Origin: a bacterium
GTDB lineage: Bacteria; Oederibacteriota; JAAXVQ01; JAUVAV01
DNA length: 64,000 nt
NCBI GenBank assembly: GCA_021108215.1
Contig: JAIORK010000055.1
Coordinates: 62,001 to 126,000, forward strand
Direction: 5' to 3'
Below are positions 1-64,000 of the stretch, piece by piece. Made by a program: the position numbers and the translations under genes. Every line of letters starts with the position of its first letter. Positions within the stretch are counted from its first letter, which is position 1. Below the pieces are notes generated by a model. That model saw only the letters and a program-made list of their open reading frames with translations, did not search any database and was not told the DNA's origin.

Positions 1-194
1 AATGGCATGGTCACCGCAAGCTGATAACCGCCGGCAGCACCATCAAAACGCATCACCAATAGGGTTGTCAGTATCACCGCCAGCACGGTTCCGGCCAGCG
101 CTGCCCAACGGGGCCAGGTCGTGCGTTCACGCGGCAAAAACATGATCACCAGCGCCGTCACCAGCGGTGTGGCCAAAATACTTGATAACAACAT
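1..194 (-). CDS. nuoM: NADH-quinone oxidoreductase subunit M, N-terminal fragment
   Basis: Only the first 64 codons are inside the window; the gene runs off the left edge. The ATG at 194 has an AGGAG ribosome site about 8 bases upstream. The fragment starts MLLSSILATPLVTALVIMF and continues as one hydrophobic helix, a short basic loop and a second helix, as in antiporter-like membrane subunits of complex I. The assignment rests on this pattern and on its place directly after nuoL in a nuo operon. NuoM is one of three proton-pumping membrane-arm subunits. It lies 224 bases downstream of nuoL, the widest gap in the operon, and that gap holds a palindromic repeat. A NuoN-like protein is less likely because of gene order. 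Confidence 0.8.
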   Translation of the reverse strand, partial: MLLSSILATPLVTALVIMFLPRERTTWPRWAALAGTVLAVILTTLLVMRFDGAAGGYQLAVTMP

Positions 195-360
195 GAAAAA
201 CACTCCTTATCGTGCTAGTGCGAACACGATGGACGTAAGTCCATCGATGAAGCAAGTAAAAATATCGCCGAAGGTGGAGCACCGAATATGGTTTTTAACT
301 ACTCGGTGCGACATCCTGCCATGCTCTAGGCAGGGCGAACATCTCTCGACAAAAATACCA

Positions 361-412
361 CGGACAGCCTGCCCGGCGTATGCCGGGTAAATCCGTGAAT
401 TTTTATAGAATG
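361..412. repeat. GC-rich palindromic dispersed repeat, copy 1
   Basis: Read on the minus strand, this is ATAAAAATTCACGGATTTAC followed by CCGGCATACGCCGGGCAGGC. It resembles the copy at 8733-8797 and the shorter copy at 15925-15950. It forms a CCGGC/GCCGG hairpin in the nuoL-nuoM gap. It is probably an intergenic palindromic repeat that could act as an mRNA hairpin. No function is shown by the sequence. Confidence 0.6.
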
Positions 413-418
413 GTACCT

Positions 419-2287
419 TTACAGCAAAAACGCCATGACATCGTCATTGGCAATCAGCAAGGTAACGATCATCACAATCAATCCGACAAAAAACGCCAGC
501 AAATAGGCATGCAGTCGTCCTACTTGCAACCGGCGCATACCTTCGCCGCCAACCCGGCAGAGCCAGGCTAAACCATCCACCGCGCCGTCAATAATGTGCC
601 GGTCAAACCAAGCCAGCCCTTCCGAAAGGGCAAACAGCACATAGCGGACAAAAAAAGCATATAGTTCATCAATATAATATTTGTTGCCAATCAACCGGTG
701 CCAAAAAGAAAATCGCCGCTCCAAAAGTGCAGCTGACACCGCTTTTTGCGCATAAACAATATAGGCCCAACCAAAACCAAGGACCGCAGCTAAAAAAGCA
801 AACATGGGAATCAAACGGTTATGATGGCTCGCTGTTTCTTGAACAGCCCCAAAGGCATGCGCGATAAAACGACTAAAGCTGTTGTGGAAAAATCCCAAAC
901 CAATAGAAAGCAATGCCAAAAAAATAAGCGGTACTGTCATATTGGGGGGGGATTCATGTCCGCGATGCCCATGCGACGGTTGACCGGCAAAAACAATAAA
1001 AAACATCCGGAAAATATAGAAACTGGTCAACAACGCAGTCACCAGACCAATCACCAACAAATCCATGCGCCCGGCATCAAACGCGGCAAACAAAATAGCG
1101 TCCTTGCTAAAAAAACCGGAAAAAGGAAAAACACCTGCCAATGCCAATGAAGCAACCAACATGGTTGTCCCGGTAATTCCCATCCGCCGCAGCAAACCAC
1201 CCATCTCCCAGATATTATTGGTATGCACTGCATGAATGATCGATCCGGCGCCTAAAAAAAGCAGTGCTTTGAATGCCGCATGGGTCATCAAATGAAACAA
1301 GCCGGCACTGTAACCGCCGCACCCCAGGGCCATCATCATATACCCCAGTTGTGAAATCGTGGAAAATGCCAAAATACGTTTGATGTCATTTTGTACACAG
1401 CCGATGCTGGCGGAAAAAATCGCGGTAAAGCCTCCCACATAAGCGATCACCAGCATCGCTGTTTCAGACGCCTGAAAAACCGGATAGACCCGCGCCACAA
1501 AAAAAACACCGGCCGCCACCATCGTTGCTGCATGAATCAACGCAGAAACCGGTGTCGGACCTTCCATGGCATCCGGCAGCCAAACATGCAGAGGAAATTG
1601 TGCACTCTTGCCGGCCGCGCCTGCAAAAATAAGCAATGCCAGCAGGGTTGCCATGCCACCGCTTAACTTCCCCGCTGTTGCCGCCTGACCGATTTCAATA
1701 ACATTAAAGGTATTCAGCAGAAATCCCAGCAGCAATATTGCGATTAAAAATCCCAAATCACCAAACCGGGTCACAATAAACGCTTTTTTTCCGGCATTGG
1801 CAGCTTCGGGTTTCTGATACCAAAACCCGATCAATAAATAAGAGGAAAGACCCACCAATTCCCAGAACATATAAATCATAACCAGATTGTTGGCCATAAC
1901 CAGCCCGATCATGGAAAAGGTGAACAGCGATATATAGGAAAAATAGCGGGGTTTGTCCGGGTCCTCCGCCATATATCCCAGGGAATATATCTGCACCATC
2001 AAGGAAATAAATGTAACCAGCACCAGCATCAAAACTGAAAGCGGATCAATCAACATGCCGGCTTCCAAAGCCAGCTTGCCGGCTGATTCAACCCAGGGAA
2101 CAGTGACCTGATTAACACCGGGATTGACAATCAGCCTGGTCAATAGTTTAAGCGAAATAATCAGTGCAAAAAACACGGCACCCGCAGTGATGCTCCCGGC
2201 AATTTTACTTGCCCGCCTGCCTAACAATGCTACCAGCGCAGCAGCCGCCAATGGCAGCACGGGAATAATCCAGGCATGGTCAATCAT
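419..2287 (-). CDS. nuoL: NADH-quinone oxidoreductase subunit L
   Basis: This 622-residue polytopic protein is the distal antiporter-like subunit of complex I, with the long lateral helix. It has the hallmark stretch [16 protein letters not shown] around residues 141-156 with the conserved membrane Glu143, and [20 protein letters not shown] from about residue 226 with Lys227 of the proton path. The C-terminus has further hydrophobic segments. The ATG at 2287 follows GAGGAG with a 6-base spacer. The gene starts 21 bases after nuoK and length is normal for the family. A run of eight G lies in the plus strand near 944-951, but the reading frame is intact. Confidence 0.97.
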
Positions 2288-2308
2288 GCAAAACTCCTCA
2301 TTTTCAGC

Positions 2309-2620
2309 TCATCCCTTTAAAAGCGTTAATTGGTCAAGATCCACATTTTTTTGCCTGCGATAGATTGCAATGACCAGGGCCAATCCCACTGCGGCTTCAG
2401 CCGCCGAAACGGTAATAATAAAAATAGCAAAAATCTGGCCGCCGGCATGTCCCAAAAAATAGGTTGCAGCAGTAAAATTCAAAGCCACTGCCAACATAAT
2501 CAATTCGATTGCGAGTAAAAGCGCGATGGCATTCCTCCGGGTAAAAACACCATAAAGGCTGATGCCGAACAAAACAATTGAAACAATCAGATAGTGAATC
2601 ATACTCAATCCTTCCATCAT
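2309..2620 (-). CDS. nuoK: NADH-quinone oxidoreductase subunit K
   Basis: This 103-residue protein has three transmembrane helices, the size and topology of NuoK. The core motif HYLIVSIVLFGISLYGVFTR near the N-terminus and two buried Glu residues (in LLLAIELIMLAVALNF and VSAAEAAVGLAL) match the proton-channel Glu residues of the family. The start at 2620 overlaps the nuoJ stop by four bases (ATGA) and follows GGAGG. A second in-frame ATG at 2602 also has a good ribosome site, so the exact start is open by six residues. Confidence 0.96.
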   Translation of the reverse strand: MMEGLSMIHYLIVSIVLFGISLYGVFTRRNAIALLLAIELIMLAVALNFTAATYFLGHAGGQIFAIFIITVSAAEAAVGLALVIAIYRRQKNVDLDQLTLLKG

Positions 2621-3114
2621 TGCGCCTCCTTGCCCCGGGCAATCACAATGGCGCCCACCAGTGCCGCCAACAACAGCACGGAGACCAATTCAAACGGCAA
2701 TACATACTCGGTAAGTAATAAGCGGCCGATCTGTTGTACGGATACCGTATGGGCGGCCGAAACCGGCGCAATCGGTTGTACTAATACCACCCCGATTAAT
2801 ATGCCTGTCAGGGCGGCTGCAACCCCGGCACCAAGAATTTTGAGTTCATTGCTGGGCGGCAGTGTGGGCTTTTTAAACTGCCCGGTCAGCATCACAGCAA
2901 AAACACCGATCACCACTACAGCACCCACGTAAACCAAAATCACGACAAACGCTAAAAATTCGGCGGATAACGTCAGCATCAAACCGGCAACTGCCAGCGA
3001 GGCAACTGCCAAAGCCAATACCGCATACAACAAATTACGGCTGGTCACGGTCACCACCGCAGCAATGATGGCGATCATACTAAGAATATAAAAACCGATC
3101 GTAGCTAGTGTCAT
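2617..3114 (-). CDS. nuoJ: NADH-quinone oxidoreductase subunit J
   Basis: This is a membrane subunit with five hydrophobic helices. The middle segment (AEFLAFVVILVYVGAVVVI) carries the pi-bulge signature of NuoJ. I place the start at 3114 (MTLATIGFYIL, 165 residues), because AAGGAG lies 9 bases upstream; an open frame continues upstream but its extra residues are hydrophilic and unlike NuoJ. The gene lies between nuoI (37-base gap) and nuoK (4-base overlap). Confidence 0.95.
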   Translation of the reverse strand: MTLATIGFYILSMIAIIAAVVTVTSRNLLYAVLALAVASLAVAGLMLTLSAEFLAFVVILVYVGAVVVIGVFAVMLTGQFKKPTLPPSNELKILGAGVAAALTGILIGVVLVQPIAPVSAAHTVSVQQIGRLLLTEYVLPFELVSVLLLAALVGAIVIARGKEAQ

Positions 3115-3151
3115 GCCGGACAAACTCCTTTTCTCTTCAACACGGTTGCGG

Positions 3152-3625
3152 TCAATCCTGCTTGCCGGGTAATCCGCCCCGCCATTTTTCATTAAACTCA
3201 ATTGATTCATTCTGCAAATGCAGTGTCAACGCGGTTTTATCCGTCACCGCCAGTTCATGCTCATGTGACATACGCAGTGCATCAAACGGACAGACCTCCA
3301 CGCATATCCCGCAAAATGTACACCGGTCCAGATGAAGTAAATAATCCTCCGCCTCTTTCTTGCCTGCGGCATTGGTCCGGCCGGTAATTTCAATGGACCC
3401 GTTGGGACAACTACGCTGACAAATCATGCAGGCGGTACAACGATTTTTTCCAGTTTCCGGATCACGCGGCAAAACAAGCCGGCCCCGGGTACGATCGGGC
3501 CATATCAAACGTTCCTCCGGATACTGAATTGTACAGGGCTTGGAAAAAAGTTGGCGCAGCGTTATCGCCAATCCTTTGACCAAGCTTATAACAACATCCC
3601 AGGGTTCTTTGAAAAATCGTTTCAT
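3152..3625 (-). CDS. nuoI: NADH-quinone oxidoreductase subunit I, two 4Fe-4S clusters
   Basis: This 157-residue peripheral-arm protein has two ferredoxin motifs, CTACMICQRSCP (Cys63, 66, 69, 73) and CTFCGICVEVCP (Cys102, 105, 108, 112). They ligate clusters N6a and N6b, which pass electrons to the N2 cluster in NuoB. The amphipathic N-terminus that docks to NuoH is present. The start at 3625 has AAGGATGA just upstream. A palindrome lies between this gene and nuoH. Confidence 0.97.
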   Translation of the reverse strand: MKRFFKEPWDVVISLVKGLAITLRQLFSKPCTIQYPEERLIWPDRTRGRLVLPRDPETGKNRCTACMICQRSCPNGSIEITGRTNAAGKKEAEDYLLHLDRCTFCGICVEVCPFDALRMSHEHELAVTDKTALTLHLQNESIEFNEKWRGGLPGKQD

Positions 3626-3640
3626 TTCATCCTTTTCACT

Positions 3641-3665
3641 GCAGGGGCGGGGTTATCCCGCCCTA
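3641..3665. repeat. Palindrome between nuoH and nuoI
   Basis: AGGGGCGGGGTTATCCCGCCCT forms a stem of about nine bases with a short loop in the 51-base gap between nuoI and nuoH. It is related in form to the palindrome at 12515-12544, where AGGG and CCCT also end the stem. It has no T-run, so it is not a typical terminator. An mRNA hairpin that adjusts relative expression is possible but unproven. Confidence 0.55.
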
Positions 3666-3676
3666 CTATAAAATAA

Positions 3677-4714
3677 TCATAATAAAATCAATATCAATCC
3701 GGTTATCAAAATATTAATAAATGCCAGCGGCGTCAACACTTTCCAGCATAAAGCCATAAGCTGATCGGTCCGCAGCCGTGGATACGTCCAGCGAAACCAA
3801 AAAAACAAAAATAAAATTGCGCCGGTTTTCAAAAGAAACCAGCACCATCCCGGCAGCAGGGGTCCGCGCCAACCGCCGAAAAACAGGGTTGCACCGAGCG
3901 CGCTCAGTACAAACATATTGACGTACTCTGCTAAAAAAAAATACGCAAACCGGATACCACCGTACTCGGTATGAAACCCTGCTGTCAGCTCCGATTCCGC
4001 CTCAGGGATATCAAATGGATTCCGGTTGGTCTCGGCCACTGCGGCAATCAGAAAAATAATAAATCCCAGCGGCTGGAAAACGATATACCATATCGACTGC
4101 GCCTCAACCAGCTTATACAAATCCAGCGTCTGCCCCAACATGACCACACCCAAGACGGAGAGGACCAACGGAATTTCATAACTAATCATCTGTGCTGCCG
4201 AGCGCATACCGCCTAAAAGCGAATATTTATTTCCCGAGCTCCAGCCGGCCATCAAAATGCCGATCACACCGGGCGTCCCGATGGCAAGAATATAAAGCAA
4301 GCCGACATTCAGGCTCACCGGCACTAAATTTTTATTCAGCGGTATTGCAATCAACGCAAGAAATCCCGCCACAAAAACGACATAGGGTGCGGCGCGATAC
4401 AACGGCCGGTCCGCTTGGGTCGGAATCTCGCTCTCTTTGAGCATCAGTTTTATGGTATCTGCGATTACCTGTAAAATACCATGCCAGCCGACACGCATGG
4501 GACCAATCCGGGCCTGCATATGCGCGGCAATTTTCCGTTCACCGTATACCAACACCATTACAGCCAGTGCGCAAAACCCGAACAACCCGAACATCACCAA
4601 CACGGTACCTGTCATATCCGCCGCCCAAACCGGCAAACCGGCCCACGCCGCCAAGGTGCGCAATCCCGCCCCTCCCAGGGCAACCAGTTGGTCGGGTTGA
4701 AAAAGATAATTCAT
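3677..4714 (-). CDS. nuoH: NADH-quinone oxidoreductase subunit H
   Basis: This 345-residue membrane protein forms the quinone chamber entry at the foot of complex I. The loop YGERKIAAHMQARIGPMRVG near residue 60 is the most conserved NuoH segment, and DIPEAESELTAGFHTEYGGI near residue 235 carries the acidic loop at the quinone site. About eight hydrophobic helices are evident. The start overlaps the nuoD stop by four bases (4711-4714), a sign of translational coupling. Confidence 0.97.
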   Translation of the reverse strand: MNYLFQPDQLVALGGAGLRTLAAWAGLPVWAADMTGTVLVMFGLFGFCALAVMVLVYGERKIAAHMQARIGPMRVGWHGILQVIADTIKLMLKESEIPTQADRPLYRAAPYVVFVAGFLALIAIPLNKNLVPVSLNVGLLYILAIGTPGVIGILMAGWSSGNKYSLLGGMRSAAQMISYEIPLVLSVLGVVMLGQTLDLYKLVEAQSIWYIVFQPLGFIIFLIAAVAETNRNPFDIPEAESELTAGFHTEYGGIRFAYFFLAEYVNMFVLSALGATLFFGGWRGPLLPGWCWFLLKTGAILFLFFWFRWTYPRLRTDQLMALCWKVLTPLAFINILITGLILILL

Positions 4715-5850
4715 CGGTCAATCTCCGGCACAATAAAATCAATACTCCCCATAATCGCCACAACATCCGCAACCTGGACACCCTGCAATATTTTTGGCAG
4801 CACGGAAAGATTGGCAAAACTGGGAACCCGAATTCTACAACGCTGCGGTTTGGAAGACCCGTCGGAAACCAGATAAAATCCCTGAATTCCCCGCGAAGAT
4901 TCCACCCGGGCGTACGCCTCGCCTGCCGGCGGTCTAAAAACCCGGGAAACCTTGGCGCTGATCTCACCTTCCGGCAACCCCGCCAGCGCCTGACGGATAA
5001 TGGCTGTACTTTGGCGCATCTCTTCCACCCGAACACGGTAACGGGCCAACGCATCCCCCTCTGATTGAACATAAACATTAAAATCAAACTCTGCATAGGC
5101 TGAATAAGGATCTGTTTTGCGAAGATCCAGCGCCACACCGGCACCGCGGAGATTGGGACCGGTCATGGCATGTGAATGAGCCAGCGCAGCATCAATGATC
5201 CCGATATTCTTGGTGCGGGCTAAAAAAATGGCATTGTCCGAGAGCAGCTGATCATACATATCAGGGATTTTTTCAAAGTAATCAAGAAAAGATTCCAGTT
5301 GCTTTGCAAAACCCGATGGGATATCGCGGCTCACACCACCGATACGCACGTAATTAAACGTCATCCGTTGCCCGCATAGTAAATCAAACAATTCAAGAAT
5401 CATTTCACGTTCACGAAACGTATAGGTCAGCGGTGTAAACGCCCCCAAATCCATGCCCATACTGCCCAACCAAACCAAATGGCTCGAAAGACGACACATT
5501 TCGCCTGTGATCACCCGGAGATAATCCGCCCGGCGAGGAACCTCAATTCCGGCCAGCGTCTCGCATGCCATGCAATAACTCCACTCATTAAAAATCGCAG
5601 ATAAATAATCCATACGGTCGGTGAGATAAAGAAACTGAAGATAGGTCATGTTCTCCGCCATTTTTTCAAAACCGCGGTGTACATACCCAAAATCAGGGGT
5701 TGCCGAAACAATTTTCTCGCCATCCAGTTTTAAAATCAGGCGCAAGGCCCCATGCGTGCTGGGGTGCTGCGGGCCCATATTCAGCACAATGGCATCCGTA
5801 TCCAATGTTTCGTCAATCTCTTGATTATTGAAAAACAGTTTATCCGTCAT
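4711..5850 (-). CDS. nuoD: NADH-quinone oxidoreductase subunit D
   Basis: This 379-residue 49-kDa-type subunit has [15 protein letters not shown] at residues 24-38, whose His residues line the quinone head-group site, and the Tyr-bearing [16 protein letters not shown] segment near 80-95. It is separate from nuoC, unlike the fused nuoCD of some proteobacteria. The C-terminus ends in [12 protein letters not shown], typical of the family. It overlaps nuoC and nuoH by four bases each. Confidence 0.97.
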
Positions 5851-6311
5851 GATAGATTCCCCGGCCGCTTTAAAAGTTTTTCATCCTGGTAATCCTTGCG
5901 CAGCGGGTGGCCTTGCCAATCCTCCGGCAGCAAAATACGCCGCAGATCAGGGTGTCCGGAAAATACGATACCGAACATATCAAAAATTTCCCGCTCATAC
6001 CATTGTGCACATCCGAACAAACCGGATAGCGTGGGAACCTGCTCCTCGCGACCGAGTACAACCTTCACGGTCAGATGCGTTTGGTTGTCCAGCGACCGCA
6101 CCATATGCAGAACCAGTTCAAACCCTTCCAAACAATCCCGGGCGGTGTAATCTTCCATAACATCCAGACCAAACCCCGAATGCAGCGTCGCACAAACACC
6201 GGTCAACTCCTTGACCGTTCGCAAAGTCAATACCAGTCCAAACCCGCCGGACGCGCTGCAGGCGCATTCCGGAAAAACCGCTTTTAATTGCTCACAGCGT
6301 ACTGATTTCAT
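5847..6311 (-). CDS. nuoC: NADH-quinone oxidoreductase subunit C
   Basis: This 30-kDa-type peripheral subunit has the signature [20 protein letters not shown] followed by [19 protein letters not shown] choose ATG 6311 ([10 protein letters not shown], 154 residues). It has GGAGAGG 5 bases upstream and a 4-base overlap with nuoB; the open frame extends 34 residues further upstream into nuoB, but that stretch has no family likeness. It acts as a scaffold between NuoB and NuoD. Confidence 0.95.
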
Positions 6312-6835
6312 TTCGTCCTCTCCTGGATTTTCCGGCCGGGCAACCGCTCTTTGGAAATTTTCTTTTCCAATTCTAAAATCGCATGGAGTAACGCCTCGGG
6401 TTTGGGAGGACAACCCGGCAGATACACATCCACCGGAATCAACTTGTCCACACCGCGAACGGTCCCATAGGATTCATAATAAAAAGGCCCCCCGGAAACC
6501 GCGCAAGCACCCATCGCAATCACATAGCGCGGCTCCGCCAATTGTTCATACAGCCGCTTAATACGCGGCGCCATTTTCCAACAAACCGTTCCCGCCACTA
6601 CCATCATATCCGCCTGACGGGGCGATGCCCGCAATACCTCATTGCCGAAACGCGCCCAGTCAAAACGCGAGGCTCCGGTGGAAAACATCTCAATGGCACA
6701 GCATGAAAGGCCGAACGTAAGCGGCCACAAAGAATTTTTGCGTCCCCAGTTAATAAAAAATTCCGCAGAAGAAAGCAGAACCCCGCCGCCGGGAAATTTC
6801 TCCACTGTTCCTGTAATTTTTTCAATTACTGCCAT
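6308..6835 (-). CDS. nuoB: NADH-quinone oxidoreductase subunit B (N2 cluster)
   Basis: This 175-residue subunit holds the last 4Fe-4S cluster before quinone. The ligands are visible as the Cys45-Cys46 pair in [10 protein letters not shown], Cys111 in [12 protein letters not shown] and Cys142 in [13 protein letters not shown]. The usual GTVxNKMAP motif reads GTVCWKMAP here, with an extra Cys85. It overlaps nuoA by ten bases and nuoC by four. Confidence 0.97.
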
Positions 6836-7185
6836 CGCAGAGCTCCTTTTCGCCAGGCATATGCCAATGCTAAAAGCAGCACCGCAATAAAGACGATCAT
6901 CTCAACAAACGCGAACAATCCCAATTTTCGAAACGCAACCGCCCAGGGGAATAAAAAAACCACCTCAACATCAAAAATGACAAAGACAATGGCGAACAGG
7001 TAAAAAAACGAGCGGAAACGAATGCGCGCCGGTCCCACCGTGGGTTCACCACATTCATAAGGTTCCAGCTTAAGTGCTGTGGGATTTTGCGGACGCAGCA
7101 GCCAGGAAATAAATACGCCGGCGGCCAAACAAAAAATCCCGACCCCTGCGGCTATCGCAATTGTTGTATAAGCTCCTATTTCCAT
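6826..7185 (-). CDS. nuoA: NADH-quinone oxidoreductase subunit A, first gene of the nuo operon
   Basis: This 119-residue, three-helix membrane subunit contains the conserved YECGE loop (the Cys switches accessibility with enzyme state in other organisms) and [18 protein letters not shown] lies 10 bases before ATG 7185. It begins the run nuoABCDHIJKLM. nuoE, F and G are absent from this stretch, so the NADH-oxidising module is missing or encoded elsewhere. Confidence 0.96.
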
Positions 7186-7237
7186 GTGTGCCTGTCCTCC
7201 TTCCCTTTTTTTATCGACCCAGTGTACTGTCTAAATT

Positions 7238-7362
7238 CTCCAGAAAGCGTTTTCAGTGTTGCACAAGAATTTTTCACTCAACCAGCCAACTGTATTCCAG
7301 GCAGCACCCAATATTCATTCCCTGGCTTTGTCGTTGTGCAATACTGAAAACGCTTCCTGGAG
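7238..7362. repeat. Long inverted repeat A (29-bp arms, 67-base loop)
   Basis: The arms 7238-7266 (CTCCAGAAAGCGTTTTCAGT...) and 7334-7362 are reverse complements at 27 of 29 positions. The 67-base interior contains a small CCAGG/CCTGG hairpin. There is no T-run, no reading frame and no clear target-site duplication. Possible readings are a miniature mobile element, a structured leader RNA for nuoA or a processing site. Confidence 0.8.
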
Positions 7363-7396
7363 GATTAAACATACATTCTCCGGCATACTGCAAGCC

Positions 7397-7532
7397 ATTC
7401 CCGGTACGTGCTCTTTTTGTTCAGGCAAAAACGAAAACCCGGTAAATTGGCAATAACTACTGCTTGATATTCACTTGTGCTTATATCTTTATATCGTATC
7501 TTGCCTGAACAAAAAAAGCACGTACCGGGAAT
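7397..7532. repeat. Long inverted repeat B (32-bp arms, 72-base loop)
   Basis: The arms 7397-7428 (ATTCCCGGTACGTGCTCTTT...) and 7501-7532 match at 31 of 32 positions. The interior is A+T-rich with no frame. The right arm ends 8 bases before the stop of the polyprenyl synthase gene, so it may also work as that gene's 3' hairpin. Its arms do not resemble those of repeat A, but the architecture and the 136-base span equal those of repeat C at 38822-38957. Confidence 0.85.
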
Positions 7533-7539
7533 AGTTTTA

Positions 7540-8502
7540 CTAGTGTTCCCGATTTGCAACCCCGGCGGCCATATCCAGCATCATCTGCCGCGGCTTGGAA
7601 TCCGGGAACAACCGTAACCGCTGTTCAGCGCTTTTGATAAACATCTGCGCAATGGCTTGCGCCTCCTGAATCAAACCATTTTCAACCAATATCTTTTTAA
7701 TACTGCCGATTCTAAATGTTCCGCTTTTCACCGCATGGTGCAATACCCGGCGTTGTGTTCCACGTAAGCGCTTAAGTCCGAGAATCACAGGCAGTGTGAT
7801 GCGCCCTTCCCGCAGATCCTGACCGGCGGCTTTTCCGGTTTTGGCCGGGTTGCCGATAAAATCAAGAATATCATCTTGAATCTGAAATGCCATGCCGTAG
7901 GCCCGGCCAAAATCAGTCAACTGTTCAATTTGCTTTTTCTTTCCCCCGGTCACCGCACCCCCGCATTGACAGCATGCCGTGAAAAGGCTGGCGGTTTTAT
8001 TTTCGATCACCTGCCGGTATTGCGCAACAGTCATGGAGACCGCTCCCCGGTATTGCCGTTCTTGAATTTCCCCGAAACAAACCATACCGGCCGCTTGTAT
8101 AACCTTCCCCTGAATTTTTTTTGGGACTTCCTCAAATAAAATCTGCATCACCTGCGTAAAAAGAAAATCCCCGGCCAAAACCGCAATCTCGTTGCCATGG
8201 CGCGCATTCATCGTCATCCCATGGCGGCGACGGCCGGACTTGTCAATCACGTCATCATGCACCAGGGTCGCATAGTGAAATAATTCCAATGCCACAGCCA
8301 AGGCTTCCGCTTCCTGATTAATCCGGCCGCAAAGTTGTGCCGAAAGCAATGTCAATCGAACTCTTAATTGCTTACCCTTGGTTTGCGCTGCATACCGCAG
8401 CAGCGCGTTTAAAAAATCATCTTGGGAATGCAGGCGCGTACGAATCCGGGCATTAATTTTTTTCAACATCTGTTGAAGCGTGCTATTAAATGATTTTTGC
8501 AT
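7540..8502 (-). CDS. Polyprenyl diphosphate synthase (trans-isoprenyl chain)
   Basis: This 320-residue all-helical prenyltransferase condenses isopentenyl diphosphate onto an allylic primer. The first Asp-rich motif is DDVID at 83-87 (in LVHDDVIDKSGRRRHG) and the second is DDILD at 210-214 (in AFQIQDDILDFIG). Both bind Mg-diphosphate. Small residues before the first motif fit a long-chain (C35-C50) product. Its place upstream of the nuo operon fits a role in making the menaquinone or ubiquinone side chain. The chain length cannot be read with certainty. Confidence 0.93.
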   Translation of the reverse strand: MQKSFNSTLQQMLKKINARIRTRLHSQDDFLNALLRYAAQTKGKQLRVRLTLLSAQLCGRINQEAEALAVALELFHYATLVHDDVIDKSGRRRHGMTMNARHGNEIAVLAGDFLFTQVMQILFEEVPKKIQGKVIQAAGMVCFGEIQERQYRGAVSMTVAQYRQVIENKTASLFTACCQCGGAVTGGKKKQIEQLTDFGRAYGMAFQIQDDILDFIGNPAKTGKAAGQDLREGRITLPVILGLKRLRGTQRRVLHHAVKSGTFRIGSIKKILVENGLIQEAQAIAQMFIKSAEQRLRLFPDSKPRQMMLDMAAGVANREH

Positions 8503-8915
8503 AGGTTTTAAATACTTCTCGACCTCTCGGGATTACGGATAGTATAACGTCTGAAAACACTCGTCACAAATCGTACCAAATTCTTTGCAGAATTGTCAAT
8601 TCGCAAGCTGTAAAAAAACTCCCCTCTCCAATTACCCGGGAAAATAACCCTCCAAAACCATTGCTGTCCTAATCCACAAAACATCCGGTTACCAACCGGT
8701 CGGAATGCTTTTTTTAGAAAAAACACATCAGTCATAAAAATCCACCGGCTTACCCGGCACCCGGCATTCGCCGGACAAGTACGCCGGGCAGGCTGCCCAT
8801 TGTGTACGCGCCGGCATGATAAAAATCGTACGTGTAAATCAGTGGTCAATCAAAATCACCCGGGTGGTCTGATGACAGTGGACAATTTTTATTTGAACAG
8901 CACTCCGCCGAAATT
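8503..8915. other. Intergenic region with GC-rich palindromic repeat
   Basis: This 413-base gap lies between two minus-strand genes. The only open frame in it has no ribosome site and no protein-like composition, so I do not call it. The recognisable content is the palindromic repeat at 8733-8797. The 3' part should hold the promoter of the polyprenyl synthase gene, but I cannot point to it. Confidence 0.5.
8733..8797. repeat. GC-rich palindromic dispersed repeat, copy 2
   Basis: It begins TCATAAAAATCCACCGGCTT and runs through ACCCGGCACCCGGCATTCGC into GGACAAGTACGCCGGGCAGG. It has several nested CCGG hairpins. It shares the ATAAAAATCCAC(C/G)GGCTTACCCGGC core with 15925-15950 and with the reversed copy at 361-412. 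Confidence 0.7.
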
Positions 8916-9647
8916 TCAGGCTTTTCCCTTATTCTTTTTTCGAATAGAGCGCGTATGTTGACTAATGGTTTTCACAATTTCATCCGGATCATCCATAACC
9001 CGGAAAATAGACATCTCCTTGGTATGAATCATACCTTCTGCAATCATCGTCTTATGAAACCAGGCCACCATATCCTTCCAAAATTCAGAACCCACCAAAA
9101 TAACCGGAACCGGTTGGATCTTCTCGGTCTGGATCAGGGTGAGCACCTCAAAACATTCATCCAAAGTTCCCATCCCGCCGGGCATGATAATGACGGCGGA
9201 GGCATATTTGACAAACATGAGCTTGCGAACAAAAAAATACCTGAATCCAATCGGCAGATTCACATATGAATTGACCGATTGTTCTTCCGGCAGTGCGATA
9301 TTAAGCCCTACCGAGCGTCCCTTGGCCTGGCTGGCGCCTTTATTGGCAGCTTCCATCAAACCGGGACCGCCGCCGGTAATGATCGCATGCCCGACACGGG
9401 CCAGCTTGTTGGCAATGGTCTGTGCCAACTTATAGTATTTTGTCCCGGGAGGTGTCCGGGCGGAACCAAACATTGTGACTGCCGGTCCGATCGTAGACAG
9501 CATTTCAAATCCATCCACCAACTCGGACATAATCCGAAATACACGCCAGGCATCTTCTTTGAATATACTGGGAGATAAGGATGCATCCCGGCATGGTTTT
9601 TTTGGGGATTTGCGTTGACGTGCCCGCTTCCCGGCTGAAACACTCAT
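8916..9647 (-). CDS. LOG family protein (TIGR00730-type Rossmann fold)
   Basis: This 243-residue protein has the family motifs GGGPGLMEAANKG (residues 92-104) and PGGMGTLDE (156-164). They form the nucleotide-binding and catalytic site of cytokinin riboside monophosphate phosphoribohydrolases. In bacteria these proteins hydrolyse nucleoside monophosphates, and the physiological role is often unknown. The start overlaps the folD stop by four bases and follows AGAGGAG, so the two genes are co-transcribed. The basic N-terminal 30 residues are outside the conserved fold. Confidence 0.9.
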   Translation of the reverse strand: MSVSAGKRARQRKSPKKPCRDASLSPSIFKEDAWRVFRIMSELVDGFEMLSTIGPAVTMFGSARTPPGTKYYKLAQTIANKLARVGHAIITGGGPGLMEAANKGASQAKGRSVGLNIALPEEQSVNSYVNLPIGFRYFFVRKLMFVKYASAVIIMPGGMGTLDECFEVLTLIQTEKIQPVPVILVGSEFWKDMVAWFHKTMIAEGMIHTKEMSIFRVMDDPDEIVKTISQHTRSIRKKNKGKA

Positions 9648-10504
9648 TGCTTGCGCTCCTCTCTGAGTCGGGCCGCCTTGACCGTATTGGCCATCAACAT
9701 GGCAATCGTCATGACGCCCACACCACCGGGAACCGGCGTAATATACGCAGCCGCTTCACTGGCTTTTTTGTAATCCACATCACCGCACAAACCGCTCTCA
9801 TCCCGGTTAATGCCCACATCAATCACCACGGCCCCAGGCTTGATCCAGTCGCCGAGAATACAAAATTTTTTCCCTACTGCTGCAATCAGAATATCTGCAG
9901 ACCGGCATTCTGCTGCCAGATTTTGAGTCCGGGAATGACAAATTTCAACGGTAGCATGTGCTTGCATCAGCAGCATGGCAATGGGTTTGCCCACAATATT
10001 CGACCGTCCCACGACCACGGCTTTTTTACCCTGCAATGAAATCCCGGCTGCTTGCAGCATTTCCATGATCCCCAGCGGGGTGCAGGAAACCAAACGCGGG
10101 AACCCGGCAAACAGTTTCCCCATATTATAGGGATGGAACCCATCCACGTCTTTATCCGGATCAATCGCCTCAATAATTTTATTGGCATCAATCTCCTTGG
10201 GAAGCGGCAATTGGACCAAAATTCCGTCAATGTGATCATTGCCGTTCAAAGAATCGATCAAGTCCAAAAGCGTCTGTTCAGTCACCGTTGCTGGAAAATC
10301 ATGCGCAAATGAACGAATTCCCAGCACCTCACATTTTTTCCTTTTATGACGCACATAAACTTCCGAAGCAGGGTCTTCTCCCACCTTCACCACTGCCAAT
10401 CCCGGGAATCTCCCATATTTTTCCTGAAATAGTGTCAGTTGTGATGTCAAACGTGCATAAACCTGGTTGGCAATCGGTTTACCTTCTAATACAGTAGCTG
10501 CCAT
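9644..10504 (-). CDS. folD: Methylenetetrahydrofolate dehydrogenase/cyclohydrolase
   Basis: FolD interconverts 5,10-methylene-, methenyl- and 10-formyl-tetrahydrofolate with NADP. The catalytic stretch SEVYVRHKRKKCEVLGI (Tyr and Lys), DGILVQLPLP and PVPGGVGVMTIAML are all present. I use ATG 10504 (MAATVLEGKPI, 286 residues), which fits the family N-terminus; the open frame extends 20 residues upstream. The ribosome site GGAG is rather distant (11-12 bases). It feeds the one-carbon pool also used by the methyltransferase/MTHFR fusion at 41998-43860. Confidence 0.95.
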   Translation of the reverse strand: MAATVLEGKPIANQVYARLTSQLTLFQEKYGRFPGLAVVKVGEDPASEVYVRHKRKKCEVLGIRSFAHDFPATVTEQTLLDLIDSLNGNDHIDGILVQLPLPKEIDANKIIEAIDPDKDVDGFHPYNMGKLFAGFPRLVSCTPLGIMEMLQAAGISLQGKKAVVVGRSNIVGKPIAMLLMQAHATVEICHSRTQNLAAECRSADILIAAVGKKFCILGDWIKPGAVVIDVGINRDESGLCGDVDYKKASEAAAYITPVPGGVGVMTIAMLMANTVKAARLREERKQ

Positions 10505-10839
10505 GCTGTTTATCGCTCCACTTTTCTTATGAAATTGTCCTAAAATGATTTTCGAGTATACCACATTTTCCTGAAATCCTGCTGAATCTAAAGAAATATC
10601 CTTTCTTTATTTTTAACAAATTCCAAACAATTACTCCATTTTTTTTTAATAAAAACCCTTTTGTTTCAAAATGAATAATGCTAAAATAATTTTTAAAATA
10701 CAGAAAATAATCGATTTCACTATCTCAACCTGTCCTGAAAGGAGGCTGATAACAAAAAAAATCCCTGAGTGATGATGAATCATCGTTATGTATTGCCGGA
10801 TCTAAAGTTTCAACATCTTATAAAAACGGAGGGACAATT

Positions 10840-12441
10840 TTGAAAAAGTTTGCGATTCTTTCTTTGGTCGTGTGTTTTGGAATTGCTTTGGCAAGTTCCG
10901 CGCTAGCACTGCGCTGGCCTGACAATGCCAGCTATCGTGTCAGCACCATGGGTAACGCCGCACTCGGTATAGAAGACGAGACCACGGCACTCACTATTTT
11001 CAACCATCAAAACATCGCTGGTGTTGCATTCAACAAAAAAGAAAACCGTTCTGATTTTGGTCTGGGTTATGCTTCAACCAATTACACTGTTGATTATGAC
11101 TCCGGCGCAAAATACGAAAACTTAGGCACAGGTTTCGACCTCGTTCGTCCCGGTGCTGAATACCGCGGGATCACCTATTGGTTAAACGACAATGTCATTA
11201 TTCGCGCAGGCATTGAAGGTCTAATGCTAAACATGAAAGAAATTTCCACTGCATCAGACGGCACTTCCACTGAAGAAGTATTAGCTTTTTCCGGACTTGG
11301 CGGCGGTGCTTCCGCAACCTATAAACTGGATGGCGGTCTGGCGTTCGGCGCTGGTGTGACTTACATCGGTGCAGGCGGAAAACCGGATTCTTTAGACGGT
11401 GCCTACAATGTTTTTGGAACCACTTCCAAGTTTGAAATAGCGGCCTCGGTTTTAAGCTGGGGAGTCAACGCCGGTTATGAACTCATGCTGGAAAACGATA
11501 ATAAATTAACCTTTGGGCTCGGCGTCCATTCCGATGATGATTTACCGGATTTCGTCAGTAGTGAAGGCGATTATAATGTAACCCAAACGATGGAAGGCGA
11601 AATCCCGACCAGCCCGACAACCACTATAGCGATGTCCATCGAAGAAGCAACCACCCAATCACCGCTTTTCATCTCCGGTGAGGCTATCTTTAATATGGGC
11701 AGCATGCTGGAAGCCGGTCTGCTGTTTGATTATGGTATGAAGTCCATCAATGAGAAAATAACAACGACCACTGACGGTACCGCCGTTGAAACAGACTATA
11801 AAACCAACGACATCACCGAACTGGTCATTGCACCGGTCGTGCAAGCCAATATTCCGGTAGGTGACGGAATGGCGATTCTACCCGGCGTCCAGTTCTCCAC
11901 TGCCGGCAGCAGCAATACTGATGATTTTAGTCTTGATTACACCACTACAGACGACGATAACGACACCTATAAATCCAGTGAGACCGTTGTTGCCAACAAC
12001 CTGATTGGTATTGGCTGCGGTTTCCAGGCCATGGAAAAACAGCTTCAAGTCGCGGTTCAATATGAAACGGGCAGCTGGACATCTGACTACACCCCTTATG
12101 CGGCTGACGGAACTGCCGGAACTGTTATCGACTCCGAAGGATCTGTCAGCAACATTAAAGCGGGTGCTGAATTCTGGGTCATCCCGATGCTGGCGCTGCG
12201 CGCCGGTTATCAACTCCTGGCCAGCACCACCAAAGACGGCACGGTTGACTCCGATGGAAATATTGTTGATGATATCTCCAACACCAACCGTATCACTTTG
12301 GGTGCCGGCTTGTCTTTGCCGCAAGGTATGCTCTTTGATTTGTTGGTGGAGCTTGATACCAACACCAGCGATCCTGTCAGCGATCCGGAACCATCTAATA
12401 CAGCCATGAATATTTTATTGGGCGTCAAACTTCCTATCTAA
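10840..12441 (+). CDS. Outer-membrane beta-barrel protein (OmpP1/PorV-like)
   Basis: This 533-residue protein starts with TTG at 10840, with GGAGG 7 bases upstream. A signal peptide (MKKFAILSLVVCFGIALASS, cleaved after ALA) is followed by RWPDNASYRVSTMGNAALGI and then many alternating-hydrophobicity strands with acidic, Asp/Thr-rich loops, typical of an outer-membrane barrel. The N-terminal Gly-Asn-Ala pattern resembles FadL/OmpP1 and PorV families. The substrate is unknown. It is a single-gene unit with its own leader and a strong terminator. Family placement is inferred from overall pattern, not a decisive motif. Confidence 0.75.
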   Translation: MKKFAILSLVVCFGIALASSALALRWPDNASYRVSTMGNAALGIEDETTALTIFNHQNIAGVAFNKKENRSDFGLGYASTNYTVDYDSGAKYENLGTGFDLVRPGAEYRGITYWLNDNVIIRAGIEGLMLNMKEISTASDGTSTEEVLAFSGLGGGASATYKLDGGLAFGAGVTYIGAGGKPDSLDGAYNVFGTTSKFEIAASVLSWGVNAGYELMLENDNKLTFGLGVHSDDDLPDFVSSEGDYNVTQTMEGEIPTSPTTTIAMSIEEATTQSPLFISGEAIFNMGSMLEAGLLFDYGMKSINEKITTTTDGTAVETDYKTNDITELVIAPVVQANIPVGDGMAILPGVQFSTAGSSNTDDFSLDYTTTDDDNDTYKSSETVVANNLIGIGCGFQAMEKQLQVAVQYETGSWTSDYTPYAADGTAGTVIDSEGSVSNIKAGAEFWVIPMLALRAGYQLLASTTKDGTVDSDGNIVDDISNTNRITLGAGLSLPQGMLFDLLVELDTNTSDPVSDPEPSNTAMNILLGVKLPI

Positions 12442-12456
12442 TTGGGAATACAAACT

Positions 12457-12494
12457 AAAAAGGCAGGGAGCCGACGGCTCCCTGCCTTTTTTTT
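12457..12494 (+). terminator. Rho-independent terminator of the barrel-protein gene
   Basis: AAAAAGGCAGGGAGCCGACG and its complement CGGCTCCCTGCCTTTTTTTT form an 11-base stem with a very short loop, followed by eight T. It sits 16 bases after the stop codon at 12441. A-rich sequence on the left side could make it work on both strands. Confidence 0.92.
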
Positions 12495-12514
12495 ATTCTG
12501 CAAATAAATCAAAT

Positions 12515-12544
12515 TGTAGGGAATGGTCGCGACCATTCCCTACA
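12515..12544. repeat. Perfect 30-bp palindrome at the PilZ gene end
   Basis: TGTAGGGAATGGTCGCGACC continues as its own exact complement to ACA at 12544. It overlaps the stop codon of the minus-strand PilZ gene and lies just beyond the terminator at 12457-12494. It may be a convergent terminator hairpin or a dispersed palindrome like that at 3641-3665. Confidence 0.85.
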
Positions 12545-12884
12545 TCTGAAAACCCAAAGTCATCAAATATTCCATAATCACTTCGCGCTGATCACTGGAC
12601 AGGTCCATAAACTCAATCCCGGCATGGGACCAGGCCTTCTTGAAATCAACCCAGCAGACCTTGCCTTCCAAATTAACTGACTTGCGGGTGTTGGGCAGGG
12701 TAAAACTCAATTGCAGCAAATCATGCTTTTTTAATTTCACATTAGTTTCAAGCAACAACCCGTCCGGTGTGATGTTTTTTACAATTCCTTGACATTCACT
12801 GCCGGTTTCGGTGGCGGGCAGGCAGATATTTTCCAAAAGAAAAAAAACCGGCACACGGGGTATGCGTCTGCGATCATCCATCAC
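12540..12884 (-). CDS. PilZ domain protein (c-di-GMP effector)
   Basis: This 114-residue single-domain PilZ protein has the N-terminal RRRIPR box (residues 5-10) and the NITPDGLLLE motif near residues 37-46, the two c-di-GMP contacts of PilZ. The later CWVDFKKAWSHAGIEF forms the last strands. It overlaps the upstream receiver gene by four bases (12881-12884), so the two are co-translated and probably act together. Targets cannot be read from sequence. Confidence 0.88.
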   Translation of the reverse strand: MMDDRRRIPRVPVFFLLENICLPATETGSECQGIVKNITPDGLLLETNVKLKKHDLLQLSFTLPNTRKSVNLEGKVCWVDFKKAWSHAGIEFMDLSSDQREVIMEYLMTLGFQM

Positions 12885-13336
12885 GACTCCTTTTTCTGAC
12901 GGCCCGAGCCGTCTTCGGGACGCTGCCAGGCATTAAAAATGTGTTTAAGTAAATCTTCCGGTGCAAAGGGCTTGAGCAGATAATCATGCGCCCCGGCTGC
13001 CAAGCCTTTTTCAATATCCTGCTGCCGCCCTTTATCCGCGACAACAATCAGGGTCGCGTACTTCCCGGAAAAACATTCATAACAACGACGGATGAAATGA
13101 CAGCCATCAAACCGGACGGCAGTTGCCTCAGCAAAAATCATATCCACATGCTCAGCGGTGTTTTCAAGATATGCCAATGCCGCTTGGGCATCTTCAAATT
13201 GCCGGACATCCAAGCCATCGGTGATTTGCTTTTGCTCTTGCGCCAAACTTTTAGCTTTGGCATAAAAACAAACCCACAAAGATTTTTTCAGTAATCCGGC
13301 CAATTCAAAATCATCATTCAAAATGATGATATGCAT
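12881..13336 (-). CDS. Atypical response-regulator receiver protein with Glu at phosphosite
   Basis: This 151-residue stand-alone receiver keeps the acidic pair Asp8-Asp9 (ILNDDF) and Lys122 (YLLKPF). However, the phosphoacceptor strand reads DMIFAE, with Glu70 where Asp is normal, and the Thr/Ser switch strand reads LIVVAD. An insert (about residues 25-42) lengthens the alpha1-beta2 region. Glu can mimic phospho-Asp, so this is probably a constitutive or phosphorylation-independent receiver. It is coupled by a 4-base overlap to a PilZ gene. No output domain is present. Confidence 0.82.
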   Translation of the reverse strand: MHIIILNDDFELAGLLKKSLWVCFYAKAKSLAQEQKQITDGLDVRQFEDAQAALAYLENTAEHVDMIFAEATAVRFDGCHFIRRCYECFSGKYATLIVVADKGRQQDIEKGLAAGAHDYLLKPFAPEDLLKHIFNAWQRPEDGSGRQKKES

Positions 13337-13394
13337 ATTCTGAATCTCCTGTCACACGATACTGGCAGCATGCCTGCGTTTTGAGCACACTGCG

Positions 13395-13646
13395 TTACGA
13401 AGACTGTTCCGTATCATCTGCCACCGGTTTTTCTTCTTTGGGCTTCCTGGGTCTGACAACCATCCACATCACCAGCACACTCACCGGACCAAAAACAAGC
13501 CCGATAATTCCCCAAACCAGCATACTCCGCTTGCGTATATCCGCCAATGCAACATTGATGACCGCTGACAGCACCCAAATTCCAAAAATAATGGACCAAA
13601 AACGTGCCGCCGCATCTACCGTACCAAAAAAAGGAATGGGTTCCAC
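13395..13646 (-). CDS. Small membrane protein, two transmembrane helices
   Basis: I do not recognise the family. About 83 residues, with hydrophobic helices at FWSIIFGIWVLSAVINVAL and MLVWGIIGLVFGPVSVLVMW, and a charged tail rich in Lys, Glu and Asp. I prefer a GTG start at 13646 with GAGGTG 6 bases upstream; a TTG at 13673 is the longer alternative. It lies between the receiver/PilZ pair and the secreted Cys-repeat protein on the same strand. Confidence 0.6.
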   Translation of the reverse strand: MEPIPFFGTVDAAARFWSIIFGIWVLSAVINVALADIRKRSMLVWGIIGLVFGPVSVLVMWMVVRPRKPKEEKPVADDTEQSS

Positions 13647-13701
13647 TCTATTCACCTCATCAGATTGAATCAATATTTATTTCACAAACAAACATGAATG
13701 T

Positions 13702-14256
13702 TTATTCTTCTTCTACCTCTACGTCAGCTTCCGGAAGCGCTTCTTCCCCGGAATCGTCTATACCGTCATCCTCTTCAATGGGCACAAGGGTGCGAATAAA
13801 CATCACTGGTGGATTACACTCTTTGCAGGGAGCGTACCCCTGCTCGCTGGCATCCTTGGCGGTTTGAAACCGAATACGGTTCTTTTTCGGCAAGGCCTTC
13901 GCCAAGTCGCACCATTGATGATGATATCGCTTATTTTTTCTATCACCAATATAGATTGTTTCCCTTGCAACCGGCAGCGATAATTTTTTAATTGCCTTAA
14001 TCTTCAGGGATGGCTGACGTGCCGGTGGAATACATTTTTGGCAGGGAAAATATCCTTTGGCCTCCGCTTCCGCTTCTGAATCAATTTTCCGTATATTCCG
14101 TTCTTTAATCTTTTTCACCAAAGAACAATCCGGCCGATGAAAAATTTTTTCCAAATTATCGGCAATGACCTTTGCCTGACCAACACCGGGTATAAGGAAA
14201 ACCATCAAGACCACAGACAAAAAAAACAATTGAATCAATTGCTTCAATTTCTTCAT
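13702..14256 (-). CDS. Secreted protein with two Ada-like Cys repeats
   Basis: This 184-residue protein has a signal peptide (hydrophobic residues 8-28, cleaved near GQA). Two similar units follow: FHRPDCSLVKKI ... GYFPCQKC (about 39-75) and YHHQWCDLAKAL ... GYAPCKEC (about 110-147). Each has a His-x2-Cys start and a GYxPCxxC end, the arrangement of the zinc-binding N-domain of Ada and of small secreted domains seen after nucleases. Zn binding is likely. The tail is strongly acidic. No enzyme domain is present. Function is unknown. Confidence 0.7.
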   Translation of the reverse strand: MKKLKQLIQLFFLSVVLMVFLIPGVGQAKVIADNLEKIFHRPDCSLVKKIKERNIRKIDSEAEAEAKGYFPCQKCIPPARQPSLKIKAIKKLSLPVARETIYIGDRKNKRYHHQWCDLAKALPKKNRIRFQTAKDASEQGYAPCKECNPPVMFIRTLVPIEEDDGIDDSGEEALPEADVEVEEE

Positions 14257-14416
14257 GGGACTCCATTTCTTTCCTTGGCAGCGTCCTACTGACCTGCCTG
14301 TTTAGTGGGCGACCAACGGAAATCCTATACTCCCACCATCTTTCCAGTCGGGACGGCATCCCTCCCCAAACAATACCGGGGTGGTATACCACCGCACGAT
14401 ACAATCACATTTTAAC

Positions 14417-14764
14417 TTAATAGCTCATGGCATTTTCAACAAACGCATGCAATCGTTCCCTGTCTTCGACATCAATGCGATTAAAAATAATTCCATGCGC
14501 AAAAACATTTTCTCCATTTTCATTCACCGGGCGGGACCAAAGAATATCCGCTCTCACATGCGTTGGTTCCGTAAACTTGGGAAGCGCAATATCAAATTCC
14601 ATGGTGGTGGCAACCGGAATTTCCGCCTCACTAATCAGCGAAGCACCTTCTTCGCTAAGATTGTTGATATACGTACCGGGCAATGCCTGGATGCCGGGAA
14701 ATAGAATCGCTACCGGAATTTCCACCTCGACGCGAGCATACTTTCTATAATTCATAACACCCAT
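14417..14764 (-). CDS. PilZ domain protein
   Basis: This 115-residue protein starts MGVMNYRKYARVEVEIPVAI, matching the PilZ RxxxR box, followed by INNLSEEGASLISE (the NxSxxG motif) and the closing strand HGIIFNRIDVEDRERL. It is a second stand-alone c-di-GMP effector within 2.5 kb of the first; the two are not close copies. A 160-base gap with GC-rich hairpin potential separates it from the secreted Cys-repeat gene downstream. Confidence 0.87.
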   Translation of the reverse strand: MGVMNYRKYARVEVEIPVAILFPGIQALPGTYINNLSEEGASLISEAEIPVATTMEFDIALPKFTEPTHVRADILWSRPVNENGENVFAHGIIFNRIDVEDRERLHAFVENAMSY

Positions 14765-14914
14765 TGCCTGCCCCCTTCTCCCTACCGTCTAAAACAGCGT
14801 CCCAGTATTCACCTGATGTTACTATCTATTTTATCACCCTAAAATGAACAATTCAAACCGAATCAAATCCAAGACACAGATTTTTTCCGGTCTTGGCTGC
14901 TTGAGTTTAACCTA

Positions 14915-15904
14915 TTAAACCCGCATCAGGCAGGAACCCCATGTAAATCCGCCGCCAAAAGACACCAAAAGGCAGAGATTTCCCGGTTTTAGCCGACCTT
15001 CACTGAAAGCCTCACTCAATGCAACCGCAGTGGTGGCAGCGGAGGTATTTCCGTATTTTTCAATATTTAAAAAAACTTTTTCCATGGGCAGCTGAGAAAG
15101 GCGTGCCGCTGCCTGAATAATCCGCATATTGGCCTGATGTGGAATCAATAAATCCACAGCATCAATCCCTATTCCGGCTTTTTCCAGAGCTTGTTTGTTG
15201 GCATTGGCCATGGCACGGCCGGCAAATTTAAACACCTCATTACCCTTCATTTTAATATAATGTAAGCGTTGATCAATGGTCTCGTGGGAGGCGGGAAACC
15301 TTGACCCCCCACCCGGCATCTCCAGCAGCTGCGCTTTGCTGCCATCCGCGCCTAGATAGGAAGCCAAAATCCCCCGGTCACCTTCAACCGGCTGCAAAAT
15401 TGCAGCACCGGCGGCATCCCCGAATAAAATTGCCGTATTTCTGTCTTCCCAGTCTGTAATCCGGGTCAATGTTTCCGCTGCCACCACCAGCACCGTACGG
15501 TACATCCCGGACGCTATATAGGATCGTGCCAGCTCCAACCCATAAATAAACCCGGTACATGCGGCCTCAATATCAAAACAAGCCGCCCGGGTGGCACCGA
15601 CATGCCGCTGTATAAAACAAGCTGTTGCAGGCCAAGGAAGATCCGGCGTAATGGTTGCGGTAATAATAAGGTCCAAATCCGTTGCTTTCAACCCGGCGTT
15701 CTCCAACGCACGTTGTGCTGCCAATGCTCCCATCGTAGATGTGGTTTCCTCTTTGGCCGCGATCCGGCGTTCTTTAATCCCGACGCGGGTTGTAATCCAC
15801 TCATCCGATGTTTCCACTATTTTTTCCAAATCGACATTGGTCAATATTTTTTCAGGAACGTATCTACCGGTTCCCACAACTCCTGCTGAAATAATATCTG
15901 CCAC
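14915..15904 (-). CDS. fabH: 3-oxoacyl-ACP synthase III
   Basis: FabH condenses acetyl-CoA (or another acyl-CoA primer) with malonyl-ACP to start fatty-acid synthesis. Length 329 residues is normal. The Cys-His-Asn triad is present: Cys116 in DIEAACTGFIYG, His256 in IPHQANMRII and Asn286 in EKYGNTSAAT. The GGGSRFP and C-terminal SFGGGFTWGS motifs also fit. It stands alone here rather than in a plsX-fabHDG cluster. Confidence 0.96.
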   Translation of the reverse strand: MADIISAGVVGTGRYVPEKILTNVDLEKIVETSDEWITTRVGIKERRIAAKEETTSTMGALAAQRALENAGLKATDLDLIITATITPDLPWPATACFIQRHVGATRAACFDIEAACTGFIYGLELARSYIASGMYRTVLVVAAETLTRITDWEDRNTAILFGDAAGAAILQPVEGDRGILASYLGADGSKAQLLEMPGGGSRFPASHETIDQRLHYIKMKGNEVFKFAGRAMANANKQALEKAGIGIDAVDLLIPHQANMRIIQAAARLSQLPMEKVFLNIEKYGNTSAATTAVALSEAFSEGRLKPGNLCLLVSFGGGFTWGSCLMRV

Positions 15905-15924
15905 GTTTCTACTCCTTCTATAGA

Positions 15925-15950
15925 TAAAAATCCACGGGCTTACCCGGCGA
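15925..15950. repeat. GC-rich palindromic repeat, truncated copy 3
   Basis: AGATAAAAATCCACGGGCTT followed by ACCCGG matches the start of the copy at 8733-8797. Its last 11 bases lie inside the end of the DUF4416 gene, and on the minus strand they supply the stop codon (CCGGGTAA). The repeat has therefore trimmed or fixed the C-terminus of that gene. Confidence 0.65.
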
Positions 15951-16464
15951 TCTCCTCCAAATAGGTTCTGTATGCCTGATCGAAAAAATCAGCTGCCTGG
16001 GCATAATCAGGATAAGACCAGTCCCAGGTTTGAAAACACCCCTTTCTAATCCGGAGGGTCACTTCAGCATAAATCCCATTCCGCAAGTACACACGATGCT
16101 CAAAATCCTTGGTGCTGGCCAAAACCAACTTCCCCGGGGCTAAATATCCCGGATCAATATTCACCCTTCGCCCCTGGGCCGTATTCAATCCCAGACGCTG
16201 CTCTAACCCGTTCGCCTGATGTTTCCATTCCACCAAATTTTCTGCAGATTGCAAATCAGCAAAAACCAGAAACTGCCTATATAACTGGGACCCCATTTCC
16301 TTCTGATAATACCGGGTATGTTCAAACAAATAACTTTCGGAAGCAAACTGAATATTCCCAAAAGACGCCTCTAAAAGCGCAGATGCCTGCCCAAGGAGCT
16401 CCTGATTTTCCGCCAACAACCCGGCCAATGGTTTAACTTTTGGAATCCGCTGTGTTTCACCCAT
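15940..16464 (-). CDS. DUF4416 family protein
   Basis: This 174-residue soluble protein belongs to an uncharacterised family common in uncultured and thermophilic bacteria. Recognisable segments are TRYYQKEMGSQLYRQF, RRVNIDPGYLAPGKLVLAST, KDFEHRVYLRNGIYAEVTLR and the Trp-rich CFQTWDWSYPDY. I place the start at ATG 16464 (MGETQRIPKVKPL); the longer frame adds a hydrophobic, poorly supported leader. The ribosome site is weak. The stop lies inside a dispersed repeat. Function is unknown. Confidence 0.85.
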   Translation of the reverse strand: MGETQRIPKVKPLAGLLAENQELLGQASALLEASFGNIQFASESYLFEHTRYYQKEMGSQLYRQFLVFADLQSAENLVEWKHQANGLEQRLGLNTAQGRRVNIDPGYLAPGKLVLASTKDFEHRVYLRNGIYAEVTLRIRKGCFQTWDWSYPDYAQAADFFDQAYRTYLEEIAG

Positions 16465-16627
16465 AATACTTTCACTATTTTTTTTTGAAAAAACAGAAAA
16501 GATAGTATAACAAAGCACAAAAAAGCGTCAATGGTAAATTCCATCGATAGGCTTGAAACACATGGTATTAAATCATTCATCTCATCTCCACACGTAACAC
16601 CCAGTGTATTCACGTTGACACGCTAAA

Positions 16628-17779
16628 TTACGAGAACCGTTTCGGTGCCTCTTGAATGACGGTTTCCAGTGGCATGACGCTGACTTGTTTATGAATCTTA
16701 TATCTTTGTTTTCCTGGATAAATAACCGTAATATGCTTCAACTCAAGCTCCTGTAGCGCATTTCTCATTGACGGGGTTAGGGTGGGTGCATCCATGTGTT
16801 TGCATTCTATGCCATAGCGGTTATTACCTTTAATAAACACCAAATCAATTTCCGCACCATTATGTGTCGCCCAAAAATAGGCCTCTCCCGGCTCCAGTAT
16901 ACCGATGACTTCCTCCAGCACATATCCTTCCCAGGATGCTCCGCAACGGGGATGATTAAAAATTTCCGATTCATTTTTTAAGCCAAGCAACGTATGCAGC
17001 AATCCGGAGTCACGGATATATATTTTAGGCGATTTAACCTGGCGTTTTTTGATATTCACCTGCCAGGGCTGTAATTGCCGGACCATCAGTACTCCGGTTA
17101 AAATATCCAGATAGCGACGGATCGTCGGTTCGCTGACCCCCAAAGAACCAGCCGGTCCTGCCGCATTCCATATCTGCCCATGTTGATGGGCCAACATTGT
17201 CCAAAAACGGCGCAAGGCAACCGCCGGAATATTTATCCCCTGTTGGTAAAGATCACGTTCCAGGAACATCTGAATAAAATTTTTACGCCAATAATAACTA
17301 TCGATTTTTTTTTTAGGCGTATAGGACAAAGGAAAACCGCCCCGATGCCATAGCCGGGAGACTTGGCTTATTCCCACCTCAGAAATCCCAAATCCCTTTA
17401 TTGAAATAATTTCCAGGCGGCCTGCCAGCGATTCGGAGGACTGGCGCAACAAATCAGGAGATGCACTTCCCAAAATAAGAAATTTTGCCGGCAGCGGTTT
17501 GCGATCCAAAAGAACCCGCAACACCGGGAATAACTCCGGCCGTCGTTGCACCTCATCGATCACCACAATGCCGCGCAATTGACCCAACGCCGTTTTGGGT
17601 TCGTTCAAACGCGCCAAGCTCTCCGGATCTTCAAGATCAAAGTAGTTGTGCGAATCACTTTTGACCAATTCGCATGCCAATGTGGTCTTGCCACACTGTC
17701 TTGGACCCAGCAGCGCAACCGCCCGGCTCCTTTTCAAAGCCGCTTTGATTGTTTTCAAATAACCGATTCGTGGAATCAT
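16628..17779 (-). CDS. AAA-type ATPase with DUF4143 C-terminal domain
   Basis: This 383-residue protein has Walker A GPRQCGKTT (25-33), Walker B IVVIDE (71-76), and the sensor-like ILGSASPDLL. The C-terminal half (from about 190) has the DUF4143 pattern: helical DNA-binding-like SEPTIRRYLDILTG and then a restriction-endonuclease-like core WATHNGAEIDLVFI with Asp and Lys. These ATPases are widespread, often mobile, and of uncertain role. It lies next to the RAYT element, at the start of the accessory region. Confidence 0.88.
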   Translation of the reverse strand: MIPRIGYLKTIKAALKRSRAVALLGPRQCGKTTLACELVKSDSHNYFDLEDPESLARLNEPKTALGQLRGIVVIDEVQRRPELFPVLRVLLDRKPLPAKFLILGSASPDLLRQSSESLAGRLEIISIKGFGISEVGISQVSRLWHRGGFPLSYTPKKKIDSYYWRKNFIQMFLERDLYQQGINIPAVALRRFWTMLAHQHGQIWNAAGPAGSLGVSEPTIRRYLDILTGVLMVRQLQPWQVNIKKRQVKSPKIYIRDSGLLHTLLGLKNESEIFNHPRCGASWEGYVLEEVIGILEPGEAYFWATHNGAEIDLVFIKGNNRYGIECKHMDAPTLTPSMRNALQELELKHITVIYPGKQRYKIHKQVSVMPLETVIQEAPKRFS

Positions 17780-17840
17780 ACAAATATACTACCATGATAT
17801 TCGAAATTATAACTATCTTTTTTCATGGTATGGGAGATAG

Positions 17841-17867
17841 GGGACGTTGATTAGTATATCAGTATAG
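17841..17867. repeat. Left 27-bp inverted repeat of the RAYT element
   Basis: GGGACGTTGATTAGTATATC followed by AGTATAG is the exact reverse complement of 18951-18977. The pair brackets the transposase gene at 17889-18899. The GGGACGTTG end is the REP-like part repeated again at 18985-19003 and 19878-19893. Confidence 0.92.
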
Positions 17868-17888
17868 TCATTTGATCATGCCGGCACC

Positions 17889-18899
17889 TCACGATCCCAA
17901 TAGATCACCAAGACAGTCTTCTCCCCCGCTTACCCTCCCTTTGGCGATAAGCTGACTGGCTGCCGATTGGTTGATACCCAGTCGGTTTCCGATTTCAGTC
18001 ACCTGCATATCCAATACATACCGGCAAAGATACGCTACCATGGCTCTGGCTTCTGCTCCGGCTTTGCCTTTGCATTTGAACTCTATGACTCGAGATTCGG
18101 CGCCAGTTCTTCGGATAACATACTCTACTATTTTTTTAAAATCCCAGCTTTCTTTTGCCAAACAGTTCTTTTGCACTTTACTTGTATCCAACTGCTTGAG
18201 TACCCCTTGCACAAAAAAACTTTCTCCCAAAATACGCTCATCGCCCGCCCATCGACCACCTGCTTTTTTATTTGCCTTGACGACTTTCCAGCCACCAGCA
18301 CTCCGGATAAGACCTCCGCCACAGAAGCGGTCTTCAGCATCTGTGTTCTCGAATTCGGATATAAATTGACGATACGCCGACCTGGCCTTCCCGATCTTTT
18401 CTCCAAAATAGGATAACGTTTCTTCTTCTGCGTACCAGGGATGGGATGTGTTTCCTACAAGCGCGGAATGTCCACACCAAGGATATGCATCCAATGCACT
18501 CAAGTTTTTCACTAAGCCTGCCTGCAGTGGATTTCTATGAATATATCGAATGAGTTGTTGAAAGTAATTTTCTTTCTGACAAATAATTGATTTATACCGA
18601 TTTTGAAACAAATGCCCCGCACGCTTATGCCGGTGGTTGAAATTCACAGCATAACCGGTTTGGAGACGATGCATAAAATTGTGTAATGGATATTTTGTTG
18701 GAGAAACCAATAAATGAAAGTGGTTGGGCATCAGAACCCAGGCGTAACAGATAATGCCGGTTTCATCAACCAAACCTGCCAGTCTTTTAAGAAACATCTT
18801 TTTATCGTGGCTGTCTTTGTACAATCGCCGGCGTTCGATGCCCCTGGCAATAATGTGATAGAGGACTCCTGGAATTTCAATCCGTGGTTGTCTTGGCAT
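17889..18899 (-). CDS. REP-associated tyrosine transposase (RAYT, Y1_Tnp)
   Basis: This 336-residue protein belongs to the IS200/IS605-like single-strand transposase superfamily. The HUH-type metal motif is in LMPNHFHLLVSP (His60, His62), and a candidate nucleophile Tyr119 is in LIRYIHRNPLQAGLV. The extra C-terminal part (from about 255) contains a helix-turn-helix, VTEIGNRLGINQSAASQLIAKG, as in the long RAYT subgroup. Perfect 27-bp inverted repeats flank it. The frame is intact, so it may be active on nearby REP-like sequences. Confidence 0.93.
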   Translation of the reverse strand: MPRQPRIEIPGVLYHIIARGIERRRLYKDSHDKKMFLKRLAGLVDETGIICYAWVLMPNHFHLLVSPTKYPLHNFMHRLQTGYAVNFNHRHKRAGHLFQNRYKSIICQKENYFQQLIRYIHRNPLQAGLVKNLSALDAYPWCGHSALVGNTSHPWYAEEETLSYFGEKIGKARSAYRQFISEFENTDAEDRFCGGGLIRSAGGWKVVKANKKAGGRWAGDERILGESFFVQGVLKQLDTSKVQKNCLAKESWDFKKIVEYVIRRTGAESRVIEFKCKGKAGAEARAMVAYLCRYVLDMQVTEIGNRLGINQSAASQLIAKGRVSGGEDCLGDLLGS

Positions 18900-18950
18900 A
18901 CTTTATTTGACTCACAAAGGGGACTTTTTCATGCACTTTTTTTTAATTTT

Positions 18951-18977
18951 CTATACTGATATACTAATCAACGTCCC
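18951..18977. repeat. Right 27-bp inverted repeat of the RAYT element
   Basis: CTATACTGATATACTAATCA followed by ACGTCCC pairs perfectly with 17841-17867. It runs directly into a short direct repeat, AATCAACGTCCCGGATCCC, present twice at 18966-18984 and 18985-19003. Confidence 0.92.
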
Positions 18978-19003
18978 GGATCCCAATCAACGTCCCGGAT
19001 CCC
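18966..19003 (+). repeat. Tandem REP-like units, AATCAACGTCCCGGATCCC x2
   Basis: Two adjacent 19-base copies, each containing the CCCGGATCCC hairpin core, follow the transposase end. A related ACAACGTCCCGGGTCCC unit lies at 19877-19893. RAYT enzymes recognise such GT-rich, imperfectly palindromic units, so these are probable substrates. Confidence 0.8.
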
Positions 19004-19133
19004 TAAAAAGGTGGACATAACCAAAAGAAGTATTAAAATATCTCAGGGGGTAAGCTCAGAGTATTAAAATATTGCCCGCAATAAGAACGCATGCTATTTA
19101 TAGCAAGTTAAAATATAAATTCAGGAGAGTTAT

Positions 19134-19835
19134 ATGAGGAAAATATTTGTTTTTATACCATTGTTTTGTCTTTTAATTATTGCAGGGTGTGCCAATTCAA
19201 AAACAAAAGAAACTCCTGTAGGCGGGAGCTATGATGAAAATGCAATGAAAAGCTTAGTAAATCCTCCTAAAAAAATCCCGCCTTTTCTTCGCAGCATGAT
19301 AAAAATAGCTGATAAAAAGGCCGAAAAGGAAATGATTATGGGGAGAGTATTGGCCTGGTCTCCCAAAATAGCCATTAGCTCAGGCATTCTGGAACTTTAC
19401 ATAGAAGAGGGTGCAGCCGCCTGCCTTGAGGAACGCATGATAAAAATTCTTAGAATTATAATATCCTATACAGTGCCCAGTCAGTTTGCTTTAGATATAA
19501 ATTCATGGAACTTTCAGGATTTTGGCATAACTGAAGAAGAAATAAAAGGACTTCGGGGCGTGAAAGAAATCGATAGTATTGCCAGTTTTACAGACAAAGA
19601 AAAAACGGCATTAAAATATGCATATCAACTTTCAAAAACGCCCATAGTGCTTAGCCAAAAACTTCTGGATGATTTAAGAAGCCTGTTTTCTGCGAGGGAA
19701 ATAGTTGCAATTGCAGCACTTACCGCCAAGGTAAATTATTGGGCACGACTAATGGAGGCGATGAGAATAAAGCCGGCAGGTTACACAGATGATCCGGTAC
19801 TTCATCTGGAAGAATACAAAACTTTCGTAAAATAA
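19134..19835 (+). CDS. Lipoprotein with AhpD/carboxymuconolactone decarboxylase-like fold
   Basis: This 233-residue protein has a lipoprotein signal (MRKIFVFIPLFCLLIIAGC, lipidated Cys19). The body is all-helical: ERMIKILRIIISYTVPSQFA, then FTDKEKTALKYAYQLSKTP and LFSAREIVAIAALTAKVNYW, a pattern of the AhpD-like family. In AhpD the first helix carries a CxxC peroxidatic pair; here that place reads VPSQFA with no Cys. A structural or binding role is therefore more likely than peroxidase activity. It is the first gene after the RAYT element, in A+T-rich DNA, with an AGGAGAG ribosome site. Confidence 0.65.
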   Translation: MRKIFVFIPLFCLLIIAGCANSKTKETPVGGSYDENAMKSLVNPPKKIPPFLRSMIKIADKKAEKEMIMGRVLAWSPKIAISSGILELYIEEGAAACLEERMIKILRIIISYTVPSQFALDINSWNFQDFGITEEEIKGLRGVKEIDSIASFTDKEKTALKYAYQLSKTPIVLSQKLLDDLRSLFSAREIVAIAALTAKVNYWARLMEAMRIKPAGYTDDPVLHLEEYKTFVK

Positions 19836-19876
19836 ACGGCCTATACAATTTAGTTATGGTATGAGGGAACTCCAGG

Positions 19877-19893
19877 TCACAACGTCCCGGGTC
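19877..19893. repeat. Isolated REP-like unit
   Basis: ACAACGTCCCGGGTCCC, followed by a second CGGGTC, matches the ACGTCCCGG(A/G)TCCC units beside the RAYT gene about 0.9 kb away. It supports local dispersal of the unit. Confidence 0.65.
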
Positions 19894-19985
19894 CCGGGTC
19901 AAAGTAAAAAGCAGCATAATAACTAAAACATAATAAATAATCATCAATCCTCGTCAATTAATTATCGAATAACAATAAATTAAAT

Positions 19986-20013
19986 TTGACTTTCAACAAA
20001 TAAGATGTATAAT
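19986..20013 (+). promoter_or_regulatory. Sigma-70-type promoter for the DUF2975-HTH genes
   Basis: TTGACT at 19986-19991 and a perfect TATAAT at 20008-20013 are separated by 16 bases. Transcription would start near 20020, giving a leader of about 20 bases that includes the AGGAGA ribosome site before ATG 20042. Confidence 0.75.
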
Positions 20014-20041
20014 TAGTAAAATCACTAATAGGAGACTTCAA

Positions 20042-20539
20042 ATGAACTATTTAGGTGAAAAATCGCTGTCATCCGTACTAAGAGTAATTTCTCATGTATC
20101 ATGGTATGTTGTGCTGGTACTATCCATTGTTGCAGCAGTAATAGGAGTAATAATTATATTTTTTAATCCGTTCGAAAACCCTGCTATAGCAGAAATGGCA
20201 AAATGCTTAGCGCTGGACCTTCAAGATCCTGAGTGGTTAGCGTTTCAAAATATACCACGTGCTCTAAAAAGTATTTTCCTGCCCTATTTTGTAGTGATTG
20301 TGGTGTTGCTGCTTAAAATCATAAAAAAATCAGAACATTTATTTAATAATTTTAAGAATAATATCGTATTCAATCAAAACAATGTGCTTATTATCCGAAA
20401 GATCAGTAAGTTGCTTATTATATTTTCAATTTTAACCGTTGATATTGATTCTTTGTTGGTTTGTATGTTTCTGCTTTTGTTATGTGAAATTTTTAAAAAC
20501 GGAACTGTTCTTCAGGAAGAGCAGGACTTAACCGTATAA
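20042..20539 (+). CDS. DUF2975 family membrane protein
   Basis: This 165-residue protein has four hydrophobic helices (about 20-43, 80-95, 115-135, 137-152). The middle segment, ending in LFNNFKNNIVFNQNNVLIIR, is the family signature preceding the third helix. DUF2975 proteins are nearly always encoded next to a small Cro/C1-type regulator, as here. Their biochemical role is unknown. A good promoter lies 30 bases upstream. Confidence 0.82.
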   Translation: MNYLGEKSLSSVLRVISHVSWYVVLVLSIVAAVIGVIIIFFNPFENPAIAEMAKCLALDLQDPEWLAFQNIPRALKSIFLPYFVVIVVLLLKIIKKSEHLFNNFKNNIVFNQNNVLIIRKISKLLIIFSILTVDIDSLLVCMFLLLLCEIFKNGTVLQEEQDLTV

Positions 20540-20551
20540 TTAGGAGTATAT

Positions 20552-20776
20552 ATGAGCATCATATTCAGACTCGACAGAGTCATGGCAGATAGAAAAATAT
20601 CACTCAATGAATTAGCCAGGCGAATAGAACTTACTAATTCAAATTTATCGATTTTAAAAACCGGAAAAGCCAGGGCAATACGCATCTCAACCCTGGAGGC
20701 TATTTGCAGAGAACTCAATTGTCAACCGGGCGACTTATTGGAATACGATCCAGCTGAAAAAAAACCGCCTGAATAA
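20552..20776 (+). CDS. Cro/C1-type (YozG-like) transcriptional regulator
   Basis: This 74-residue single helix-turn-helix protein has ISLNELARRIELTNSNLSIL as the HTH and the family ending LNCQPGDLLEYDP. It follows the DUF2975 gene by 12 bases. The pair is a conserved unit in many bacteria, and the small regulator is likely to control its own operon. GGAG is at a suitable distance from the ATG. Confidence 0.9.
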   Translation: MSIIFRLDRVMADRKISLNELARRIELTNSNLSILKTGKARAIRISTLEAICRELNCQPGDLLEYDPAEKKPPE

Positions 20777-20789
20777 AAAGGAGGGGGAA

Positions 20790-21500
20790 ATGAATTCAAA
20801 CAAAACGACAGCAAGAGTTGTCGGGCTTTTATATCTAATTATCGCAGTAATCGCTCCCTTCAGTATGATGTATATTCCCTCCAAGCTTATTGTAGCAGGA
20901 GATGCCACAGCAACTGCCAATAACATTATGGCTTCTGAGTCGCTATTCCGTTTAAGTTTTGTTGGCGATTCAATCGTATTTTTAATTGAAATTGTGTTGG
21001 TTGTACTTCTTTACGTATTGTTCAAACCGGTAAGCAAAACGCTTTCTCTGGTTGCAGCGTATGCCAGGTTGACAATGACAGTTATTCAGGGAATCAATTT
21101 GCTTAATCATTTCTTTGTTTTACTGCTTCTAAGTGGTGCTAATTACTTGAACGTATTTAAAATAGATCAGTTACATGCTTTAGTTTTATTATTTCTTAAT
21201 GCCCATAACTATGTGGAGTATATTTGGGGGATATTTTTCGGCCTTCATTTACTTGTGCTCGGGTATTTGATTTTCAAATCAGGATTTCTTCCCAAAATTC
21301 TGGGGGTCTTGGTGATGCTTGCATGTTTTGGCTATCTAATGGACAGTTTTGGAATTATTCTTTTACCCGGCAACAAAGCGATTTCGATAATAACTTCGGT
21401 TTTTCTTGTGATTTCGGTTATTGGGGAATTGTCATTTACCTTTTGGCTTTTGATTAAAGGTGTAAAGAAGCAACAACCAGTAAGACTAGAGGCCGGCTGA
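20790..21500 (+). CDS. DUF4386 family membrane protein
   Basis: This 236-residue integral membrane protein has about six helices. The N-terminus NKTTARVVGLLYLIIAVIAP is typical of DUF4386, with VGDSIVFLIEIVLVVLLYVL and a YLMDSFG segment later. Function is unknown in the family. It starts 13 bases after the HTH gene with GGAGGGGG upstream, so it is in the same transcript. Confidence 0.82.
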   Translation: MNSNKTTARVVGLLYLIIAVIAPFSMMYIPSKLIVAGDATATANNIMASESLFRLSFVGDSIVFLIEIVLVVLLYVLFKPVSKTLSLVAAYARLTMTVIQGINLLNHFFVLLLLSGANYLNVFKIDQLHALVLLFLNAHNYVEYIWGIFFGLHLLVLGYLIFKSGFLPKILGVLVMLACFGYLMDSFGIILLPGNKAISIITSVFLVISVIGELSFTFWLLIKGVKKQQPVRLEAG

Positions 21501-21532
21501 TGGCCATCAGTTAAAAAAGGAAGGATACCCAA

Positions 21533-22531
21533 ATGAAAGCAATGGCATACACAAAATACGGACCACCCGACGTTCTTCAGCTGGGAGAGGTGGAAAAACC
21601 TATCCCTAAGGATAATGAAGTACTGATAAAAATATATGCGACACCGGTAAATTACGGAGATATTATAGCTCGAAATTTTAAAAATATTCCTCTTCACAAA
21701 TTCAATATGCCGATGCCATTCTGGTTGGGCGCGCGAATATATTTTGGTCTCAGAAAACCACGAAAAAAAATACTGGGGAGTGAGTTTGCCGGGAAAATTG
21801 AAGCCACAGGCAAAGATGTAAAAGTATTTAGGAAAGGTGACCAGGTCTTTGCATATCGCGGTATGAACATGGGTGCTAATGCCGAATATCTATGTATGCC
21901 TGAGGATGGGATGGTGGCAATCAAACCGGCCAATATGACTTATGAGGAAGCCGCTTGCGTTCCTTATGGGGCATTAATGGCGTTAAGTTTGCTTAGAAAA
22001 GTAAATATTCAGAGCAGACAAAAAGTCCTTATCAATGGAGCTTCCGGCGGGATAGGTTCACTCGCAGTACAGCTTGCCAGGTATTTTGGCGCAGAAGTTA
22101 CCGGGGTCTGCAGTACCCCAAGATTAGAATTAGTTAAATCTCTGGGAGCTGATAAGGTAATTGATTACACTAAAGAGAATTTTACCAAAAACGGTGAAAG
22201 ATATGATCTTATTTTTGACATATTAGGCAGGAGTTCATTCTCACGTTGTAAAGGCTCGCTAACGCAGAACGGACGTTATCTTTTAGCCAGCTTCAAGATG
22301 AGACAACTTGTTCAAATGCTATGGACTTCAATAATAGGCAGCAAGAAAGTAATATGTGCGTTGGTAAGTGAAAAGTCTGAAGATTTAATTTTTATGAAAG
22401 AGCTTGTTGAGGCAGGAAAGATAAAATCGGTTATAGATAAACGCTATCCGTTGGAACAGACTGCCGAGGCTCATAGATATGTTGAAAAAGGGAACAAAAA
22501 AGGCAATGTAGTAATAACTGTTGAAACATAG
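21533..22531 (+). CDS. MDR-family NAD(P)-dependent oxidoreductase 1
   Basis: This 332-residue medium-chain dehydrogenase/reductase of the quinone-oxidoreductase/zinc-free branch starts [20 protein letters not shown]. It has the GroES-like N-domain ([18 protein letters not shown]) and the Rossmann motif [17 protein letters not shown] near residue 165. The structural Cys cluster for zinc is missing. The substrate is unknown; relatives reduce quinones or activated alkenes. It is paralogous to the gene at 23450 and probably arose with it by duplication. Confidence 0.9.
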
Positions 22532-22552
22532 TATCAAAACTGGAAAAAATGG

Positions 22553-23395
22553 ATGAAAATGAACAACTCAAAAAAAACTAAAAGAGATACCAAAAAAATA
22601 TTTCTAAAAAAAGGCCCTTGCTCCAGCGCATTTTTTTATATATTAAACCGCGAATTCGGCTATCCAATGGAAACGGAGGTGCGTGCCGCGGAATCATTAT
22701 GTGGTGGAATAATGCAACAAGGATATCAATGCGGAATGCTTTGGGGGTCTGCATTGGCTGTGGGAGCGGAATCCTTTCGCAGGCACGATGATCGCGATCA
22801 GGCTATCGGTATAGCCGTAACGGCAACGGAACATCTTTTGGAATCATTTTTAAAAAGGGCAAAAAGTGCCGATTGCAGGGATATAACGAGTTGCAATTTT
22901 TCAAAAAAATTAATATTTAATATAATAAAATACTTTCTCTTTGGAAAAGCCGTAACCTGTATAAAACTTGCAGACAATTGGGCTCCGGAAGCGATCCAAT
23001 CAGCCACTGAAGGATTATCCTGCGAGCAAATTGATTTACCTCGATTGCCAATAAGCTGTGCTTCCGAAGTTGCTAAAAAAATGGGAGCGAGTGATGAAAA
23101 AGTGGTTACGGTTGCCGGATTTGCCGGAGGTATTGGTTTGAGCGGCAATGCTTGCGGCGCGCTGAGCGCTGCTATATGGATGAACACACTCAATTGGTGT
23201 AGAAAACAAACAGAAAAATCTTTTTATACTAATCCAAATGCGAAAAATATATTAAAAGCATTCTATGAAGTAACTGATTCTGAAATTCTATGCCATAAAA
23301 TTTGCGGACAGCATTTTAAGACAATAGAAGATCATACGAAATTTATAAAAAATGGCGGTTGCGATAAACTGATTAATGTACTCGCACGAGCATAA
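22553..23395 (+). CDS. Tandem C_GCAxxG_C_C family redox-type protein
   Basis: This 280-residue protein contains two copies of the Cys-rich helical unit of the C_GCAxxG_C_C family. The first begins CSSAFFYILNREFGY and contains YQCGMLWGSALAVG; the second begins CASEVAKKMGAS and contains NACGALSAAIW. The conserved Cys residues are thought to be redox-active or metal-binding, but no reaction is established. The family is usually a single unit of about 140 residues, so this is an internal duplication. It lies between the two MDR oxidoreductases, suggesting redox partnership. Confidence 0.75.
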   Translation: MKMNNSKKTKRDTKKIFLKKGPCSSAFFYILNREFGYPMETEVRAAESLCGGIMQQGYQCGMLWGSALAVGAESFRRHDDRDQAIGIAVTATEHLLESFLKRAKSADCRDITSCNFSKKLIFNIIKYFLFGKAVTCIKLADNWAPEAIQSATEGLSCEQIDLPRLPISCASEVAKKMGASDEKVVTVAGFAGGIGLSGNACGALSAAIWMNTLNWCRKQTEKSFYTNPNAKNILKAFYEVTDSEILCHKICGQHFKTIEDHTKFIKNGGCDKLINVLARA

Positions 23396-23449
23396 TTATT
23401 ATCAATCAAAAAGAAAGGATACCAAAATAAAAAAAGGAAGAATACCTAA

Positions 23450-24421
23450 ATGAAAGCGATTGTATACACAAAATATGGTTCGCCCGATGTTCTTGCATTA
23501 AAAGAGGTAGAAAAACCTACTCTCAAGAACAATGAAGTATTGATAAAAGTTCAGGCGGTGTCTGCAAATCCAGCTGACAGAGGTCTCCTGACCGGTAAAC
23601 CGTTTTTGCTCCGCCTGATGGGCTATGGGCTTTTAAAACCAAAAAACAAGATACTCGGAGCTGACATAGCGGGGCGGGTTGAAGCGGTTGGCAGAAACGC
23701 AAAGCAGTTTCAGCCAGGTGATGAGGTGTTCGGTGACATTTCCGATTGTGGTTGGGGCGGTTTTGCCGAGTATGTATGTGCCGGTGAAAATGCATTGGTG
23801 TTAAAACCGGCCAATATATCGTTCGGGGAAGCAGCGGCCGTACCCATGGCGGCAGTCACCGCCCTGCAGGGGCTTCGCGATAAAGGAAAGATTCAGTCAG
23901 GGCAAAAGGTTTTGATTAATGGTGCGTCCGGTGGTGTGGGTACATTTGCAGTACAGATTGCCAAATCGTTCAAAACTGAAGTGACCGCTGTGTGCAGCAC
24001 GAGTAAATTGGACATGGTGCGCTCGATTGGTGCAGATCATGTCATTGATTACACTCAGGAAGATTTTACCGAAAATGGGCAGCATTATGACCTGATTATT
24101 GCTGCTAACGGATATCATTCGATCTCAGATTATAAGCGTGCATTGAGCCCCAAGGGAATTTATGTCGCGACCGGAGGTTCCCTGGCTCAAATATTTCAAG
24201 CTATGCTCCTGGGACCATGGGTTTCAATGACAGGGAGTAAGAAAATGGGTAGCTTGGCAACGAAATCAAATAAAAAGGATTTAATTTTTATAAAAGAGCT
24301 TCTTGAAGCCGGCAAAGTAAAACCTGTTATAGATAAACAATATCCGTTGAGTGAGGTTGCGCAAGCTCTCCGGTATCTTGAAGAGGGACACGCCCAGGGA
24401 AAAGTAGTAATAACCTTGTAA
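23450..24421 (+). CDS. MDR-family NAD(P)-dependent oxidoreductase 2
   Basis: This 323-residue protein is a close relative of the gene at 21533: it starts MKAIVYTKYGSPDVLALKEV and has GADIAGRVEAVGRNAKQF and the nucleotide motif INGASGGVGTFAVQIAKS. It has GDEVFGDISDCGWGGFAEYV, typical of the zinc-free quinone-oxidoreductase type. GGAAG lies upstream of the ATG. The base composition is somewhat less A+T-rich than that of its paralogue, so the copies may have separate histories. Confidence 0.92.
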   Translation: MKAIVYTKYGSPDVLALKEVEKPTLKNNEVLIKVQAVSANPADRGLLTGKPFLLRLMGYGLLKPKNKILGADIAGRVEAVGRNAKQFQPGDEVFGDISDCGWGGFAEYVCAGENALVLKPANISFGEAAAVPMAAVTALQGLRDKGKIQSGQKVLINGASGGVGTFAVQIAKSFKTEVTAVCSTSKLDMVRSIGADHVIDYTQEDFTENGQHYDLIIAANGYHSISDYKRALSPKGIYVATGGSLAQIFQAMLLGPWVSMTGSKKMGSLATKSNKKDLIFIKELLEAGKVKPVIDKQYPLSEVAQALRYLEEGHAQGKVVITL

Positions 24422-24429
24422 TGGTAATG

Positions 24430-24700
24430 GGGTCAAGTCTGCTCTTTGCTTTTGATGATTATCTCAGCTACCCGATCCATATTTCTCTTGAAGTTCCGAT
24501 CCTTCAACACCTGCTTTTCATTCTCTTGATAAGCTATACTTCCCCATCCGAAATTGTCGACCTATCTTCTTGCCGGCTATCACGTCTTAGCTTTCATCAC
24601 ATCCCGGGGTCTCCTCTTCTTGATCTATACAATTTAGGTTGTGTTAAATTTTTGGCCGGCGTGAATAACTTCGCTGCCGAAACCTTTCCCATTATCTAGG
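24430..24700 (-). pseudogene. Decayed transposase 3' end (RAYT-like remnant)
   Basis: Read on the minus strand, one frame gives VDNFGWGSIAYQENEKQVLK followed by DRNFKRNMDRVAEIIIKSKE and a stop, which resembles the lysine-rich C-terminal helix of RAYT transposases. Upstream the frame has stops. The sequence GGGGTCAAGTCTGCTCTTTG just beyond the stop is of the type found at the ends of such elements. No intact gene remains in 24422-24763. The identification is by pattern only. Confidence 0.45.
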
Positions 24701-24763
24701 CAATTTTATCGGTATTACCGTGGTGTGTTGAGATGTAAATCATTAGAGTTCTCATTTCACTGA

Positions 24764-25129
24764 TCATTTCCGTAGCAGCCGGATTGCAGCCAGCAATGCC
24801 ATCAGGCTGCCAAACCCATAATATCCGCTTATCCAATCTGCGACCATCCCGGTAGCGCTGATGAATGTCACACGAAGTGCCAACTTTCGCTCCCGGATAT
24901 TTTCCGCGCTTCGCAGTTGCCATCCCCAGATGATGTTTAATCCTGCCGATGCCAGCACAATCAGCCCGCAAATTAGTCCTGTAAGGGGCATAGTTGAGTG
25001 CCATGCAAGTACCGGTGCTTCTACTGCGAAAAAAAGCAGTACGTCCTGCATTCCGCCATAAAGCATCAACAATCCTCCCAGCGCTAGCACCACCAGCCAG
25101 GCCCAGCGATGAAATCCATGTTTTTCCAT
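24764..25129 (-). CDS. Small four-helix membrane protein
   Basis: I do not recognise the family. 121 residues with four hydrophobic helices: WLVVLALGGLLMLYGGMQDV, MPLTGLICGLIVLASAGLNI, LALRVTFISATGMVADWI and YGFGSLMALLAAIRLL. AAGGAG lies 8 bases before ATG 25129, so it is probably expressed. It sits alone between a transposase remnant and a truncated metallohydrolase. Confidence 0.6.
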   Translation of the reverse strand: MEKHGFHRWAWLVVLALGGLLMLYGGMQDVLLFFAVEAPVLAWHSTMPLTGLICGLIVLASAGLNIIWGWQLRSAENIRERKLALRVTFISATGMVADWISGYYGFGSLMALLAAIRLLRK

Positions 25130-25193
25130 ATTTTCATCTCCTTAAAAATAAACAGAATAGCCGAAACTAAACTTCTAAATAGTTGCCGTTTAT

Positions 25194-25589
25194 TTACAAA
25201 TTATAACTTAAATTTGCCAAAGTCGAGTTATAGGTTTCTCCAATCTTTAATACTTTTATAGATGTTTTGGTTTTATTATCTTTCACATGCTTTATGAATT
25301 CAGAGGGAGTTCCTTTCATGCTGAACATTATTGGAATTCCCCCAAATGTCCCGAAATGAATAGGTATTACAATCTTTGGTTTTAATTCTTCTGTTGCAAG
25401 TGCGGCATCTTTGGGATCCATCACCATTTTAGAACCAAAAAACTTGTTTCCGCTAATAGGTAAAAAGGCTACATCCAGTTTATGTTTTTTGCCAATTTCA
25501 GTCAGGGAGGGAATGAAAAAAGTATCGCCGGCAAAATAAAGGGATTCCTTTCCTGCTACAATAAATCTTTCAATACTAAACTTTTGCAT
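25194..25589 (-). pseudogene. Truncated metallo-beta-lactamase-fold hydrolase (UlaG/UPF0173-like)
   Basis: The frame encodes the C-terminal half of an MBL-fold hydrolase: ESLYFAGDTFFIP (metal-ligand Asp), DVAFLPISG, DPKDAALATEELKPKIVIPIHFGTF (metal-ligand His). The N-terminal HxHxDH motif needed for catalysis is absent, and no ribosome site precedes the first ATG. The upstream 170 bases contain a dispersed repeat rather than the missing half. This is a 5'-truncated remnant, probably inactive. Confidence 0.7.
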
Positions 25590-25633
25590 ATTTCACAATT
25601 CTTTGTGATTTTTTAAGGTTTATTGTTTTATTC

Positions 25634-25765
25634 GTCACACCGGCATGCTTTTAGCCGAAATCCATGGGGTTTTCAAGACTTAAAAACAACGCTTTTCTGA
25701 ATTCCCGATACGAGCATTCGGGAATGACAACCTGGAAACCGCCTAAATGCCCAGGCTCCTAAAAA
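25634..25765. repeat. Composite dispersed repeat ending TGCCCAGGCTCCTA, copy 1
   Basis: It starts CGTCACACCGGCATGCTTTT, contains TTCCCGATACGAGCATTCGG and GAATGACAA, and ends AATGCCCAGGCTCCTA. Copy 2 at 38673-38792 has GTCATACCGGC..., a GGGGTGACGAACAA segment and ATTGCCCAGGCTCCTA. It is a GTCAT/ATGAC-bounded palindromic element. It lies between the truncated hydrolase and the barrel gene. Confidence 0.6.
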
Positions 25766-26838
25766 CTATATTCCACCTTAAAATATATTTTATCCTTCAG
25801 CTCACTTATTAAAGTCCCGGTCGCCTCTCCCAGGACAAAAATTCCGGAAAGTACTATATTTGCCGCATCTGCCAGGGAATAAGTCACTTCCGGGTAAAGG
25901 ATAAAAATTTCATTCTCAGTCTCATATGCCATGCCCAGTTGCAGGGTGTGAATGTCCAGAAACGGATAGCGCAATACTGTCATAATGTAATGCTCCTGAA
26001 TATCCTCGTGGTTCCTGTGATAATATTGTGCCAGGCAATACAAATCATCCCTAAAAGTGTATTCTCCGCCAGCAGCTAACTGGTAATACTCCTCCCCGCT
26101 CTCCGGCAGATTATATGCTCCTTCAGCCCAGAGCGCGATTTCGCCAATAGCGCCTATAACGTCTCCACCATATATTTCCACATTACGATATTGGCCGTTT
26201 GTCCAGGGATAATCCTCTTTACCTTTAAAATAACTTGCCGATAAATCGCACCCAATTATGGATTGTGCCGACAGTTTGAATGCGTATTCGGAGTTCTCTA
26301 ACTTCCTCTCCGGCAAGGCGACGCCCGGTACCTCAAGCGCCGGCACAAAATAGGGAAGGTAAACTCCTGTCAGGATTATATTGGTCAGGGGGTAGTATTT
26401 CAGGCGTAGTGCGGTTGCGCCCAGTTTTTCTTCCAGAATAAAGGCTTCCTCTTCGCTTAAATCAAAGGGATTTAGGTTATCCGTAGGGTTGATGCTATAG
26501 GCCGTGCCCCAGGAAATGATCTGCACCCCTGCCCGCAGGTCCAAACTGCCTAAATAATAATCAATATATGCCTCTTGCAAATTCCAATCGGAATGCAATT
26601 CCCCGGTAGTGTACATTTTAAGGCTGACATGAGCATGCGCATTGTCGCTCACCTGGCTGTCCAGCTTGGGTTTGAAAGTTGTTCTGGACCAAATTGCTTC
26701 TGATTCATCCAAATTAAAGCGCAGCCGGGTATCGATTTCTCCGTTGATATCAAGAGATGGCTGAGCCATAGCAAGGTTGGGAATTACCAACAGGCACCAC
26801 AATATGAATAAAAAAAACAAGTTTTTCATAATATTCAC
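25759..26838 (-). CDS. Outer-membrane beta-barrel protein (DUF1302/porin-like)
   Basis: This 359-residue protein has a signal peptide (MNIMKNLFFLFILWCLLVIP, cleaved after AMA) followed by beta strands of an outer-membrane barrel and the terminal aromatic motif KVEYSF recognised by the BAM machinery. The segment WGTAYSINPTDNLNPFDL resembles DUF1302-type barrels encoded with LolA-like and MMPL genes. It is the last gene of the redoxin-MMPL-LolA-like-barrel run, adjacent to the previous gene with no gap. It may form the outer-membrane part of a lipid or hydrophobic-compound export path. Confidence 0.75.
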   Translation of the reverse strand: MNIMKNLFFLFILWCLLVIPNLAMAQPSLDINGEIDTRLRFNLDESEAIWSRTTFKPKLDSQVSDNAHAHVSLKMYTTGELHSDWNLQEAYIDYYLGSLDLRAGVQIISWGTAYSINPTDNLNPFDLSEEEAFILEEKLGATALRLKYYPLTNIILTGVYLPYFVPALEVPGVALPERKLENSEYAFKLSAQSIIGCDLSASYFKGKEDYPWTNGQYRNVEIYGGDVIGAIGEIALWAEGAYNLPESGEEYYQLAAGGEYTFRDDLYCLAQYYHRNHEDIQEHYIMTVLRYPFLDIHTLQLGMAYETENEIFILYPEVTYSLADAANIVLSGIFVLGEATGTLISELKDKIYFKVEYSF

Positions 26839-27606
26839 CTATCGCTTTTCCAACTGACGCGTAGTGAACATTTTATCCGGAATTGCCGGATTCACCTTAA
26901 CCTCTTTTTCCACAATAATGGTCTTGCTGCCTTTCTGCACATTCTGCATCTCCATTTTCTTGGTCAGCCAAAATCCCTCTATCTCTTCCACCTCGGATAA
27001 ATACATAATCTTGAGCAGGTCTCCATGCTCATCATAATATTCGGTCTTCATTTGGTTAAAACGCGCCTTATCCACCCATCTCTTTTGTTTGCTGTAAATA
27101 GCGCCCTTCGCATCCTTTGGCAGCAGTTCCAGAATATAGCAATCCTGTTCTTCATATTTCTCAATCCCCAGTAACCTGGCGTTATATTTTTCCACCAAAG
27201 AATCCGTGCCCACGTCCTCATAACTAAAGTCACTGCCCATAAAACTTTTACCTTTATCCTTGCCGGCAATCCGGCGGACCTTTCGCAAGGCCGGCAGATA
27301 GAGCCAGTCATCATCTTTTACCGAGAGAAAACCCGTGCCTTTGATATTGGCAGGTGATATAAACCTGACCAAAGTATAGTCATCACCTTTTGTCCAGATT
27401 TTTATCGTCCGAATCCGTTTGGCGCCTGATTTGTGGACAATGGTCATCTCACTTATCATTATTTCCGAGGCCGGCCGGTTGGCTTCCTCTTTTTCTAAAA
27501 TCTCATTGCCGGTTAATTCTTTCGCGTTAGCGGAAGAAGTGAATATAAGCAAACTCATTACCAGACCAACCCCCATAATTCCCATGTTCTTAATTTTACT
27601 TAGCAT
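26839..27606 (-). CDS. Outer-membrane lipoprotein-sorting (LolA-like) protein
   Basis: This 255-residue secreted protein has a LolA-like half-barrel: MTIVHKSGAKRIRTIKIWTK, DYTLVRFISPANIKGTGFLS and DDDWLYLPALRKVRRI. This is the PF17131-type family found beside MMPL transporters. It is expected to carry a lipid-like substrate through the periplasm between the transporter and the barrel. It overlaps the MMPL gene by 11 bases. It is not the general LolA of lipoprotein sorting. Confidence 0.87.
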   Translation of the reverse strand: MLSKIKNMGIMGVGLVMSLLIFTSSANAKELTGNEILEKEEANRPASEIMISEMTIVHKSGAKRIRTIKIWTKGDDYTLVRFISPANIKGTGFLSVKDDDWLYLPALRKVRRIAGKDKGKSFMGSDFSYEDVGTDSLVEKYNARLLGIEKYEEQDCYILELLPKDAKGAIYSKQKRWVDKARFNQMKTEYYDEHGDLLKIMYLSEVEEIEGFWLTKKMEMQNVQKGSKTIIVEKEVKVNPAIPDKMFTTRQLEKR

Positions 27607-29872
27607 ACTGATTACCTCCTTCGATTTTTATTTTGTGTCTGTCCCGCAGGAATAACAATGCCGGCAATACGGTCATTGACGCCAGGGATGAAAAAAGCAT
27701 GGTCAAGGCAATCATCCAGCCCATGCGTGCTATGGGCGGCATGGACGCGAACACCAGTACCAAAAAACCCAATCCCACGGCCGCGGCATTGTAAAAGATT
27801 GCCTGGCCGGTATTTGAAATAGTAATCTTCAAGGCCTGCTCCACTTTTTTGCCCAGGGCCAGTTCTTCCTTATAGCGATTAAAAAAGTGAATAGCGTAGT
27901 CTACCCCTATACCAATAACAATGCTGGCAATAACCGCCGAAGCCACGTCCAGCGGTATCCCAAACCAACCCATTATCCCAAAGTTCAAAATCACCGTGAG
28001 TATAATCGGGATAGCGCAAAGCGCGCCATAGCTTAATGATTTTGAGATGATAATCATCAGCAACAGAACAATCATAATTGCCAGAACCAGACTTTGTAAT
28101 TGTCCTTTTACAATAAGCTTATTCATTCTGTATGACAGGATGGGCGTTCCGGTTAATACTACCTCAGTCGTGTTGTCAAAATATTTATCAATTGCTCCTT
28201 CTATTTCAGCAATCATTTTCTCCCGTTCTGAAATTTTATAGGTTGCTACCCGGGATTGGATCAAAGCATGTTGATAGTCAAAAGAAAGCATATTATCCAG
28301 TTGCTCCGAACCTCCCAGGGACAGGAGCAGAAGATATTGGGCTACCTCTTCTTCTGTTTCCGGCAGAATTTTGAATTTCGGCTTCCCCTCGTGCAAGGCT
28401 TTATTGGTATTGCGCAAAAGATTAACGATAGACGCAGGCCGGCTTAAAATTTCAATCTCCGTGATATCATTTTGCAGATGCTCCATGGCCCGCAAAACTT
28501 CAGGCTCCTGAATATTGCCCTTGATAGCAATTTGAATAATATCCGCGCCGCCAAAATTATCCTTGACCACATTGTAAGCTGATCTAACCGGCCCGCCCGG
28601 TGGAAAGAAACTAATAAAATCCGATTCAGTGCTAATCAACGGAATCCCCAGACCGGCTGCCAGGATAAGCACCCCGGCGATTATCAGCACTGTTTTGGCT
28701 CTGCCTACAACAAAATCCGCCCATTTTTTCAGAGTTCCCTGCAAAAATGTTTTTCTGTTGCCAACAGATTCTCTTTTATGAGGACGCAGCAAGAAAAGAA
28801 ATGCCAGGAATAAAGTGATTGTAATTATAAAAGCAATACCCACTCCCACGGCAGTAAACAAACCAAAGCTTCTAATCAGGCTTAAGGAAGAAACACCCAG
28901 CGAACCAAAACCTCCCATGGTAGTAATGGATGTTAAAAAACATGCCATACCTACGAACACTATTGTTCTGGTTAAAGCTTTCCTTTTATCCCAGCCCAGC
29001 GAAATTTCCTCACGGTACCGGGCAAGAATATGAATCCCGTCCGCAATGCCTATACTGATAAGAATAATCGGCATGATATTACTAATAGGAGTAAGGGGTA
29101 CTCCAAGATATCCCATAAGTCCCATAGTCCAGATAATTGTAACCACAACAATAAGTAATGGCAAAACCACTCCTCTTAGATTGCGAAAGCTGAAGTAAAG
29201 TATCCCTACCATTAGCAGCATAGCCAAAGGAAGCAATTTGGCCATGTCTTTGCTCAGTATTGTATCCATTTCCATGTCCAGCACAGCTTGACCGGTCAAG
29301 TGAGTCTTGTGCTCCAGTCCGAGTTTATTCACCTCCTCTTTGAGATTGCAGATAACCTCCACTACATCTGCATTAGGTAAAATCTGAACCATAATTAGGG
29401 CAATTCTTCCATTTTCGGAAACTATCTGCCCCACATAGTCATCATTGGATAACACTCCTTTCTGCAATTCCCGGAGTTCGGCTTCACTCTCCGGAATATC
29501 CTCAATCAGTTCCACCACCTCGATCCCGCCCTCAACTCCCCGAATCTCTTCAACATTGGTTATACTCAGAACGGAATTAACCCCTTTCACTTTTTCCAAT
29601 GCCAGAGTTAATTGATCTATTTCGCGCAATGAACCGGCGCTGAAGACCTCGCCCAGGTCCATAACCACCATGGCAAACTTTGCTCCGCCAAAAGTTTCGT
29701 CAACCTGGTCGTAGGCCGTCTTTACCGGGTCATTTGCAGGAATCATGGATTCCACATCACCGCTTACATCCAGCTTATTAAGACCGAAGTAAAAGAAGAC
29801 TGTCGCCGAAATAATGAGAGCGATTATGATTTTCGGATATTTACCCACCCATAGGGTTAGTTTTTCCAGCAT
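27596..29872 (-). CDS. MMPL/HAE3-type RND transporter
   Basis: This 758-residue protein has the duplicated RND layout: one helix, a periplasmic domain and five further helices, twice. The periplasmic domains begin YDQVDETFGGAKFAMVVMDL and YNVVKDNFGGADIIQIAIKG, the typical DxxFGG repeats. Helix motifs GIADGIHILARY and GIGVDYAIHFFNRY carry the proton-relay Asp residues. The family moves lipids, hopanoids or sterol-like molecules. Context with LolA-like and barrel partners suggests a trans-envelope lipid route. Confidence 0.92.
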   Translation of the reverse strand: MLEKLTLWVGKYPKIIIALIISATVFFYFGLNKLDVSGDVESMIPANDPVKTAYDQVDETFGGAKFAMVVMDLGEVFSAGSLREIDQLTLALEKVKGVNSVLSITNVEEIRGVEGGIEVVELIEDIPESEAELRELQKGVLSNDDYVGQIVSENGRIALIMVQILPNADVVEVICNLKEEVNKLGLEHKTHLTGQAVLDMEMDTILSKDMAKLLPLAMLLMVGILYFSFRNLRGVVLPLLIVVVTIIWTMGLMGYLGVPLTPISNIMPIILISIGIADGIHILARYREEISLGWDKRKALTRTIVFVGMACFLTSITTMGGFGSLGVSSLSLIRSFGLFTAVGVGIAFIITITLFLAFLFLLRPHKRESVGNRKTFLQGTLKKWADFVVGRAKTVLIIAGVLILAAGLGIPLISTESDFISFFPPGGPVRSAYNVVKDNFGGADIIQIAIKGNIQEPEVLRAMEHLQNDITEIEILSRPASIVNLLRNTNKALHEGKPKFKILPETEEEVAQYLLLLSLGGSEQLDNMLSFDYQHALIQSRVATYKISEREKMIAEIEGAIDKYFDNTTEVVLTGTPILSYRMNKLIVKGQLQSLVLAIMIVLLLMIIISKSLSYGALCAIPIILTVILNFGIMGWFGIPLDVASAVIASIVIGIGVDYAIHFFNRYKEELALGKKVEQALKITISNTGQAIFYNAAAVGLGFLVLVFASMPPIARMGWMIALTMLFSSLASMTVLPALLFLRDRHKIKIEGGNQYAK

Positions 29873-30452
29873 CGTTTTTATCTCCTTCCTTTTGCTCTTC
29901 TACACTGTCGGATTCTAAAATCTCCTCAAGCTTATCCCTAACCAACTGAAATTTATCCTCGGAGTACGGCCCCGCCACATGGCTGACCAGAACTCCGTCT
30001 GCCGCAATAACCAAAACATCGGTTTCATCTTTATCAGCGCCTAAAAGTTTATTAACTTTTTGTTCCCAGTCCATCAGGATAGTGACCGGACTCTTTTGAT
30101 GAATTTCCTTTATTTTCCCTATTACAAAATTTCGGGTTATAAAAAAGGGGATGCCTTGCATGTCAAAAACCGAAAATATTTCCAGACTATCGTTCGGGGG
30201 AAAGGTTTGCAGCAGCATTTTTACCCAGTTCTCGCTATTTTCCTCTTTTGCTTTAGGACCCATAACCAATATGATTACTTTCCCCTTCATTTGTCCCAGT
30301 TCGTATGATTTGTCATCTGCGCCCTCTATTACAAAATCAGGGACTTTATCTCCTACCTCCACCAATACCGTTGACTCCGCCACGCCTTGCGCTACTTGAA
30401 ATAGTGATAAAAAGCCGATGCAACAAAATAGTATTCCCCGGATATATTTCAC
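29841..30452 (-). CDS. Periplasmic redoxin-like protein lacking active-site Cys
   Basis: This 203-residue protein has a signal peptide (cleaved after VAE or nearby) and a thioredoxin-fold start, VGDKVPDFVIEGADDKSYEL. Where TlpA or AhpC proteins have the redox Cys, this reads ILVMGPKAKEEN, without Cys. The rest of the fold (VTILMDWEQKVNKLLGA, VLVIAADGVLVSHVAGPY) is intact. It may be a scaffold or a binding protein for the transporter system rather than a thiol oxidoreductase. It overlaps the MMPL gene by 32 bases and heads the operon. Confidence 0.75.
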   Translation of the reverse strand: MKYIRGILFCCIGFLSLFQVAQGVAESTVLVEVGDKVPDFVIEGADDKSYELGQMKGKVIILVMGPKAKEENSENWVKMLLQTFPPNDSLEIFSVFDMQGIPFFITRNFVIGKIKEIHQKSPVTILMDWEQKVNKLLGADKDETDVLVIAADGVLVSHVAGPYSEDKFQLVRDKLEEILESDSVEEQKEGDKNDAGKTNPMGG

Positions 30453-30877
30453 TTCGCTAAAACCTCCCTAACTTGCTTTTTATTCAATTTCCCCGATTCA
30501 TCCCAACTTGCCTGTCCTGATGCCTTTATCCGGGAACGACGGGATGAAGCGGCTAACATATTAATTCTGTATATCTTTATACTAAATACACGTAACAGAA
30601 TTATTTCAGAATTGTAATAAATTGTAACAACCGCGCTTAGACTGGCCGGGCCAGAGTGAGTGACCGGGGGCGTTACGCTCTTTCCCTGATACAGATTCGA
30701 AAATAAGGGCGTCCTTTCGGCCCCTGTAATAATCGAACTAAACTAAATCGCAGATATTTGCTATATTAAGAGTCTCAAAGTCACATAAAAAGAACCGGCT
30801 GTTTAAACAACATCCCGAATTGCACATCATCTTTTTAATTGGTCTGCCATAGTAAGGCAAGGAAAGGTATGTGATCG
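30453..30877. other. Divergent intergenic region with hairpin-rich segment
   Basis: This 425-base gap separates the minus-strand envelope operon from the plus-strand secreted protein. The part at 30560-30640 is A+T-rich (TATAC and TATAAAG-like boxes) and probably contains the operon promoter. The part at 30640-30740 is GC-rich, with a TGGCCGGGCCA hairpin and further stem potential (AGAGTGAGTGACC ... TTACGCTCT). TTCATCCC at 30506-30513 and GGGATGAA at 30541-30548 form another inverted pair. No known riboswitch was recognised. Confidence 0.45.
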
Positions 30878-32431
30878 ATGCATAAATATTTGTTTTGCTT
30901 ATTTTTATTTATATTTTTAGCGGGGCTGACAGCACCACGAATTTCACTAAGCGCCAATCGGTTGAGTTATTATAATTTCGAGGGAACGCAGACAACGGAT
31001 GAAGTTTTTGGTAGTAATTATGAAGTCTATGATTATGAGCGACGTATGAGCGTTGCCCGGACCACTAATCATCCCCATGCCGGTAACTATTGCGCGCGTG
31101 TAAACTTGGGCACAATTGGCTATGACGGGATAAACAGTACGCTCTGCAGGCCGAACCCGCATATTGCAATAGGGTCTTTTAATTATGGCCATGAGGATAA
31201 CTATGGACAACATACGGACGAGCAGGCTTTTTACCGATTTTGGTTCAGGTATGATGAAAATGTCAACTGGCATACGCAAATAAAATTATTCCACGGCGGC
31301 GGACATAATTTTAATGACCAGTATTCCGGAAATTACAATGCTTATAATACGCCGGCCCTTTCGCCGGTTTCAGCCCCCAAGCCGCATTCCATCTGGGACA
31401 GTCTGTGGCATAAAGTTGAAATTTATCATAAATACGCAGGCAGCAATATAACCGATATCCAAGTCTGGGTGGATAATGATTTAATCATGGATTTGGATGC
31501 GGATGATTTTAATCAGGATGCAGAAGGCAATCAGCTTTATCCGCAGCGCACAGAAAATTTCGGGCTGATTCATGAGCATACCTGGCATTTTTACAGCTAT
31601 GTTTACCGGTATAATGATTATTATTCAGTTTCGCATCTCTCACAATTGGACGAGCTTCTCTGGACCACAACACCTTATTCCACCATTACCCGCGATGACA
31701 ATCCGGAAGAAGTCACTCTTTTTGAAAATAACACGGATTATTACTATATCCGGTGCTACAGTTCGGATTATATGTACAATGAAATTGTGTTAAAAAAGGA
31801 AGAGTGGACCGGAATCGGCGAACGCCGGGACGGTCATTATGCCCAGGGAGCAGGTCGGTTGTTTGTGGAATTTTGGAATGGGAGCGATTGGCAGGAAGTC
31901 GAAAACATAAATGACAGCACGGCAGTATCCGGGAATACCCTGGAGCAGGATGGTTCCATTACCTGGACTGCGCCCACCACCGAAACTTGGCGGTTGTACT
32001 GGAATTTCATCTCTAACGGCGGCTACCGATGGATCAGGTTGCATGTTCAAAATAATCCCCTACAGGGATTAAAAGCCGATATGTTTATACCGCAATATTC
32101 ATTAGGCATGCAATTGGATGATATTGAAATTTGGGACGGATTGCCGGATGATCGAATACCCATCGCCGGGGATTCAAAAATGGTTTTAGCTTACCCCAAT
32201 CCAGCCCATGAAAAGGTTACTTTCATATTCACTAATCCCACAGCGCAAAACATTGTTATTCAAATTTTTAATTTTGCCGGGGAAAGGGTCGCCTCTATAA
32301 AATCCACCATTGATGAAAATAATCCTCTGGTGGAATGGCATTTAGTTAATATCGCCAGTGGCGTTTATATTTATCAAGTGGAAAGCAATGGAAAAAAAAT
32401 CCAAACGGATAAAATTGCAATTAAAAAATAG
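30878..32431 (+). CDS. Secreted protein with lectin-like domain and sorting-type C-terminal domain
   Basis: This 517-residue protein has a signal peptide (MHKYLFCLFLFIFLAGLTAP). The N-terminal region is a beta-rich, concanavalin-like domain: FYRFWFRYDENVNWHTQIKL and SLWHKVEIYHKYAGSN, as in polysaccharide-lyase or laminin-G folds. The last 80 residues, AYPNPAHEKVTFIFTNP to SGVYIYQVESNGKKIQTDKI, form a type A sorting-like Ig domain of the kind used for type IX secretion or FlgD-like assembly. No catalytic motif could be assigned. A carbohydrate target is possible but inferred. It has its own transcription unit. Confidence 0.75.
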   Translation: MHKYLFCLFLFIFLAGLTAPRISLSANRLSYYNFEGTQTTDEVFGSNYEVYDYERRMSVARTTNHPHAGNYCARVNLGTIGYDGINSTLCRPNPHIAIGSFNYGHEDNYGQHTDEQAFYRFWFRYDENVNWHTQIKLFHGGGHNFNDQYSGNYNAYNTPALSPVSAPKPHSIWDSLWHKVEIYHKYAGSNITDIQVWVDNDLIMDLDADDFNQDAEGNQLYPQRTENFGLIHEHTWHFYSYVYRYNDYYSVSHLSQLDELLWTTTPYSTITRDDNPEEVTLFENNTDYYYIRCYSSDYMYNEIVLKKEEWTGIGERRDGHYAQGAGRLFVEFWNGSDWQEVENINDSTAVSGNTLEQDGSITWTAPTTETWRLYWNFISNGGYRWIRLHVQNNPLQGLKADMFIPQYSLGMQLDDIEIWDGLPDDRIPIAGDSKMVLAYPNPAHEKVTFIFTNPTAQNIVIQIFNFAGERVASIKSTIDENNPLVEWHLVNIASGVYIYQVESNGKKIQTDKIAIKK

Positions 32432-32542
32432 GCCTCCCGTAATCGTGATCGCAAGCAAATGATTTTCCCCCAATACTAATCAAGGTTCCAATAAAAACCC
32501 ACAGGCTTATTCATAGTGTTCCCGCTAACCGGCTGCGATAAT

Positions 32543-32587
32543 AACAAAAAGCCGGCCCGCTTTTTCTGCGAGTCCGGCTTTTTGTTA
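32543..32587. terminator. Bidirectional terminator between secreted protein and Spy-like gene
   Basis: AACAAAAAGCCGGCCCGC and GCGAGTCCGGCTTTTTGTT form a long stem around TTTTTCT, with A- and T-runs at the two ends. It lies between convergent genes (plus stop 32431, minus stop 32596) and can serve both. Confidence 0.9.
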
Positions 32588-32595
32588 CTATACGA

Positions 32596-33096
32596 CTATC
32601 TATGTTTTCCCCGGCCTGGTTTACCTTTCGTGCCTTTATGTCCACCCATCCCCTCAAAATGAAGCTGTTGGACCTCCATTATTTGCTTTTGCTCATCTGT
32701 CAAAATACTGCGCAAATAAATAATTGATTTAACCCGCTCGGCCGTCATTTGCCCGTGAATATCCCCGATTTTTTTCGCCATCTTTTCTATCTTGCCCATA
32801 TTCGGATTATCCCGGCCGACTTCTTCCGCCAAGTCAATTTGCAACAGCTCAAGCGTCGAATGCTGTTGAATCATGGTTTTGCGTTTTTTTAGCTTTTCCT
32901 TTTTCAATAAATCAATTTGTTCTTTGGTGAGGTTAAGTTGGGAAATCATGCCGGAAGGACCGCCTGCCATCATTTCAGATCTGGCGCCAGGACCACCGGC
33001 CCCCCCCCCCATGGGACGCGCCATGGCTGCCGGAGCTGCCATCACCAGTGCGATAACTGCGATCATAATACTTTTCTGTATCTGTTTCATTTTCAT
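32596..33096 (-). CDS. Periplasmic Spy/CpxP-like protein (LTxxQ)
   Basis: This 166-residue protein has a signal peptide (cleaved after AMA) and a helical body with two LTxxQ-like motifs, LNLTKEQIDLL and SILTDEQKQIM, typical of Spy/CpxP/ZraP chaperones and metal sensors. The ends are Gly- and Lys-rich. It is the last gene of an ECF sigma/anti-sigma run, which suggests an envelope-stress response. An 11-base G-tract (plus-strand C at 33000-33010) encodes part of GGGAGG just after the signal peptide and is prone to slippage. Confidence 0.82.
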   Translation of the reverse strand: MKMKQIQKSIMIAVIALVMAAPAAMARPMGGGAGGPGARSEMMAGGPSGMISQLNLTKEQIDLLKKEKLKKRKTMIQQHSTLELLQIDLAEEVGRDNPNMGKIEKMAKKIGDIHGQMTAERVKSIIYLRSILTDEQKQIMEVQQLHFEGMGGHKGTKGKPGRGKHR

Positions 33097-33107
33097 TTTT
33101 CTCTCCT

Positions 33108-33578
33108 TTAGTTCAGATATTGGGACACCGTACCGGGCACCCCATAGGTTTCATAATCAAACTCACTACGATAACTTTTTGCCTCATTGTGAATACCCAA
33201 TTGATTCAAGTCTTCGGCATACGCATTAAGCACTTCCTGCCGGGTCATATCCTTGCTCTGGGTGGAAAAAAACAAAGGCATTATCCCGATCATTAAGACT
33301 GCTACTGCCCCCATGACAGCCGGCACCCACCATTTCATAGGGTTGAACCCCTGCGGCTTTTCCGGGCGGGCATGCGCGATAACCCGGTCTGCCAACTGAA
33401 AGGTCATCTGCTCGGAAGCATTGGTCTGCAACGCCCGGGTGGCTGATAAATAACTGCCGGCCTGGACCTGGCAATGATGACACCGGGCCAGATGATCGCT
33501 TAGTGATTTTTCCTGTTTGGCAGACAAAAACCCCAAGGCCTGATCTGCCAGTAATGTTTCAGCCTTCCTGCAATTCAC
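33108..33578 (-). CDS. Anti-sigma factor with zinc-finger (ZAS) domain
   Basis: This 156-residue membrane protein has an N-terminal zf-HC2 finger, with Cys3 and HLARCHHCQ (His29, Cys33, Cys36), the binding face for ECF sigma factors. One transmembrane helix follows (WWVPAVMGAVAVLMIGIMPL, about 83-102) and then a periplasmic tail. The GTG start at 33578 follows AAGGAGG by 8 bases. It overlaps the sigma gene by 20 bases, a typical coupling of sigma and anti-sigma factors. Confidence 0.9.
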   Translation of the reverse strand: MNCRKAETLLADQALGFLSAKQEKSLSDHLARCHHCQVQAGSYLSATRALQTNASEQMTFQLADRVIAHARPEKPQGFNPMKWWVPAVMGAVAVLMIGIMPLFFSTQSKDMTRQEVLNAYAEDLNQLGIHNEAKSYRSEFDYETYGVPGTVSQYLN

Positions 33579-34119
33579 TGTGATCGCCTCCTTGTGCTTG
33601 GTAACTATTTTTAAACGCCATAAGACCCCGGCGCAATCTGGTTTTCACTGTGCCGAGTGAAAGCCCCAGTGTCTGCGCAATTTCATGCAGACGAAGATCG
33701 GATTCAAAGCGCAAAATCAAACACTCGCGGTAGTTGGGCTTGAGTTCCTGCAAAGCCTGCCAAACACGAGCTCTTCGCTCCTGGTCAAGCAATAATTTTT
33801 CGCCTATCGCCTCCACCCGCAGTTCCGGCATCACATCACTGCTCGGAATCTCGCGACGACGACGCAGTCGCTCCCGTCCTACATTCACCGCTACTTTGTA
33901 AAACCAAGGCTCAAATGGCCTGGCAGGATCAAAGTAACTCCTTTTTTCATAAGCCCGTAAAAAGGCATCCTGACTGAAATCCGCCGCATCCTCTCTTTTT
34001 CCCAGGAGTTTCAGGCCGATTCTAAACACTTTGTTTTGGTAATAGTCCACGATTTCACGGAGCGCCTCGAGATCACCCGTATGAAACCGAAGTGCAACAT
34101 CTGGATTTATCACGGCCAT
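33559..34119 (-). CDS. ECF-type RNA polymerase sigma factor
   Basis: This 186-residue sigma factor has region 2 (DAADFSQDAFLRAYEKRSYF, PFEPWFYKVAVNVGRERLRR) and region 4 (LKPNYRECLILRFESDLRLH, IAQTLGLSLGTVKTRLRRG). It is likely released by the membrane anti-sigma factor encoded next to it under envelope stress, with the Spy-like protein as a target or sensor. ATG 34119 follows AGGAGG. Confidence 0.95.
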   Translation of the reverse strand: MAVINPDVALRFHTGDLEALREIVDYYQNKVFRIGLKLLGKREDAADFSQDAFLRAYEKRSYFDPARPFEPWFYKVAVNVGRERLRRRREIPSSDVMPELRVEAIGEKLLLDQERRARVWQALQELKPNYRECLILRFESDLRLHEIAQTLGLSLGTVKTRLRRGLMAFKNSYQAQGGDHSELQEG

Positions 34120-34289
34120 TGAACCTCCTTTCTATAGATACTATGCAATTGCCCTGGATAAAGTTTCAAAATTCAAAAAGTAAAATCCGCTGATACAAAA
34201 CTTATTTTACAGGGGCAGCATTTTTTTGTCGTGCCGACGCGAACACGATAAGCTGCCGTCTTTGGGGCAGGGTGAAGGATGAAACAGCT

Positions 34290-34715
34290 TTATTTTACAG
34301 ATTTTTTCCTGGATCTTATAATTCTAATTTTAACGCTGGCAGGTGAAAACGTTTTCACCTCAATACCGGACGGAACAATAATATCCTGCTTGGAAAGCGT
34401 ATAGATACTTTTGCCTACCCGCAATGCACTAAGATTAATCGAGACCCATATCTGGCGTTCCTTGAGGGAAAGAATTCGATCGCGCCTACCTGAGATGGTT
34501 ACCTGTATTTTTTGCTCCTTGGGTTCTGCGACTGCCCGGCCCACGGAAAGATTATTAAAATAAACCGGCACCGTATAGACCGACTGCATCGACTGTTGAC
34601 CTGCAACATACGACCAAATAATAAACGCCGCTGCCAGGGCAGCCAGTTTATACCGCCAATTATTGAATATTTTTTCTTTAAAAAACAGCCGCCAACGGCG
34701 TGGTAAAAATCCCAT
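34290..34715 (-). CDS. cdaR: CdaR/YbbR-domain regulator of diadenylate cyclase
   Basis: This 141-residue protein has one N-terminal membrane helix (YKLAALAAAFIIWSYVAGQQ, about 22-41) and one YbbR repeat (VPVYFNNLSVGRAV ... KIQVTISGRRDRILSLKERQ). CdaR proteins of Firmicutes have several repeats and modulate CdaA; this one is a short, single-repeat version. It starts six bases after cdaA, so the two are co-transcribed. Confidence 0.87.
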   Translation of the reverse strand: MGFLPRRWRLFFKEKIFNNWRYKLAALAAAFIIWSYVAGQQSMQSVYTVPVYFNNLSVGRAVAEPKEQKIQVTISGRRDRILSLKERQIWVSINLSALRVGKSIYTLSKQDIIVPSGIEVKTFSPASVKIRIIRSRKKSVK

Positions 34716-34721
34716 ACCTGA

Positions 34722-35498
34722 CTACCCCCTCTTGGGTCCGTATAAGGTGAGCATTTCTTCCAAAGTCTGGCTGTCAATTGCAGGTGTGATCTTTCCTCCC
34801 ACGGCCAATGAAATGCTCCGGTTCTCTTCAGAAACCACAATGGCGACCGCATCTGTCTCTTCGGTAACACCGATTGCAGCGCGATGACGGGTTCCATAAT
34901 TTCTTGAAACATTGGGGTCCTGGGTGAGCGGAAGAATACAACCCGCAGCCACCACACGCCATTCCCGGACAATCACAGAACCGTCGTGCAGCGGCGTCTT
35001 GGGAACAAAAATTGTTACCAGCAATTCCGCCGAAAGTTCTGCATCCATACTTGTCCCGGTATCGATAAAACCCTTTAAATTCACATCCCTTTCCAATACG
35101 ATCAAGGCGCCGATTTTGCGGCGCGCCAGCACCCGGCAAGCTTCGGTAATTTCTTTGTATAACCGCGCCTCTTCTTTTAACAGTCCTAAAAACATCCGGC
35201 GGCGCCCCAATTGAATCAACATACGACGCAGCTCCGGTTGAAAAATAATTGCAAAAGCAATCAACCAGACCGCCCAGAGACTGGTCATCAGCCAGTTGAT
35301 GGTATACAGCTGTATCTGAGATCCCACAAAGGCAAACAGGAGCAGAAACAAAAATCCCTTGAGCATCTGCATGGTCCGTGTCTCACGAATCATAAGCAGG
35401 ACACGATAAATCAAAAAGGATACCAACAGAATATCCAGCGCATCCTGCCAGCGAAAATCTATAAGCAATTGATAAAACCGCGTCAATTCAAGCGGCAT
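34722..35498 (-). CDS. cdaA: Diadenylate cyclase (c-di-AMP synthase)
   Basis: This enzyme makes c-di-AMP from two ATP. The 258-residue protein has three N-terminal helices and a DisA_N domain with PLHDGSVIV (the usual DGA is DGS here) and GTRHRAAIGV (RHR motif). I choose ATG 35498 (MPLELTRFYQ), with AAGGAGG 9 bases upstream; the longer frame overlaps more of folP. The order ftsH-folP-cdaA-cdaR links it to the cell-envelope and folate housekeeping genes, as in several other phyla. Confidence 0.94.
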   Translation of the reverse strand: MPLELTRFYQLLIDFRWQDALDILLVSFLIYRVLLMIRETRTMQMLKGFLFLLLFAFVGSQIQLYTINWLMTSLWAVWLIAFAIIFQPELRRMLIQLGRRRMFLGLLKEEARLYKEITEACRVLARRKIGALIVLERDVNLKGFIDTGTSMDAELSAELLVTIFVPKTPLHDGSVIVREWRVVAAGCILPLTQDPNVSRNYGTRHRAAIGVTEETDAVAIVVSEENRSISLAVGGKITPAIDSQTLEEMLTLYGPKRG

Positions 35499-36393
35499 GG
35501 GCGACTTGCCTCCTTGTTGCCTTTTCCTGCTTTTGACGCTTCCCGGCGTCTCGAATGGCATGCGCGACCTGGATGGTCATCTTCATCTCAGAAACATCAT
35601 GCACACGTAAAATATGCGCACCTCGCGCGACAGCCAGCGCCACAGCGGCCGAAGTGCCCCATACCCGCTCCTGAGGCGGGAGGGTGCCGAGAATGCCGCT
35701 GATAAATGATTTACGGGAGACTCCGATTAAAACCGGATACCCGGTTTTAATCAAATCCTGGATATTGTTCAACAACAAAAGATTATGCTGAAGATTTTTT
35801 CCAAAGCCTATCCCGGGATCTAAAATAATTTTGGAATCAGCAATCCCGGCGACACGTGCCTGGCGAACCCTGCGCAGCAATGCTTTACGGACATCCTGCA
35901 CAACATCATCATACCGGGGTGCTTTTTGCATGGTTTGCGGCGTTCCTTGTATATGCATTATCACAATCGGAACCTTGGCGCGCGCAACCACCTGACGCAT
36001 TTCAGGATCTTGCAGACCAGTGACATCATTAATCATTTGAGCACCTGCAGCAATCACTTTGCGGGCGACTTCCGGCTTATAAGTATCCACCGATACCGGA
36101 ACACCCAAATTGACAATCCGTTTCAGCACCGGCAGGATACGCCGCAATTCTTCCGGAGCGGATATGGGGATTGCCCCCGGACGGGTTGACTCTGCACCCA
36201 CATCAATAATATCGGCTCCCGCGTCAATCATCGCCTTGGCACGTTGATACGCTGACAGCGGGGTCCGATAACGTCCCCCATCGGAAAAAGAATCGGTTGT
36301 CAAATTGATAATACCCATGAGTAACGGGCGGATTGCAAGATTAAAACGTTTACTGCGGCAATTTAAAAAAAATCCTCTGGCAGGACTGCCCAT
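35488..36393 (-). CDS. folP: Dihydropteroate synthase
   Basis: FolP condenses p-aminobenzoate with hydroxymethyldihydropterin diphosphate in folate synthesis. Signatures are MGIINLTTDSFSDGGRY (phosphate loop 1), DVGAESTRPGA, the VSVDTYKPEVARKVIAAGA strand, NDVTGLQDPEM, PIVIMHIQGTPQTMQ, DPGIGFGKN and the late VLIGVSRKSFI with RVHDV. Length 301 is slightly long at the N-terminus. It overlaps cdaA by 11 bases. A GC-rich repeat fills the gap from ftsH. Confidence 0.95.
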   Translation of the reverse strand: MGSPARGFFLNCRSKRFNLAIRPLLMGIINLTTDSFSDGGRYRTPLSAYQRAKAMIDAGADIIDVGAESTRPGAIPISAPEELRRILPVLKRIVNLGVPVSVDTYKPEVARKVIAAGAQMINDVTGLQDPEMRQVVARAKVPIVIMHIQGTPQTMQKAPRYDDVVQDVRKALLRRVRQARVAGIADSKIILDPGIGFGKNLQHNLLLLNNIQDLIKTGYPVLIGVSRKSFISGILGTLPPQERVWGTSAAVALAVARGAHILRVHDVSEMKMTIQVAHAIRDAGKRQKQEKATRRQVAHAA

Positions 36394-36461
36394 GGGAATT
36401 CCTTTCCCGAAAGCCGTCAGAGGTCTTGAGGCTGTTCAACTTCCCCGCTTCAACCCCGGCT

Positions 36462-36516
36462 TCCCTGTCTGTCTGCCCGGCCTGTCCGGCCGCCTGTCCG
36501 GCGCATGCAGGACAAA
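36462..36516. repeat. GC-rich palindromic sequence between ftsH and folP
   Basis: GCCCGGCCTGTCCGGCCGCC followed by TGTCCGGCGCATGCAGGACA contains several CCGG-centred hairpins and an inner TGTCCGG direct repeat. It is similar in composition to the repeats at 8733-8797 and 43889-43967. It may act as an mRNA hairpin inside the operon. Confidence 0.5.
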
Positions 36517-36549
36517 TGCAGGACGAATGGGGATTTCACGGATAACCTA

Positions 36550-38397
36550 TTAAGCCTTGGCCTCCTTGGCGGCAGGTGTTTTGATATTAAGAATCAGATT
36601 AACTTCTTCACCTTCAATAATTTCTTTTTCCAAAAGAGTCCCGGCCAACTTATGCAGCTTGGTCTCATTTTTTTTCAGGATCATCGCCGCCCTATCGTAG
36701 GCGGTTGATACAATTCGCTTCACTTCCTTATCAATCCCTTGCGCCGTCATCTCGCTATAATTTTTTTCCTTCATCAGGTCTTTGCCAATAAAAACCTCGC
36801 GGTCTTTTTTCCCAAAGGTCATGGCACCCATTTCCTTGGACATGCCGTATTCACAGACCATGCGATGCGCGATGTCTGTGGCACGTTCCAAATCATTGGA
36901 TGCGCCGGTTGATATTTCTTTAAAAATAAGTTCTTCCGCCGCCCGCCCGGCCAAAAGCCCGGTAATATCTGAATGCAACTCCTCTTTCATCATCAAAAAC
37001 CGGTCTTCGGTGGGGAGCTGCAACGTATAACCCAATGCTGCCTGTCCGCGGGGAATAATTGAAATTTTGTGGACGGGGTTGGTTCCGGGAATAAAACGCG
37101 CCACCAAGGCATGGCCTGCTTCATGATATGCAATAACTTTTTTCTCCCGTTCAGACACCACACGGCTTTTCCGCTCCGGTCCGGCCAAAACGCGCTCAAT
37201 AGCTTCTTCCAGTTCCGACATGGTGACCGCCCGTTTATTCCGCCGTGCCGCCAGCAAGGCACCCTCATTCGCCAAATTCGCCAGGTCGGCACCGGAAAAC
37301 CCGGGCGTACGCCGCGCCAGAATCTGAAGATCAACATCCGGCCCAAGAACAATCTCCTTGGTGTGCACTTTTAAAATACCCACTCGGCCCAGTAAATCCG
37401 GCCGGTCCACCACCACCTGACGGTCAAAACGCCCCGGACGCACGAGTGCGGGATCAAGCACATCCGGCCGGTTGGTGGCTGCAATCAGAATAACACCGGA
37501 ATTGACCTCAAAACCGTCCATCTCCACCAAAAGCTGATTGAGGGTTTGTTCCCGCTCATCGTGTCCGCCGCCCAAACCGGCACCACGGTGTCTGCCGACA
37601 GCATCAATCTCATCAATAAAAATGATGCAGGGCGAGTTCTTCTTGCCCTGCTCGAAAAGATCACGGACGCGTGACGCGCCGACGCCAACAAACATTTCCA
37701 CAAAATCCGATCCGGAAATACTAAAAAACGGCACACCTGCCTCACCGGCAATCGCACGGGCCAGCAGTGTCTTGCCGGTTCCGGGATGTCCCAGCAGTAA
37801 AACGCCTTTGGGAATTTTCCCGCCCAAACGTTGAAATTTTGACGGATCCTTTAAATATTCAATAATTTCTTCCAGGTCCTGTTTTGCTTCATCCACACCG
37901 GCAACATCGGCAAAGGTTACTTTGGGACGGTTGGAGGGGGTCTGGAGTTTCGCCTTGCTCTTGCCAAAGGACATGGCGCCGCCGGCGCCGCCCTGCATTT
38001 TATTAAGATAGTACAACCAAAAAAGAATGAATGCAATGACCGGTCCCCAGGAAAAGAAAAACGTCGCCAGCCACTGAAGCGGCGAGGTTTCAGGGATTTT
38101 CCCGACAATCTCAATGTTCTTTTCATGCAGCTTGTTGAATAGCTGCGGATCATCCATAGGCGCGACCAGATTAAACGGTGTGCTGTCTTTACGTTTTCCG
38201 GTGATCTCCTTGCCTGCCTGCTCTTTTTGTACAATCACGACCTTGGCAATTTCTCCGCGATCCACATCACTTAAAAATTCAGAATAGGTATATTGTTTTT
38301 GCCCGATATGTTTCGGCAAATTAATGTAATTGACGAGCATGATAACAACGACAAAAATAAAAAGCCAAAATGAAAGTGTTTTTAATGAATTATTCAC
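36550..38397 (-). CDS. ftsH: ATP-dependent zinc metalloprotease FtsH
   Basis: This membrane-anchored AAA protease degrades misfolded membrane proteins and selected regulators. The 615-residue protein has two transmembrane helices (about 9-24 and 108-128), Walker A GHPGTGKT (203-210; the second residue is usually Pro), Walker B IIFIDEID, the second region of homology [19 protein letters not shown] and the zinc site HEAGH (425-429). The start is GTG 38397 with AGGAGG 6 bases upstream. Upstream lies a probable sigma-70 promoter at 38484-38512. Confidence 0.97.
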
Positions 38398-38483
38398 AAA
38401 ATGCCTCCTACCAGCCTAACCAAATTACCCCAGATACCTCTGCAGCTATCCTTTTATTTTTCAATACAAATTTAGGATGGCCT

Positions 38484-38512
38484 ATCGTAGCATACAGTTT
38501 TCAGGCTGGCAA
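38484..38512 (-). promoter_or_regulatory. Sigma-70-type promoter for ftsH
   Basis: On the minus strand, TTGCCA (38512-38507) and TACGAT (38489-38484) are 17 bases apart. The start would lie about 80 bases before the ftsH start codon. No operator is evident. Confidence 0.6.
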
Positions 38513-38672
38513 CTTTAAATTCTCCGCTTGTTTTTAATCAAATTTTCAAAATTTTTCATGCGATTACATCTGTTTTCATTGCTAGTGACGGCGATTCCGG
38601 TTATTTTACGAAGCTTTAAATCACCCTGCTTCACCAGGAGCTTAAACATTTAGTCGGATTATTTGTATTTTG

Positions 38673-38792
38673 CCGTCATACCGGCGGAAGCCGGTATCCA
38701 GGAATCTGAATTTTAAAGCTTTTTCTGGACCCCGGTTTTCACCGGGGTGACGAACAATACCTAAAACAGGCTAATTGCCCAGGCTCCTACTG
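38673..38792. repeat. Composite dispersed repeat ending TGCCCAGGCTCCTA, copy 2
   Basis: It begins GTCATACCGGCGGAAGCCGG and has ACCCCGGTTTTCACCGGGGT hairpin and TGACGAACAA, then ATTGCCCAGGCTCCTA. The last 14 bases are identical to copy 1 at 25634-25765, and both have GTCA...TGAC ends. Confidence 0.65.
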
Positions 38793-38821
38793 TCCAAGTT
38801 ATAAAACACACTGTCTTCTAT

Positions 38822-38957
38822 TCGCCCTAAGTGCTAATTTTTAAAGGAAAACTGATACTGTATCCATACGCTAAAGCCGGATTTGACGATAAAGTCCCCT
38901 GATGTTCCATAAAACGCGTGGTGCGTTTTTTCCTTTAAAAATCAGTACTTAGGGCGA
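38822..38957. repeat. Long inverted repeat C (30-bp arms, 76-base loop)
   Basis: The arms 38822-38851 (TCGCCCTAAGTGCTAATTTT...) and 38928-38957 match at 28 of 30 positions. The span is 136 bases, the same as repeat B at 7397-7532, yet the sequences are unrelated. There is no reading frame and no obvious terminator tract outside the stem. Confidence 0.85.
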
Positions 38958-39036
38958 TCCTGTAGCTGCCGTATTTTAAAATCCGGACAAAAATCACCCT
39001 GCTACAAATAAAACAAATTTCCAGGATGCAGACCGG

Positions 39037-40458
39037 TCAACGGCGGGCTCTCTGGGGAAACACACTTATTTTGACAGCTGCTACGGTGGCAAGAGTTATT
39101 TTTGCACTTTCTGCGATGGGACCCATATACACCCATATCACTTCATGATTCCGTACCACAAGCGGCCACGTTTCAATTTCTTCCCTGGACAATCCCATTT
39201 CCAGCAAAATCTTTCGGACGGATTTCTTTTTTCCCGCCATCCCCAAAGGACTCAGCACATCACCGGTTTTGAGCGTTCGCATCACCAGCGTCCCTTTGAC
39301 ACTCTTGGCATCCAGGAAAACATGCCGCGCATCCGGCGGCCTGCGAAGGCGGGTTGGCCTTGCTGCTGATTCCATTTTGACGCCAAAGGGGACCCCGGGG
39401 TTCTGGTTGAGTCCTTTTTTTAATTTCATACAGTACGCTGCCGCTTGCACCTTCGGAGCAGTCTTTTCCACCACCAATATTCCCCGGTGCAAGCCGGCCT
39501 GCCAAAGACCGGGCAGACTTATTCCCTGCCGGCCTTGTAAAACAGCATCCCAAACACGTCTGAGATGCTGGTTGGATTTCTCCGGAATTCCCAACATCTC
39601 CCAGACACCGGCTAAAACACGCCATTGGATGGCCTCCGGCAATTTCAACAACGCCTGCCGGTGAATCCGGCATTTTGTTTCTTCTCCGGTGATACCGAGT
39701 TTTCGCATTGCTTTTTGTGTCAACGACGCCAGCAGGGCTTCATCACGCCGCAAGCTTTCTCCATTTTGTACAATGCGCTGCTTTAACAATGGATTATACT
39801 TTTTTTCCAAAAGCGGAATCAATTCCAGCCGGAGACGGTTGCGCGCAAACACATTTTGTTGATTACTCTTGTCCACACGCCACTTAATTTTTTTTTGCCG
39901 CAGAAACATTTCCAGCGCTTGCTTGGGGATGGTTAATAAAGGACGCAGCAAACGCAATCCTTTGGGTGCGGTTGGATGAGGGAAAATTCTATCGGCTTGC
40001 ATGCCGGATAACCCGCGGCTTCCGGTTCCCCGTAAAAAATTAAACAGAATCGTCTCCACCTGATCGTCCTGGTGATGCGCCAGCACAACGGCTTTGGCCT
40101 TGATCCGGACGGCTGTATCCATAAAACAGTCCTGCCGCACCAACCGGCCTGCGGTCTCTTGGGAAATCCCGCGCTTCACCGCTATTTTCGTGACATGACT
40201 ATGGTAAACAGAACAAGGAATATTCAGGTCTTGGCAATGCCGCATGACGAGCCGCATATCCCGGTCCGCCTCCTTGGCACGCATGCCATGATGAACATGC
40301 ACAACATGCAGCCGCTGGGAAGCATCGGGTAAACAAGCGTACAGAAGATAAAGCAGCGCCACGGAATCCGCCCCGCCGGATACACCGGCAATCAACGCTC
40401 CGCGTGCAGGCAGCAATTGCTGTACCTCACGGATAATTTCTTTTAACAATGGTTTCAT
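39037..40458 (-). CDS. tilS: tRNA(Ile)-lysidine synthase
   Basis: TilS converts C34 of the CAU anticodon of tRNA-Ile to lysidine. The PP-loop SGGADS is at residues 27-32, followed by VHVHHGMRAKEADRD and VLAHHQDDQVETILFNFLRG, then the FARNRLRLELIPLLEKKYNP segment. The C-terminal substrate-binding domain includes KKKSVRKILLEMGL. The 473-residue length is in the usual range. It starts two bases after the spermidine-synthase-like gene. Confidence 0.95.
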   Translation of the reverse strand: MKPLLKEIIREVQQLLPARGALIAGVSGGADSVALLYLLYACLPDASQRLHVVHVHHGMRAKEADRDMRLVMRHCQDLNIPCSVYHSHVTKIAVKRGISQETAGRLVRQDCFMDTAVRIKAKAVVLAHHQDDQVETILFNFLRGTGSRGLSGMQADRIFPHPTAPKGLRLLRPLLTIPKQALEMFLRQKKIKWRVDKSNQQNVFARNRLRLELIPLLEKKYNPLLKQRIVQNGESLRRDEALLASLTQKAMRKLGITGEETKCRIHRQALLKLPEAIQWRVLAGVWEMLGIPEKSNQHLRRVWDAVLQGRQGISLPGLWQAGLHRGILVVEKTAPKVQAAAYCMKLKKGLNQNPGVPFGVKMESAARPTRLRRPPDARHVFLDAKSVKGTLVMRTLKTGDVLSPLGMAGKKKSVRKILLEMGLSREEIETWPLVVRNHEVIWVYMGPIAESAKITLATVAAVKISVFPQRARR

Positions 40459-40460
40459 GA

Positions 40461-42011
40461 CTAGTTTAACAACACTTCCGGTCCCAGGCTGTCAATCACC
40501 AACTGCCGCCAACGGCGGTAAACAACCCGGTTCATGAATTCCACCGGATTGTAATCATCTGTACAGATAACCGCATCTTCCCAACCTGAAATACTTACCG
40601 CGTTGGCCTGCAACGCATTCCATACTTCAGGATCCGGACCCTCCTGTGGTTCGGGACCCTCCCCGGCAATACAAACAATATTCCCGAACTTATGCTTGGC
40701 TTCGCTGAAAAAAGACTTGCACCAGTCATGCGGCGCTCGCAAGGTCGCAAAAACCGAAGCCCCGGCCTCGCGATGCGGCCCCTGAACGTATCCAACAAAA
40801 TTTAAAGCCGTCACGCCGCCGGGATTCAAAATATTCTTCACCTCCGTAAAAAAATTTTTAGTCAGTAAATGACTCGGGAAATTTTCACCATTGAATGTAT
40901 TCAACACAACCACATCATATTTTTTTTGTGTGGTACGCACAAACCGCCGTCCGTCATCCAGGGTAATCCTGACTTTTTGCGGATCAATCCCAAAATAGGT
41001 TTCCGCCACTGCCTTGATTTTTTTATCAATTTCAACAACATCCACCCGGAATTCCTTGCGCAATAAAGCATGCACAATATTCCCGCCGCCCAGGCCGACC
41101 ACCAAAACATCTTTGGCCTCCGGGTGATAGCTGGTGATTGCATCAACCATATCACTGACATAGCGCGGCACCGCCCGATGCGAACGGTAATCTTCTCCCG
41201 ACTGGGTGACCCCATCCACCAATAAAATTCTCTGGTTACCAATTTGCGCCACCTTAATCTCTCCGTAAAAGCTATTGGTCTTGTAAATTATCTTTAAATT
41301 TCCTGTAGAACTTGGATTAGGGGATATGCGGGGAAAAAAAATCAAGCTCCCCAATCCCAGGATGATCAGCGCCAGAAAAATCCACCACCGACGTGAACGG
41401 ATAACGAAATAATAAAACAGGGGCATGATCAACAACACCATTCCCAACCCGAGTAAAATCGTACTCAAACGAAAATTGGGAATCAAATAGAACCCCATGA
41501 CAACCGTCCCAATAAAACTTCCCACAGTGGAGATCGCATAGAGCATACCCACGCGTGATCCCAGTTTTTCAAATTGATCGGTGAACAGTTTGGTGGCATA
41601 AGGACTGACAATCCCGAGAAAAAAAAGCGGCAGGCTGAACAGAATGACACTCCCGATCAAAACCCCGCCCCGAACGCCGAAATGGCCGGCAAAGGTCAGC
41701 ACCGGATTGCGCAAAACCGGAATAAGAAACGTGAGCAGCGCGGATAGGGTAATCGCCAAATATAAAAATTCCGGACGCCGCTTGGCATCCGCCAATTTAC
41801 CGCCCAGCCAATAACCGACGGAAAGCGCCAGCAGCGTCACCGTAATCAGAGCCGACCAAACATAAATACCTACTCCAAAAAACGGACCCACCACACGTGT
41901 GCCCACCACCTCCAGCATCATGATCACATTGCCGGTGATAAAGATGGTTAACAGCAGCACCCAGGGTGGAACCGCCCCTGAAGGATGTTCCCCGGTTTTA
42001 TTCATTTGCAT
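40461..42011 (-). CDS. Membrane protein with spermidine-synthase-like domain
   Basis: This 516-residue protein has about seven N-terminal transmembrane helices (residues 10-240) fused to a spermidine-synthase/methyltransferase-like Rossmann domain. The domain contains VLVVGLGGGNIVHALLRKEF, VVEIDKKIKAVAETYFGI and ITLDDGRRFVRTT. The polyamine site is not clearly conserved, so the substrate is uncertain. I use ATG 42011, with GGAGGAGG 6 bases upstream; this overlaps the preceding gene by 14 bases. Confidence 0.85.
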   Translation of the reverse strand: MQMNKTGEHPSGAVPPWVLLLTIFITGNVIMMLEVVGTRVVGPFFGVGIYVWSALITVTLLALSVGYWLGGKLADAKRRPEFLYLAITLSALLTFLIPVLRNPVLTFAGHFGVRGGVLIGSVILFSLPLFFLGIVSPYATKLFTDQFEKLGSRVGMLYAISTVGSFIGTVVMGFYLIPNFRLSTILLGLGMVLLIMPLFYYFVIRSRRWWIFLALIILGLGSLIFFPRISPNPSSTGNLKIIYKTNSFYGEIKVAQIGNQRILLVDGVTQSGEDYRSHRAVPRYVSDMVDAITSYHPEAKDVLVVGLGGGNIVHALLRKEFRVDVVEIDKKIKAVAETYFGIDPQKVRITLDDGRRFVRTTQKKYDVVVLNTFNGENFPSHLLTKNFFTEVKNILNPGGVTALNFVGYVQGPHREAGASVFATLRAPHDWCKSFFSEAKHKFGNIVCIAGEGPEPQEGPDPEVWNALQANAVSISGWEDAVICTDDYNPVEFMNRVVYRRWRQLVIDSLGPEVLLN

Positions 42012-43860
42012 ATTTTTCCTCCTCCGTTTGCACACCGCCCAGCTTTAAAACCTGCACCGCCAGGTCAGCTTTACCAAAAGGCGCCGACACTTGAACCCCT
42101 TGAATATGCTTTTTGATTTTAACCAATGCCTCCCCGGCAATTTTCACGCCCTCTTGCTGTGCATCACGCCCGCTGCCTTTTGCGCGCATTCTTTCCATAA
42201 TTACAGGCGGTACTGTGGCCCCGGGAACTTCATTATTCATGAACTCCGCATTTTTAAAAGACATCAAAGGCCAGATCCCGGCAACAATGGGAAGGGTGAC
42301 ATCCTTGATTCTATCTCGAAACCGAAAAAAAATGTCCGGATCAAAAACCGGCTGGGTAATCATAAATTCCGCACCAGCGGCAATTTTTTGATGAAGCCGT
42401 TCAATTTCCTCATCCAAATTAATCGCACCGGGATTCACCCCCACGCCTTTTAAAAAAGCCAGCGGTTTGGGTATCGGATTGCCGCCAACATCACGCGCCT
42501 GATTGAGACCTGTCACGATTTTGGTAAGTCCAATGGAATCCACATCAAAGACTGCCGTGGCATCCGGGTAATCCCCCACTTTTGGCGGATCTCCTGTGAT
42601 AATAAGCAAATTACGAATTCCGGCAGCATGCAACCCCAATAAATCCGACTGCATCCCAATGATATTCCGGTCCCGGCATGTGTAGTGCAAGATAGCTTCA
42701 ATCCCAACTTGCTGCTCGATCAGCATGGCCAGCACCATGGGAGAAAGCCGGGCGGAAGCACGCGGCCCGTCAGGAATATTCACTGCATCAATCCCGTTCG
42801 CCTCTAACAAACGGCACTTGGCAATCGTGTCCGTCGGATCAGCACTACGCGGCGGGGTGATTTCAATGGTTGTGATAAATTTCCCGGTGTGAAGCGCCTG
42901 GCCCAGCCGGGACTTGTCCGCTTGGGGTACTTCCTCAACAGCTGCCTGTTCCGTTTCCGTCAGGACGACTTCCACATTGCGTTTACCGGGAAACAGCGCC
43001 CGAATGGCCGAGTGCATGGCTTTAATATGCTTGGGTGCCGTACCGCAGCATCCGCCGACAACCCGGGCGCCGGTCTGGATAAAGCGTTTCGCGTACTCCG
43101 CCATATATTCAATTGATGCCAGATAAAAATAACGGCCGTCAACCACTTTGGGCATCCCGGCATTGGGCATGCATGAGATTGGTTTTTTTGTAATCGTTTG
43201 AGCTTTTTCCAAGAGCGAAATCATATCCGCCGGGCCGGTGGAACAATTAAACCCAATCACATCCACATCGAGCTTATCCGCCGCTTTCAAAAAAATATCC
43301 AGGGTCGTGCCGATCGCAGTCTCACCTTTTTCATTAAATGATCCTTGCGCAATAATCGGTAAATCGGAAATGGAACGGGTGATCTCAACTGCCAACTTAA
43401 GTTCCTGACTATCTGAAAAACTCTCAAAAACAATCAGATCAACACCCGCCTCAATGAGACTGCCGATCTGCGCTTGATAAAGTGCTTTGGCCTGTTCCCC
43501 GCCAAGGGGACCCAACGGTTTTAAGTGAGCACCCAAAGGCCCTACTGAACCAGCCACCAAGGCTGCATCCTGTGCCGCCTCCTTGGCCATCTCCACCGCC
43601 CGCATATTAATCTCGCGAACCTTGGCTTCTAAACCAAAACCCTTCAATTTATTGCCATTGGCGCCGTAAGTATTGGTTTTAATCACATCTGCGCCGGCTT
43701 GTACATACGCCGCATAAATATCAGAAACCATTTTAGGCGCTGTAAGATTAAGCCCTTCGTAACATTGGTTGATGTACGCGCCTTTTTTATACAGCATGGT
43801 TCCCATCGCACCGTCAAACAGAACCACACCTTCCTTTAATTTTTCACTAAACGATTTCAC
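41998..43860 (-). CDS. Bifunctional homocysteine S-methyltransferase/methylenetetrahydrofolate reductase
   Basis: This 620-residue fusion, of the YitJ type, joins an N-terminal homocysteine methyltransferase (FDGAMGTMLYKKGAYINQCY; zinc Cys in GFNCSTGP and VVGGCCGTAP) to a C-terminal MetF-type flavoprotein (ITTIEITPPRSADPTDTIAK, LLIITGDPPKVGDYPDA, ITQPVFDPDIFF). It lacks the cobalamin-binding modules of full MetH. It could serve methionine salvage or a B12-partner path. The start is GTG 43860; the upstream frame runs into palindromic repeats and is rejected. Confidence 0.93.
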   Translation of the reverse strand: MKSFSEKLKEGVVLFDGAMGTMLYKKGAYINQCYEGLNLTAPKMVSDIYAAYVQAGADVIKTNTYGANGNKLKGFGLEAKVREINMRAVEMAKEAAQDAALVAGSVGPLGAHLKPLGPLGGEQAKALYQAQIGSLIEAGVDLIVFESFSDSQELKLAVEITRSISDLPIIAQGSFNEKGETAIGTTLDIFLKAADKLDVDVIGFNCSTGPADMISLLEKAQTITKKPISCMPNAGMPKVVDGRYFYLASIEYMAEYAKRFIQTGARVVGGCCGTAPKHIKAMHSAIRALFPGKRNVEVVLTETEQAAVEEVPQADKSRLGQALHTGKFITTIEITPPRSADPTDTIAKCRLLEANGIDAVNIPDGPRASARLSPMVLAMLIEQQVGIEAILHYTCRDRNIIGMQSDLLGLHAAGIRNLLIITGDPPKVGDYPDATAVFDVDSIGLTKIVTGLNQARDVGGNPIPKPLAFLKGVGVNPGAINLDEEIERLHQKIAAGAEFMITQPVFDPDIFFRFRDRIKDVTLPIVAGIWPLMSFKNAEFMNNEVPGATVPPVIMERMRAKGSGRDAQQEGVKIAGEALVKIKKHIQGVQVSAPFGKADLAVQVLKLGGVQTEEEKYANE

Positions 43861-44247
43861 TAAAAAAACCACCCCTGACTTTAATAGTAGAGAACAGGCA
43901 CCCGGCATTCGCCCCCGCATACGCGGGGCAAGCTGGGCAAGTCCGCCGGACAAGTTGCCTGTTCCCTACATTTTTACCGTACCTGAAGTAAAAGCACAAG
44001 AACTTAAAAGGTATTTAGTCGCTCCTGAAAAAGTCAAACTGGAATTCATTTCCCGATGAAGCCTGGTCAAACGATTGAGCAAGTACGCTGCCGGGCATTG
44101 CCCGGCGCATGCCGGGATTTGGATGATACGATGATACCTCGCCTTCGTGGCCGCTACTTTAGTGTCTATCCTCATCCCCGTTCCGTACTTTGTCCTTTGG
44201 CAGCTCACGCGCTCAATCGGTTGAGACCTGTACGCGTTATTAATTTT
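43861..44247. other. Intergenic region with nested palindromes
   Basis: This gap before the methyltransferase fusion has no supported gene. It contains the palindromic repeat at 43889-43967 and a second GC-rich hairpin at 44084-44115 (GCCGGGCATTGCCCGGCGCA). No SAM or cobalamin riboswitch core was found on the minus strand. A plus-strand stretch near 43970-44059 reads like protein for about 28 residues but has no start site and is not called. Confidence 0.5.
43889..43967. repeat. GC-rich nested inverted repeat
   Basis: Outer arms AGAGAACAGGCA (43889-43900) and TGCCTGTTCCCT (43956-43967) pair at 11 of 12 positions. Inside are CCCCCGCATACGCGGGG and GTCCGCCGGAC hairpins. It belongs to the same GC-rich, CCGG-containing class as 361-412 and 8733-8797. 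Confidence 0.65.
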
Positions 44248-47200
44248 TCAAACAGTAGCCTTTTTTACCGTTTTCTTAAAAATAGTTTGAATATCCCGGT
44301 TAACCAGGTACAGGGCGGGAACCAATATCAAGGTCACGGTTGTCGCAAAAACCAAACCGTAGGCCATGGCCATCACCACCGGCACCAAAGACTTGGCATT
44401 ACCGCCAATACCATACACCGTGGGTAAAAGTGCCGCCACGGTGGTAAGCGTGGTCAAAACAACCGGACGTAACCGCTGCCGTGCACCCTGCGAGACAATC
44501 TTGATGATTGATGTCAAATCACCCGGACTTTTCCGGGTCTGGAATATTTCATTAATAAAATTTACCATAATAACGCTGTCATTGACCACCACCCCGGACA
44601 AACCAATCATACCGACAATACCCATAAAAGACAACGGAATGCCGTGGGCCGTAAAAGCCAGCAGTGCCCCAATCAAGCCAAACGGCACCGCAACCACCAC
44701 CAACAACGGTTGGGAAAGTGACCCGAACAGGAGCAGTAATATAAAATAGATCATCACCACCGCGATCACAAAAGCCACCATCAGTCCTCCCAATGATTCC
44801 TTGGTCTCTTTTGCTTCGCCGCCGATTCCCAGTCGCGTGCCGGGAAAATCCTTGGCGATTTTCGCAAAGCGTTTTTTTATTTTCCGGGCTACCTGACGGG
44901 AGGTGGTTATTTTTTCATCAATATCAGCAGTCACGGTGGCCACGCGATTGCCCTTGTGATGATTAATCACCGAAGTTCCTTCCTGCGGGACAATCGTGGC
45001 AATCTGGCTTAAGGTGATCAGCTTACCGGCGGCGTTGGGTATTTGCAGCGCTGCTAAAAACTTAGGGTCCCTTTGATAACTATCATCCACTTGCACCCGA
45101 AACTCTATCTTCTCTTCCGCGCTTTGCAAGTACGTCGCAACCGTGCCTGCGTAGGCGGTACGAATCGTCTGGGCGACCGCGGCCACGGTCAAACCATATT
45201 GGGCCAGACGCGCATAATCCAGTCTGACTTTCATTTCTTCTTTGCCCGGCTTTTGGTCATTATCAATATCTTTCACACCCGGGATCTTCCGTAAAAGTTC
45301 CTCCACCTTTATCCTGGCTGCCCTGATGGACTTTCGGTTTTTTCCTTTGATTTTGACATTCACGGCTTCGCCTGTTGGGGGACCCATAATTTTTTCTTCG
45401 ATAACAATTTTTTTAAATTTTGTCAGTCTGCGGGTATTGACGACCTGGCGCAGGTCGGCGATGATTTCACCGGTCGTTCTATCTCTTTCACTGCGGGGAA
45501 CCAGGGTGATGTGGACCTGTGACCAATTTTCATGGTTCCCCTTGGAATTCATCATCCGAACAGTATGATGTCCAATCTGGGTCTGCAGGGAAACCATCTC
45601 TTTTTCGAGCAAATGCTCCCGAACGATCGCCTCGACTTCCATGGTGAATACCTCGGTTTTGTCGAGTCCACAGCTTTCCGGCACTTCCAGATTGACATAA
45701 ATGGATTCCGAAGAATCATCCCACATATTCACATAATTATTAATCGTACCGCGTGAGACCAGCAGAGTTAATGCCGCGACAACCACGAAGACCAGCATAA
45801 TGAGATACCGAAAACGCAATATTTTTCCCAGCCATTTTTCATACGCCCCGGCAATGGGACCGAACCAGTCCGGGCGTTGCTTTTCATTTCCATCCTTCCC
45901 CGCCAAATGGTTGGGAAGAACAATCACGGCTGTAAAAAAAGAAGCCAGCAGCGTGGCTGTCACAATAATCGGAAATACTTGGACAAATTTACCCATCATA
46001 CCTTTGATATACAACAGCGGTATAAACGCCGCGATGGTGGTTAAAATAGTCACCGTGACCGGCGCAATCACTTTTTTAACGCCCAGCACAGAGGCCTGCA
46101 CCGGAGCCTGCCCGGTCTTTTTTTGCTCAAAGATATTCTCTGCAATGACGATACCATGGTCCACCAGCATTCCCAATACCACGATAATGGCGCCCAATGA
46201 CATAAGGTTGAGGGAAATATTGGTGAGATTCATATAAATAATCACCATCAGCAAACTGATGGGTATTCCCACCGCCGTCCAAAACGAGGTTTTCAAATCA
46301 AGAAACAAAAAGAGCACCACAAAAACCAGGATAAATCCGATCAACGCGTTATTGACGACAACGTCAAGCAGGGCGGTGACGGAAAGCGAGCGATCTTCCA
46401 AAGTCGTGATTTCAAAACGGTCGGCAACCCGGGGTTTCAGTTTCTGCAAATACGCTTTCACATTTTGAGAGGTTTTCACAACATCGGCGTTCTCTTTTTT
46501 AACCACCTGGAACACAATCGCCTTTTTGCCATTCACGTTGACCCGGATCGCCTCCTTTTTGAAACCGTCACGCACCGTGGCGATATCTTTGATGCGTACT
46601 CTTTTTTGTTCAAAGCTTGAACGAACAATCACGTCTTTCACTTCCATCGGTTTTTCAAACTGGCCGATGGTCACGATGGTCTGTTCCTTTTGCAAAGACT
46701 GCAACGTTCCGCCGGTGGCCCGGACATTCCGGGCCTGAATACTTTTGACCACATCATTGAGTGAAATATAGTAGTCCCGCAGCTTCGCAGGATGGACTGC
46801 GACGACAATTTCCCGGTCCCGGTATCCCTTTTTCCGGATTTCGCCTACCCCTTTAACCTTTAAGAGGTCTTCTTCCAGCTGCCGGGCAAACCTGTTCAAC
46901 GCCTTTTCCTGCAACGCCCCGTCCCCTGCCTGGGTAATGCTCAGGGTATACACCGCCATCCGTTTGGGATTCACCTCTACAATCGTAATTTCCTCAACTT
47001 CATCGGGAATATCTAAAATATTGCCCAGCGTAATCTTCCGGTGTATTTCATCCTTCACTGCCTGCTTGTTCTCCAGGTCATAATCAAGATGAGCATAAAG
47101 GGTCGCGCCATTTTCAATGGCAAAAGAAGCGTGTTCCTTAATTCCGGCGATTTTTCCCAGTTCGGTTTCAATGGGAATCACAACATTGAGTTCCACATCC

Positions 47201-47373
47201 GCAGCACTGGCACCGGGATAAATAGCCCTAATAATCATGGTGTCCATATCGGTCGCCGGAAACACCTCTCGCCGAATTTCCAACAAGCTCGTCATGCCAA
47301 ATATAAAAATCGTGATAACGATCAAATTAATCAGCAATTTATTACGAACCAGGTATTCCAATATTTTTTCCAT
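44248..47373 (-). CDS. RND efflux transporter, AcrB/HAE1 family
   Basis: This 1041-residue inner-membrane pump has the full 12-helix RND layout. The N-terminus MEKILEYLVRNKLLINLIVI and the porter-domain start YPGASAADVELNVVIPIETE fit HAE1/Nef-type pumps. In helix 4 the usual Asp-Asp pair reads VDHGIVIAENI (second Asp replaced by His), and in helix 10 the AcrB Lys position reads VVNDSVIMVNF. Proton coupling may therefore differ from AcrB, though such variants exist in the family. No membrane-fusion protein or outer-membrane factor is adjacent, so partners must be elsewhere. Confidence 0.93.
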   Translation of the reverse strand: MEKILEYLVRNKLLINLIVITIFIFGMTSLLEIRREVFPATDMDTMIIRAIYPGASAADVELNVVIPIETELGKIAGIKEHASFAIENGATLYAHLDYDLENKQAVKDEIHRKITLGNILDIPDEVEEITIVEVNPKRMAVYTLSITQAGDGALQEKALNRFARQLEEDLLKVKGVGEIRKKGYRDREIVVAVHPAKLRDYYISLNDVVKSIQARNVRATGGTLQSLQKEQTIVTIGQFEKPMEVKDVIVRSSFEQKRVRIKDIATVRDGFKKEAIRVNVNGKKAIVFQVVKKENADVVKTSQNVKAYLQKLKPRVADRFEITTLEDRSLSVTALLDVVVNNALIGFILVFVVLFLFLDLKTSFWTAVGIPISLLMVIIYMNLTNISLNLMSLGAIIVVLGMLVDHGIVIAENIFEQKKTGQAPVQASVLGVKKVIAPVTVTILTTIAAFIPLLYIKGMMGKFVQVFPIIVTATLLASFFTAVIVLPNHLAGKDGNEKQRPDWFGPIAGAYEKWLGKILRFRYLIMLVFVVVAALTLLVSRGTINNYVNMWDDSSESIYVNLEVPESCGLDKTEVFTMEVEAIVREHLLEKEMVSLQTQIGHHTVRMMNSKGNHENWSQVHITLVPRSERDRTTGEIIADLRQVVNTRRLTKFKKIVIEEKIMGPPTGEAVNVKIKGKNRKSIRAARIKVEELLRKIPGVKDIDNDQKPGKEEMKVRLDYARLAQYGLTVAAVAQTIRTAYAGTVATYLQSAEEKIEFRVQVDDSYQRDPKFLAALQIPNAAGKLITLSQIATIVPQEGTSVINHHKGNRVATVTADIDEKITTSRQVARKIKKRFAKIAKDFPGTRLGIGGEAKETKESLGGLMVAFVIAVVMIYFILLLLFGSLSQPLLVVVAVPFGLIGALLAFTAHGIPLSFMGIVGMIGLSGVVVNDSVIMVNFINEIFQTRKSPGDLTSIIKIVSQGARQRLRPVVLTTLTTVAALLPTVYGIGGNAKSLVPVVMAMAYGLVFATTVTLILVPALYLVNRDIQTIFKKTVKKATV

Positions 47374-47542
47374 CTGTTACTCCTTGTCCCCGGAATCGGG
47401 TTTCCCGAATTGCATCCCGTTGCTCAAAACATCGCACTTGCAGCTTTAGAATGACATGTCCACCAATATAGTCTCAAACGCTGCCGGAGGCAAGTATTGA
47501 ATCCCGAACAGGCTGCCCAATTTTTAGTAAATAACGAAGAAT

Positions 47543-47580
47543 AAAAAAGGCCCTGCACCGTATGGTGCAGGGCCTTTTTT
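47543..47580. terminator. Rho-independent terminator
   Basis: AAAAAAGGCCCTGCACC and GGTGCAGGGCCTTTTTT form a perfect long stem around GTAT, with A- and T-runs on both sides. It lies downstream of the tRNA on the minus strand and upstream of the RND gene, and is likely to work in both directions. Confidence 0.92.
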
Positions 47581-47588
47581 ATTAAGTT

Positions 47589-47604
47589 TGGTAGCGGAGC
47601 AGGG
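47589..47604. repeat. Duplicate of the tRNA-Met 3' end (16 bp)
   Basis: TGGTAGCGGAGCAGGG is identical to the last 16 bases of the tRNA gene (47780-47795), including CCA. It is followed by unrelated sequence. Such duplicates of a tRNA 3' end usually mark an integration site; a decayed second tRNA is the alternative. The 176 bases between copies contain no integrase. Confidence 0.7.
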
Positions 47605-47736
47605 TTCATTGGCTACTTTGGTCGCAGAGCTCCCTGCGTAGCCTCACCTCGTTTGCTGACGGCCAGAGGCCTTTTCCTCGCTATTCGCTCGGCGCAAACT
47701 CGCTTCAAGTCCCTATCGTGCTCCCGGGTACTTATA

Positions 47737-47774
47737 TTAAATAAGGTGAGGGGACATCCCCTCACCTTATTTAA
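47737..47774 (-). terminator. Terminator hairpin of tRNA-Met
   Basis: TTAAATAAGGTGAGGGG and CCCCTCACCTTATTTAA form a perfect 17-bp stem with a 4-base loop. It starts 5 bases after the tRNA CCA end on the minus strand. Confidence 0.8.
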
Positions 47775-47779
47775 TTATC

Positions 47780-47857
47780 TGGTAGCGGAGCAGGGACTTG
47801 AACCCCGGACCCCACGGGTATGAACCGTGTGCTCTAAACCAGCTGAGCTACTCCGCC
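47780..47857 (-). tRNA. tRNA-Met (CAT), elongator type
   Basis: On the minus strand this 78-base gene reads GGCGGAGTAGCTCAGCTGGT, with anticodon stem-loop CACGG-TTCATAC-CCGTG (anticodon CAT) and T-arm GGGGTTCAAGTCCC, ending CTCCGCTACCA. CCA is encoded. The acceptor pairs GGCGGAG/CTCCGCT with one G-T pair, unlike initiator tRNA, which has an unpaired first base. The sequence is very close to known elongator tRNA-Met. Ile2 with lysidine is unlikely. Confidence 0.93.
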
Positions 47858-47876
47858 ATATTATTTGAGAAAAGTG

Positions 47877-47905
47877 AAAATACCATAGGCAAATAAGAAA
47901 GGCAA
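47877..47905 (-). promoter_or_regulatory. Promoter of tRNA-Met
   Basis: On the minus strand TTGCCT (47905-47900) and TATTTT (47882-47877) are separated by 17 bases. The transcript would begin about 10 bases before the mature tRNA. Confidence 0.6.
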
Positions 47906-47924
47906 GTGATTTTTCCCCGGATTA

Positions 47925-48485
47925 TTACTGCTTGGTAATCCAAAGATCCGGCCCGGAAATCGAAACCCGGCATTGTTTTATCTGCGTTCCCGCCAATAAA
48001 AGACACAGGTCCGAGGCAGTCATCGCGGTTCTTCTGGACTGGTAAACCGCCCGAATACCCTGGCTTTTTCCCGGCATCCAGGGAATCTGCCACCAGGTGG
48101 CATCCTGTCTGACATCCCCTATAAAAAACTCTCCTTCTATTTTCAAAACCCGGGCAATTTCATTGAATACTATCATCGGCTGCTCCCAGGCATGCAGGGC
48201 GCCGAAAGAAACAACCGCATCAATACTTTTATCCGGCAGCGGAATCTTGGTGAGTTCCCCTGGAATGTATGTCGTCTTGGTCCTTACACCCCACTGTTTG
48301 GCCTGTATGAGCGCCTGTGCTCTTTGCTCGCCGGAAAAACCAATACCCGTCAATTCCAGATGCGTGTTTTTCTTAAGCAAGCGCTGTCCCGGCCAGGTCG
48401 TCCCGGGTCCAATTTCAAGAACTGTTCCGCAAAAAATACGGGACGCAACTTTGATATCAATGACTTTATACAAACGCTGACTCAT
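47925..48485 (-). CDS. Class I SAM-dependent methyltransferase
   Basis: This 186-residue protein has the SAM-binding motif GTVLEIGPGTTWPGQRLL, the acidic loop position ELTGIGFSGEQ, and motif IV-like SIDAVVSFGALHAWEQP, followed by EIARVLKIEGEFFIGDVRQD. The fold is the Methyltransf_11 type. The substrate is unknown. I use ATG 48485 with GGAGAGG immediately upstream; the longer frame overlaps the Fur-FeoA gene. It lies directly after that gene and is probably in its transcript. Confidence 0.85.
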   Translation of the reverse strand: MSQRLYKVIDIKVASRIFCGTVLEIGPGTTWPGQRLLKKNTHLELTGIGFSGEQRAQALIQAKQWGVRTKTTYIPGELTKIPLPDKSIDAVVSFGALHAWEQPMIVFNEIARVLKIEGEFFIGDVRQDATWWQIPWMPGKSQGIRAVYQSRRTAMTASDLCLLLAGTQIKQCRVSISGPDLWITKQ

Positions 48486-48498
48486 ATCCCTCTCCGCC

Positions 48499-49227
48499 TT
48501 AAACGTTTTTTTCTTTGCAATCCGAATCACGAACCATAACTTTATGGGTTATCTGATGGCCAATCGCCAGACGTCCTGCCTGGATTTGAATGATAAATGG
48601 ACCGGAAAACAGGTTGGAGACAACCCGGATTTGCGTTCCCGGCACCAATCCCATTTCGCTTAACCGGTGTTGTAAAGATGTGCCGCCGTTAATTCGCACA
48701 ATTGTAACACACTTCCCGCTGGGGACCGTCGAGAGCGGGACATGATCCGTTTTATGCTCCGCGCCGGTTTTCTCCCCCGGGACATTCAACACGTGGCCGG
48801 CATTTTTCTTTTGGCACGCTCCGCACTCACCTAAAATATGCATGGAATGTTTAATCATTCTAAAAGCGTGCTTTTGACAGACCGCCTTTTGCCTCTGCTC
48901 AATTTTTTCATCTTGAAATTCTATGATGCTTCCGCAGTGAACGCACACCAAATGATCATGATGGACATGACCGTAAACATGCTCATAAAAAATGCTTTTC
49001 TCTCCAAAAAACATTTTTCTTATCAAACCGGATGTTACCAGCCGCGCCAGCACCTGATTGCGCGTTTTGGCGGAAATTTTTGAAAGACTTGCATGCTCCG
49101 CCAAATCTTTTTCCGTAAAATGAGCATGCAAATTAAAAACTTCTCGAATAATAATCTTATGTTTTACTGAAGTCCGCCACCCGTGTCCATTTGCAAATGT
49201 TTCATAACGGCGCATAAAATCCTGCAT
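48499..49227 (-). CDS. Fur-family regulator fused to a FeoA domain
   Basis: This 242-residue protein has an N-terminal Fur-type winged helix (FTEKDLAEHASLSKISAKTR, NQVLARLVTSGLIRKMFFG) and dimerisation/metal domain (HVYGHVHHDHLVCVHCGSII with a second CxxC in GECGACQ). The C-terminal 80 residues form a FeoA/SH3-like domain (SGKCVTIVRINGGTSLQHRL, SEMGLVPGTQIRVVSNLFSG). FeoA is normally fused to DtxR-type repressors or works with FeoB. The fusion suggests iron-dependent control. ATG 49227 has GGGAG 7 bases upstream; the longer frame is less likely. Confidence 0.88.
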   Translation of the reverse strand: MQDFMRRYETFANGHGWRTSVKHKIIIREVFNLHAHFTEKDLAEHASLSKISAKTRNQVLARLVTSGLIRKMFFGEKSIFYEHVYGHVHHDHLVCVHCGSIIEFQDEKIEQRQKAVCQKHAFRMIKHSMHILGECGACQKKNAGHVLNVPGEKTGAEHKTDHVPLSTVPSGKCVTIVRINGGTSLQHRLSEMGLVPGTQIRVVSNLFSGPFIIQIQAGRLAIGHQITHKVMVRDSDCKEKNV

Positions 49228-49317
49228 TACTTTCTCCCGGACCTTTTCACCCGAATACGTACGCATCTCATTTTCTTTACCCAGCGGCGATGTTTTTTGC
49301 GTACGTAGGCCGGTGTG

Positions 49318-49695
49318 TCAATTGGTTTTTTTAAGGAATTTTTCAGCAAATTCAAACAACTCGGTAGATTCAAAAGGTTTGACGACATAACCATCCGCCC
49401 TAACTTCAAAGCCTTTTTCAATATCGGATTCATCGCCTTTGACGGTGATAAGGATAATTGGAATATGCTTGGTTTCCTCGTTGGTTTTCAAGGTATGACA
49501 AATTTCATAACCATCCAACATGGGCATCATGACATCCAGAAGCACCAAATCCGGTTTTTCCTGATAAACCTTGGCCAAGGCCTCTTGCCCATTGCTTACA
49601 CCGATGACTTCATATCCGTGAAGTCGAAAATTTTCGGATATAAGTTCAACCATTTCCTTGTGGTCATCCACCACCAATATTTTTTTGCCTGCCAT
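49318..49695 (-). CDS. CheY-like single-domain response regulator
   Basis: This 125-residue receiver has the full set: Asp-Asp in LVVDDHKEM, phospho-Asp in PDLVLLDVMMPMLDG, Thr in IILITVKGD and Lys in YVVKPFES. It has no output domain, so it acts by protein-protein contact. It lies between the FliA/WhiG-type sigma factor gene and the Fur-FeoA gene on one strand and is likely part of the same regulatory set. Confidence 0.93.
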   Translation of the reverse strand: MAGKKILVVDDHKEMVELISENFRLHGYEVIGVSNGQEALAKVYQEKPDLVLLDVMMPMLDGYEICHTLKTNEETKHIPIILITVKGDESDIEKGFEVRADGYVVKPFESTELFEFAEKFLKKTN

Positions 49696-49772
49696 TTGTC
49701 GCCCACTTTCTTACACATTTCTTCAATCCGGACAATTATAGACTGGACGCCTTGTACGGGCAACTTAAAAAA

Positions 49773-50561
49773 TCATTTAATAATAAAATCCATACGCTCT
49801 GCCTTCATCGCGGTACGCAGATGTACGACCGCCTGGCCGTGAATCTGGCAAATCCGCGACTCAGTCACTTCCAGAATTGCCGCAATCTCTTTGAGGGTTA
49901 ATTCTTCATAATAATACAGGGTAAGTACCAAACGTTCCTTTTCCGGCAGCCGCTCAATCATTGTCCCGAGTAAATCACGAGCTTCCTTGGCTGCCAATTC
50001 CGTAAAGGCACCGCCAAAATGACGTTCAATCGGATTGGTTTCAACCGCAAAAATATCACGCCGCTTCTTTTCGCGGTCTTCCATAATCTCATCCAGGGAA
50101 ATCACGGGAGGAATATTAATGTCCGTGAGCATGCTCTGGAAGCGTTTCATGGACATTTTAAAGTGCTTGGCCAAATCCTGATCTGTGACTGGACGGTGCA
50201 GCTTGTTATTCAAATGCTCATAAGCTTGTTCCAGTTCCCGCGTTTTTTGACGAACAGAGCGCGGCACCCAATCCATAGAGCGCATCTCATCCAGTACGGC
50301 ACCGCGAATTCTGAAGAATGCATAAGTGGAAAATTTCCCCCCTCTGTCCGGGTTGAATTTTCCCACCGCATCAATCAATCCGATGATACCGGCTGTCATC
50401 AAATCATCGAGATCCAACCAGGAACGGTTTTGCGGAACTGTCATCCGCTCAATGGTAAACCGGACCAAAGGAATATTTTTTTTCAACAATTCCTCTCGCG
50501 CCTCCATATCATTTTGCTCACGAAACCGAACCCACAAATCCTGATCTTTACATGCCATCAT
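49773..50561 (-). CDS. FliA/WhiG-type RNA polymerase sigma factor
   Basis: This 262-residue sigma-28-type factor has region 2 (SWLDLDDLMTAGIIGLIDAV, DRGGKFSTYAFFRIRGAVLD and EMRSMDWVPRSVRQKTREL, the family hallmark), region 3 and region 4 (LPEKERLVLTLYYYEELTLK, AAILEVTESRICQIHGQAV). In other bacteria it controls flagellar or developmental genes; no flagellar genes are present here. It starts 11 bases after the sigma-54 activator gene and is presumably controlled by the FlgM-like protein at 52174. Confidence 0.94.
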   Translation of the reverse strand: MMACKDQDLWVRFREQNDMEAREELLKKNIPLVRFTIERMTVPQNRSWLDLDDLMTAGIIGLIDAVGKFNPDRGGKFSTYAFFRIRGAVLDEMRSMDWVPRSVRQKTRELEQAYEHLNNKLHRPVTDQDLAKHFKMSMKRFQSMLTDINIPPVISLDEIMEDREKKRRDIFAVETNPIERHFGGAFTELAAKEARDLLGTMIERLPEKERLVLTLYYYEELTLKEIAAILEVTESRICQIHGQAVVHLRTAMKAERMDFIIK

Positions 50562-50572
50562 ACTCCCACCCC

Positions 50573-51967
50573 CTAGATTCCGAGTTCCCTCATTTTATTA
50601 AATAAGGTTTTATAATTTATCTTTAACATTCGCGCTGTCTTGACTTTGTTCCAACGGGTTTCCTGCAAAACGCGGCTGATGGTCTCCTTTTCCACGCGCC
50701 GGGAAACTTCCTGGCACACCTCTTTGAGCGGCCTAATCGGCAGACCCCTCCCACAGATCGCTTCCGGTTCTGTCGGTTTTTCCACCACCTTGTTCTCAAA
50801 ATGTTCTTTTGGGAAATACTCTAATGTAATTGTGTCGCCCGCCATCACCACCGCACGCTTGATGGCATTCATCAATTCGCGAATATTCCCCGGCCAGGTG
50901 TACTGCTGTAAAAAAGTAAGGGTTTCCGGTGTCATGACGGGAACCGGCTTATCAAACTGACGGCTGAAACGGTCTATAAAATGCCGGACCAACAATTCAA
51001 TATCTTCCTTGCGCTCAATGAGCGGCGGAATGATTATGGAAAATTCGTTTATCCGATGATACAAATCCTCCCGGAAGGTTCCTTGCAGCATGGATTTTTT
51101 TAGATCGACATTGGTGGCGGTGATGACGCGGACATCAATCTCAATTTCACTTTTCCCGCCCAGGCGCTGTAATTTCCGTTCCTGTAAAACCCGCAATAGT
51201 TTAATCTGGGTGGACACGGGGAGATTGCCGATCTCATCCAGCAACAGTGTTCCGCCGTTTGCCAATTCAAACCGCCCCGGCTTGGCCTCGTTGGCACCCG
51301 TAAAAGCGCCCTTTTCATACCCAAACAATTCCGATTCCACCAGATTTTCCGGTAATGCACTGCAATCAATTGAAATCATTGGCTTGTCTTTACGGGGACT
51401 GTTCTTATGAATGTATTCCGCAATAAGTTCTTTGCCTGTCCCGCTGGCGCCCAACACCAGAACTGTGACATCATACTGCGAGATCTTGTTGACCATGGTC
51501 ATAACTTTTTGCATGGCGGGACAATTCCAGATAAAGTAATGGCGGTTTTTGTTACTGATTTGATTTTTAAGTTGTTTCACTTCATTCATTAATTGTTTTG
51601 TTTTCAATGCATTTTTTAACGTAATCAGCATTTCATCCACATTCAACGGCTTGCTGATATAATCATAAGCGCCTAGTTTCATAGCACGGACAGCCGCATT
51701 AATATTTTCAAAAGCAGAAAGAATAACCACCGGAAGTGAAGCAATTTTTTTCTTCAACCGTTCTAAAACTTCAAGACCATCCATTCCGGGAAGTCTCAGG
51801 TCTAAAAATACGAGATCCGGGTTCAGTGCTTCCGCCATTTCAAGACCCTGCTCACCATTGAATGCCGTCTGCACCTCATACCCCTTTTCTACGAGTATTT
51901 TTTTCATAATCCAACAAATCTCCGGCTCATCATCAACGACCAATATTTTATGTAAGGTTACACTCAT
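50573..51967 (-). CDS. Sigma-54-dependent response regulator (NtrC family)
   Basis: This 464-residue protein has a receiver (VVDDEPEI, LVFLDLRLPGMDG, Lys in YISKPL), an AAA domain with Walker A GASGTGKE, the sigma-54 loop GAFTGA, Walker B GGTLLLDEIG, and a Fis-type HTH at the end (NKVKTARMLKINYKTLFNKM). It activates sigma-54 promoters when phosphorylated. The start ATG 51967 follows GAGG by 6 bases. A well-matched sigma-54 promoter lies just upstream, so it may control itself. The histidine kinase at 52547 is the likely partner. Confidence 0.96.
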   Translation of the reverse strand: MSVTLHKILVVDDEPEICWIMKKILVEKGYEVQTAFNGEQGLEMAEALNPDLVFLDLRLPGMDGLEVLERLKKKIASLPVVILSAFENINAAVRAMKLGAYDYISKPLNVDEMLITLKNALKTKQLMNEVKQLKNQISNKNRHYFIWNCPAMQKVMTMVNKISQYDVTVLVLGASGTGKELIAEYIHKNSPRKDKPMISIDCSALPENLVESELFGYEKGAFTGANEAKPGRFELANGGTLLLDEIGNLPVSTQIKLLRVLQERKLQRLGGKSEIEIDVRVITATNVDLKKSMLQGTFREDLYHRINEFSIIIPPLIERKEDIELLVRHFIDRFSRQFDKPVPVMTPETLTFLQQYTWPGNIRELMNAIKRAVVMAGDTITLEYFPKEHFENKVVEKPTEPEAICGRGLPIRPLKEVCQEVSRRVEKETISRVLQETRWNKVKTARMLKINYKTLFNKMRELGI

Positions 51968-52002
51968 GAAACGCCTCGCTAATGGAATCAAGCTTTACTT
52001 AA

Positions 52003-52019
52003 CGCAAAAGTCATACCAA
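52003..52019 (-). promoter_or_regulatory. Sigma-54 (-24/-12) promoter upstream of the NtrC-type gene
   Basis: The minus strand reads TTGGTATGACTTTTGCG. GG and GC are separated by exactly 10 bases, and the rest matches the TTGGYAYGRNNNTTGC consensus well. The predicted start, about 12 bases beyond the GC, is near 51990, a short leader before ATG 51967. It would drive the NtrC-type, sigma-28-type and following genes. Confidence 0.75.
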
Positions 52020-52095
52020 TTTTTTTTAAAATTAAAAAGGAGTCCCTAAACCGGCCTGTTAGAATAGCGTTGAAAAGCTGGGGAAAAATTGGGGA

Positions 52096-52128
52096 AAAAA
52101 AACAGCAGGATGGCCTGCTGCTTTTTTG
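52096..52128 (-). terminator. Rho-independent terminator after the FlgM-like gene
   Basis: CAGCAGG and CCTGCTG pair around ATGG, with T-rich tracts on both strands (eight A before the stem, CTTTTTTG after). It lies 45 bases beyond the FlgM-like stop and separates that operon from the sigma-54 promoter of the next. Confidence 0.85.
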
Positions 52129-52173
52129 TAGAAAAAATTTGCAAACTATGCAATAAAATCCATATTTTCAGTA

Positions 52174-52545
52174 TTACAATTCTGATTCCTCAGAAAACCA
52201 TTTATCCACGACCGCTTTACCGGAAATATGGTATTGGTTACTCTGAATCCTTTGTTTAATGTCGTCAATTTTACTTTTTCTAAAAATTTTCTGGTTTTTA
52301 CACTCTTTGACCAGCTCGCGAACAAGCTGCTCTTCTGAATTATTTTTCTTTTCTTTTTTGAAAAAAATCATTTCCGGCGTCATCTCCTGAGTAATATCTT
52401 CGTACTGCTTTTCAAGAATAAGTGTACCCGCATGTCTTGATAAACGCTGAAAAGATTCGTCACTTACCAGCTCAAAATCGGAAAATCCTTTTTTTGCAAC
52501 CCTATTTCGCCAGTGTTGATAAAAAATCATCTTCGTCTGCGCCAT
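52174..52545 (-). CDS. FlgM-like anti-sigma factor candidate
   Basis: This 123-residue basic protein has a C-terminal segment, SKIDDIKQRIQSNQYHISGK followed by AVVDKWFSE, that matches the sigma-binding helices of FlgM (family pattern: DKVxxLKxxIxxGxYxVDxxxIAxKLL). The N-terminal 80 residues are longer than in classical FlgM and unrecognised. It starts one base after the histidine kinase stop; ATG 52545 is preferred over GTG 52554 on ribosome-site spacing. It probably restrains the FliA/WhiG-type sigma factor 1.6 kb away. Confidence 0.7.
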   Translation of the reverse strand: MAQTKMIFYQHWRNRVAKKGFSDFELVSDESFQRLSRHAGTLILEKQYEDITQEMTPEMIFFKKEKKNNSEEQLVRELVKECKNQKIFRKSKIDDIKQRIQSNQYHISGKAVVDKWFSEESEL

Positions 52546-52546
52546 G

Positions 52547-53695
52547 TTAACCACTCCCTTCCCCGATAGTGCTATTATCGGGGATGACAGGATCGGACTT
52601 TAGCATTTTTTCGTTATTTTCTATTGGAAAAGCAACATAAAAAACCGTCCCTTGCCCGGGCTGTGAAGAAACCCGAATATCTCCTTTGAGCTCATCCACA
52701 ATCATTTTAACCACAAATAATCCCAAACCCGAACCACCTGGATGACGAGTAAAAAACGGTTCAAATAAATGTTCAATATCTTCGGGAGGGATACCTTTTC
52801 CTGTATCCTCAATCCTGATACAAATTCTATTGTCGCCTTCTTTTTCTGAAAAAACCCGCAAAAAACCACCTTGCCCCATGCTATTGAGGGCATTGATGAA
52901 AATATTGAGAAAAACACGCTGAAGATACTCCTCGTCCCCTAAAATTTCAGGTAAATCAGCATTCAGCACCAGTTCAAGCTCGATTTTTTGAACCAAACAT
53001 TTTTCCTTGATAAAACCAACAACTTCACGGACACACTGGTTGATATCCATTGGTTTTTTTTTCAATTTCAATGGCCTGGCAGCTGCCAGCAATTCACGAA
53101 TCGTTCCATCGATCTCCGAAATTTTCCGCAAAATCGTATCCATCACCTGTGTGCCCTCATCGTCATTCTCCATCTTACTTTTTAAAAATTGGACGGAAGC
53201 ACCAATAATGGAAAGCGGATTCCTCACTTCATGGGCCGTGGCAGCCGCCAACTGGCCCACCGCAGCCAATTTCTCCGCTTTGACCAGATCTTGCCGGGTC
53301 TGCAGTAAATCAAGATGAAGGCGTTTAATTCGTAACATCACCAGTACCTTGGCGATAAGCTCCTCATGGTCAAAGGGTTTGAGCATATAGTCATCAATTC
53401 CCTCTTCCAGACTTTTGATTTTCCCTTCTTTCGAATCCACCCCCGTAACCATAATAATGGGGATATAAGGCAGCTTTTCATTGGTGCGAATGATGGCGCA
53501 TATTTCCATACCTGAATAACCGGACATTTTTTCATCCAGAATAATCAAATCCGGTTGATGCTCTTCAATCGCTTTGATGGCTGCCTCGCCATCGGAAATC
53601 ATTGTCACCTGGTGTCCGGCCTGCTGTAAAACCAAACTGTAGAGTAATAAAATATCTTCATCATCATCAATACAATAAATACGACCGGGCTCCAT
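52547..53695 (-). CDS. Receiver-histidine kinase hybrid, cytoplasmic
   Basis: This 382-residue protein has an N-terminal receiver (CIDDDEDI, Asp in LIILDEKMSGYSG, Lys in YMLKPF) followed by a histidine kinase: H-box ATAHEVRNPLSII, N-box FLNIFINALNSMG, G-boxes IEDTGKGIPPED and GGSGLGLFVVKMI. No transmembrane helix is present, so it senses an internal cue or is controlled by phosphorylation of its own receiver. It heads the FlgM-like operon and is a natural kinase for the NtrC-type regulator. Confidence 0.93.
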   Translation of the reverse strand: MEPGRIYCIDDDEDILLLYSLVLQQAGHQVTMISDGEAAIKAIEEHQPDLIILDEKMSGYSGMEICAIIRTNEKLPYIPIIMVTGVDSKEGKIKSLEEGIDDYMLKPFDHEELIAKVLVMLRIKRLHLDLLQTRQDLVKAEKLAAVGQLAAATAHEVRNPLSIIGASVQFLKSKMENDDEGTQVMDTILRKISEIDGTIRELLAAARPLKLKKKPMDINQCVREVVGFIKEKCLVQKIELELVLNADLPEILGDEEYLQRVFLNIFINALNSMGQGGFLRVFSEKEGDNRICIRIEDTGKGIPPEDIEHLFEPFFTRHPGGSGLGLFVVKMIVDELKGDIRVSSQPGQGTVFYVAFPIENNEKMLKSDPVIPDNSTIGEGSG

Positions 53696-53916
53696 GGTGC
53701 CTCCCCGAGATCTTTATTTTTTTACCACCGCTTTTTTCAAGCTTAACCTTTTTTGCATAAATCACAAACCATTTTTTCCGGTATTCCCCAGCCAACCGTT
53801 GGTCCCTGACATCGGATTATTCGTACAAAAAAAACGGACCGGGAAAATAGTATTGCTCCCGCAACAAAATCCTGATACCATTTTTCAAAGATACCTATAC
53901 CCACTCAGGAGGCTCA

Positions 53917-54717
53917 ATGATGTTTCGATTTTCCAAAATACTTTTGCTCCAATTCGTCCTCGGACTGACACTTGCCCCATTGGGGTTTGCTGCAACCGCA
54001 GTCCAACCCAAAACAAATAACAGCACACCTGCTGCTGTTATTGAAGATTACGCTGCGCTGATGGAAAAAGCCAACGCTTTTTATGATCAGCGTGATCAAA
54101 CCGGTGCGATTGAAAAGGCCATTGCTTATTATAAAAAAGCCCTGGCCCAAAACCCGGAGGACTACGAAAGCCTCTGGCGTTTGAGCCGCAGCTATTGGTG
54201 GCAAGGTGACCACGCCCCTAAATCTAAAAAAGCTGATATTTTTGAGGCTGGAAAAAGCGCTGCCGAGCGCGCCCAAAAAGCCGCACCGGATAAAACCGAG
54301 GGGTATTACTGGTTCGGTGTCAATCTGGGGCGAGCCAGTGAAGTTCGCGGTATTATGAATAGTCTCTTTTCCGTTGATACCCTAAGAAAATCCCAGGAAA
54401 AAGTTCTTGAAATCGATCCGGAAGATGGTTTTGCCCATCATGTATTGGGGGTTTTGTACCGCAAGGCACCCGGCTGGCCGCTCGCCTGCGGCGATAGTAA
54501 AAAATCCCTGCACCATGCCCAAAAAGCCGTTCAATACGCACCGGAAGATATTCTGCCGCGAATTGGCCTGGCAGAAATTTTGAAGGTAAAAGGCCGGAAG
54601 GATGAGGCCCGAAAATTATTGGAAGAAGCTCTGCTCCTGCCCGGCCCGGCTGATAAGCAGCCGGAAACAAAAAAAGATAAGAAAAAAGCCGAAGAATTAC
54701 TCGAAAAATTTAACTAG
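53917..54717 (+). CDS. Periplasmic TPR-repeat protein (TatT-like)
   Basis: This 266-residue secreted protein has a signal peptide (MMFRFSKILLLQFVLGLTLA, cleaved after GFA) and several tetratricopeptide repeats (AIEKAIAYYKKALAQNPEDY, KSLHHAQKAVQYAPEDILPR, RIGLAEILKVKGRKDEARKL). The arrangement resembles the TRAP-transporter T-component family of solenoid proteins. A transporter is not adjacent, so the partner is unknown. GGAGG precedes the paired ATGs. It diverges from the kinase operon. Confidence 0.78.
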   Translation: MMFRFSKILLLQFVLGLTLAPLGFAATAVQPKTNNSTPAAVIEDYAALMEKANAFYDQRDQTGAIEKAIAYYKKALAQNPEDYESLWRLSRSYWWQGDHAPKSKKADIFEAGKSAAERAQKAAPDKTEGYYWFGVNLGRASEVRGIMNSLFSVDTLRKSQEKVLEIDPEDGFAHHVLGVLYRKAPGWPLACGDSKKSLHHAQKAVQYAPEDILPRIGLAEILKVKGRKDEARKLLEEALLLPGPADKQPETKKDKKKAEELLEKFN

Positions 54718-54731
54718 TTGTGCGTTTAGGG

Positions 54732-56291
54732 TTACTTTTTTTTCCCTGACCGGGCTTTCGCTTTTTTGATCTCAGTAAGAATCACACCAATGATTTGGTT
54801 GTTGATAAGATAAACATCATTGTCCGACTGGCGTTGCAAATAAAAAATCTCATCGGAGTCTTCGGACTTAAATAATTTGAAGACTTCCATGAGATTACCA
54901 TTGAATTTGAAAAAAAGAAATTTAACCACCTGCTTGGCATTGAAAAATCCGGCATAGAAAGGATTCTCTTTGTTTAGCGTATCAATATATTCCAACGCAA
55001 GCAGTGCTTCAATAATTCCTTCTCCCCCAAAAGAATAACGCATCTCTTTTTCCTGATAATGACGTCTGATAACCCGTTTTTTTTTATGACTCAGTCGTTC
55101 CTGCACCGTGGCCCCCCAGACATCATCTTCCCGCACCATGGCAATACGCCAGCGGCTGGTGAGCACCTCAATTTGCGCAATCTTCTCAAGAAAATAAACC
55201 AACTGACGGCTGGGGACCTCGTTGAAAAGCGACTGTACTGTCTGCAACGCCTCTTTCCGGATTTTGAAAATTTTCGAATTCATGCTGGTCTTCACAAATA
55301 CCGGTCCGTCTTCACCATGCGGTCTTCCAAAATCAACATCCCGGGGATAACGCCCATCCGCTGATAGAAAGCTAATTTCGCCATAAGAATCACTCAAACC
55401 GTATTTGGAAAGATTTGTCCGCGCGCCAACACTCTCTTCTACAAATTGAATAACTTCCCAGTTTGACATGGTTTCCAAAAGCAAGGCAACAATCTCTTGG
55501 TTGGCCGGGATTTTATAGGGATAGGTTACCATCCAGTCAGTGCTCCCGATCACATCATCATAGACCGTGGCAAGTTTGTTGTCCTCTCCAAAAATCGGCA
55601 TAATTTTTTGTCTGCTCTGGCGAACCGTTCTTTCCAAGGTCACGGCGGAAGAGCCTTCACGAAAATTAATCCGCACTGTATCTGTCAGCGGCGCTATAAA
55701 TAAATGATGATCACGCAGCCGGTATGCCAGCCCCGTCATATTAATAAAAGCAATCTTAGGCAGCAGGTAAACCGTCTCGGTCTGTTCAATCCGGGCAAAA
55801 ATTCTATTGGTGATTTTTTCCTGCCCGCCGCTCGTCACGACAAATTTTTTCCCAGTCTGATCCTGCAGGACATAGCAAACCGATTGATGCTTAAATCCAA
55901 AGGCATCCCCCCCGGTCTCGCTCTCTTGCTGTTTTAAAACCGAGTACTTCCGTTCCGGAATCCAGTGACAAATTTTTTCTAAAAAATAGCGAACCGCCTG
56001 CGTATTGGCCCGGGCCTCAACCGGATGGGTAAACTGCCACGCATCATTTTGCCATTCCAATGAAACACGGTCACCTTGCCCGCGCACATCAATACTGATT
56101 ACCTGCTCCGGTTGAATTGAAAACACCGGTTCAAAAACCGTCTCAACCGGTTTATTCCACTCAGCAACTTTTTTAATCCCTTGGGGAACCAAAAAAAACA
56201 TACCCACCAAAATACCCAGCAGCCCTGTCAGTAGAATCCACCTTTTAACGAACTTGGTATTTTTCTTTATTTTTTCTTTTTGAGCAGTCAT
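54732..56291 (-). CDS. DUF4340 family membrane-anchored protein
   Basis: This 519-residue protein has one N-terminal membrane helix (RWILLTGLLGILVGMFFLVP, about 17-36) and a large beta-rich extracytoplasmic region with SIQPEQVISIDVRGQGDRVS and YRLRDHHLFIAPLTDTVRIN, typical of DUF4340. The family is normally encoded with GldG-like ABC-transporter auxiliary proteins; none is visible here. The role is unknown; proteins of this type are linked to gliding and surface assembly in some phyla. Confidence 0.78.
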   Translation of the reverse strand: MTAQKEKIKKNTKFVKRWILLTGLLGILVGMFFLVPQGIKKVAEWNKPVETVFEPVFSIQPEQVISIDVRGQGDRVSLEWQNDAWQFTHPVEARANTQAVRYFLEKICHWIPERKYSVLKQQESETGGDAFGFKHQSVCYVLQDQTGKKFVVTSGGQEKITNRIFARIEQTETVYLLPKIAFINMTGLAYRLRDHHLFIAPLTDTVRINFREGSSAVTLERTVRQSRQKIMPIFGEDNKLATVYDDVIGSTDWMVTYPYKIPANQEIVALLLETMSNWEVIQFVEESVGARTNLSKYGLSDSYGEISFLSADGRYPRDVDFGRPHGEDGPVFVKTSMNSKIFKIRKEALQTVQSLFNEVPSRQLVYFLEKIAQIEVLTSRWRIAMVREDDVWGATVQERLSHKKKRVIRRHYQEKEMRYSFGGEGIIEALLALEYIDTLNKENPFYAGFFNAKQVVKFLFFKFNGNLMEVFKLFKSEDSDEIFYLQRQSDNDVYLINNQIIGVILTEIKKAKARSGKKK

Positions 56292-56409
56292 GCGTATCGT
56301 CCTTTGGGTTGATTAAACTATTCTAACCTAAAATCGTTTCCCCTAAAACAGTAAATCCCCCACATCACTCGCATGCAAAAACCCGCCCTTCTCTAACCGG
56401 TACGCAGGG

Positions 56410-56438
56410 TTGACTTTTCCAACAAGAAAGTCTAAAAT
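56410..56438 (+). promoter_or_regulatory. Sigma-70 promoter of the PBP operon
   Basis: TTGACT at 56410-56415 and TAAAAT at 56433-56438 are 17 bases apart. The transcript would start near 56445, about 33 bases before the ATG at 56478, with AAAGGA as ribosome site. It drives the PBP gene and likely both SDR genes. Confidence 0.75.
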
Positions 56439-56477
56439 TTTAAGCACTTTACCCCGTTTCGCTGAAAGGATTTTTCC

Positions 56478-58268
56478 ATGCCGCTTTCTTTTAATACACG
56501 CCGTAAAAATGAGCGCCGTAAACGCCGTTTACTTCTTTTCACGGTTATTTCCCTGGTTTTTTTCAGTGCCGCCGTTTATCTCTACGGCAGCCGCATCCGG
56601 GTCTCTGTTCATATGAATAAAGGACGTGCTTATTATCAACAAAACAATTTTGATCAGGCGCTGATGGAATTCAACCGGGTCTTAGCGATGCATACCAATT
56701 ATCCGCCTGCGGTTGATGCCATCGGACTGGTTTATTTGGCACAAGGTGACCTGGTCCGGGCCGAAATCAAGTATGAGCAAGCCATTAAATTGGGGTTGAA
56801 AAACAACCGGCATTTTAATCATGCTAAAGTCGGCGAGGCCTATTTAAACCGCGGTATTTATCAACCGGCTGAACTGGAATTCAGACATGCGCTGGATCTA
56901 TCACCCCGTGATGCCCAGGCACGCCTGGGACACGCACTCACGTTGCATGCGCTGGGAAAACTCACCGCTGCCATTGATACATATCGCAAAACCCTGACAC
57001 TTGATCCTAACCTCCAGGTGGCGCAGACCAATCTTACACTGGCCCGCGATGAGCTTGACCGCGGATTCAAATATTATATTTTTGACCGCCAAGGCGTACC
57101 GCTGGCACGTTATCCTGTGCGAAATTCCGGACGCCGCTCCTATGCGTTGGCGCAATATGCCGCACATTTAATCGGGTACACCAGTGATACCCACGGGCAG
57201 GCTGGTTTGGAAAGATCCCTAAACACCTACCTTCCCGGCAATAGTGTCACCCTGACCATTGATTCGACCTGGCAACGGGCTGCGGATCAGGCCATGGGTT
57301 GGCGCAAGGGATCTCTGGTTGCACTCAATCCCAAGACCGGTGAAATTCTGGCAATGGTAAACCACCCTTCCTTCAACCCCAATTCCATTGATAGGGATTG
57401 GAAAAAAATTGTCCGCAACAAAAACCAACCTTTAAAAAACCGCGCCATGGAAGGACTTTACAAACCCGGATCTATTTTCAAAATCATTACTGCCGCAGCC
57501 GCTTTGGAAAGCGAATTAAATATGGATCATATTTTTCCGGTCAACTGCACCGGCGCTGTCCGTTTCAGCGGAAAAACATTTTGGTGCTGGCGCCGCCACG
57601 GTTCGATTGATTCATTACAAGCAGCCCTGGACACCTCCTGTAATATGGCCATGGCTGAGGTGGGCTTTTCTTTAGGCCCGGACCGCTTATATGAATACTC
57701 AAATAAATTCGGATTCGGTGCGCCGATTACCTGTTCTTTCCAATCAAAGGTGCTTGACCTCTCCTTCCCGCTGGCGACTTCGGTGGCCCCGATGGTAAAC
57801 GATGATCGTTATGCTTTGGCAGACCGTTCCTGTGGTTTGGGTCAAGATATCGCGATCTCACCCCTGCATGCCGCCATGTTGGCCGCCACCATTGCCAACC
57901 AGGGAAAAATGATGTCACCGTTTTTTATCAAGGAAATAAAAAATATCAAAGGCGATCTGTTGGGTCAAGGCGTTCCGAGCATTCTTCGGACACCTATCAG
58001 TCCTGACTCCGCCAAACAAATCCAGCATTTTATGATTGATACCGTTCGCCACGGAATCGGGCGCAAAGCTGCGGTGGAAGGCATCACGGTTGCCGGTAAG
58101 ACCGGCACCACCGGTGACTCACGGCAGGGACTCAATGGCTGGTTTATCTGCTTTGCACCTGCTGAAAATCCCCAGGTCGCTGTGGCTGTTTACGCTGAAA
58201 AAGAAGGAACCGGCATGGACATGGCTGCGCCGATCGCCCGGCGATTTTTACAAAGTGTGCTGAAGTAG
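56478..58268 (+). CDS. TPR-penicillin-binding protein transpeptidase fusion
   Basis: This 596-residue protein has an inner-membrane anchor (LLLFTVISLVFFSAAVYLYG, about 18-37), TPR repeats (about 42-195) and a class B PBP transpeptidase. Catalytic motifs are SIFK (Ser332-Lys335 in KPGSIFKI), SCN (Ser387-Asn389) and KTG (541-543 in VAGKTGTTGD). It cross-links peptidoglycan. TPRs at the N-terminus instead of the usual PBP dimerisation domain are unusual and suggest recruitment by a scaffold. No FtsW/RodA-type partner is adjacent. Confidence 0.92.
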   Translation: MPLSFNTRRKNERRKRRLLLFTVISLVFFSAAVYLYGSRIRVSVHMNKGRAYYQQNNFDQALMEFNRVLAMHTNYPPAVDAIGLVYLAQGDLVRAEIKYEQAIKLGLKNNRHFNHAKVGEAYLNRGIYQPAELEFRHALDLSPRDAQARLGHALTLHALGKLTAAIDTYRKTLTLDPNLQVAQTNLTLARDELDRGFKYYIFDRQGVPLARYPVRNSGRRSYALAQYAAHLIGYTSDTHGQAGLERSLNTYLPGNSVTLTIDSTWQRAADQAMGWRKGSLVALNPKTGEILAMVNHPSFNPNSIDRDWKKIVRNKNQPLKNRAMEGLYKPGSIFKIITAAAALESELNMDHIFPVNCTGAVRFSGKTFWCWRRHGSIDSLQAALDTSCNMAMAEVGFSLGPDRLYEYSNKFGFGAPITCSFQSKVLDLSFPLATSVAPMVNDDRYALADRSCGLGQDIAISPLHAAMLAATIANQGKMMSPFFIKEIKNIKGDLLGQGVPSILRTPISPDSAKQIQHFMIDTVRHGIGRKAAVEGITVAGKTGTTGDSRQGLNGWFICFAPAENPQVAVAVYAEKEGTGMDMAAPIARRFLQSVLK

Positions 58269-58300
58269 CTGTCCCTATTCCGTCTAAAAAGGATCAAATC

Positions 58301-59179
58301 GTGTCCTGTCAAAAAAAAACCGATTCCAAATCACTCCAGACCGCTCCCGCCGTTCTCATCACCGGCGTTTCTTCCGGTATCGGCAAAGCGGCCGCGCTCG
58401 CCTTGCTGGCAGCCGGTTATTTTGTAATTGGAACTGTACGCAAACCGGCAGATGGTCAGTATCTTAATCAGGCCGGAGGCGTGGCAGCCACACTCGATGT
58501 CAGTAACGTGGAAAGCATTTCCCGGATTGCAAAAAAAATGCCTCAGTTACTGGGAAACCGTTCTTTACTGGGCATTGTTAATAATGCCGGCATCTCCCTG
58601 TGTGTTCCCTGGCAGGAAGTATCCCTGGCGGATTTCAGAACCCAACTGGAAGTCAACCTGATCGGCGTAGCTGCGGTCACTCAGGCCTTTCTGCCTTATC
58701 TCCAGAAAAAAAACAGCAAAATTATTATGATCAGTTCAACCGCCGCCCGCTTCACAACCGCGATGATGGGTCCCTACAGTTGTTCTAAATATGCGCTGGA
58801 AGCCATGGTCGCGAGTTTGCGCCAGGAATTGTGGCATGATGGAATTCAAGTCATCAGCCTTCAACCCGGACCGGTCAATACACCTATTTTTGATAAAACC
58901 CAAAAATGGATCTCAAAAAAATATGCCCGGCCGCTTACCAACGGTGTTTTCGGAAAATTTCCCGAATATGCGAAATCAATGGGTACGCATGGTTTGCCGC
59001 CCAAACGGGTGGCCCACGCAATTGTTCATACCCTCCAAGCCAAACGCCCCCGGTTACGTCAGTTGATATCAAAAAATTCGCTCTGGTTCCTGTTGCAACC
59101 TTTGATTCCCACCCGGCTGTTGGACCGAATGATTGCTAATGCGCTTTACGGCAAACACCGTAAAGATACATCACCATGA
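58301..59179 (+). CDS. Short-chain dehydrogenase/reductase
   Basis: This 292-residue classical SDR has the NAD(P) motif TGVSSGIGKAAAL, the NNAG motif in VNNAGISL, and the catalytic YSCSK with Ser in MISSTAARFTTAM. The C-terminus has a membrane-like helix (LWFLLQPLIPTRLLDRMI). The start is GTG 58301. The substrate is unknown; similar enzymes act on retinoid- or steroid-like lipids. It follows the PBP gene by 32 bases and overlaps the next gene by four. Confidence 0.88.
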   Translation: MSCQKKTDSKSLQTAPAVLITGVSSGIGKAAALALLAAGYFVIGTVRKPADGQYLNQAGGVAATLDVSNVESISRIAKKMPQLLGNRSLLGIVNNAGISLCVPWQEVSLADFRTQLEVNLIGVAAVTQAFLPYLQKKNSKIIMISSTAARFTTAMMGPYSCSKYALEAMVASLRQELWHDGIQVISLQPGPVNTPIFDKTQKWISKKYARPLTNGVFGKFPEYAKSMGTHGLPPKRVAHAIVHTLQAKRPRLRQLISKNSLWFLLQPLIPTRLLDRMIANALYGKHRKDTSP

Positions 59180-60186
59180 GCCGCCGAATACAGACCGTTC
59201 TCGTTACCGGTGCGACAGGTTTTCTTGGCCGGCATATCTGTCATGAACTGCTTTTGCAGGGGCTGCGCGTCAAGGGGCTTATTCTGCCCAATGATCCTTT
59301 GAGCGATCAGCTGGACCCCCGGGTTGAAAAATATATCGGGAATATTCTTGATGAAACCTCGCTTCACCTGGCCTGTCAGTCTTGTGATACGCTGGTGCAT
59401 GCCGCCGGAAAAACCAATTTAAAATTTCAGGGACGTAAACTCCTCCGGAAAATTAATCTCCAGGGAACCGAAATTGTCTGCCGGATTGCCAAACGATCGG
59501 GTATTCGCCGGTTGGTCCATATCTCCTCCATCGGTGTTTTGGGCGCGCATGCGCAACCCCGCCCGGTATCGGAAAATTCTCCTGCACCCAATGCCGCCGG
59601 CCAATTCAACACGTATCATCGCTCCAAACAAAAAGCCGAAGTCCTGGTCCTGAAACAGGCCACCCGGGATTTTGAAGTCCTGGTTGTCCAACCCTGTATG
59701 CTATGGGGCGAGGGAGACTGGCTGTTATCCTCCACCGGACTTGCCTGGCATGCCGTGCATGACCGGCGCCTCCATTACCCCCGTCAGGGCGGGAGCAGTA
59801 TTTTGGATGTCACGGATGCGGCCCGGGGTGTTGTGGCTGCATTGGTGCATGGAAAATCCGGTGAGCGTTATTTGCTGGCCGGTGATAATTTCACCAACCA
59901 AGAACTTTTTTCACATATCTGCCAAGCAGTTGACCCCGCATACCAACCCGGAGTTGTTCCGCTTTTCCTCGTACATCTCTCCGGATGGATTGCCGAAGGC
60001 TTGGTCCGGATGGGCATGCGGCTTGATTATTCAAGAGATATCAGCAGTTTTTGCGGCGTTTATTGGTGGGGCGACAGTACCAAAGCAAAAAAAACTTTGG
60101 GCTTCAAGCCTCAGTACTGCGGAATTGATGTCATCCAACGAACCGTCGTCTGGCATAAAAACCACCGCATCCTTGCCAACCGATAA
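59176..60186 (+). CDS. NAD-dependent epimerase/dehydratase (extended SDR)
   Basis: This 336-residue extended SDR has VTGATGFLGRHI at the N-terminus, VHAAGKTNLKF, and the active-site motif YHRSK in FNTYHRSKQKAEVLVL. It belongs to the 3-beta-HSD/dihydroflavonol-reductase-like group. With the preceding SDR it may form a two-step lipid or sugar modification path, but the substrate is not evident. The start overlaps the previous stop by four bases. Confidence 0.87.
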   Translation: MSRRIQTVLVTGATGFLGRHICHELLLQGLRVKGLILPNDPLSDQLDPRVEKYIGNILDETSLHLACQSCDTLVHAAGKTNLKFQGRKLLRKINLQGTEIVCRIAKRSGIRRLVHISSIGVLGAHAQPRPVSENSPAPNAAGQFNTYHRSKQKAEVLVLKQATRDFEVLVVQPCMLWGEGDWLLSSTGLAWHAVHDRRLHYPRQGGSSILDVTDAARGVVAALVHGKSGERYLLAGDNFTNQELFSHICQAVDPAYQPGVVPLFLVHLSGWIAEGLVRMGMRLDYSRDISSFCGVYWWGDSTKAKKTLGFKPQYCGIDVIQRTVVWHKNHRILANR

Positions 60187-60188
60187 CT

Positions 60189-60754
60189 TTAAGACTGCAA
60201 GGGAATACGATGCAGTACTGTGTATTGGACCCCTTGGGGTAAAAGACGGGACTGCATTAATAAAATATCTTTTACCGGCAAAACAACTTGCTCCGGTATT
60301 GCCGGCAAACGCAGCGCGCGGCATGCTTGCTGTGCTTGCGTACCTTTGATCCGCGCAAGTGTCACATGCGGGACAAAGGCTCTTTTCTCTAAAGTAAAAC
60401 CAACCTTGCCAAGGTATCCCGCTAAATCCGCCTGCAATGCCTTCAACGTATTCCCGCCTTTTTCCACACCGAGCCATACCACCCGCGGCTGTGACAAAGA
60501 CGGAAAAAATCCAAACGACCCAATATGATTGCAAAGCTTTTTTGTGCGGCAACCGATGCTTCACAGGCTGCGCGGATGTGTATAATTTCTATTTTTGGAA
60601 CCGCACCTAAAAATGTCAATGTGATGTGAAGTTTTTCCGGACAACACCCGTTGATCGCCGGTGCCTGTTTGCTTAGTTGGGCCAATTTTTGCTGCAAAGC
60701 CGCTTGAACCGCCGGCGTCAAACCAACGGCAACAAACGCCCTGACCATCTCCAT
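60189..60754 (-). pseudogene. thpR: RNA 2',3'-cyclic phosphodiesterase, frameshifted
   Basis: Two frames together make one ThpR/2H-phosphodiesterase: the first (60443-60754) has the HITLTFLG motif, the second (60189-60497) has HVTLARIK. The reading moves from one frame to the other near 60504-60509, an A6 run on the plus strand (T6 on the coding strand). One added base there would restore a full-length protein of about 187 residues through LDFFPSLSQPRVVWLG. This is either a sequencing slip, a recent mutation or ribosomal slippage. Position after cinA and DUF1844 fits a common gene order. Confidence 0.85.
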
Positions 60755-60755
60755 G

Positions 60756-61187
60756 TCAGTTGTTCATGCCGGGCCGGTTGCCGAGTGTGTCATTCGGATC
60801 ACTGCCGTCATCATTATCCGAAAAGTCCTCATCCACGTTAACGGTTGTCTCGCCCGCCTGCATATCGCGCTTAACTTCATCTTGCGGTAAACCGGCTGAC
60901 CGCTGTTCTTTGATACGGATTTCCTTTTCCTGCACAAAATCCATTTCAAGATTCATAATACTTTTATCAAGTAATTGCTGTTCCTGATCATTTAAATTAA
61001 CCGCCGTCTTTTTTTTCAGCATCCGCAAAAGATCAATGGTGCCTTGTGCCTGGACAACATTTTTTTCGATCTTTCCGGTTGCGGGGTTAACCGTTTTTCC
61101 CATTTGTATCATGGCCGCCTCATTAAGAGACATCACCATCTGGAGAAAAAGCATCTCAAATAATTTTTCTTCCTTCGCGTCTCCCAT
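60756..61187 (-). CDS. DUF1844 family protein
   Basis: This 143-residue acidic protein has the DUF1844 core: FLQMVMSLNEAAMIQMGKTV, then AQGTIDLLRMLKKKTAVNLN and QEQQLLDKSIMNLEMDFV. The function of the family is unknown. It has an Asp-rich tail. ATG 61187 follows GGAGG by 7 bases. It is followed by thpR with a one-base gap. Confidence 0.85.
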   Translation of the reverse strand: MGDAKEEKLFEMLFLQMVMSLNEAAMIQMGKTVNPATGKIEKNVVQAQGTIDLLRMLKKKTAVNLNDQEQQLLDKSIMNLEMDFVQEKEIRIKEQRSAGLPQDEVKRDMQAGETTVNVDEDFSDNDDGSDPNDTLGNRPGMNN

Positions 61188-61321
61188 CGTACCGCCTCCG
61201 GTTGTCCTCTACCGGCACATCCGACCAGCGTACGTACCGTTTCTTTCAGATTAAATGACATCGTGCCAAAGCGCAAGGTAATTTCATCCCCGATACTGTC
61301 TGCCCGGCAGTAACTGCAAGG

Positions 61322-62593
61322 TCACTGTTTGTTCTGTAAAGCACGGCGCAGAAAATCAAGCGCCATCGCAGCACCGGCAGCGCGAACCCTTGTCCGCGAA
61401 CCCGGCAATTGTATTTTCATACTGGCTTGCCGGTCATCCGGCCCGGTCAGGGCCGCATAAACCAGACCCACGGGTTTAGTTTTACTGCCGCCCCCCGGAC
61501 CGGCAAGCCCGGTGATGGCAAGCCCCCAATCTGTCTGTGCGCGCTTGCGAACCCCCTTTGCCATTTGCAGCGCGACAACCCGGCTCACCGCACCATAGCG
61601 TTCCAACGCGCGTTGAGATACACCCAGGTGCGCTTGCTTGGCCCGATTACTATAGGTGACAATGCCCTCTAAAAAATAGTCTGAACAACCCGGCACATCC
61701 GTTATCCGGGAAGCAATTAAGCCGCCGGTACAGGATTCTGCAACAGACACTGTTTGACGCTGTTTTCTCAGTAGTTGCCCAACCACCACTGGTAATGGCT
61801 TTCCCTGGAGATCAACGATTGACTCTCCCAGAATTTTCGAAATTTTCCTGCCTGCCTGCGTCAGATCCCGCATCGCTTCCTTAGGCTGTTTTGAGGTTGC
61901 GGTCAGCTTAATAAGAATTTCACCCGGTGTATCCAGCAAAAATCCCAGTTGAATACGCGAATCCCCTTCAAAAACAGGCCCGATAACCTCCTGCATATAT
62001 GATTCGGCAAATCCACAAACACGAATCGTTTTCTGAAATATTTTTGATTTCCAGGCAGGCTTCAACAATGGCAGCAGCTTATGCCGGAGCATCGGCAGGC
62101 ATTCACTCGGCGGACCAGGCAAAACCGCGATGGCATAAGATTTTTTTTGAATAAAAAAACCTGGTGCTGTCCCAAAATCATTTGCCAATATTCGGGCACC
62201 CCTGGGAATCAAAGCTTGGCGGTTGTTACTGGCCGGCATGGCAATGCCGCGGGATTGAAAAAATTTTTCAAGGCTGCACTGAATCTCCGGGTTCGGCTGC
62301 AAAGGCATTTTTGTCGCACGCGCCACAGCGATGCGGGTTATATCATCCACCGTGGGACCCAATCCGCCGCAACACACAATTAATTTAAATTTTCCCATCA
62401 AATACAAAAACACATCAGCTAAAACACTCACCTGATCAGGCGCAACCACCCGTAACCCAATCATCAAACCGGCCTGTTTTAAACTGTCCTGAATCATCTG
62501 ACTGTTCGTATCTTTACGATCATGCAACAGTTCATCGCCAATCGCAACAATGGCTGCCTGGGCGGGAGGGTTGCGATCTGCTTTTTTTTTCAT
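61322..62593 (-). CDS. cinA: CinA family nicotinamide mononucleotide deamidase-like protein
   Basis: This 423-residue protein has an N-terminal molybdopterin-binding-like domain (AIGDELLHDRKDTNSQMIQD, CCGGLGPTVDDITR) and a C-terminal PncC-type amidase domain (AESCTGGLIASRITDVPGCS, GLAITGLAGPGGG). CinA proteins salvage NMN and ADP-ribose. The GDELLxG motif reads GDELLHD, a small change. It is separated from DUF1844 by 134 bases with no clear content. Confidence 0.93.
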   Translation of the reverse strand: MKKKADRNPPAQAAIVAIGDELLHDRKDTNSQMIQDSLKQAGLMIGLRVVAPDQVSVLADVFLYLMGKFKLIVCCGGLGPTVDDITRIAVARATKMPLQPNPEIQCSLEKFFQSRGIAMPASNNRQALIPRGARILANDFGTAPGFFIQKKSYAIAVLPGPPSECLPMLRHKLLPLLKPAWKSKIFQKTIRVCGFAESYMQEVIGPVFEGDSRIQLGFLLDTPGEILIKLTATSKQPKEAMRDLTQAGRKISKILGESIVDLQGKPLPVVVGQLLRKQRQTVSVAESCTGGLIASRITDVPGCSDYFLEGIVTYSNRAKQAHLGVSQRALERYGAVSRVVALQMAKGVRKRAQTDWGLAITGLAGPGGGSKTKPVGLVYAALTGPDDRQASMKIQLPGSRTRVRAAGAAMALDFLRRALQNKQ

Positions 62594-62658
62594 CGTGATT
62601 CACCTACCCCGGTTGTGTTGCTGTCATGGGTATAAGAAGGAACATGCGGAAAAAATCA

Positions 62659-63399
62659 TTAATAGGCAACCATACCACCGTCCACCACCAAAACCTGACC
62701 CTGAATATAGCGCGATTCCTCAGAGAGAAGAAACGCAACCGCAGCCGCGACTTCATCACTACTCCCGAAACGCTGCAAGGGTATCATTGCCAAAGCAGCT
62801 TGTTTATATTTTTCCGGCATCTGGTCTGTCATGGACGATGAAATATATCCCGGTGCCACGGCATTGACGCGAACGCCGAAACGACCCGCCTCGCGCGCCA
62901 GTGATTTTGTCAAACCTATCAATCCTGCCTTGGCAGCCGAATAATTTGCCTGACCGGCAGACCCGGTCAAACCGGCGACTGACGATATATTGACAATGGT
63001 GCCCATCTGGCTCTTCAATTGATCAAAAATAACTGCCTTGGCAAAAGCAAAGGGCACATCCAAATTAAGCTTCATGACAGTTTGCCAATCTTCTTCTTCC
63101 ATGCGTACAAACGTCCTATCACAGGTTACGCCAATACTGTTGATCAAATAATCCACAGTTTCCCAGGCATCCTTGACCTGCTTTACGATGCGGCGGGCGT
63201 CTGCAAGATTATTCTCTCCGGTACGAATCGCCATGACCTTGCCGGGATCACCCATCGCAACCATTTCATCTGCAACAACTTGGTTGCTGTGATATGTCCA
63301 TGCTACTGACAATCCTGCTTGCAGCAGTCGTTTTACAACTGCCCTGCCGATATGTCCGGTCCCGCCGGTTACCAATGCTGTTTTACCTCGAAATTCCAT
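62659..63399 (-). CDS. 3-oxoacyl-ACP reductase (FabG-like)
   Basis: This 246-residue SDR has the NADP motif VTGGTGHIGRAVVKRL, catalytic Ser in VNISSVAGLTGSAG and YSAAK (Tyr and Lys), and the C-terminal GQVLVVDGGMVAY. The NNAG motif is replaced by NSIG in YLINSIGVTCD. It reduces 3-oxoacyl-ACP in a fatty acid or related pathway. It starts 10 bases after a ketosynthase-like gene, suggesting a specialised acyl chain rather than the central fab operon. GAGGG precedes the ATG. Confidence 0.9.
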   Translation of the reverse strand: MEFRGKTALVTGGTGHIGRAVVKRLLQAGLSVAWTYHSNQVVADEMVAMGDPGKVMAIRTGENNLADARRIVKQVKDAWETVDYLINSIGVTCDRTFVRMEEEDWQTVMKLNLDVPFAFAKAVIFDQLKSQMGTIVNISSVAGLTGSAGQANYSAAKAGLIGLTKSLAREAGRFGVRVNAVAPGYISSSMTDQMPEKYKQAALAMIPLQRFGSSDEVAAAVAFLLSEESRYIQGQVLVVDGGMVAY

Positions 63400-63409
63400 T
63401 ATATTACCC

Positions 63410-64000
63410 TCATGATGTAGGCACCGAAAGTACCAATGCGCCTGATTTGTACTGATGCTCCATCCCCATTACCAAAGCATAACGGGCATGATGATTTCTT
63501 TTCTGGTCACTAAGATTTAATTTTTCAATCCACTCATTTCCGGTTAAATTCTGGTTGGGCGGCAAGCTGCCTTGCTCTAAACAAACCACCGCCAAGGCGG
63601 ACACGAGTGCCCCCGAGGCATGGAATCCTTCTCCCAGTGTGCTGCGCAATGCAAATGCCGGAGGCATTTGCTCTCCAAAAAGCTCATAAAGAGCCCGGGC
63701 TTCGGCAAGGTCCTGCATTGTATTGCCATTGGTTGCCGTAAAAACAACGCCCACGTCCTTTGGATGAATACCTGCATCCTGTAAGGCTTTTTGTATCGCC
63801 TGCCGGGCAGCTTCCGGATCATGCGCTGATTGCGGCGCCGGATTAAAATACATCCCAAATCCCCGGATCACAGCACGAGCCGGACGCCCCTGATCCTTGG
63901 CCGGTGCACCCTTTTCGCACTGCAAAAGCGCACAACCCTCACTCACAGGCATTCCTGGAATCCCCGAAAAAAGCAACGCTTGATCTACGTTCCGATTATA
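63410..64000 (-). CDS. Beta-ketoacyl-ACP synthase-like protein, C-terminal part
   Basis: The gene enters from the right edge; 196 codons are visible. GMPVSEGCALLQCEK, ALQDAGIHPKDVGVVFTATN and TLGEGFHASGALVSALAVVC match the C-terminal half of KAS II. The first catalytic His region (HGTGTxxND in KAS) reads TNGNTMQDLAE, without His; the second may be kept as His in GEGFHASGA. It is probably a non-elongating partner (chain-length-factor type) or a divergent KAS. The catalytic Cys lies outside the window. Confidence 0.8.
   Translation of the reverse strand, partial: YNRNVDQALLFSGIPGMPVSEGCALLQCEKGAPAKDQGRPARAVIRGFGMYFNPAPQSAHDPEAARQAIQKALQDAGIHPKDVGVVFTATNGNTMQDLAEARALYELFGEQMPPAFALRSTLGEGFHASGALVSALAVVCLEQGSLPPNQNLTGNEWIEKLNLSDQKRNHHARYALVMGMEHQYKSGALVLSVPTS

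Follow-up and report, generated by a model that had tools for sequence, protein, structure and literature searches.

There is prior evidence of Y1 transposases flanked by long terminal inverted repeats (TIRs). Di Nocera et al. (2013) introduced the names TIRYT for such genes and TIRtron for the corresponding elements (PMC3733652). The available text of that paper gives the motif GGGGWSAS for the TIRs, reports self-complementary tracts in some of them, and notes that the repeats, like those found here, also occur dispersed as single units, pairs or groups. The same text, on which our comparison is based, describes neither tandem octamers nor a link between repeat and protein sequence, in contrast to the present analysis. 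A related group, TnpAREP subclass 2.1, is characterized in the available part of PMC6006769 by a Y1 core, no REP nearby and a C-terminal domain resembling Bac_DnaA_C, HTH_23 or HTH_28. Because the repeats were unlike DnaA boxes, the authors considered that this domain may have no part in recognizing the target, or may recognize a new one. The available text leaves open both this target and the way in which TIR-flanked Y1 transposases recognize their ends. Two other systems rely on hairpins. The ends of IS200/IS605 elements (IS608, ISDra2) are subterminal hairpins without TIRs (PMC6006769), and RAYTs recognize a hairpin tagged with GTAG (PMC8266576, in the text available).

We have analyzed an element located in a window of 64,000 nucleotides, by which we mean the whole stretch of DNA under study. 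It is an ordinary member of the described class TIRYT/TIRtron, subclass 2.1. As in TIRtrons, a RAYT-like Y1 transposase is found together with long TIRs and, apparently, a GGGG-type motif. Only the first six of the eight letters of GGGGWSAS fit the downstream end, GGGGACGT, and the upstream end reads CGGGACGT. As in subclass 2.1, the Y1 core is followed by a DnaA-like C-terminal domain and there is no REP nearby, but here the octamers described below are proposed as the target that had been left open. The catalytic fold is that of RAYT/REPtron enzymes; however, the ends have neither hairpin nor GTAG and start with GGGACG. The Y1 HUH chemistry is common to IS200/IS605 by homology and the folds match, but the type of end is different, with TIRs and no stable hairpin. 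The remark made in a first-pass annotation of this DNA that long TIRs are unusual for IS200-type enzymes is upheld. The interest lies in what the relatives reveal rather than in the window element alone. What appears to be new in the aligned sequences are the bipartite ends, a coupling of octamers to the helix-turn-helix (HTH) domain and a coupling of a tip-next triplet to the Y1 domain across relatives. A search of the accessible literature, by titles and the starts of abstracts, returned no account of tandem octamers or of their coupling to the HTH; in the same literature only two papers used the name TIRYT. This covariation offers a testable answer to the question of end recognition.

The element and its transposase

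The transposase gene is an intact ORF of 336 aa (17889..18899, minus strand) between two inverted repeats, 17841-17867 and 18951-18977, identical at 27 of 27 bp. At 94% identity they are longer, reaching 32 nt (17836-17867 and 18951-18982). The distances from repeat to ORF are 51 and 24 bp, with long TIRs standing in the place of REPs. The 20-bp core of the repeat is found at these two places only in the window (up to 3 mismatches), and 100 shuffles gave no match at all, so that chance can be ruled out. The perfect flanking repeats of the first-pass annotation are therefore real. Reading inward, the gene-downstream repeat lies on the plus strand (17841..17867) and the gene-upstream one on the minus strand (18951..18977). 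Each starts with the tip GGGACG (17841..17846, plus; mirror 18972-18977), near-invariant in relatives, and continues with TTG and two octamers with period-8 covariation, unit 1 ATTAGTAT (17850..17857, plus; mirror 18961-18968) and unit 2 ATCAGTAT (17858..17865, plus; mirror 18953-18960), before closing with AG.

The sequences outside the tips also have a structure. The downstream tip is adjoined by a purine-rich segment, GGGAGATAG (17832..17840, plus), which matches the outer consensus of 235 ends. Outside the upstream tip there is an array (18978..19003, minus) made of GGGATCC and one more partial tip, with a 19-bp unit repeated. Here the earlier annotation had seen tandem REP-like units beside the element and a third further off. 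They are present: two stand in tandem with a period of 19 bp (18966-18984 and 18985-19003), the first overlapping the tip of the inverted repeat, and the third is the isolated tip-like unit CAACGTCCCGGGTCCC, with one mismatch (19880..19895, plus). These REP-like units represent additional tips beyond the end. The further suggestion that the ends were paired REP sites had to be abandoned. Four stretches of the window ends, folded as DNA, were no more stable than their shuffles (z 0.10, -0.33, -0.44 and -0.55), values on which REP hairpins were rejected as the ends of the element, and the repeats consist of a tip and tandem direct repeats, as part of an element of the TIRYT/TIRtron class.

The protein gave 54.7 bits with Pfam Y1_Tnp (cut-off 23), in agreement with its initial description as an intact RAYT-like Y1 transposase. 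It reached 28.3 bits with Bac_DnaA_C, below the cut-off of 31.5, and 76.3 bits with NCBIfam REP_Tyr_transpos, missing the curated cut-off of 80; PHROGs had no match. A plasmid search retrieved 24 records, every one under 60% identity and a single one covering at least 80% of the query. Within the ORF (17889..18899, minus), the Y1/HUH domain occupies approximately residues 1-182 and is followed by a linker and by a DnaA-domain-IV-like HTH at residues 252-336 (17892..18146, minus). The HUH motif H60-F-H62 is encoded at 18714..18722 (minus), with Y112 and Y119 downstream in the same ORF, and H60, H62, Y112 and Y119 were invariant in 57 aligned proteins.

We built an AlphaFold model of the transposase from 57 sequences (mean pLDDT 86.5), and the fold matches place both halves of the protein. 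Residues 1-195 matched the E. coli-type RAYT 4er8 (Z 16.1, rmsd 2.6), and the C-terminal domain matched DnaA domain IV, both in 1j1v (residues 252-335, Z 12.4, rmsd 1.9, 84 aligned) and in 3pvp (residues 252-336, Z 12.5, rmsd 2.0). Profile matches of this domain to DnaA chains had E values of 6.5e-6 and weaker. DnaA reads 9-mers of the type TTWTNCACA at the origin, whereas the sites considered here are tandem 8-bp units of varying sequence at transposon ends; the likeness to DnaA is in the fold and in the DNA-contact positions. Profile alignment, fold match and the coupling reported below all point to the C-terminal HTH as the proposed duplex reader of the octamers. Residue 316, a Gln in the window element (codon 17952..17954, minus), lies in the recognition helix and follows the octamer core more closely than any other position.

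Copies in the genome and mobility of the element type

The first-pass annotation had suggested searching the genome for other copies of the 27-bp sequence and had considered an immobile relic in case there were none. Further copies exist. In the 3.56-Mb genome (67 contigs) we found two more exact 27-mers, C28:68691-68717 and C22:12140-12166, and the 20-bp core at 19 sites (up to 3 mismatches), with none for a reversed control pattern. Two of these sites are the ends of the window element, four form two inverted pairs on contig C28 and most others are single ends. The C28 pairs delimit MITE-like copies of 225 bp (C28:68493-68717) and 229 bp (C28:72674-72902), whose octamers are those of the window element. 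Since both retain the upstream end, the first gene codons and the downstream end, they are, to judge from this content, internal deletion derivatives of the element. Single ends were located at C22:7402, C22:12166, C34:70, C49:87897, C49:91478, C55:10680, C6:60921, C6:62612, C6:63775 and C8:59266; outside the tip, eight of these ten (C55:10680 included) had GATCC and the others GATTCC and GATCA. One more single end is found at C28:71686. As for full-length copies, there is no identical second one in the genome. The two paralogues present are 48% (the next-best identity) and 38% identical, and each has its own repeats.

A recent expansion was apparent in Desulfosarcina alkanivorans (G059), with four near-identical copies of 1094 bp within 40 kb, all with different flanks. 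They are found at 6.88-6.92 Mb (L174-L177), amid repeated surface-protein-like modules. For copies 0 and 2, uninserted relatives were found for each flank, but the left and right flanks were contiguous nowhere in the 120 kb examined, and for this reason no target duplication can be claimed. In the uninserted relatives the flanks of these two copies lie apart, as if insertion and rearrangement were coupled. Altogether, the relatives and the derivatives, rather than the copy in the window, provide the sequence grounds for saying that this type of element moves.

The four D. alkanivorans copies had 2, 2, 1 and 1 outer ten-base units upstream and 2, 3, 1 and 1 downstream, and comparison of four junctions with uninserted relatives of the flank showed that these outer units belong to the insertion, which takes in 7-19 nt past the tip. 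More generally, of 235 ends with outer sequence, 34 had GGGAC in the 30 nt beyond the tip, against 6/232, 7/226 and 7/220 in windows further out and 2/235 for the reverse complement. Our guess would be that the outer units multiply by slippage or by nicking at alternative tips.

Bipartite ends in relatives and their coupling to the protein

We have examined 103 related loci, 23 from earlier searches and 80 from a contig search that used an alignment; with a single protein as query, the contig search yielded 32 stretches with no relative among them. Flanks could be aligned for 83 loci, the other 20 having no intact ORF by motif search or lying at a contig edge. A repeat with a tip was detected in 77 of the 83, and six were without scored repeat or tip. 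Setting aside three repeats with another tip type (GGGTCAGG/GGGCCAGG) left 74, and dropping duplicates and two short proteins left 70 elements for the distance tests. The distant relatives L037, L038, L042 and L045 had another tip (GGGGTCAGGCC or GGGGCCAGGCC), in L038 and L042 also repeated outside the end.

The layout of the ends was the same in the 74 relatives: a constant tip GGGGACG, three more bases and two tandem 8-bp units. Taking the G of GGGACG as position 0, the triplet corresponds to positions 6-8 and the octamers to 9-16 and 17-24. Among 29 nonredundant repeats, tip positions 1-4 were conserved in 29 of 29 and positions 0 and 5 in 28. In the same set, the identity of positions 9-25 at a shift of 8 was 0.609, compared to 0.388 after permutation (sd 0.026, z 8.6); of the shifts between 3 and 14, 8 was the only one raised in this region. 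The null was obtained by permuting each column among sequences (500 permutations, maximum 0.467). As this procedure keeps the columns, the signal at 8 reflects covariation between the units, and on this statistical evidence the two octamers change together.

Both parts of the end could then be compared with both domains of the transposase. Over the 70 elements, octamer distance was correlated with the C-terminal HTH when Y1 was controlled (partial Mantel r 0.22, p 0.0005), and with Y1 only at 0.085 (p 0.065) when the C-terminal domain was controlled. For the triplet at 6-8 the values were 0.18 (p 0.0005) for Y1 with the C-terminal domain controlled and 0.075 (p 0.02) for the C-terminal domain with Y1 controlled. 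At the level of individual residues, the stretch 254-320 accounted for 15 of the top 20 octamer-coupled residue-base pairs, where its share of the columns predicts 5.2, and for 3 of the top 20 pairs for the tip-next triplet. Across these alignments, the octamer sequence is shown to track the C-terminal HTH of its own transposase, and the tip-next triplet to track the Y1 domain.

For the variable core of the octamer, residues 316 and 312 ranked first and second out of 252 columns; for whole octamers, residues 311, 316, 277 and 312 ranked 1, 3, 4 and 8 (hypergeometric p 6e-6). A profile alignment to E. coli DnaA equates 277 with R399, 311 with H434, 312 with T435 and 316 with H439, and all four are among the residues contacting the DnaA box in the available text of PMC7561715 and PMC5043019. 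The remaining counterparts of DnaA contacts came lower for the octamers, 301 (P423) at rank 187 and 310 (D433) at rank 70. At residue 316 the pairings were Arg-GC, Lys-AC and Leu-AG. In the discovery set Arg came with GC in 12 of 14 elements against 1 of 56 others, and Lys with AC in 13 of 17 against 10 of 53.

A held-out set was drawn from the phylum to which D. alkanivorans belongs, with 395 genomes sampled. A relative was present in 145 of them, and 90 loci were taken (30, and 60 fetched later). Losses were 32 of 90 and then 5 of 58 (no intact ORF or scored repeat), and the remaining 53 were reduced to 43 by removing those without a GGGA tip or with at least 85% identity, either among themselves or with the first set. 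The residue-to-core rule had been set down before these loci were fetched, but the motif windows (GC, AC, AG, CGG at positions 18-22) were fixed after the held-out table had been viewed. Period 8 was found again in the 43 (z 5.2), and period 9 also stood out (z 3.3), a signal that comes from elements of another HTH type: in the 26 outside the common HTH type, period 9 (z 2.9) exceeded 8 (z 1.5). This second subtype (L118, L228, L230, L233, L235, L239 and others) seems to use period-9 repeats.

Trained on the first set and applied to all 43, residue 316 ranked 1 of 258 for positions 11-13, 3 of 258 for both cores together and only 127 of 258 for the unit-2 core (positions 19-21), the last being the stretch in which the period-9 type is out of frame. 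Restricted to the 17 elements with the common HTH type, a selection made after viewing the held-out table, it came out on top for all core sets and 183rd for the triplet. Arg was found with GC in only 11 of 20 held-out elements versus 2 of 23, and Lys with AC in 9 of 10 versus 9 of 33; a rule pairing Met with AG held in 0 of 2. To account for ancestry, each motif was simulated along a tree built for 113 elements from either the Y1 domain or residues 1-240, and the observed R-GC, K-AC or L-AG association was reached in 0 of 1000 runs. In 28 mutual nearest-neighbour pairs, the relation between change at 316 and change in the core was weak (Fisher p 0.12, Mann-Whitney p 0.045); residue 316 ranked 47 of 207 in this test, and 8 of the 10 best columns were in the C-terminal domain.

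The repeats also carry a putative promoter element. A -35-like TTGAC adjoins the second octamer (repeat positions 15-34) in 65 of 130 upstream ends and in 3 of 126 downstream ends; the upstream end of the window element has no TTGAC box. Where the box is next to octamer 2, binding to the end should repress the gene, and autoregulation by end binding is likely.

Proposed mechanism, alternatives and neighbouring genes

We consider it probable, on the basis of sequence comparison, that the window element is a small autonomous TIRtron in which the HTH reads the octamers as duplex and the Y1 domain cuts the tip as a single strand. Each end is bipartite, opening with the near-constant tip GGG(G)ACG and three further bases, after which come two element-specific 8-bp units. 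The HTH, folded like DnaA domain IV, would bind both octamers of an end, with two monomers arranged head to tail, as duplex DNA by its homology to that domain. Bound there, it would place the Y1 domain at the tip, and the Y1 tyrosine would nick and join the tip as single-stranded DNA, as expected from HUH/Y1 homology, probably at a replication fork. In many relatives, where the -35 box of the transposase promoter lies directly next to the second octamer, binding of the upstream end would also silence this promoter. The internally deleted copies and single ends of the same genome may have been moved in trans by the same protein. Reading of the octamers by the HTH would account for the way in which the enzyme locates its ends, and also for the presence of inverted repeats here when other Y1 enzymes use hairpins. 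If true, it would add a second, duplex-reading handle to a single-strand transposase. A broader proposal, to which we give slightly better than even chances, is that in one entire class of HUH/Y1 transposons such a two-part address replaced hairpin recognition, the Y1 domain reading the tip and triplet as single strand and a captured DnaA-domain-IV module reading the tandem octamer as duplex, with a simple code at residue 316 (R:GC, K:AC, L:AG). In that case one could predict the ends of an element from its protein and, perhaps, re-address the enzyme by changing a few residues.

Other explanations have to be weighed against the bipartite reading of the ends. The one suggested in the first-pass annotation, REP sites paired around a RAYT gene that was domesticated, the repeats then serving the host and not the element, would fit a gene that is single-copy at this level of identity (48% and 38% for the next ones) and single repeat units strewn over the genome as REPs are. 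We regard it as highly improbable, given ends without a foldable palindrome and repeats that are tandem direct repeats behind a tip. Nor is domestication supported, given the two internally deleted derivatives and many single ends in the genome and the recent multi-copy relatives, such as the four copies in D. alkanivorans. Somewhat less remote, but still unlikely, is a dead relic, that is, an intact ORF in a copy that no longer moves. The lack of an identical second full copy and of a TTGAC-type promoter box at the upstream end would agree with this, but the HUH, tyrosine and HTH residues are intact, the 27-bp repeats are still identical and two more identical 27-mers are found in the genome.

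A different objection concerns the coupling itself. It might be the Y1 domain, acting on single strand, or a host protein that reads the octamers, with shared ancestry behind the association with the HTH. Related elements do have octamer and HTH in common, and residue 316 performed weakly in the nearest-neighbour test. However, on the same tree the octamers and the tip-next triplet have opposite domain preferences, none of the 1000 tree simulations reached the associations and the coupled residues coincide with the DNA-contact positions of DnaA. Shared ancestry is an improbable explanation, and reading of the octamers by the HTH is preferred.

The genes at both sides of the window element were also inspected. 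The right neighbour (19134-19835) codes for 233 aa with a lipoprotein-like start and had weak hits, far under the cut-offs, to YciW-related and peroxidase-related models; a search of the 8 nearest genomes returned no match for this gene, and no empty site was obtained with which to compare the insertion boundaries. To the left, the gene has orthologues in 6 of the 8 nearest genomes, and the left neighbour (16628-17779) is an AAA_14/DUF4143 ATPase (147.4 and 83.2 bits). A gene with a similar start (392 aa, ATPase-like by eye) adjoins the C39 paralogue in L002.
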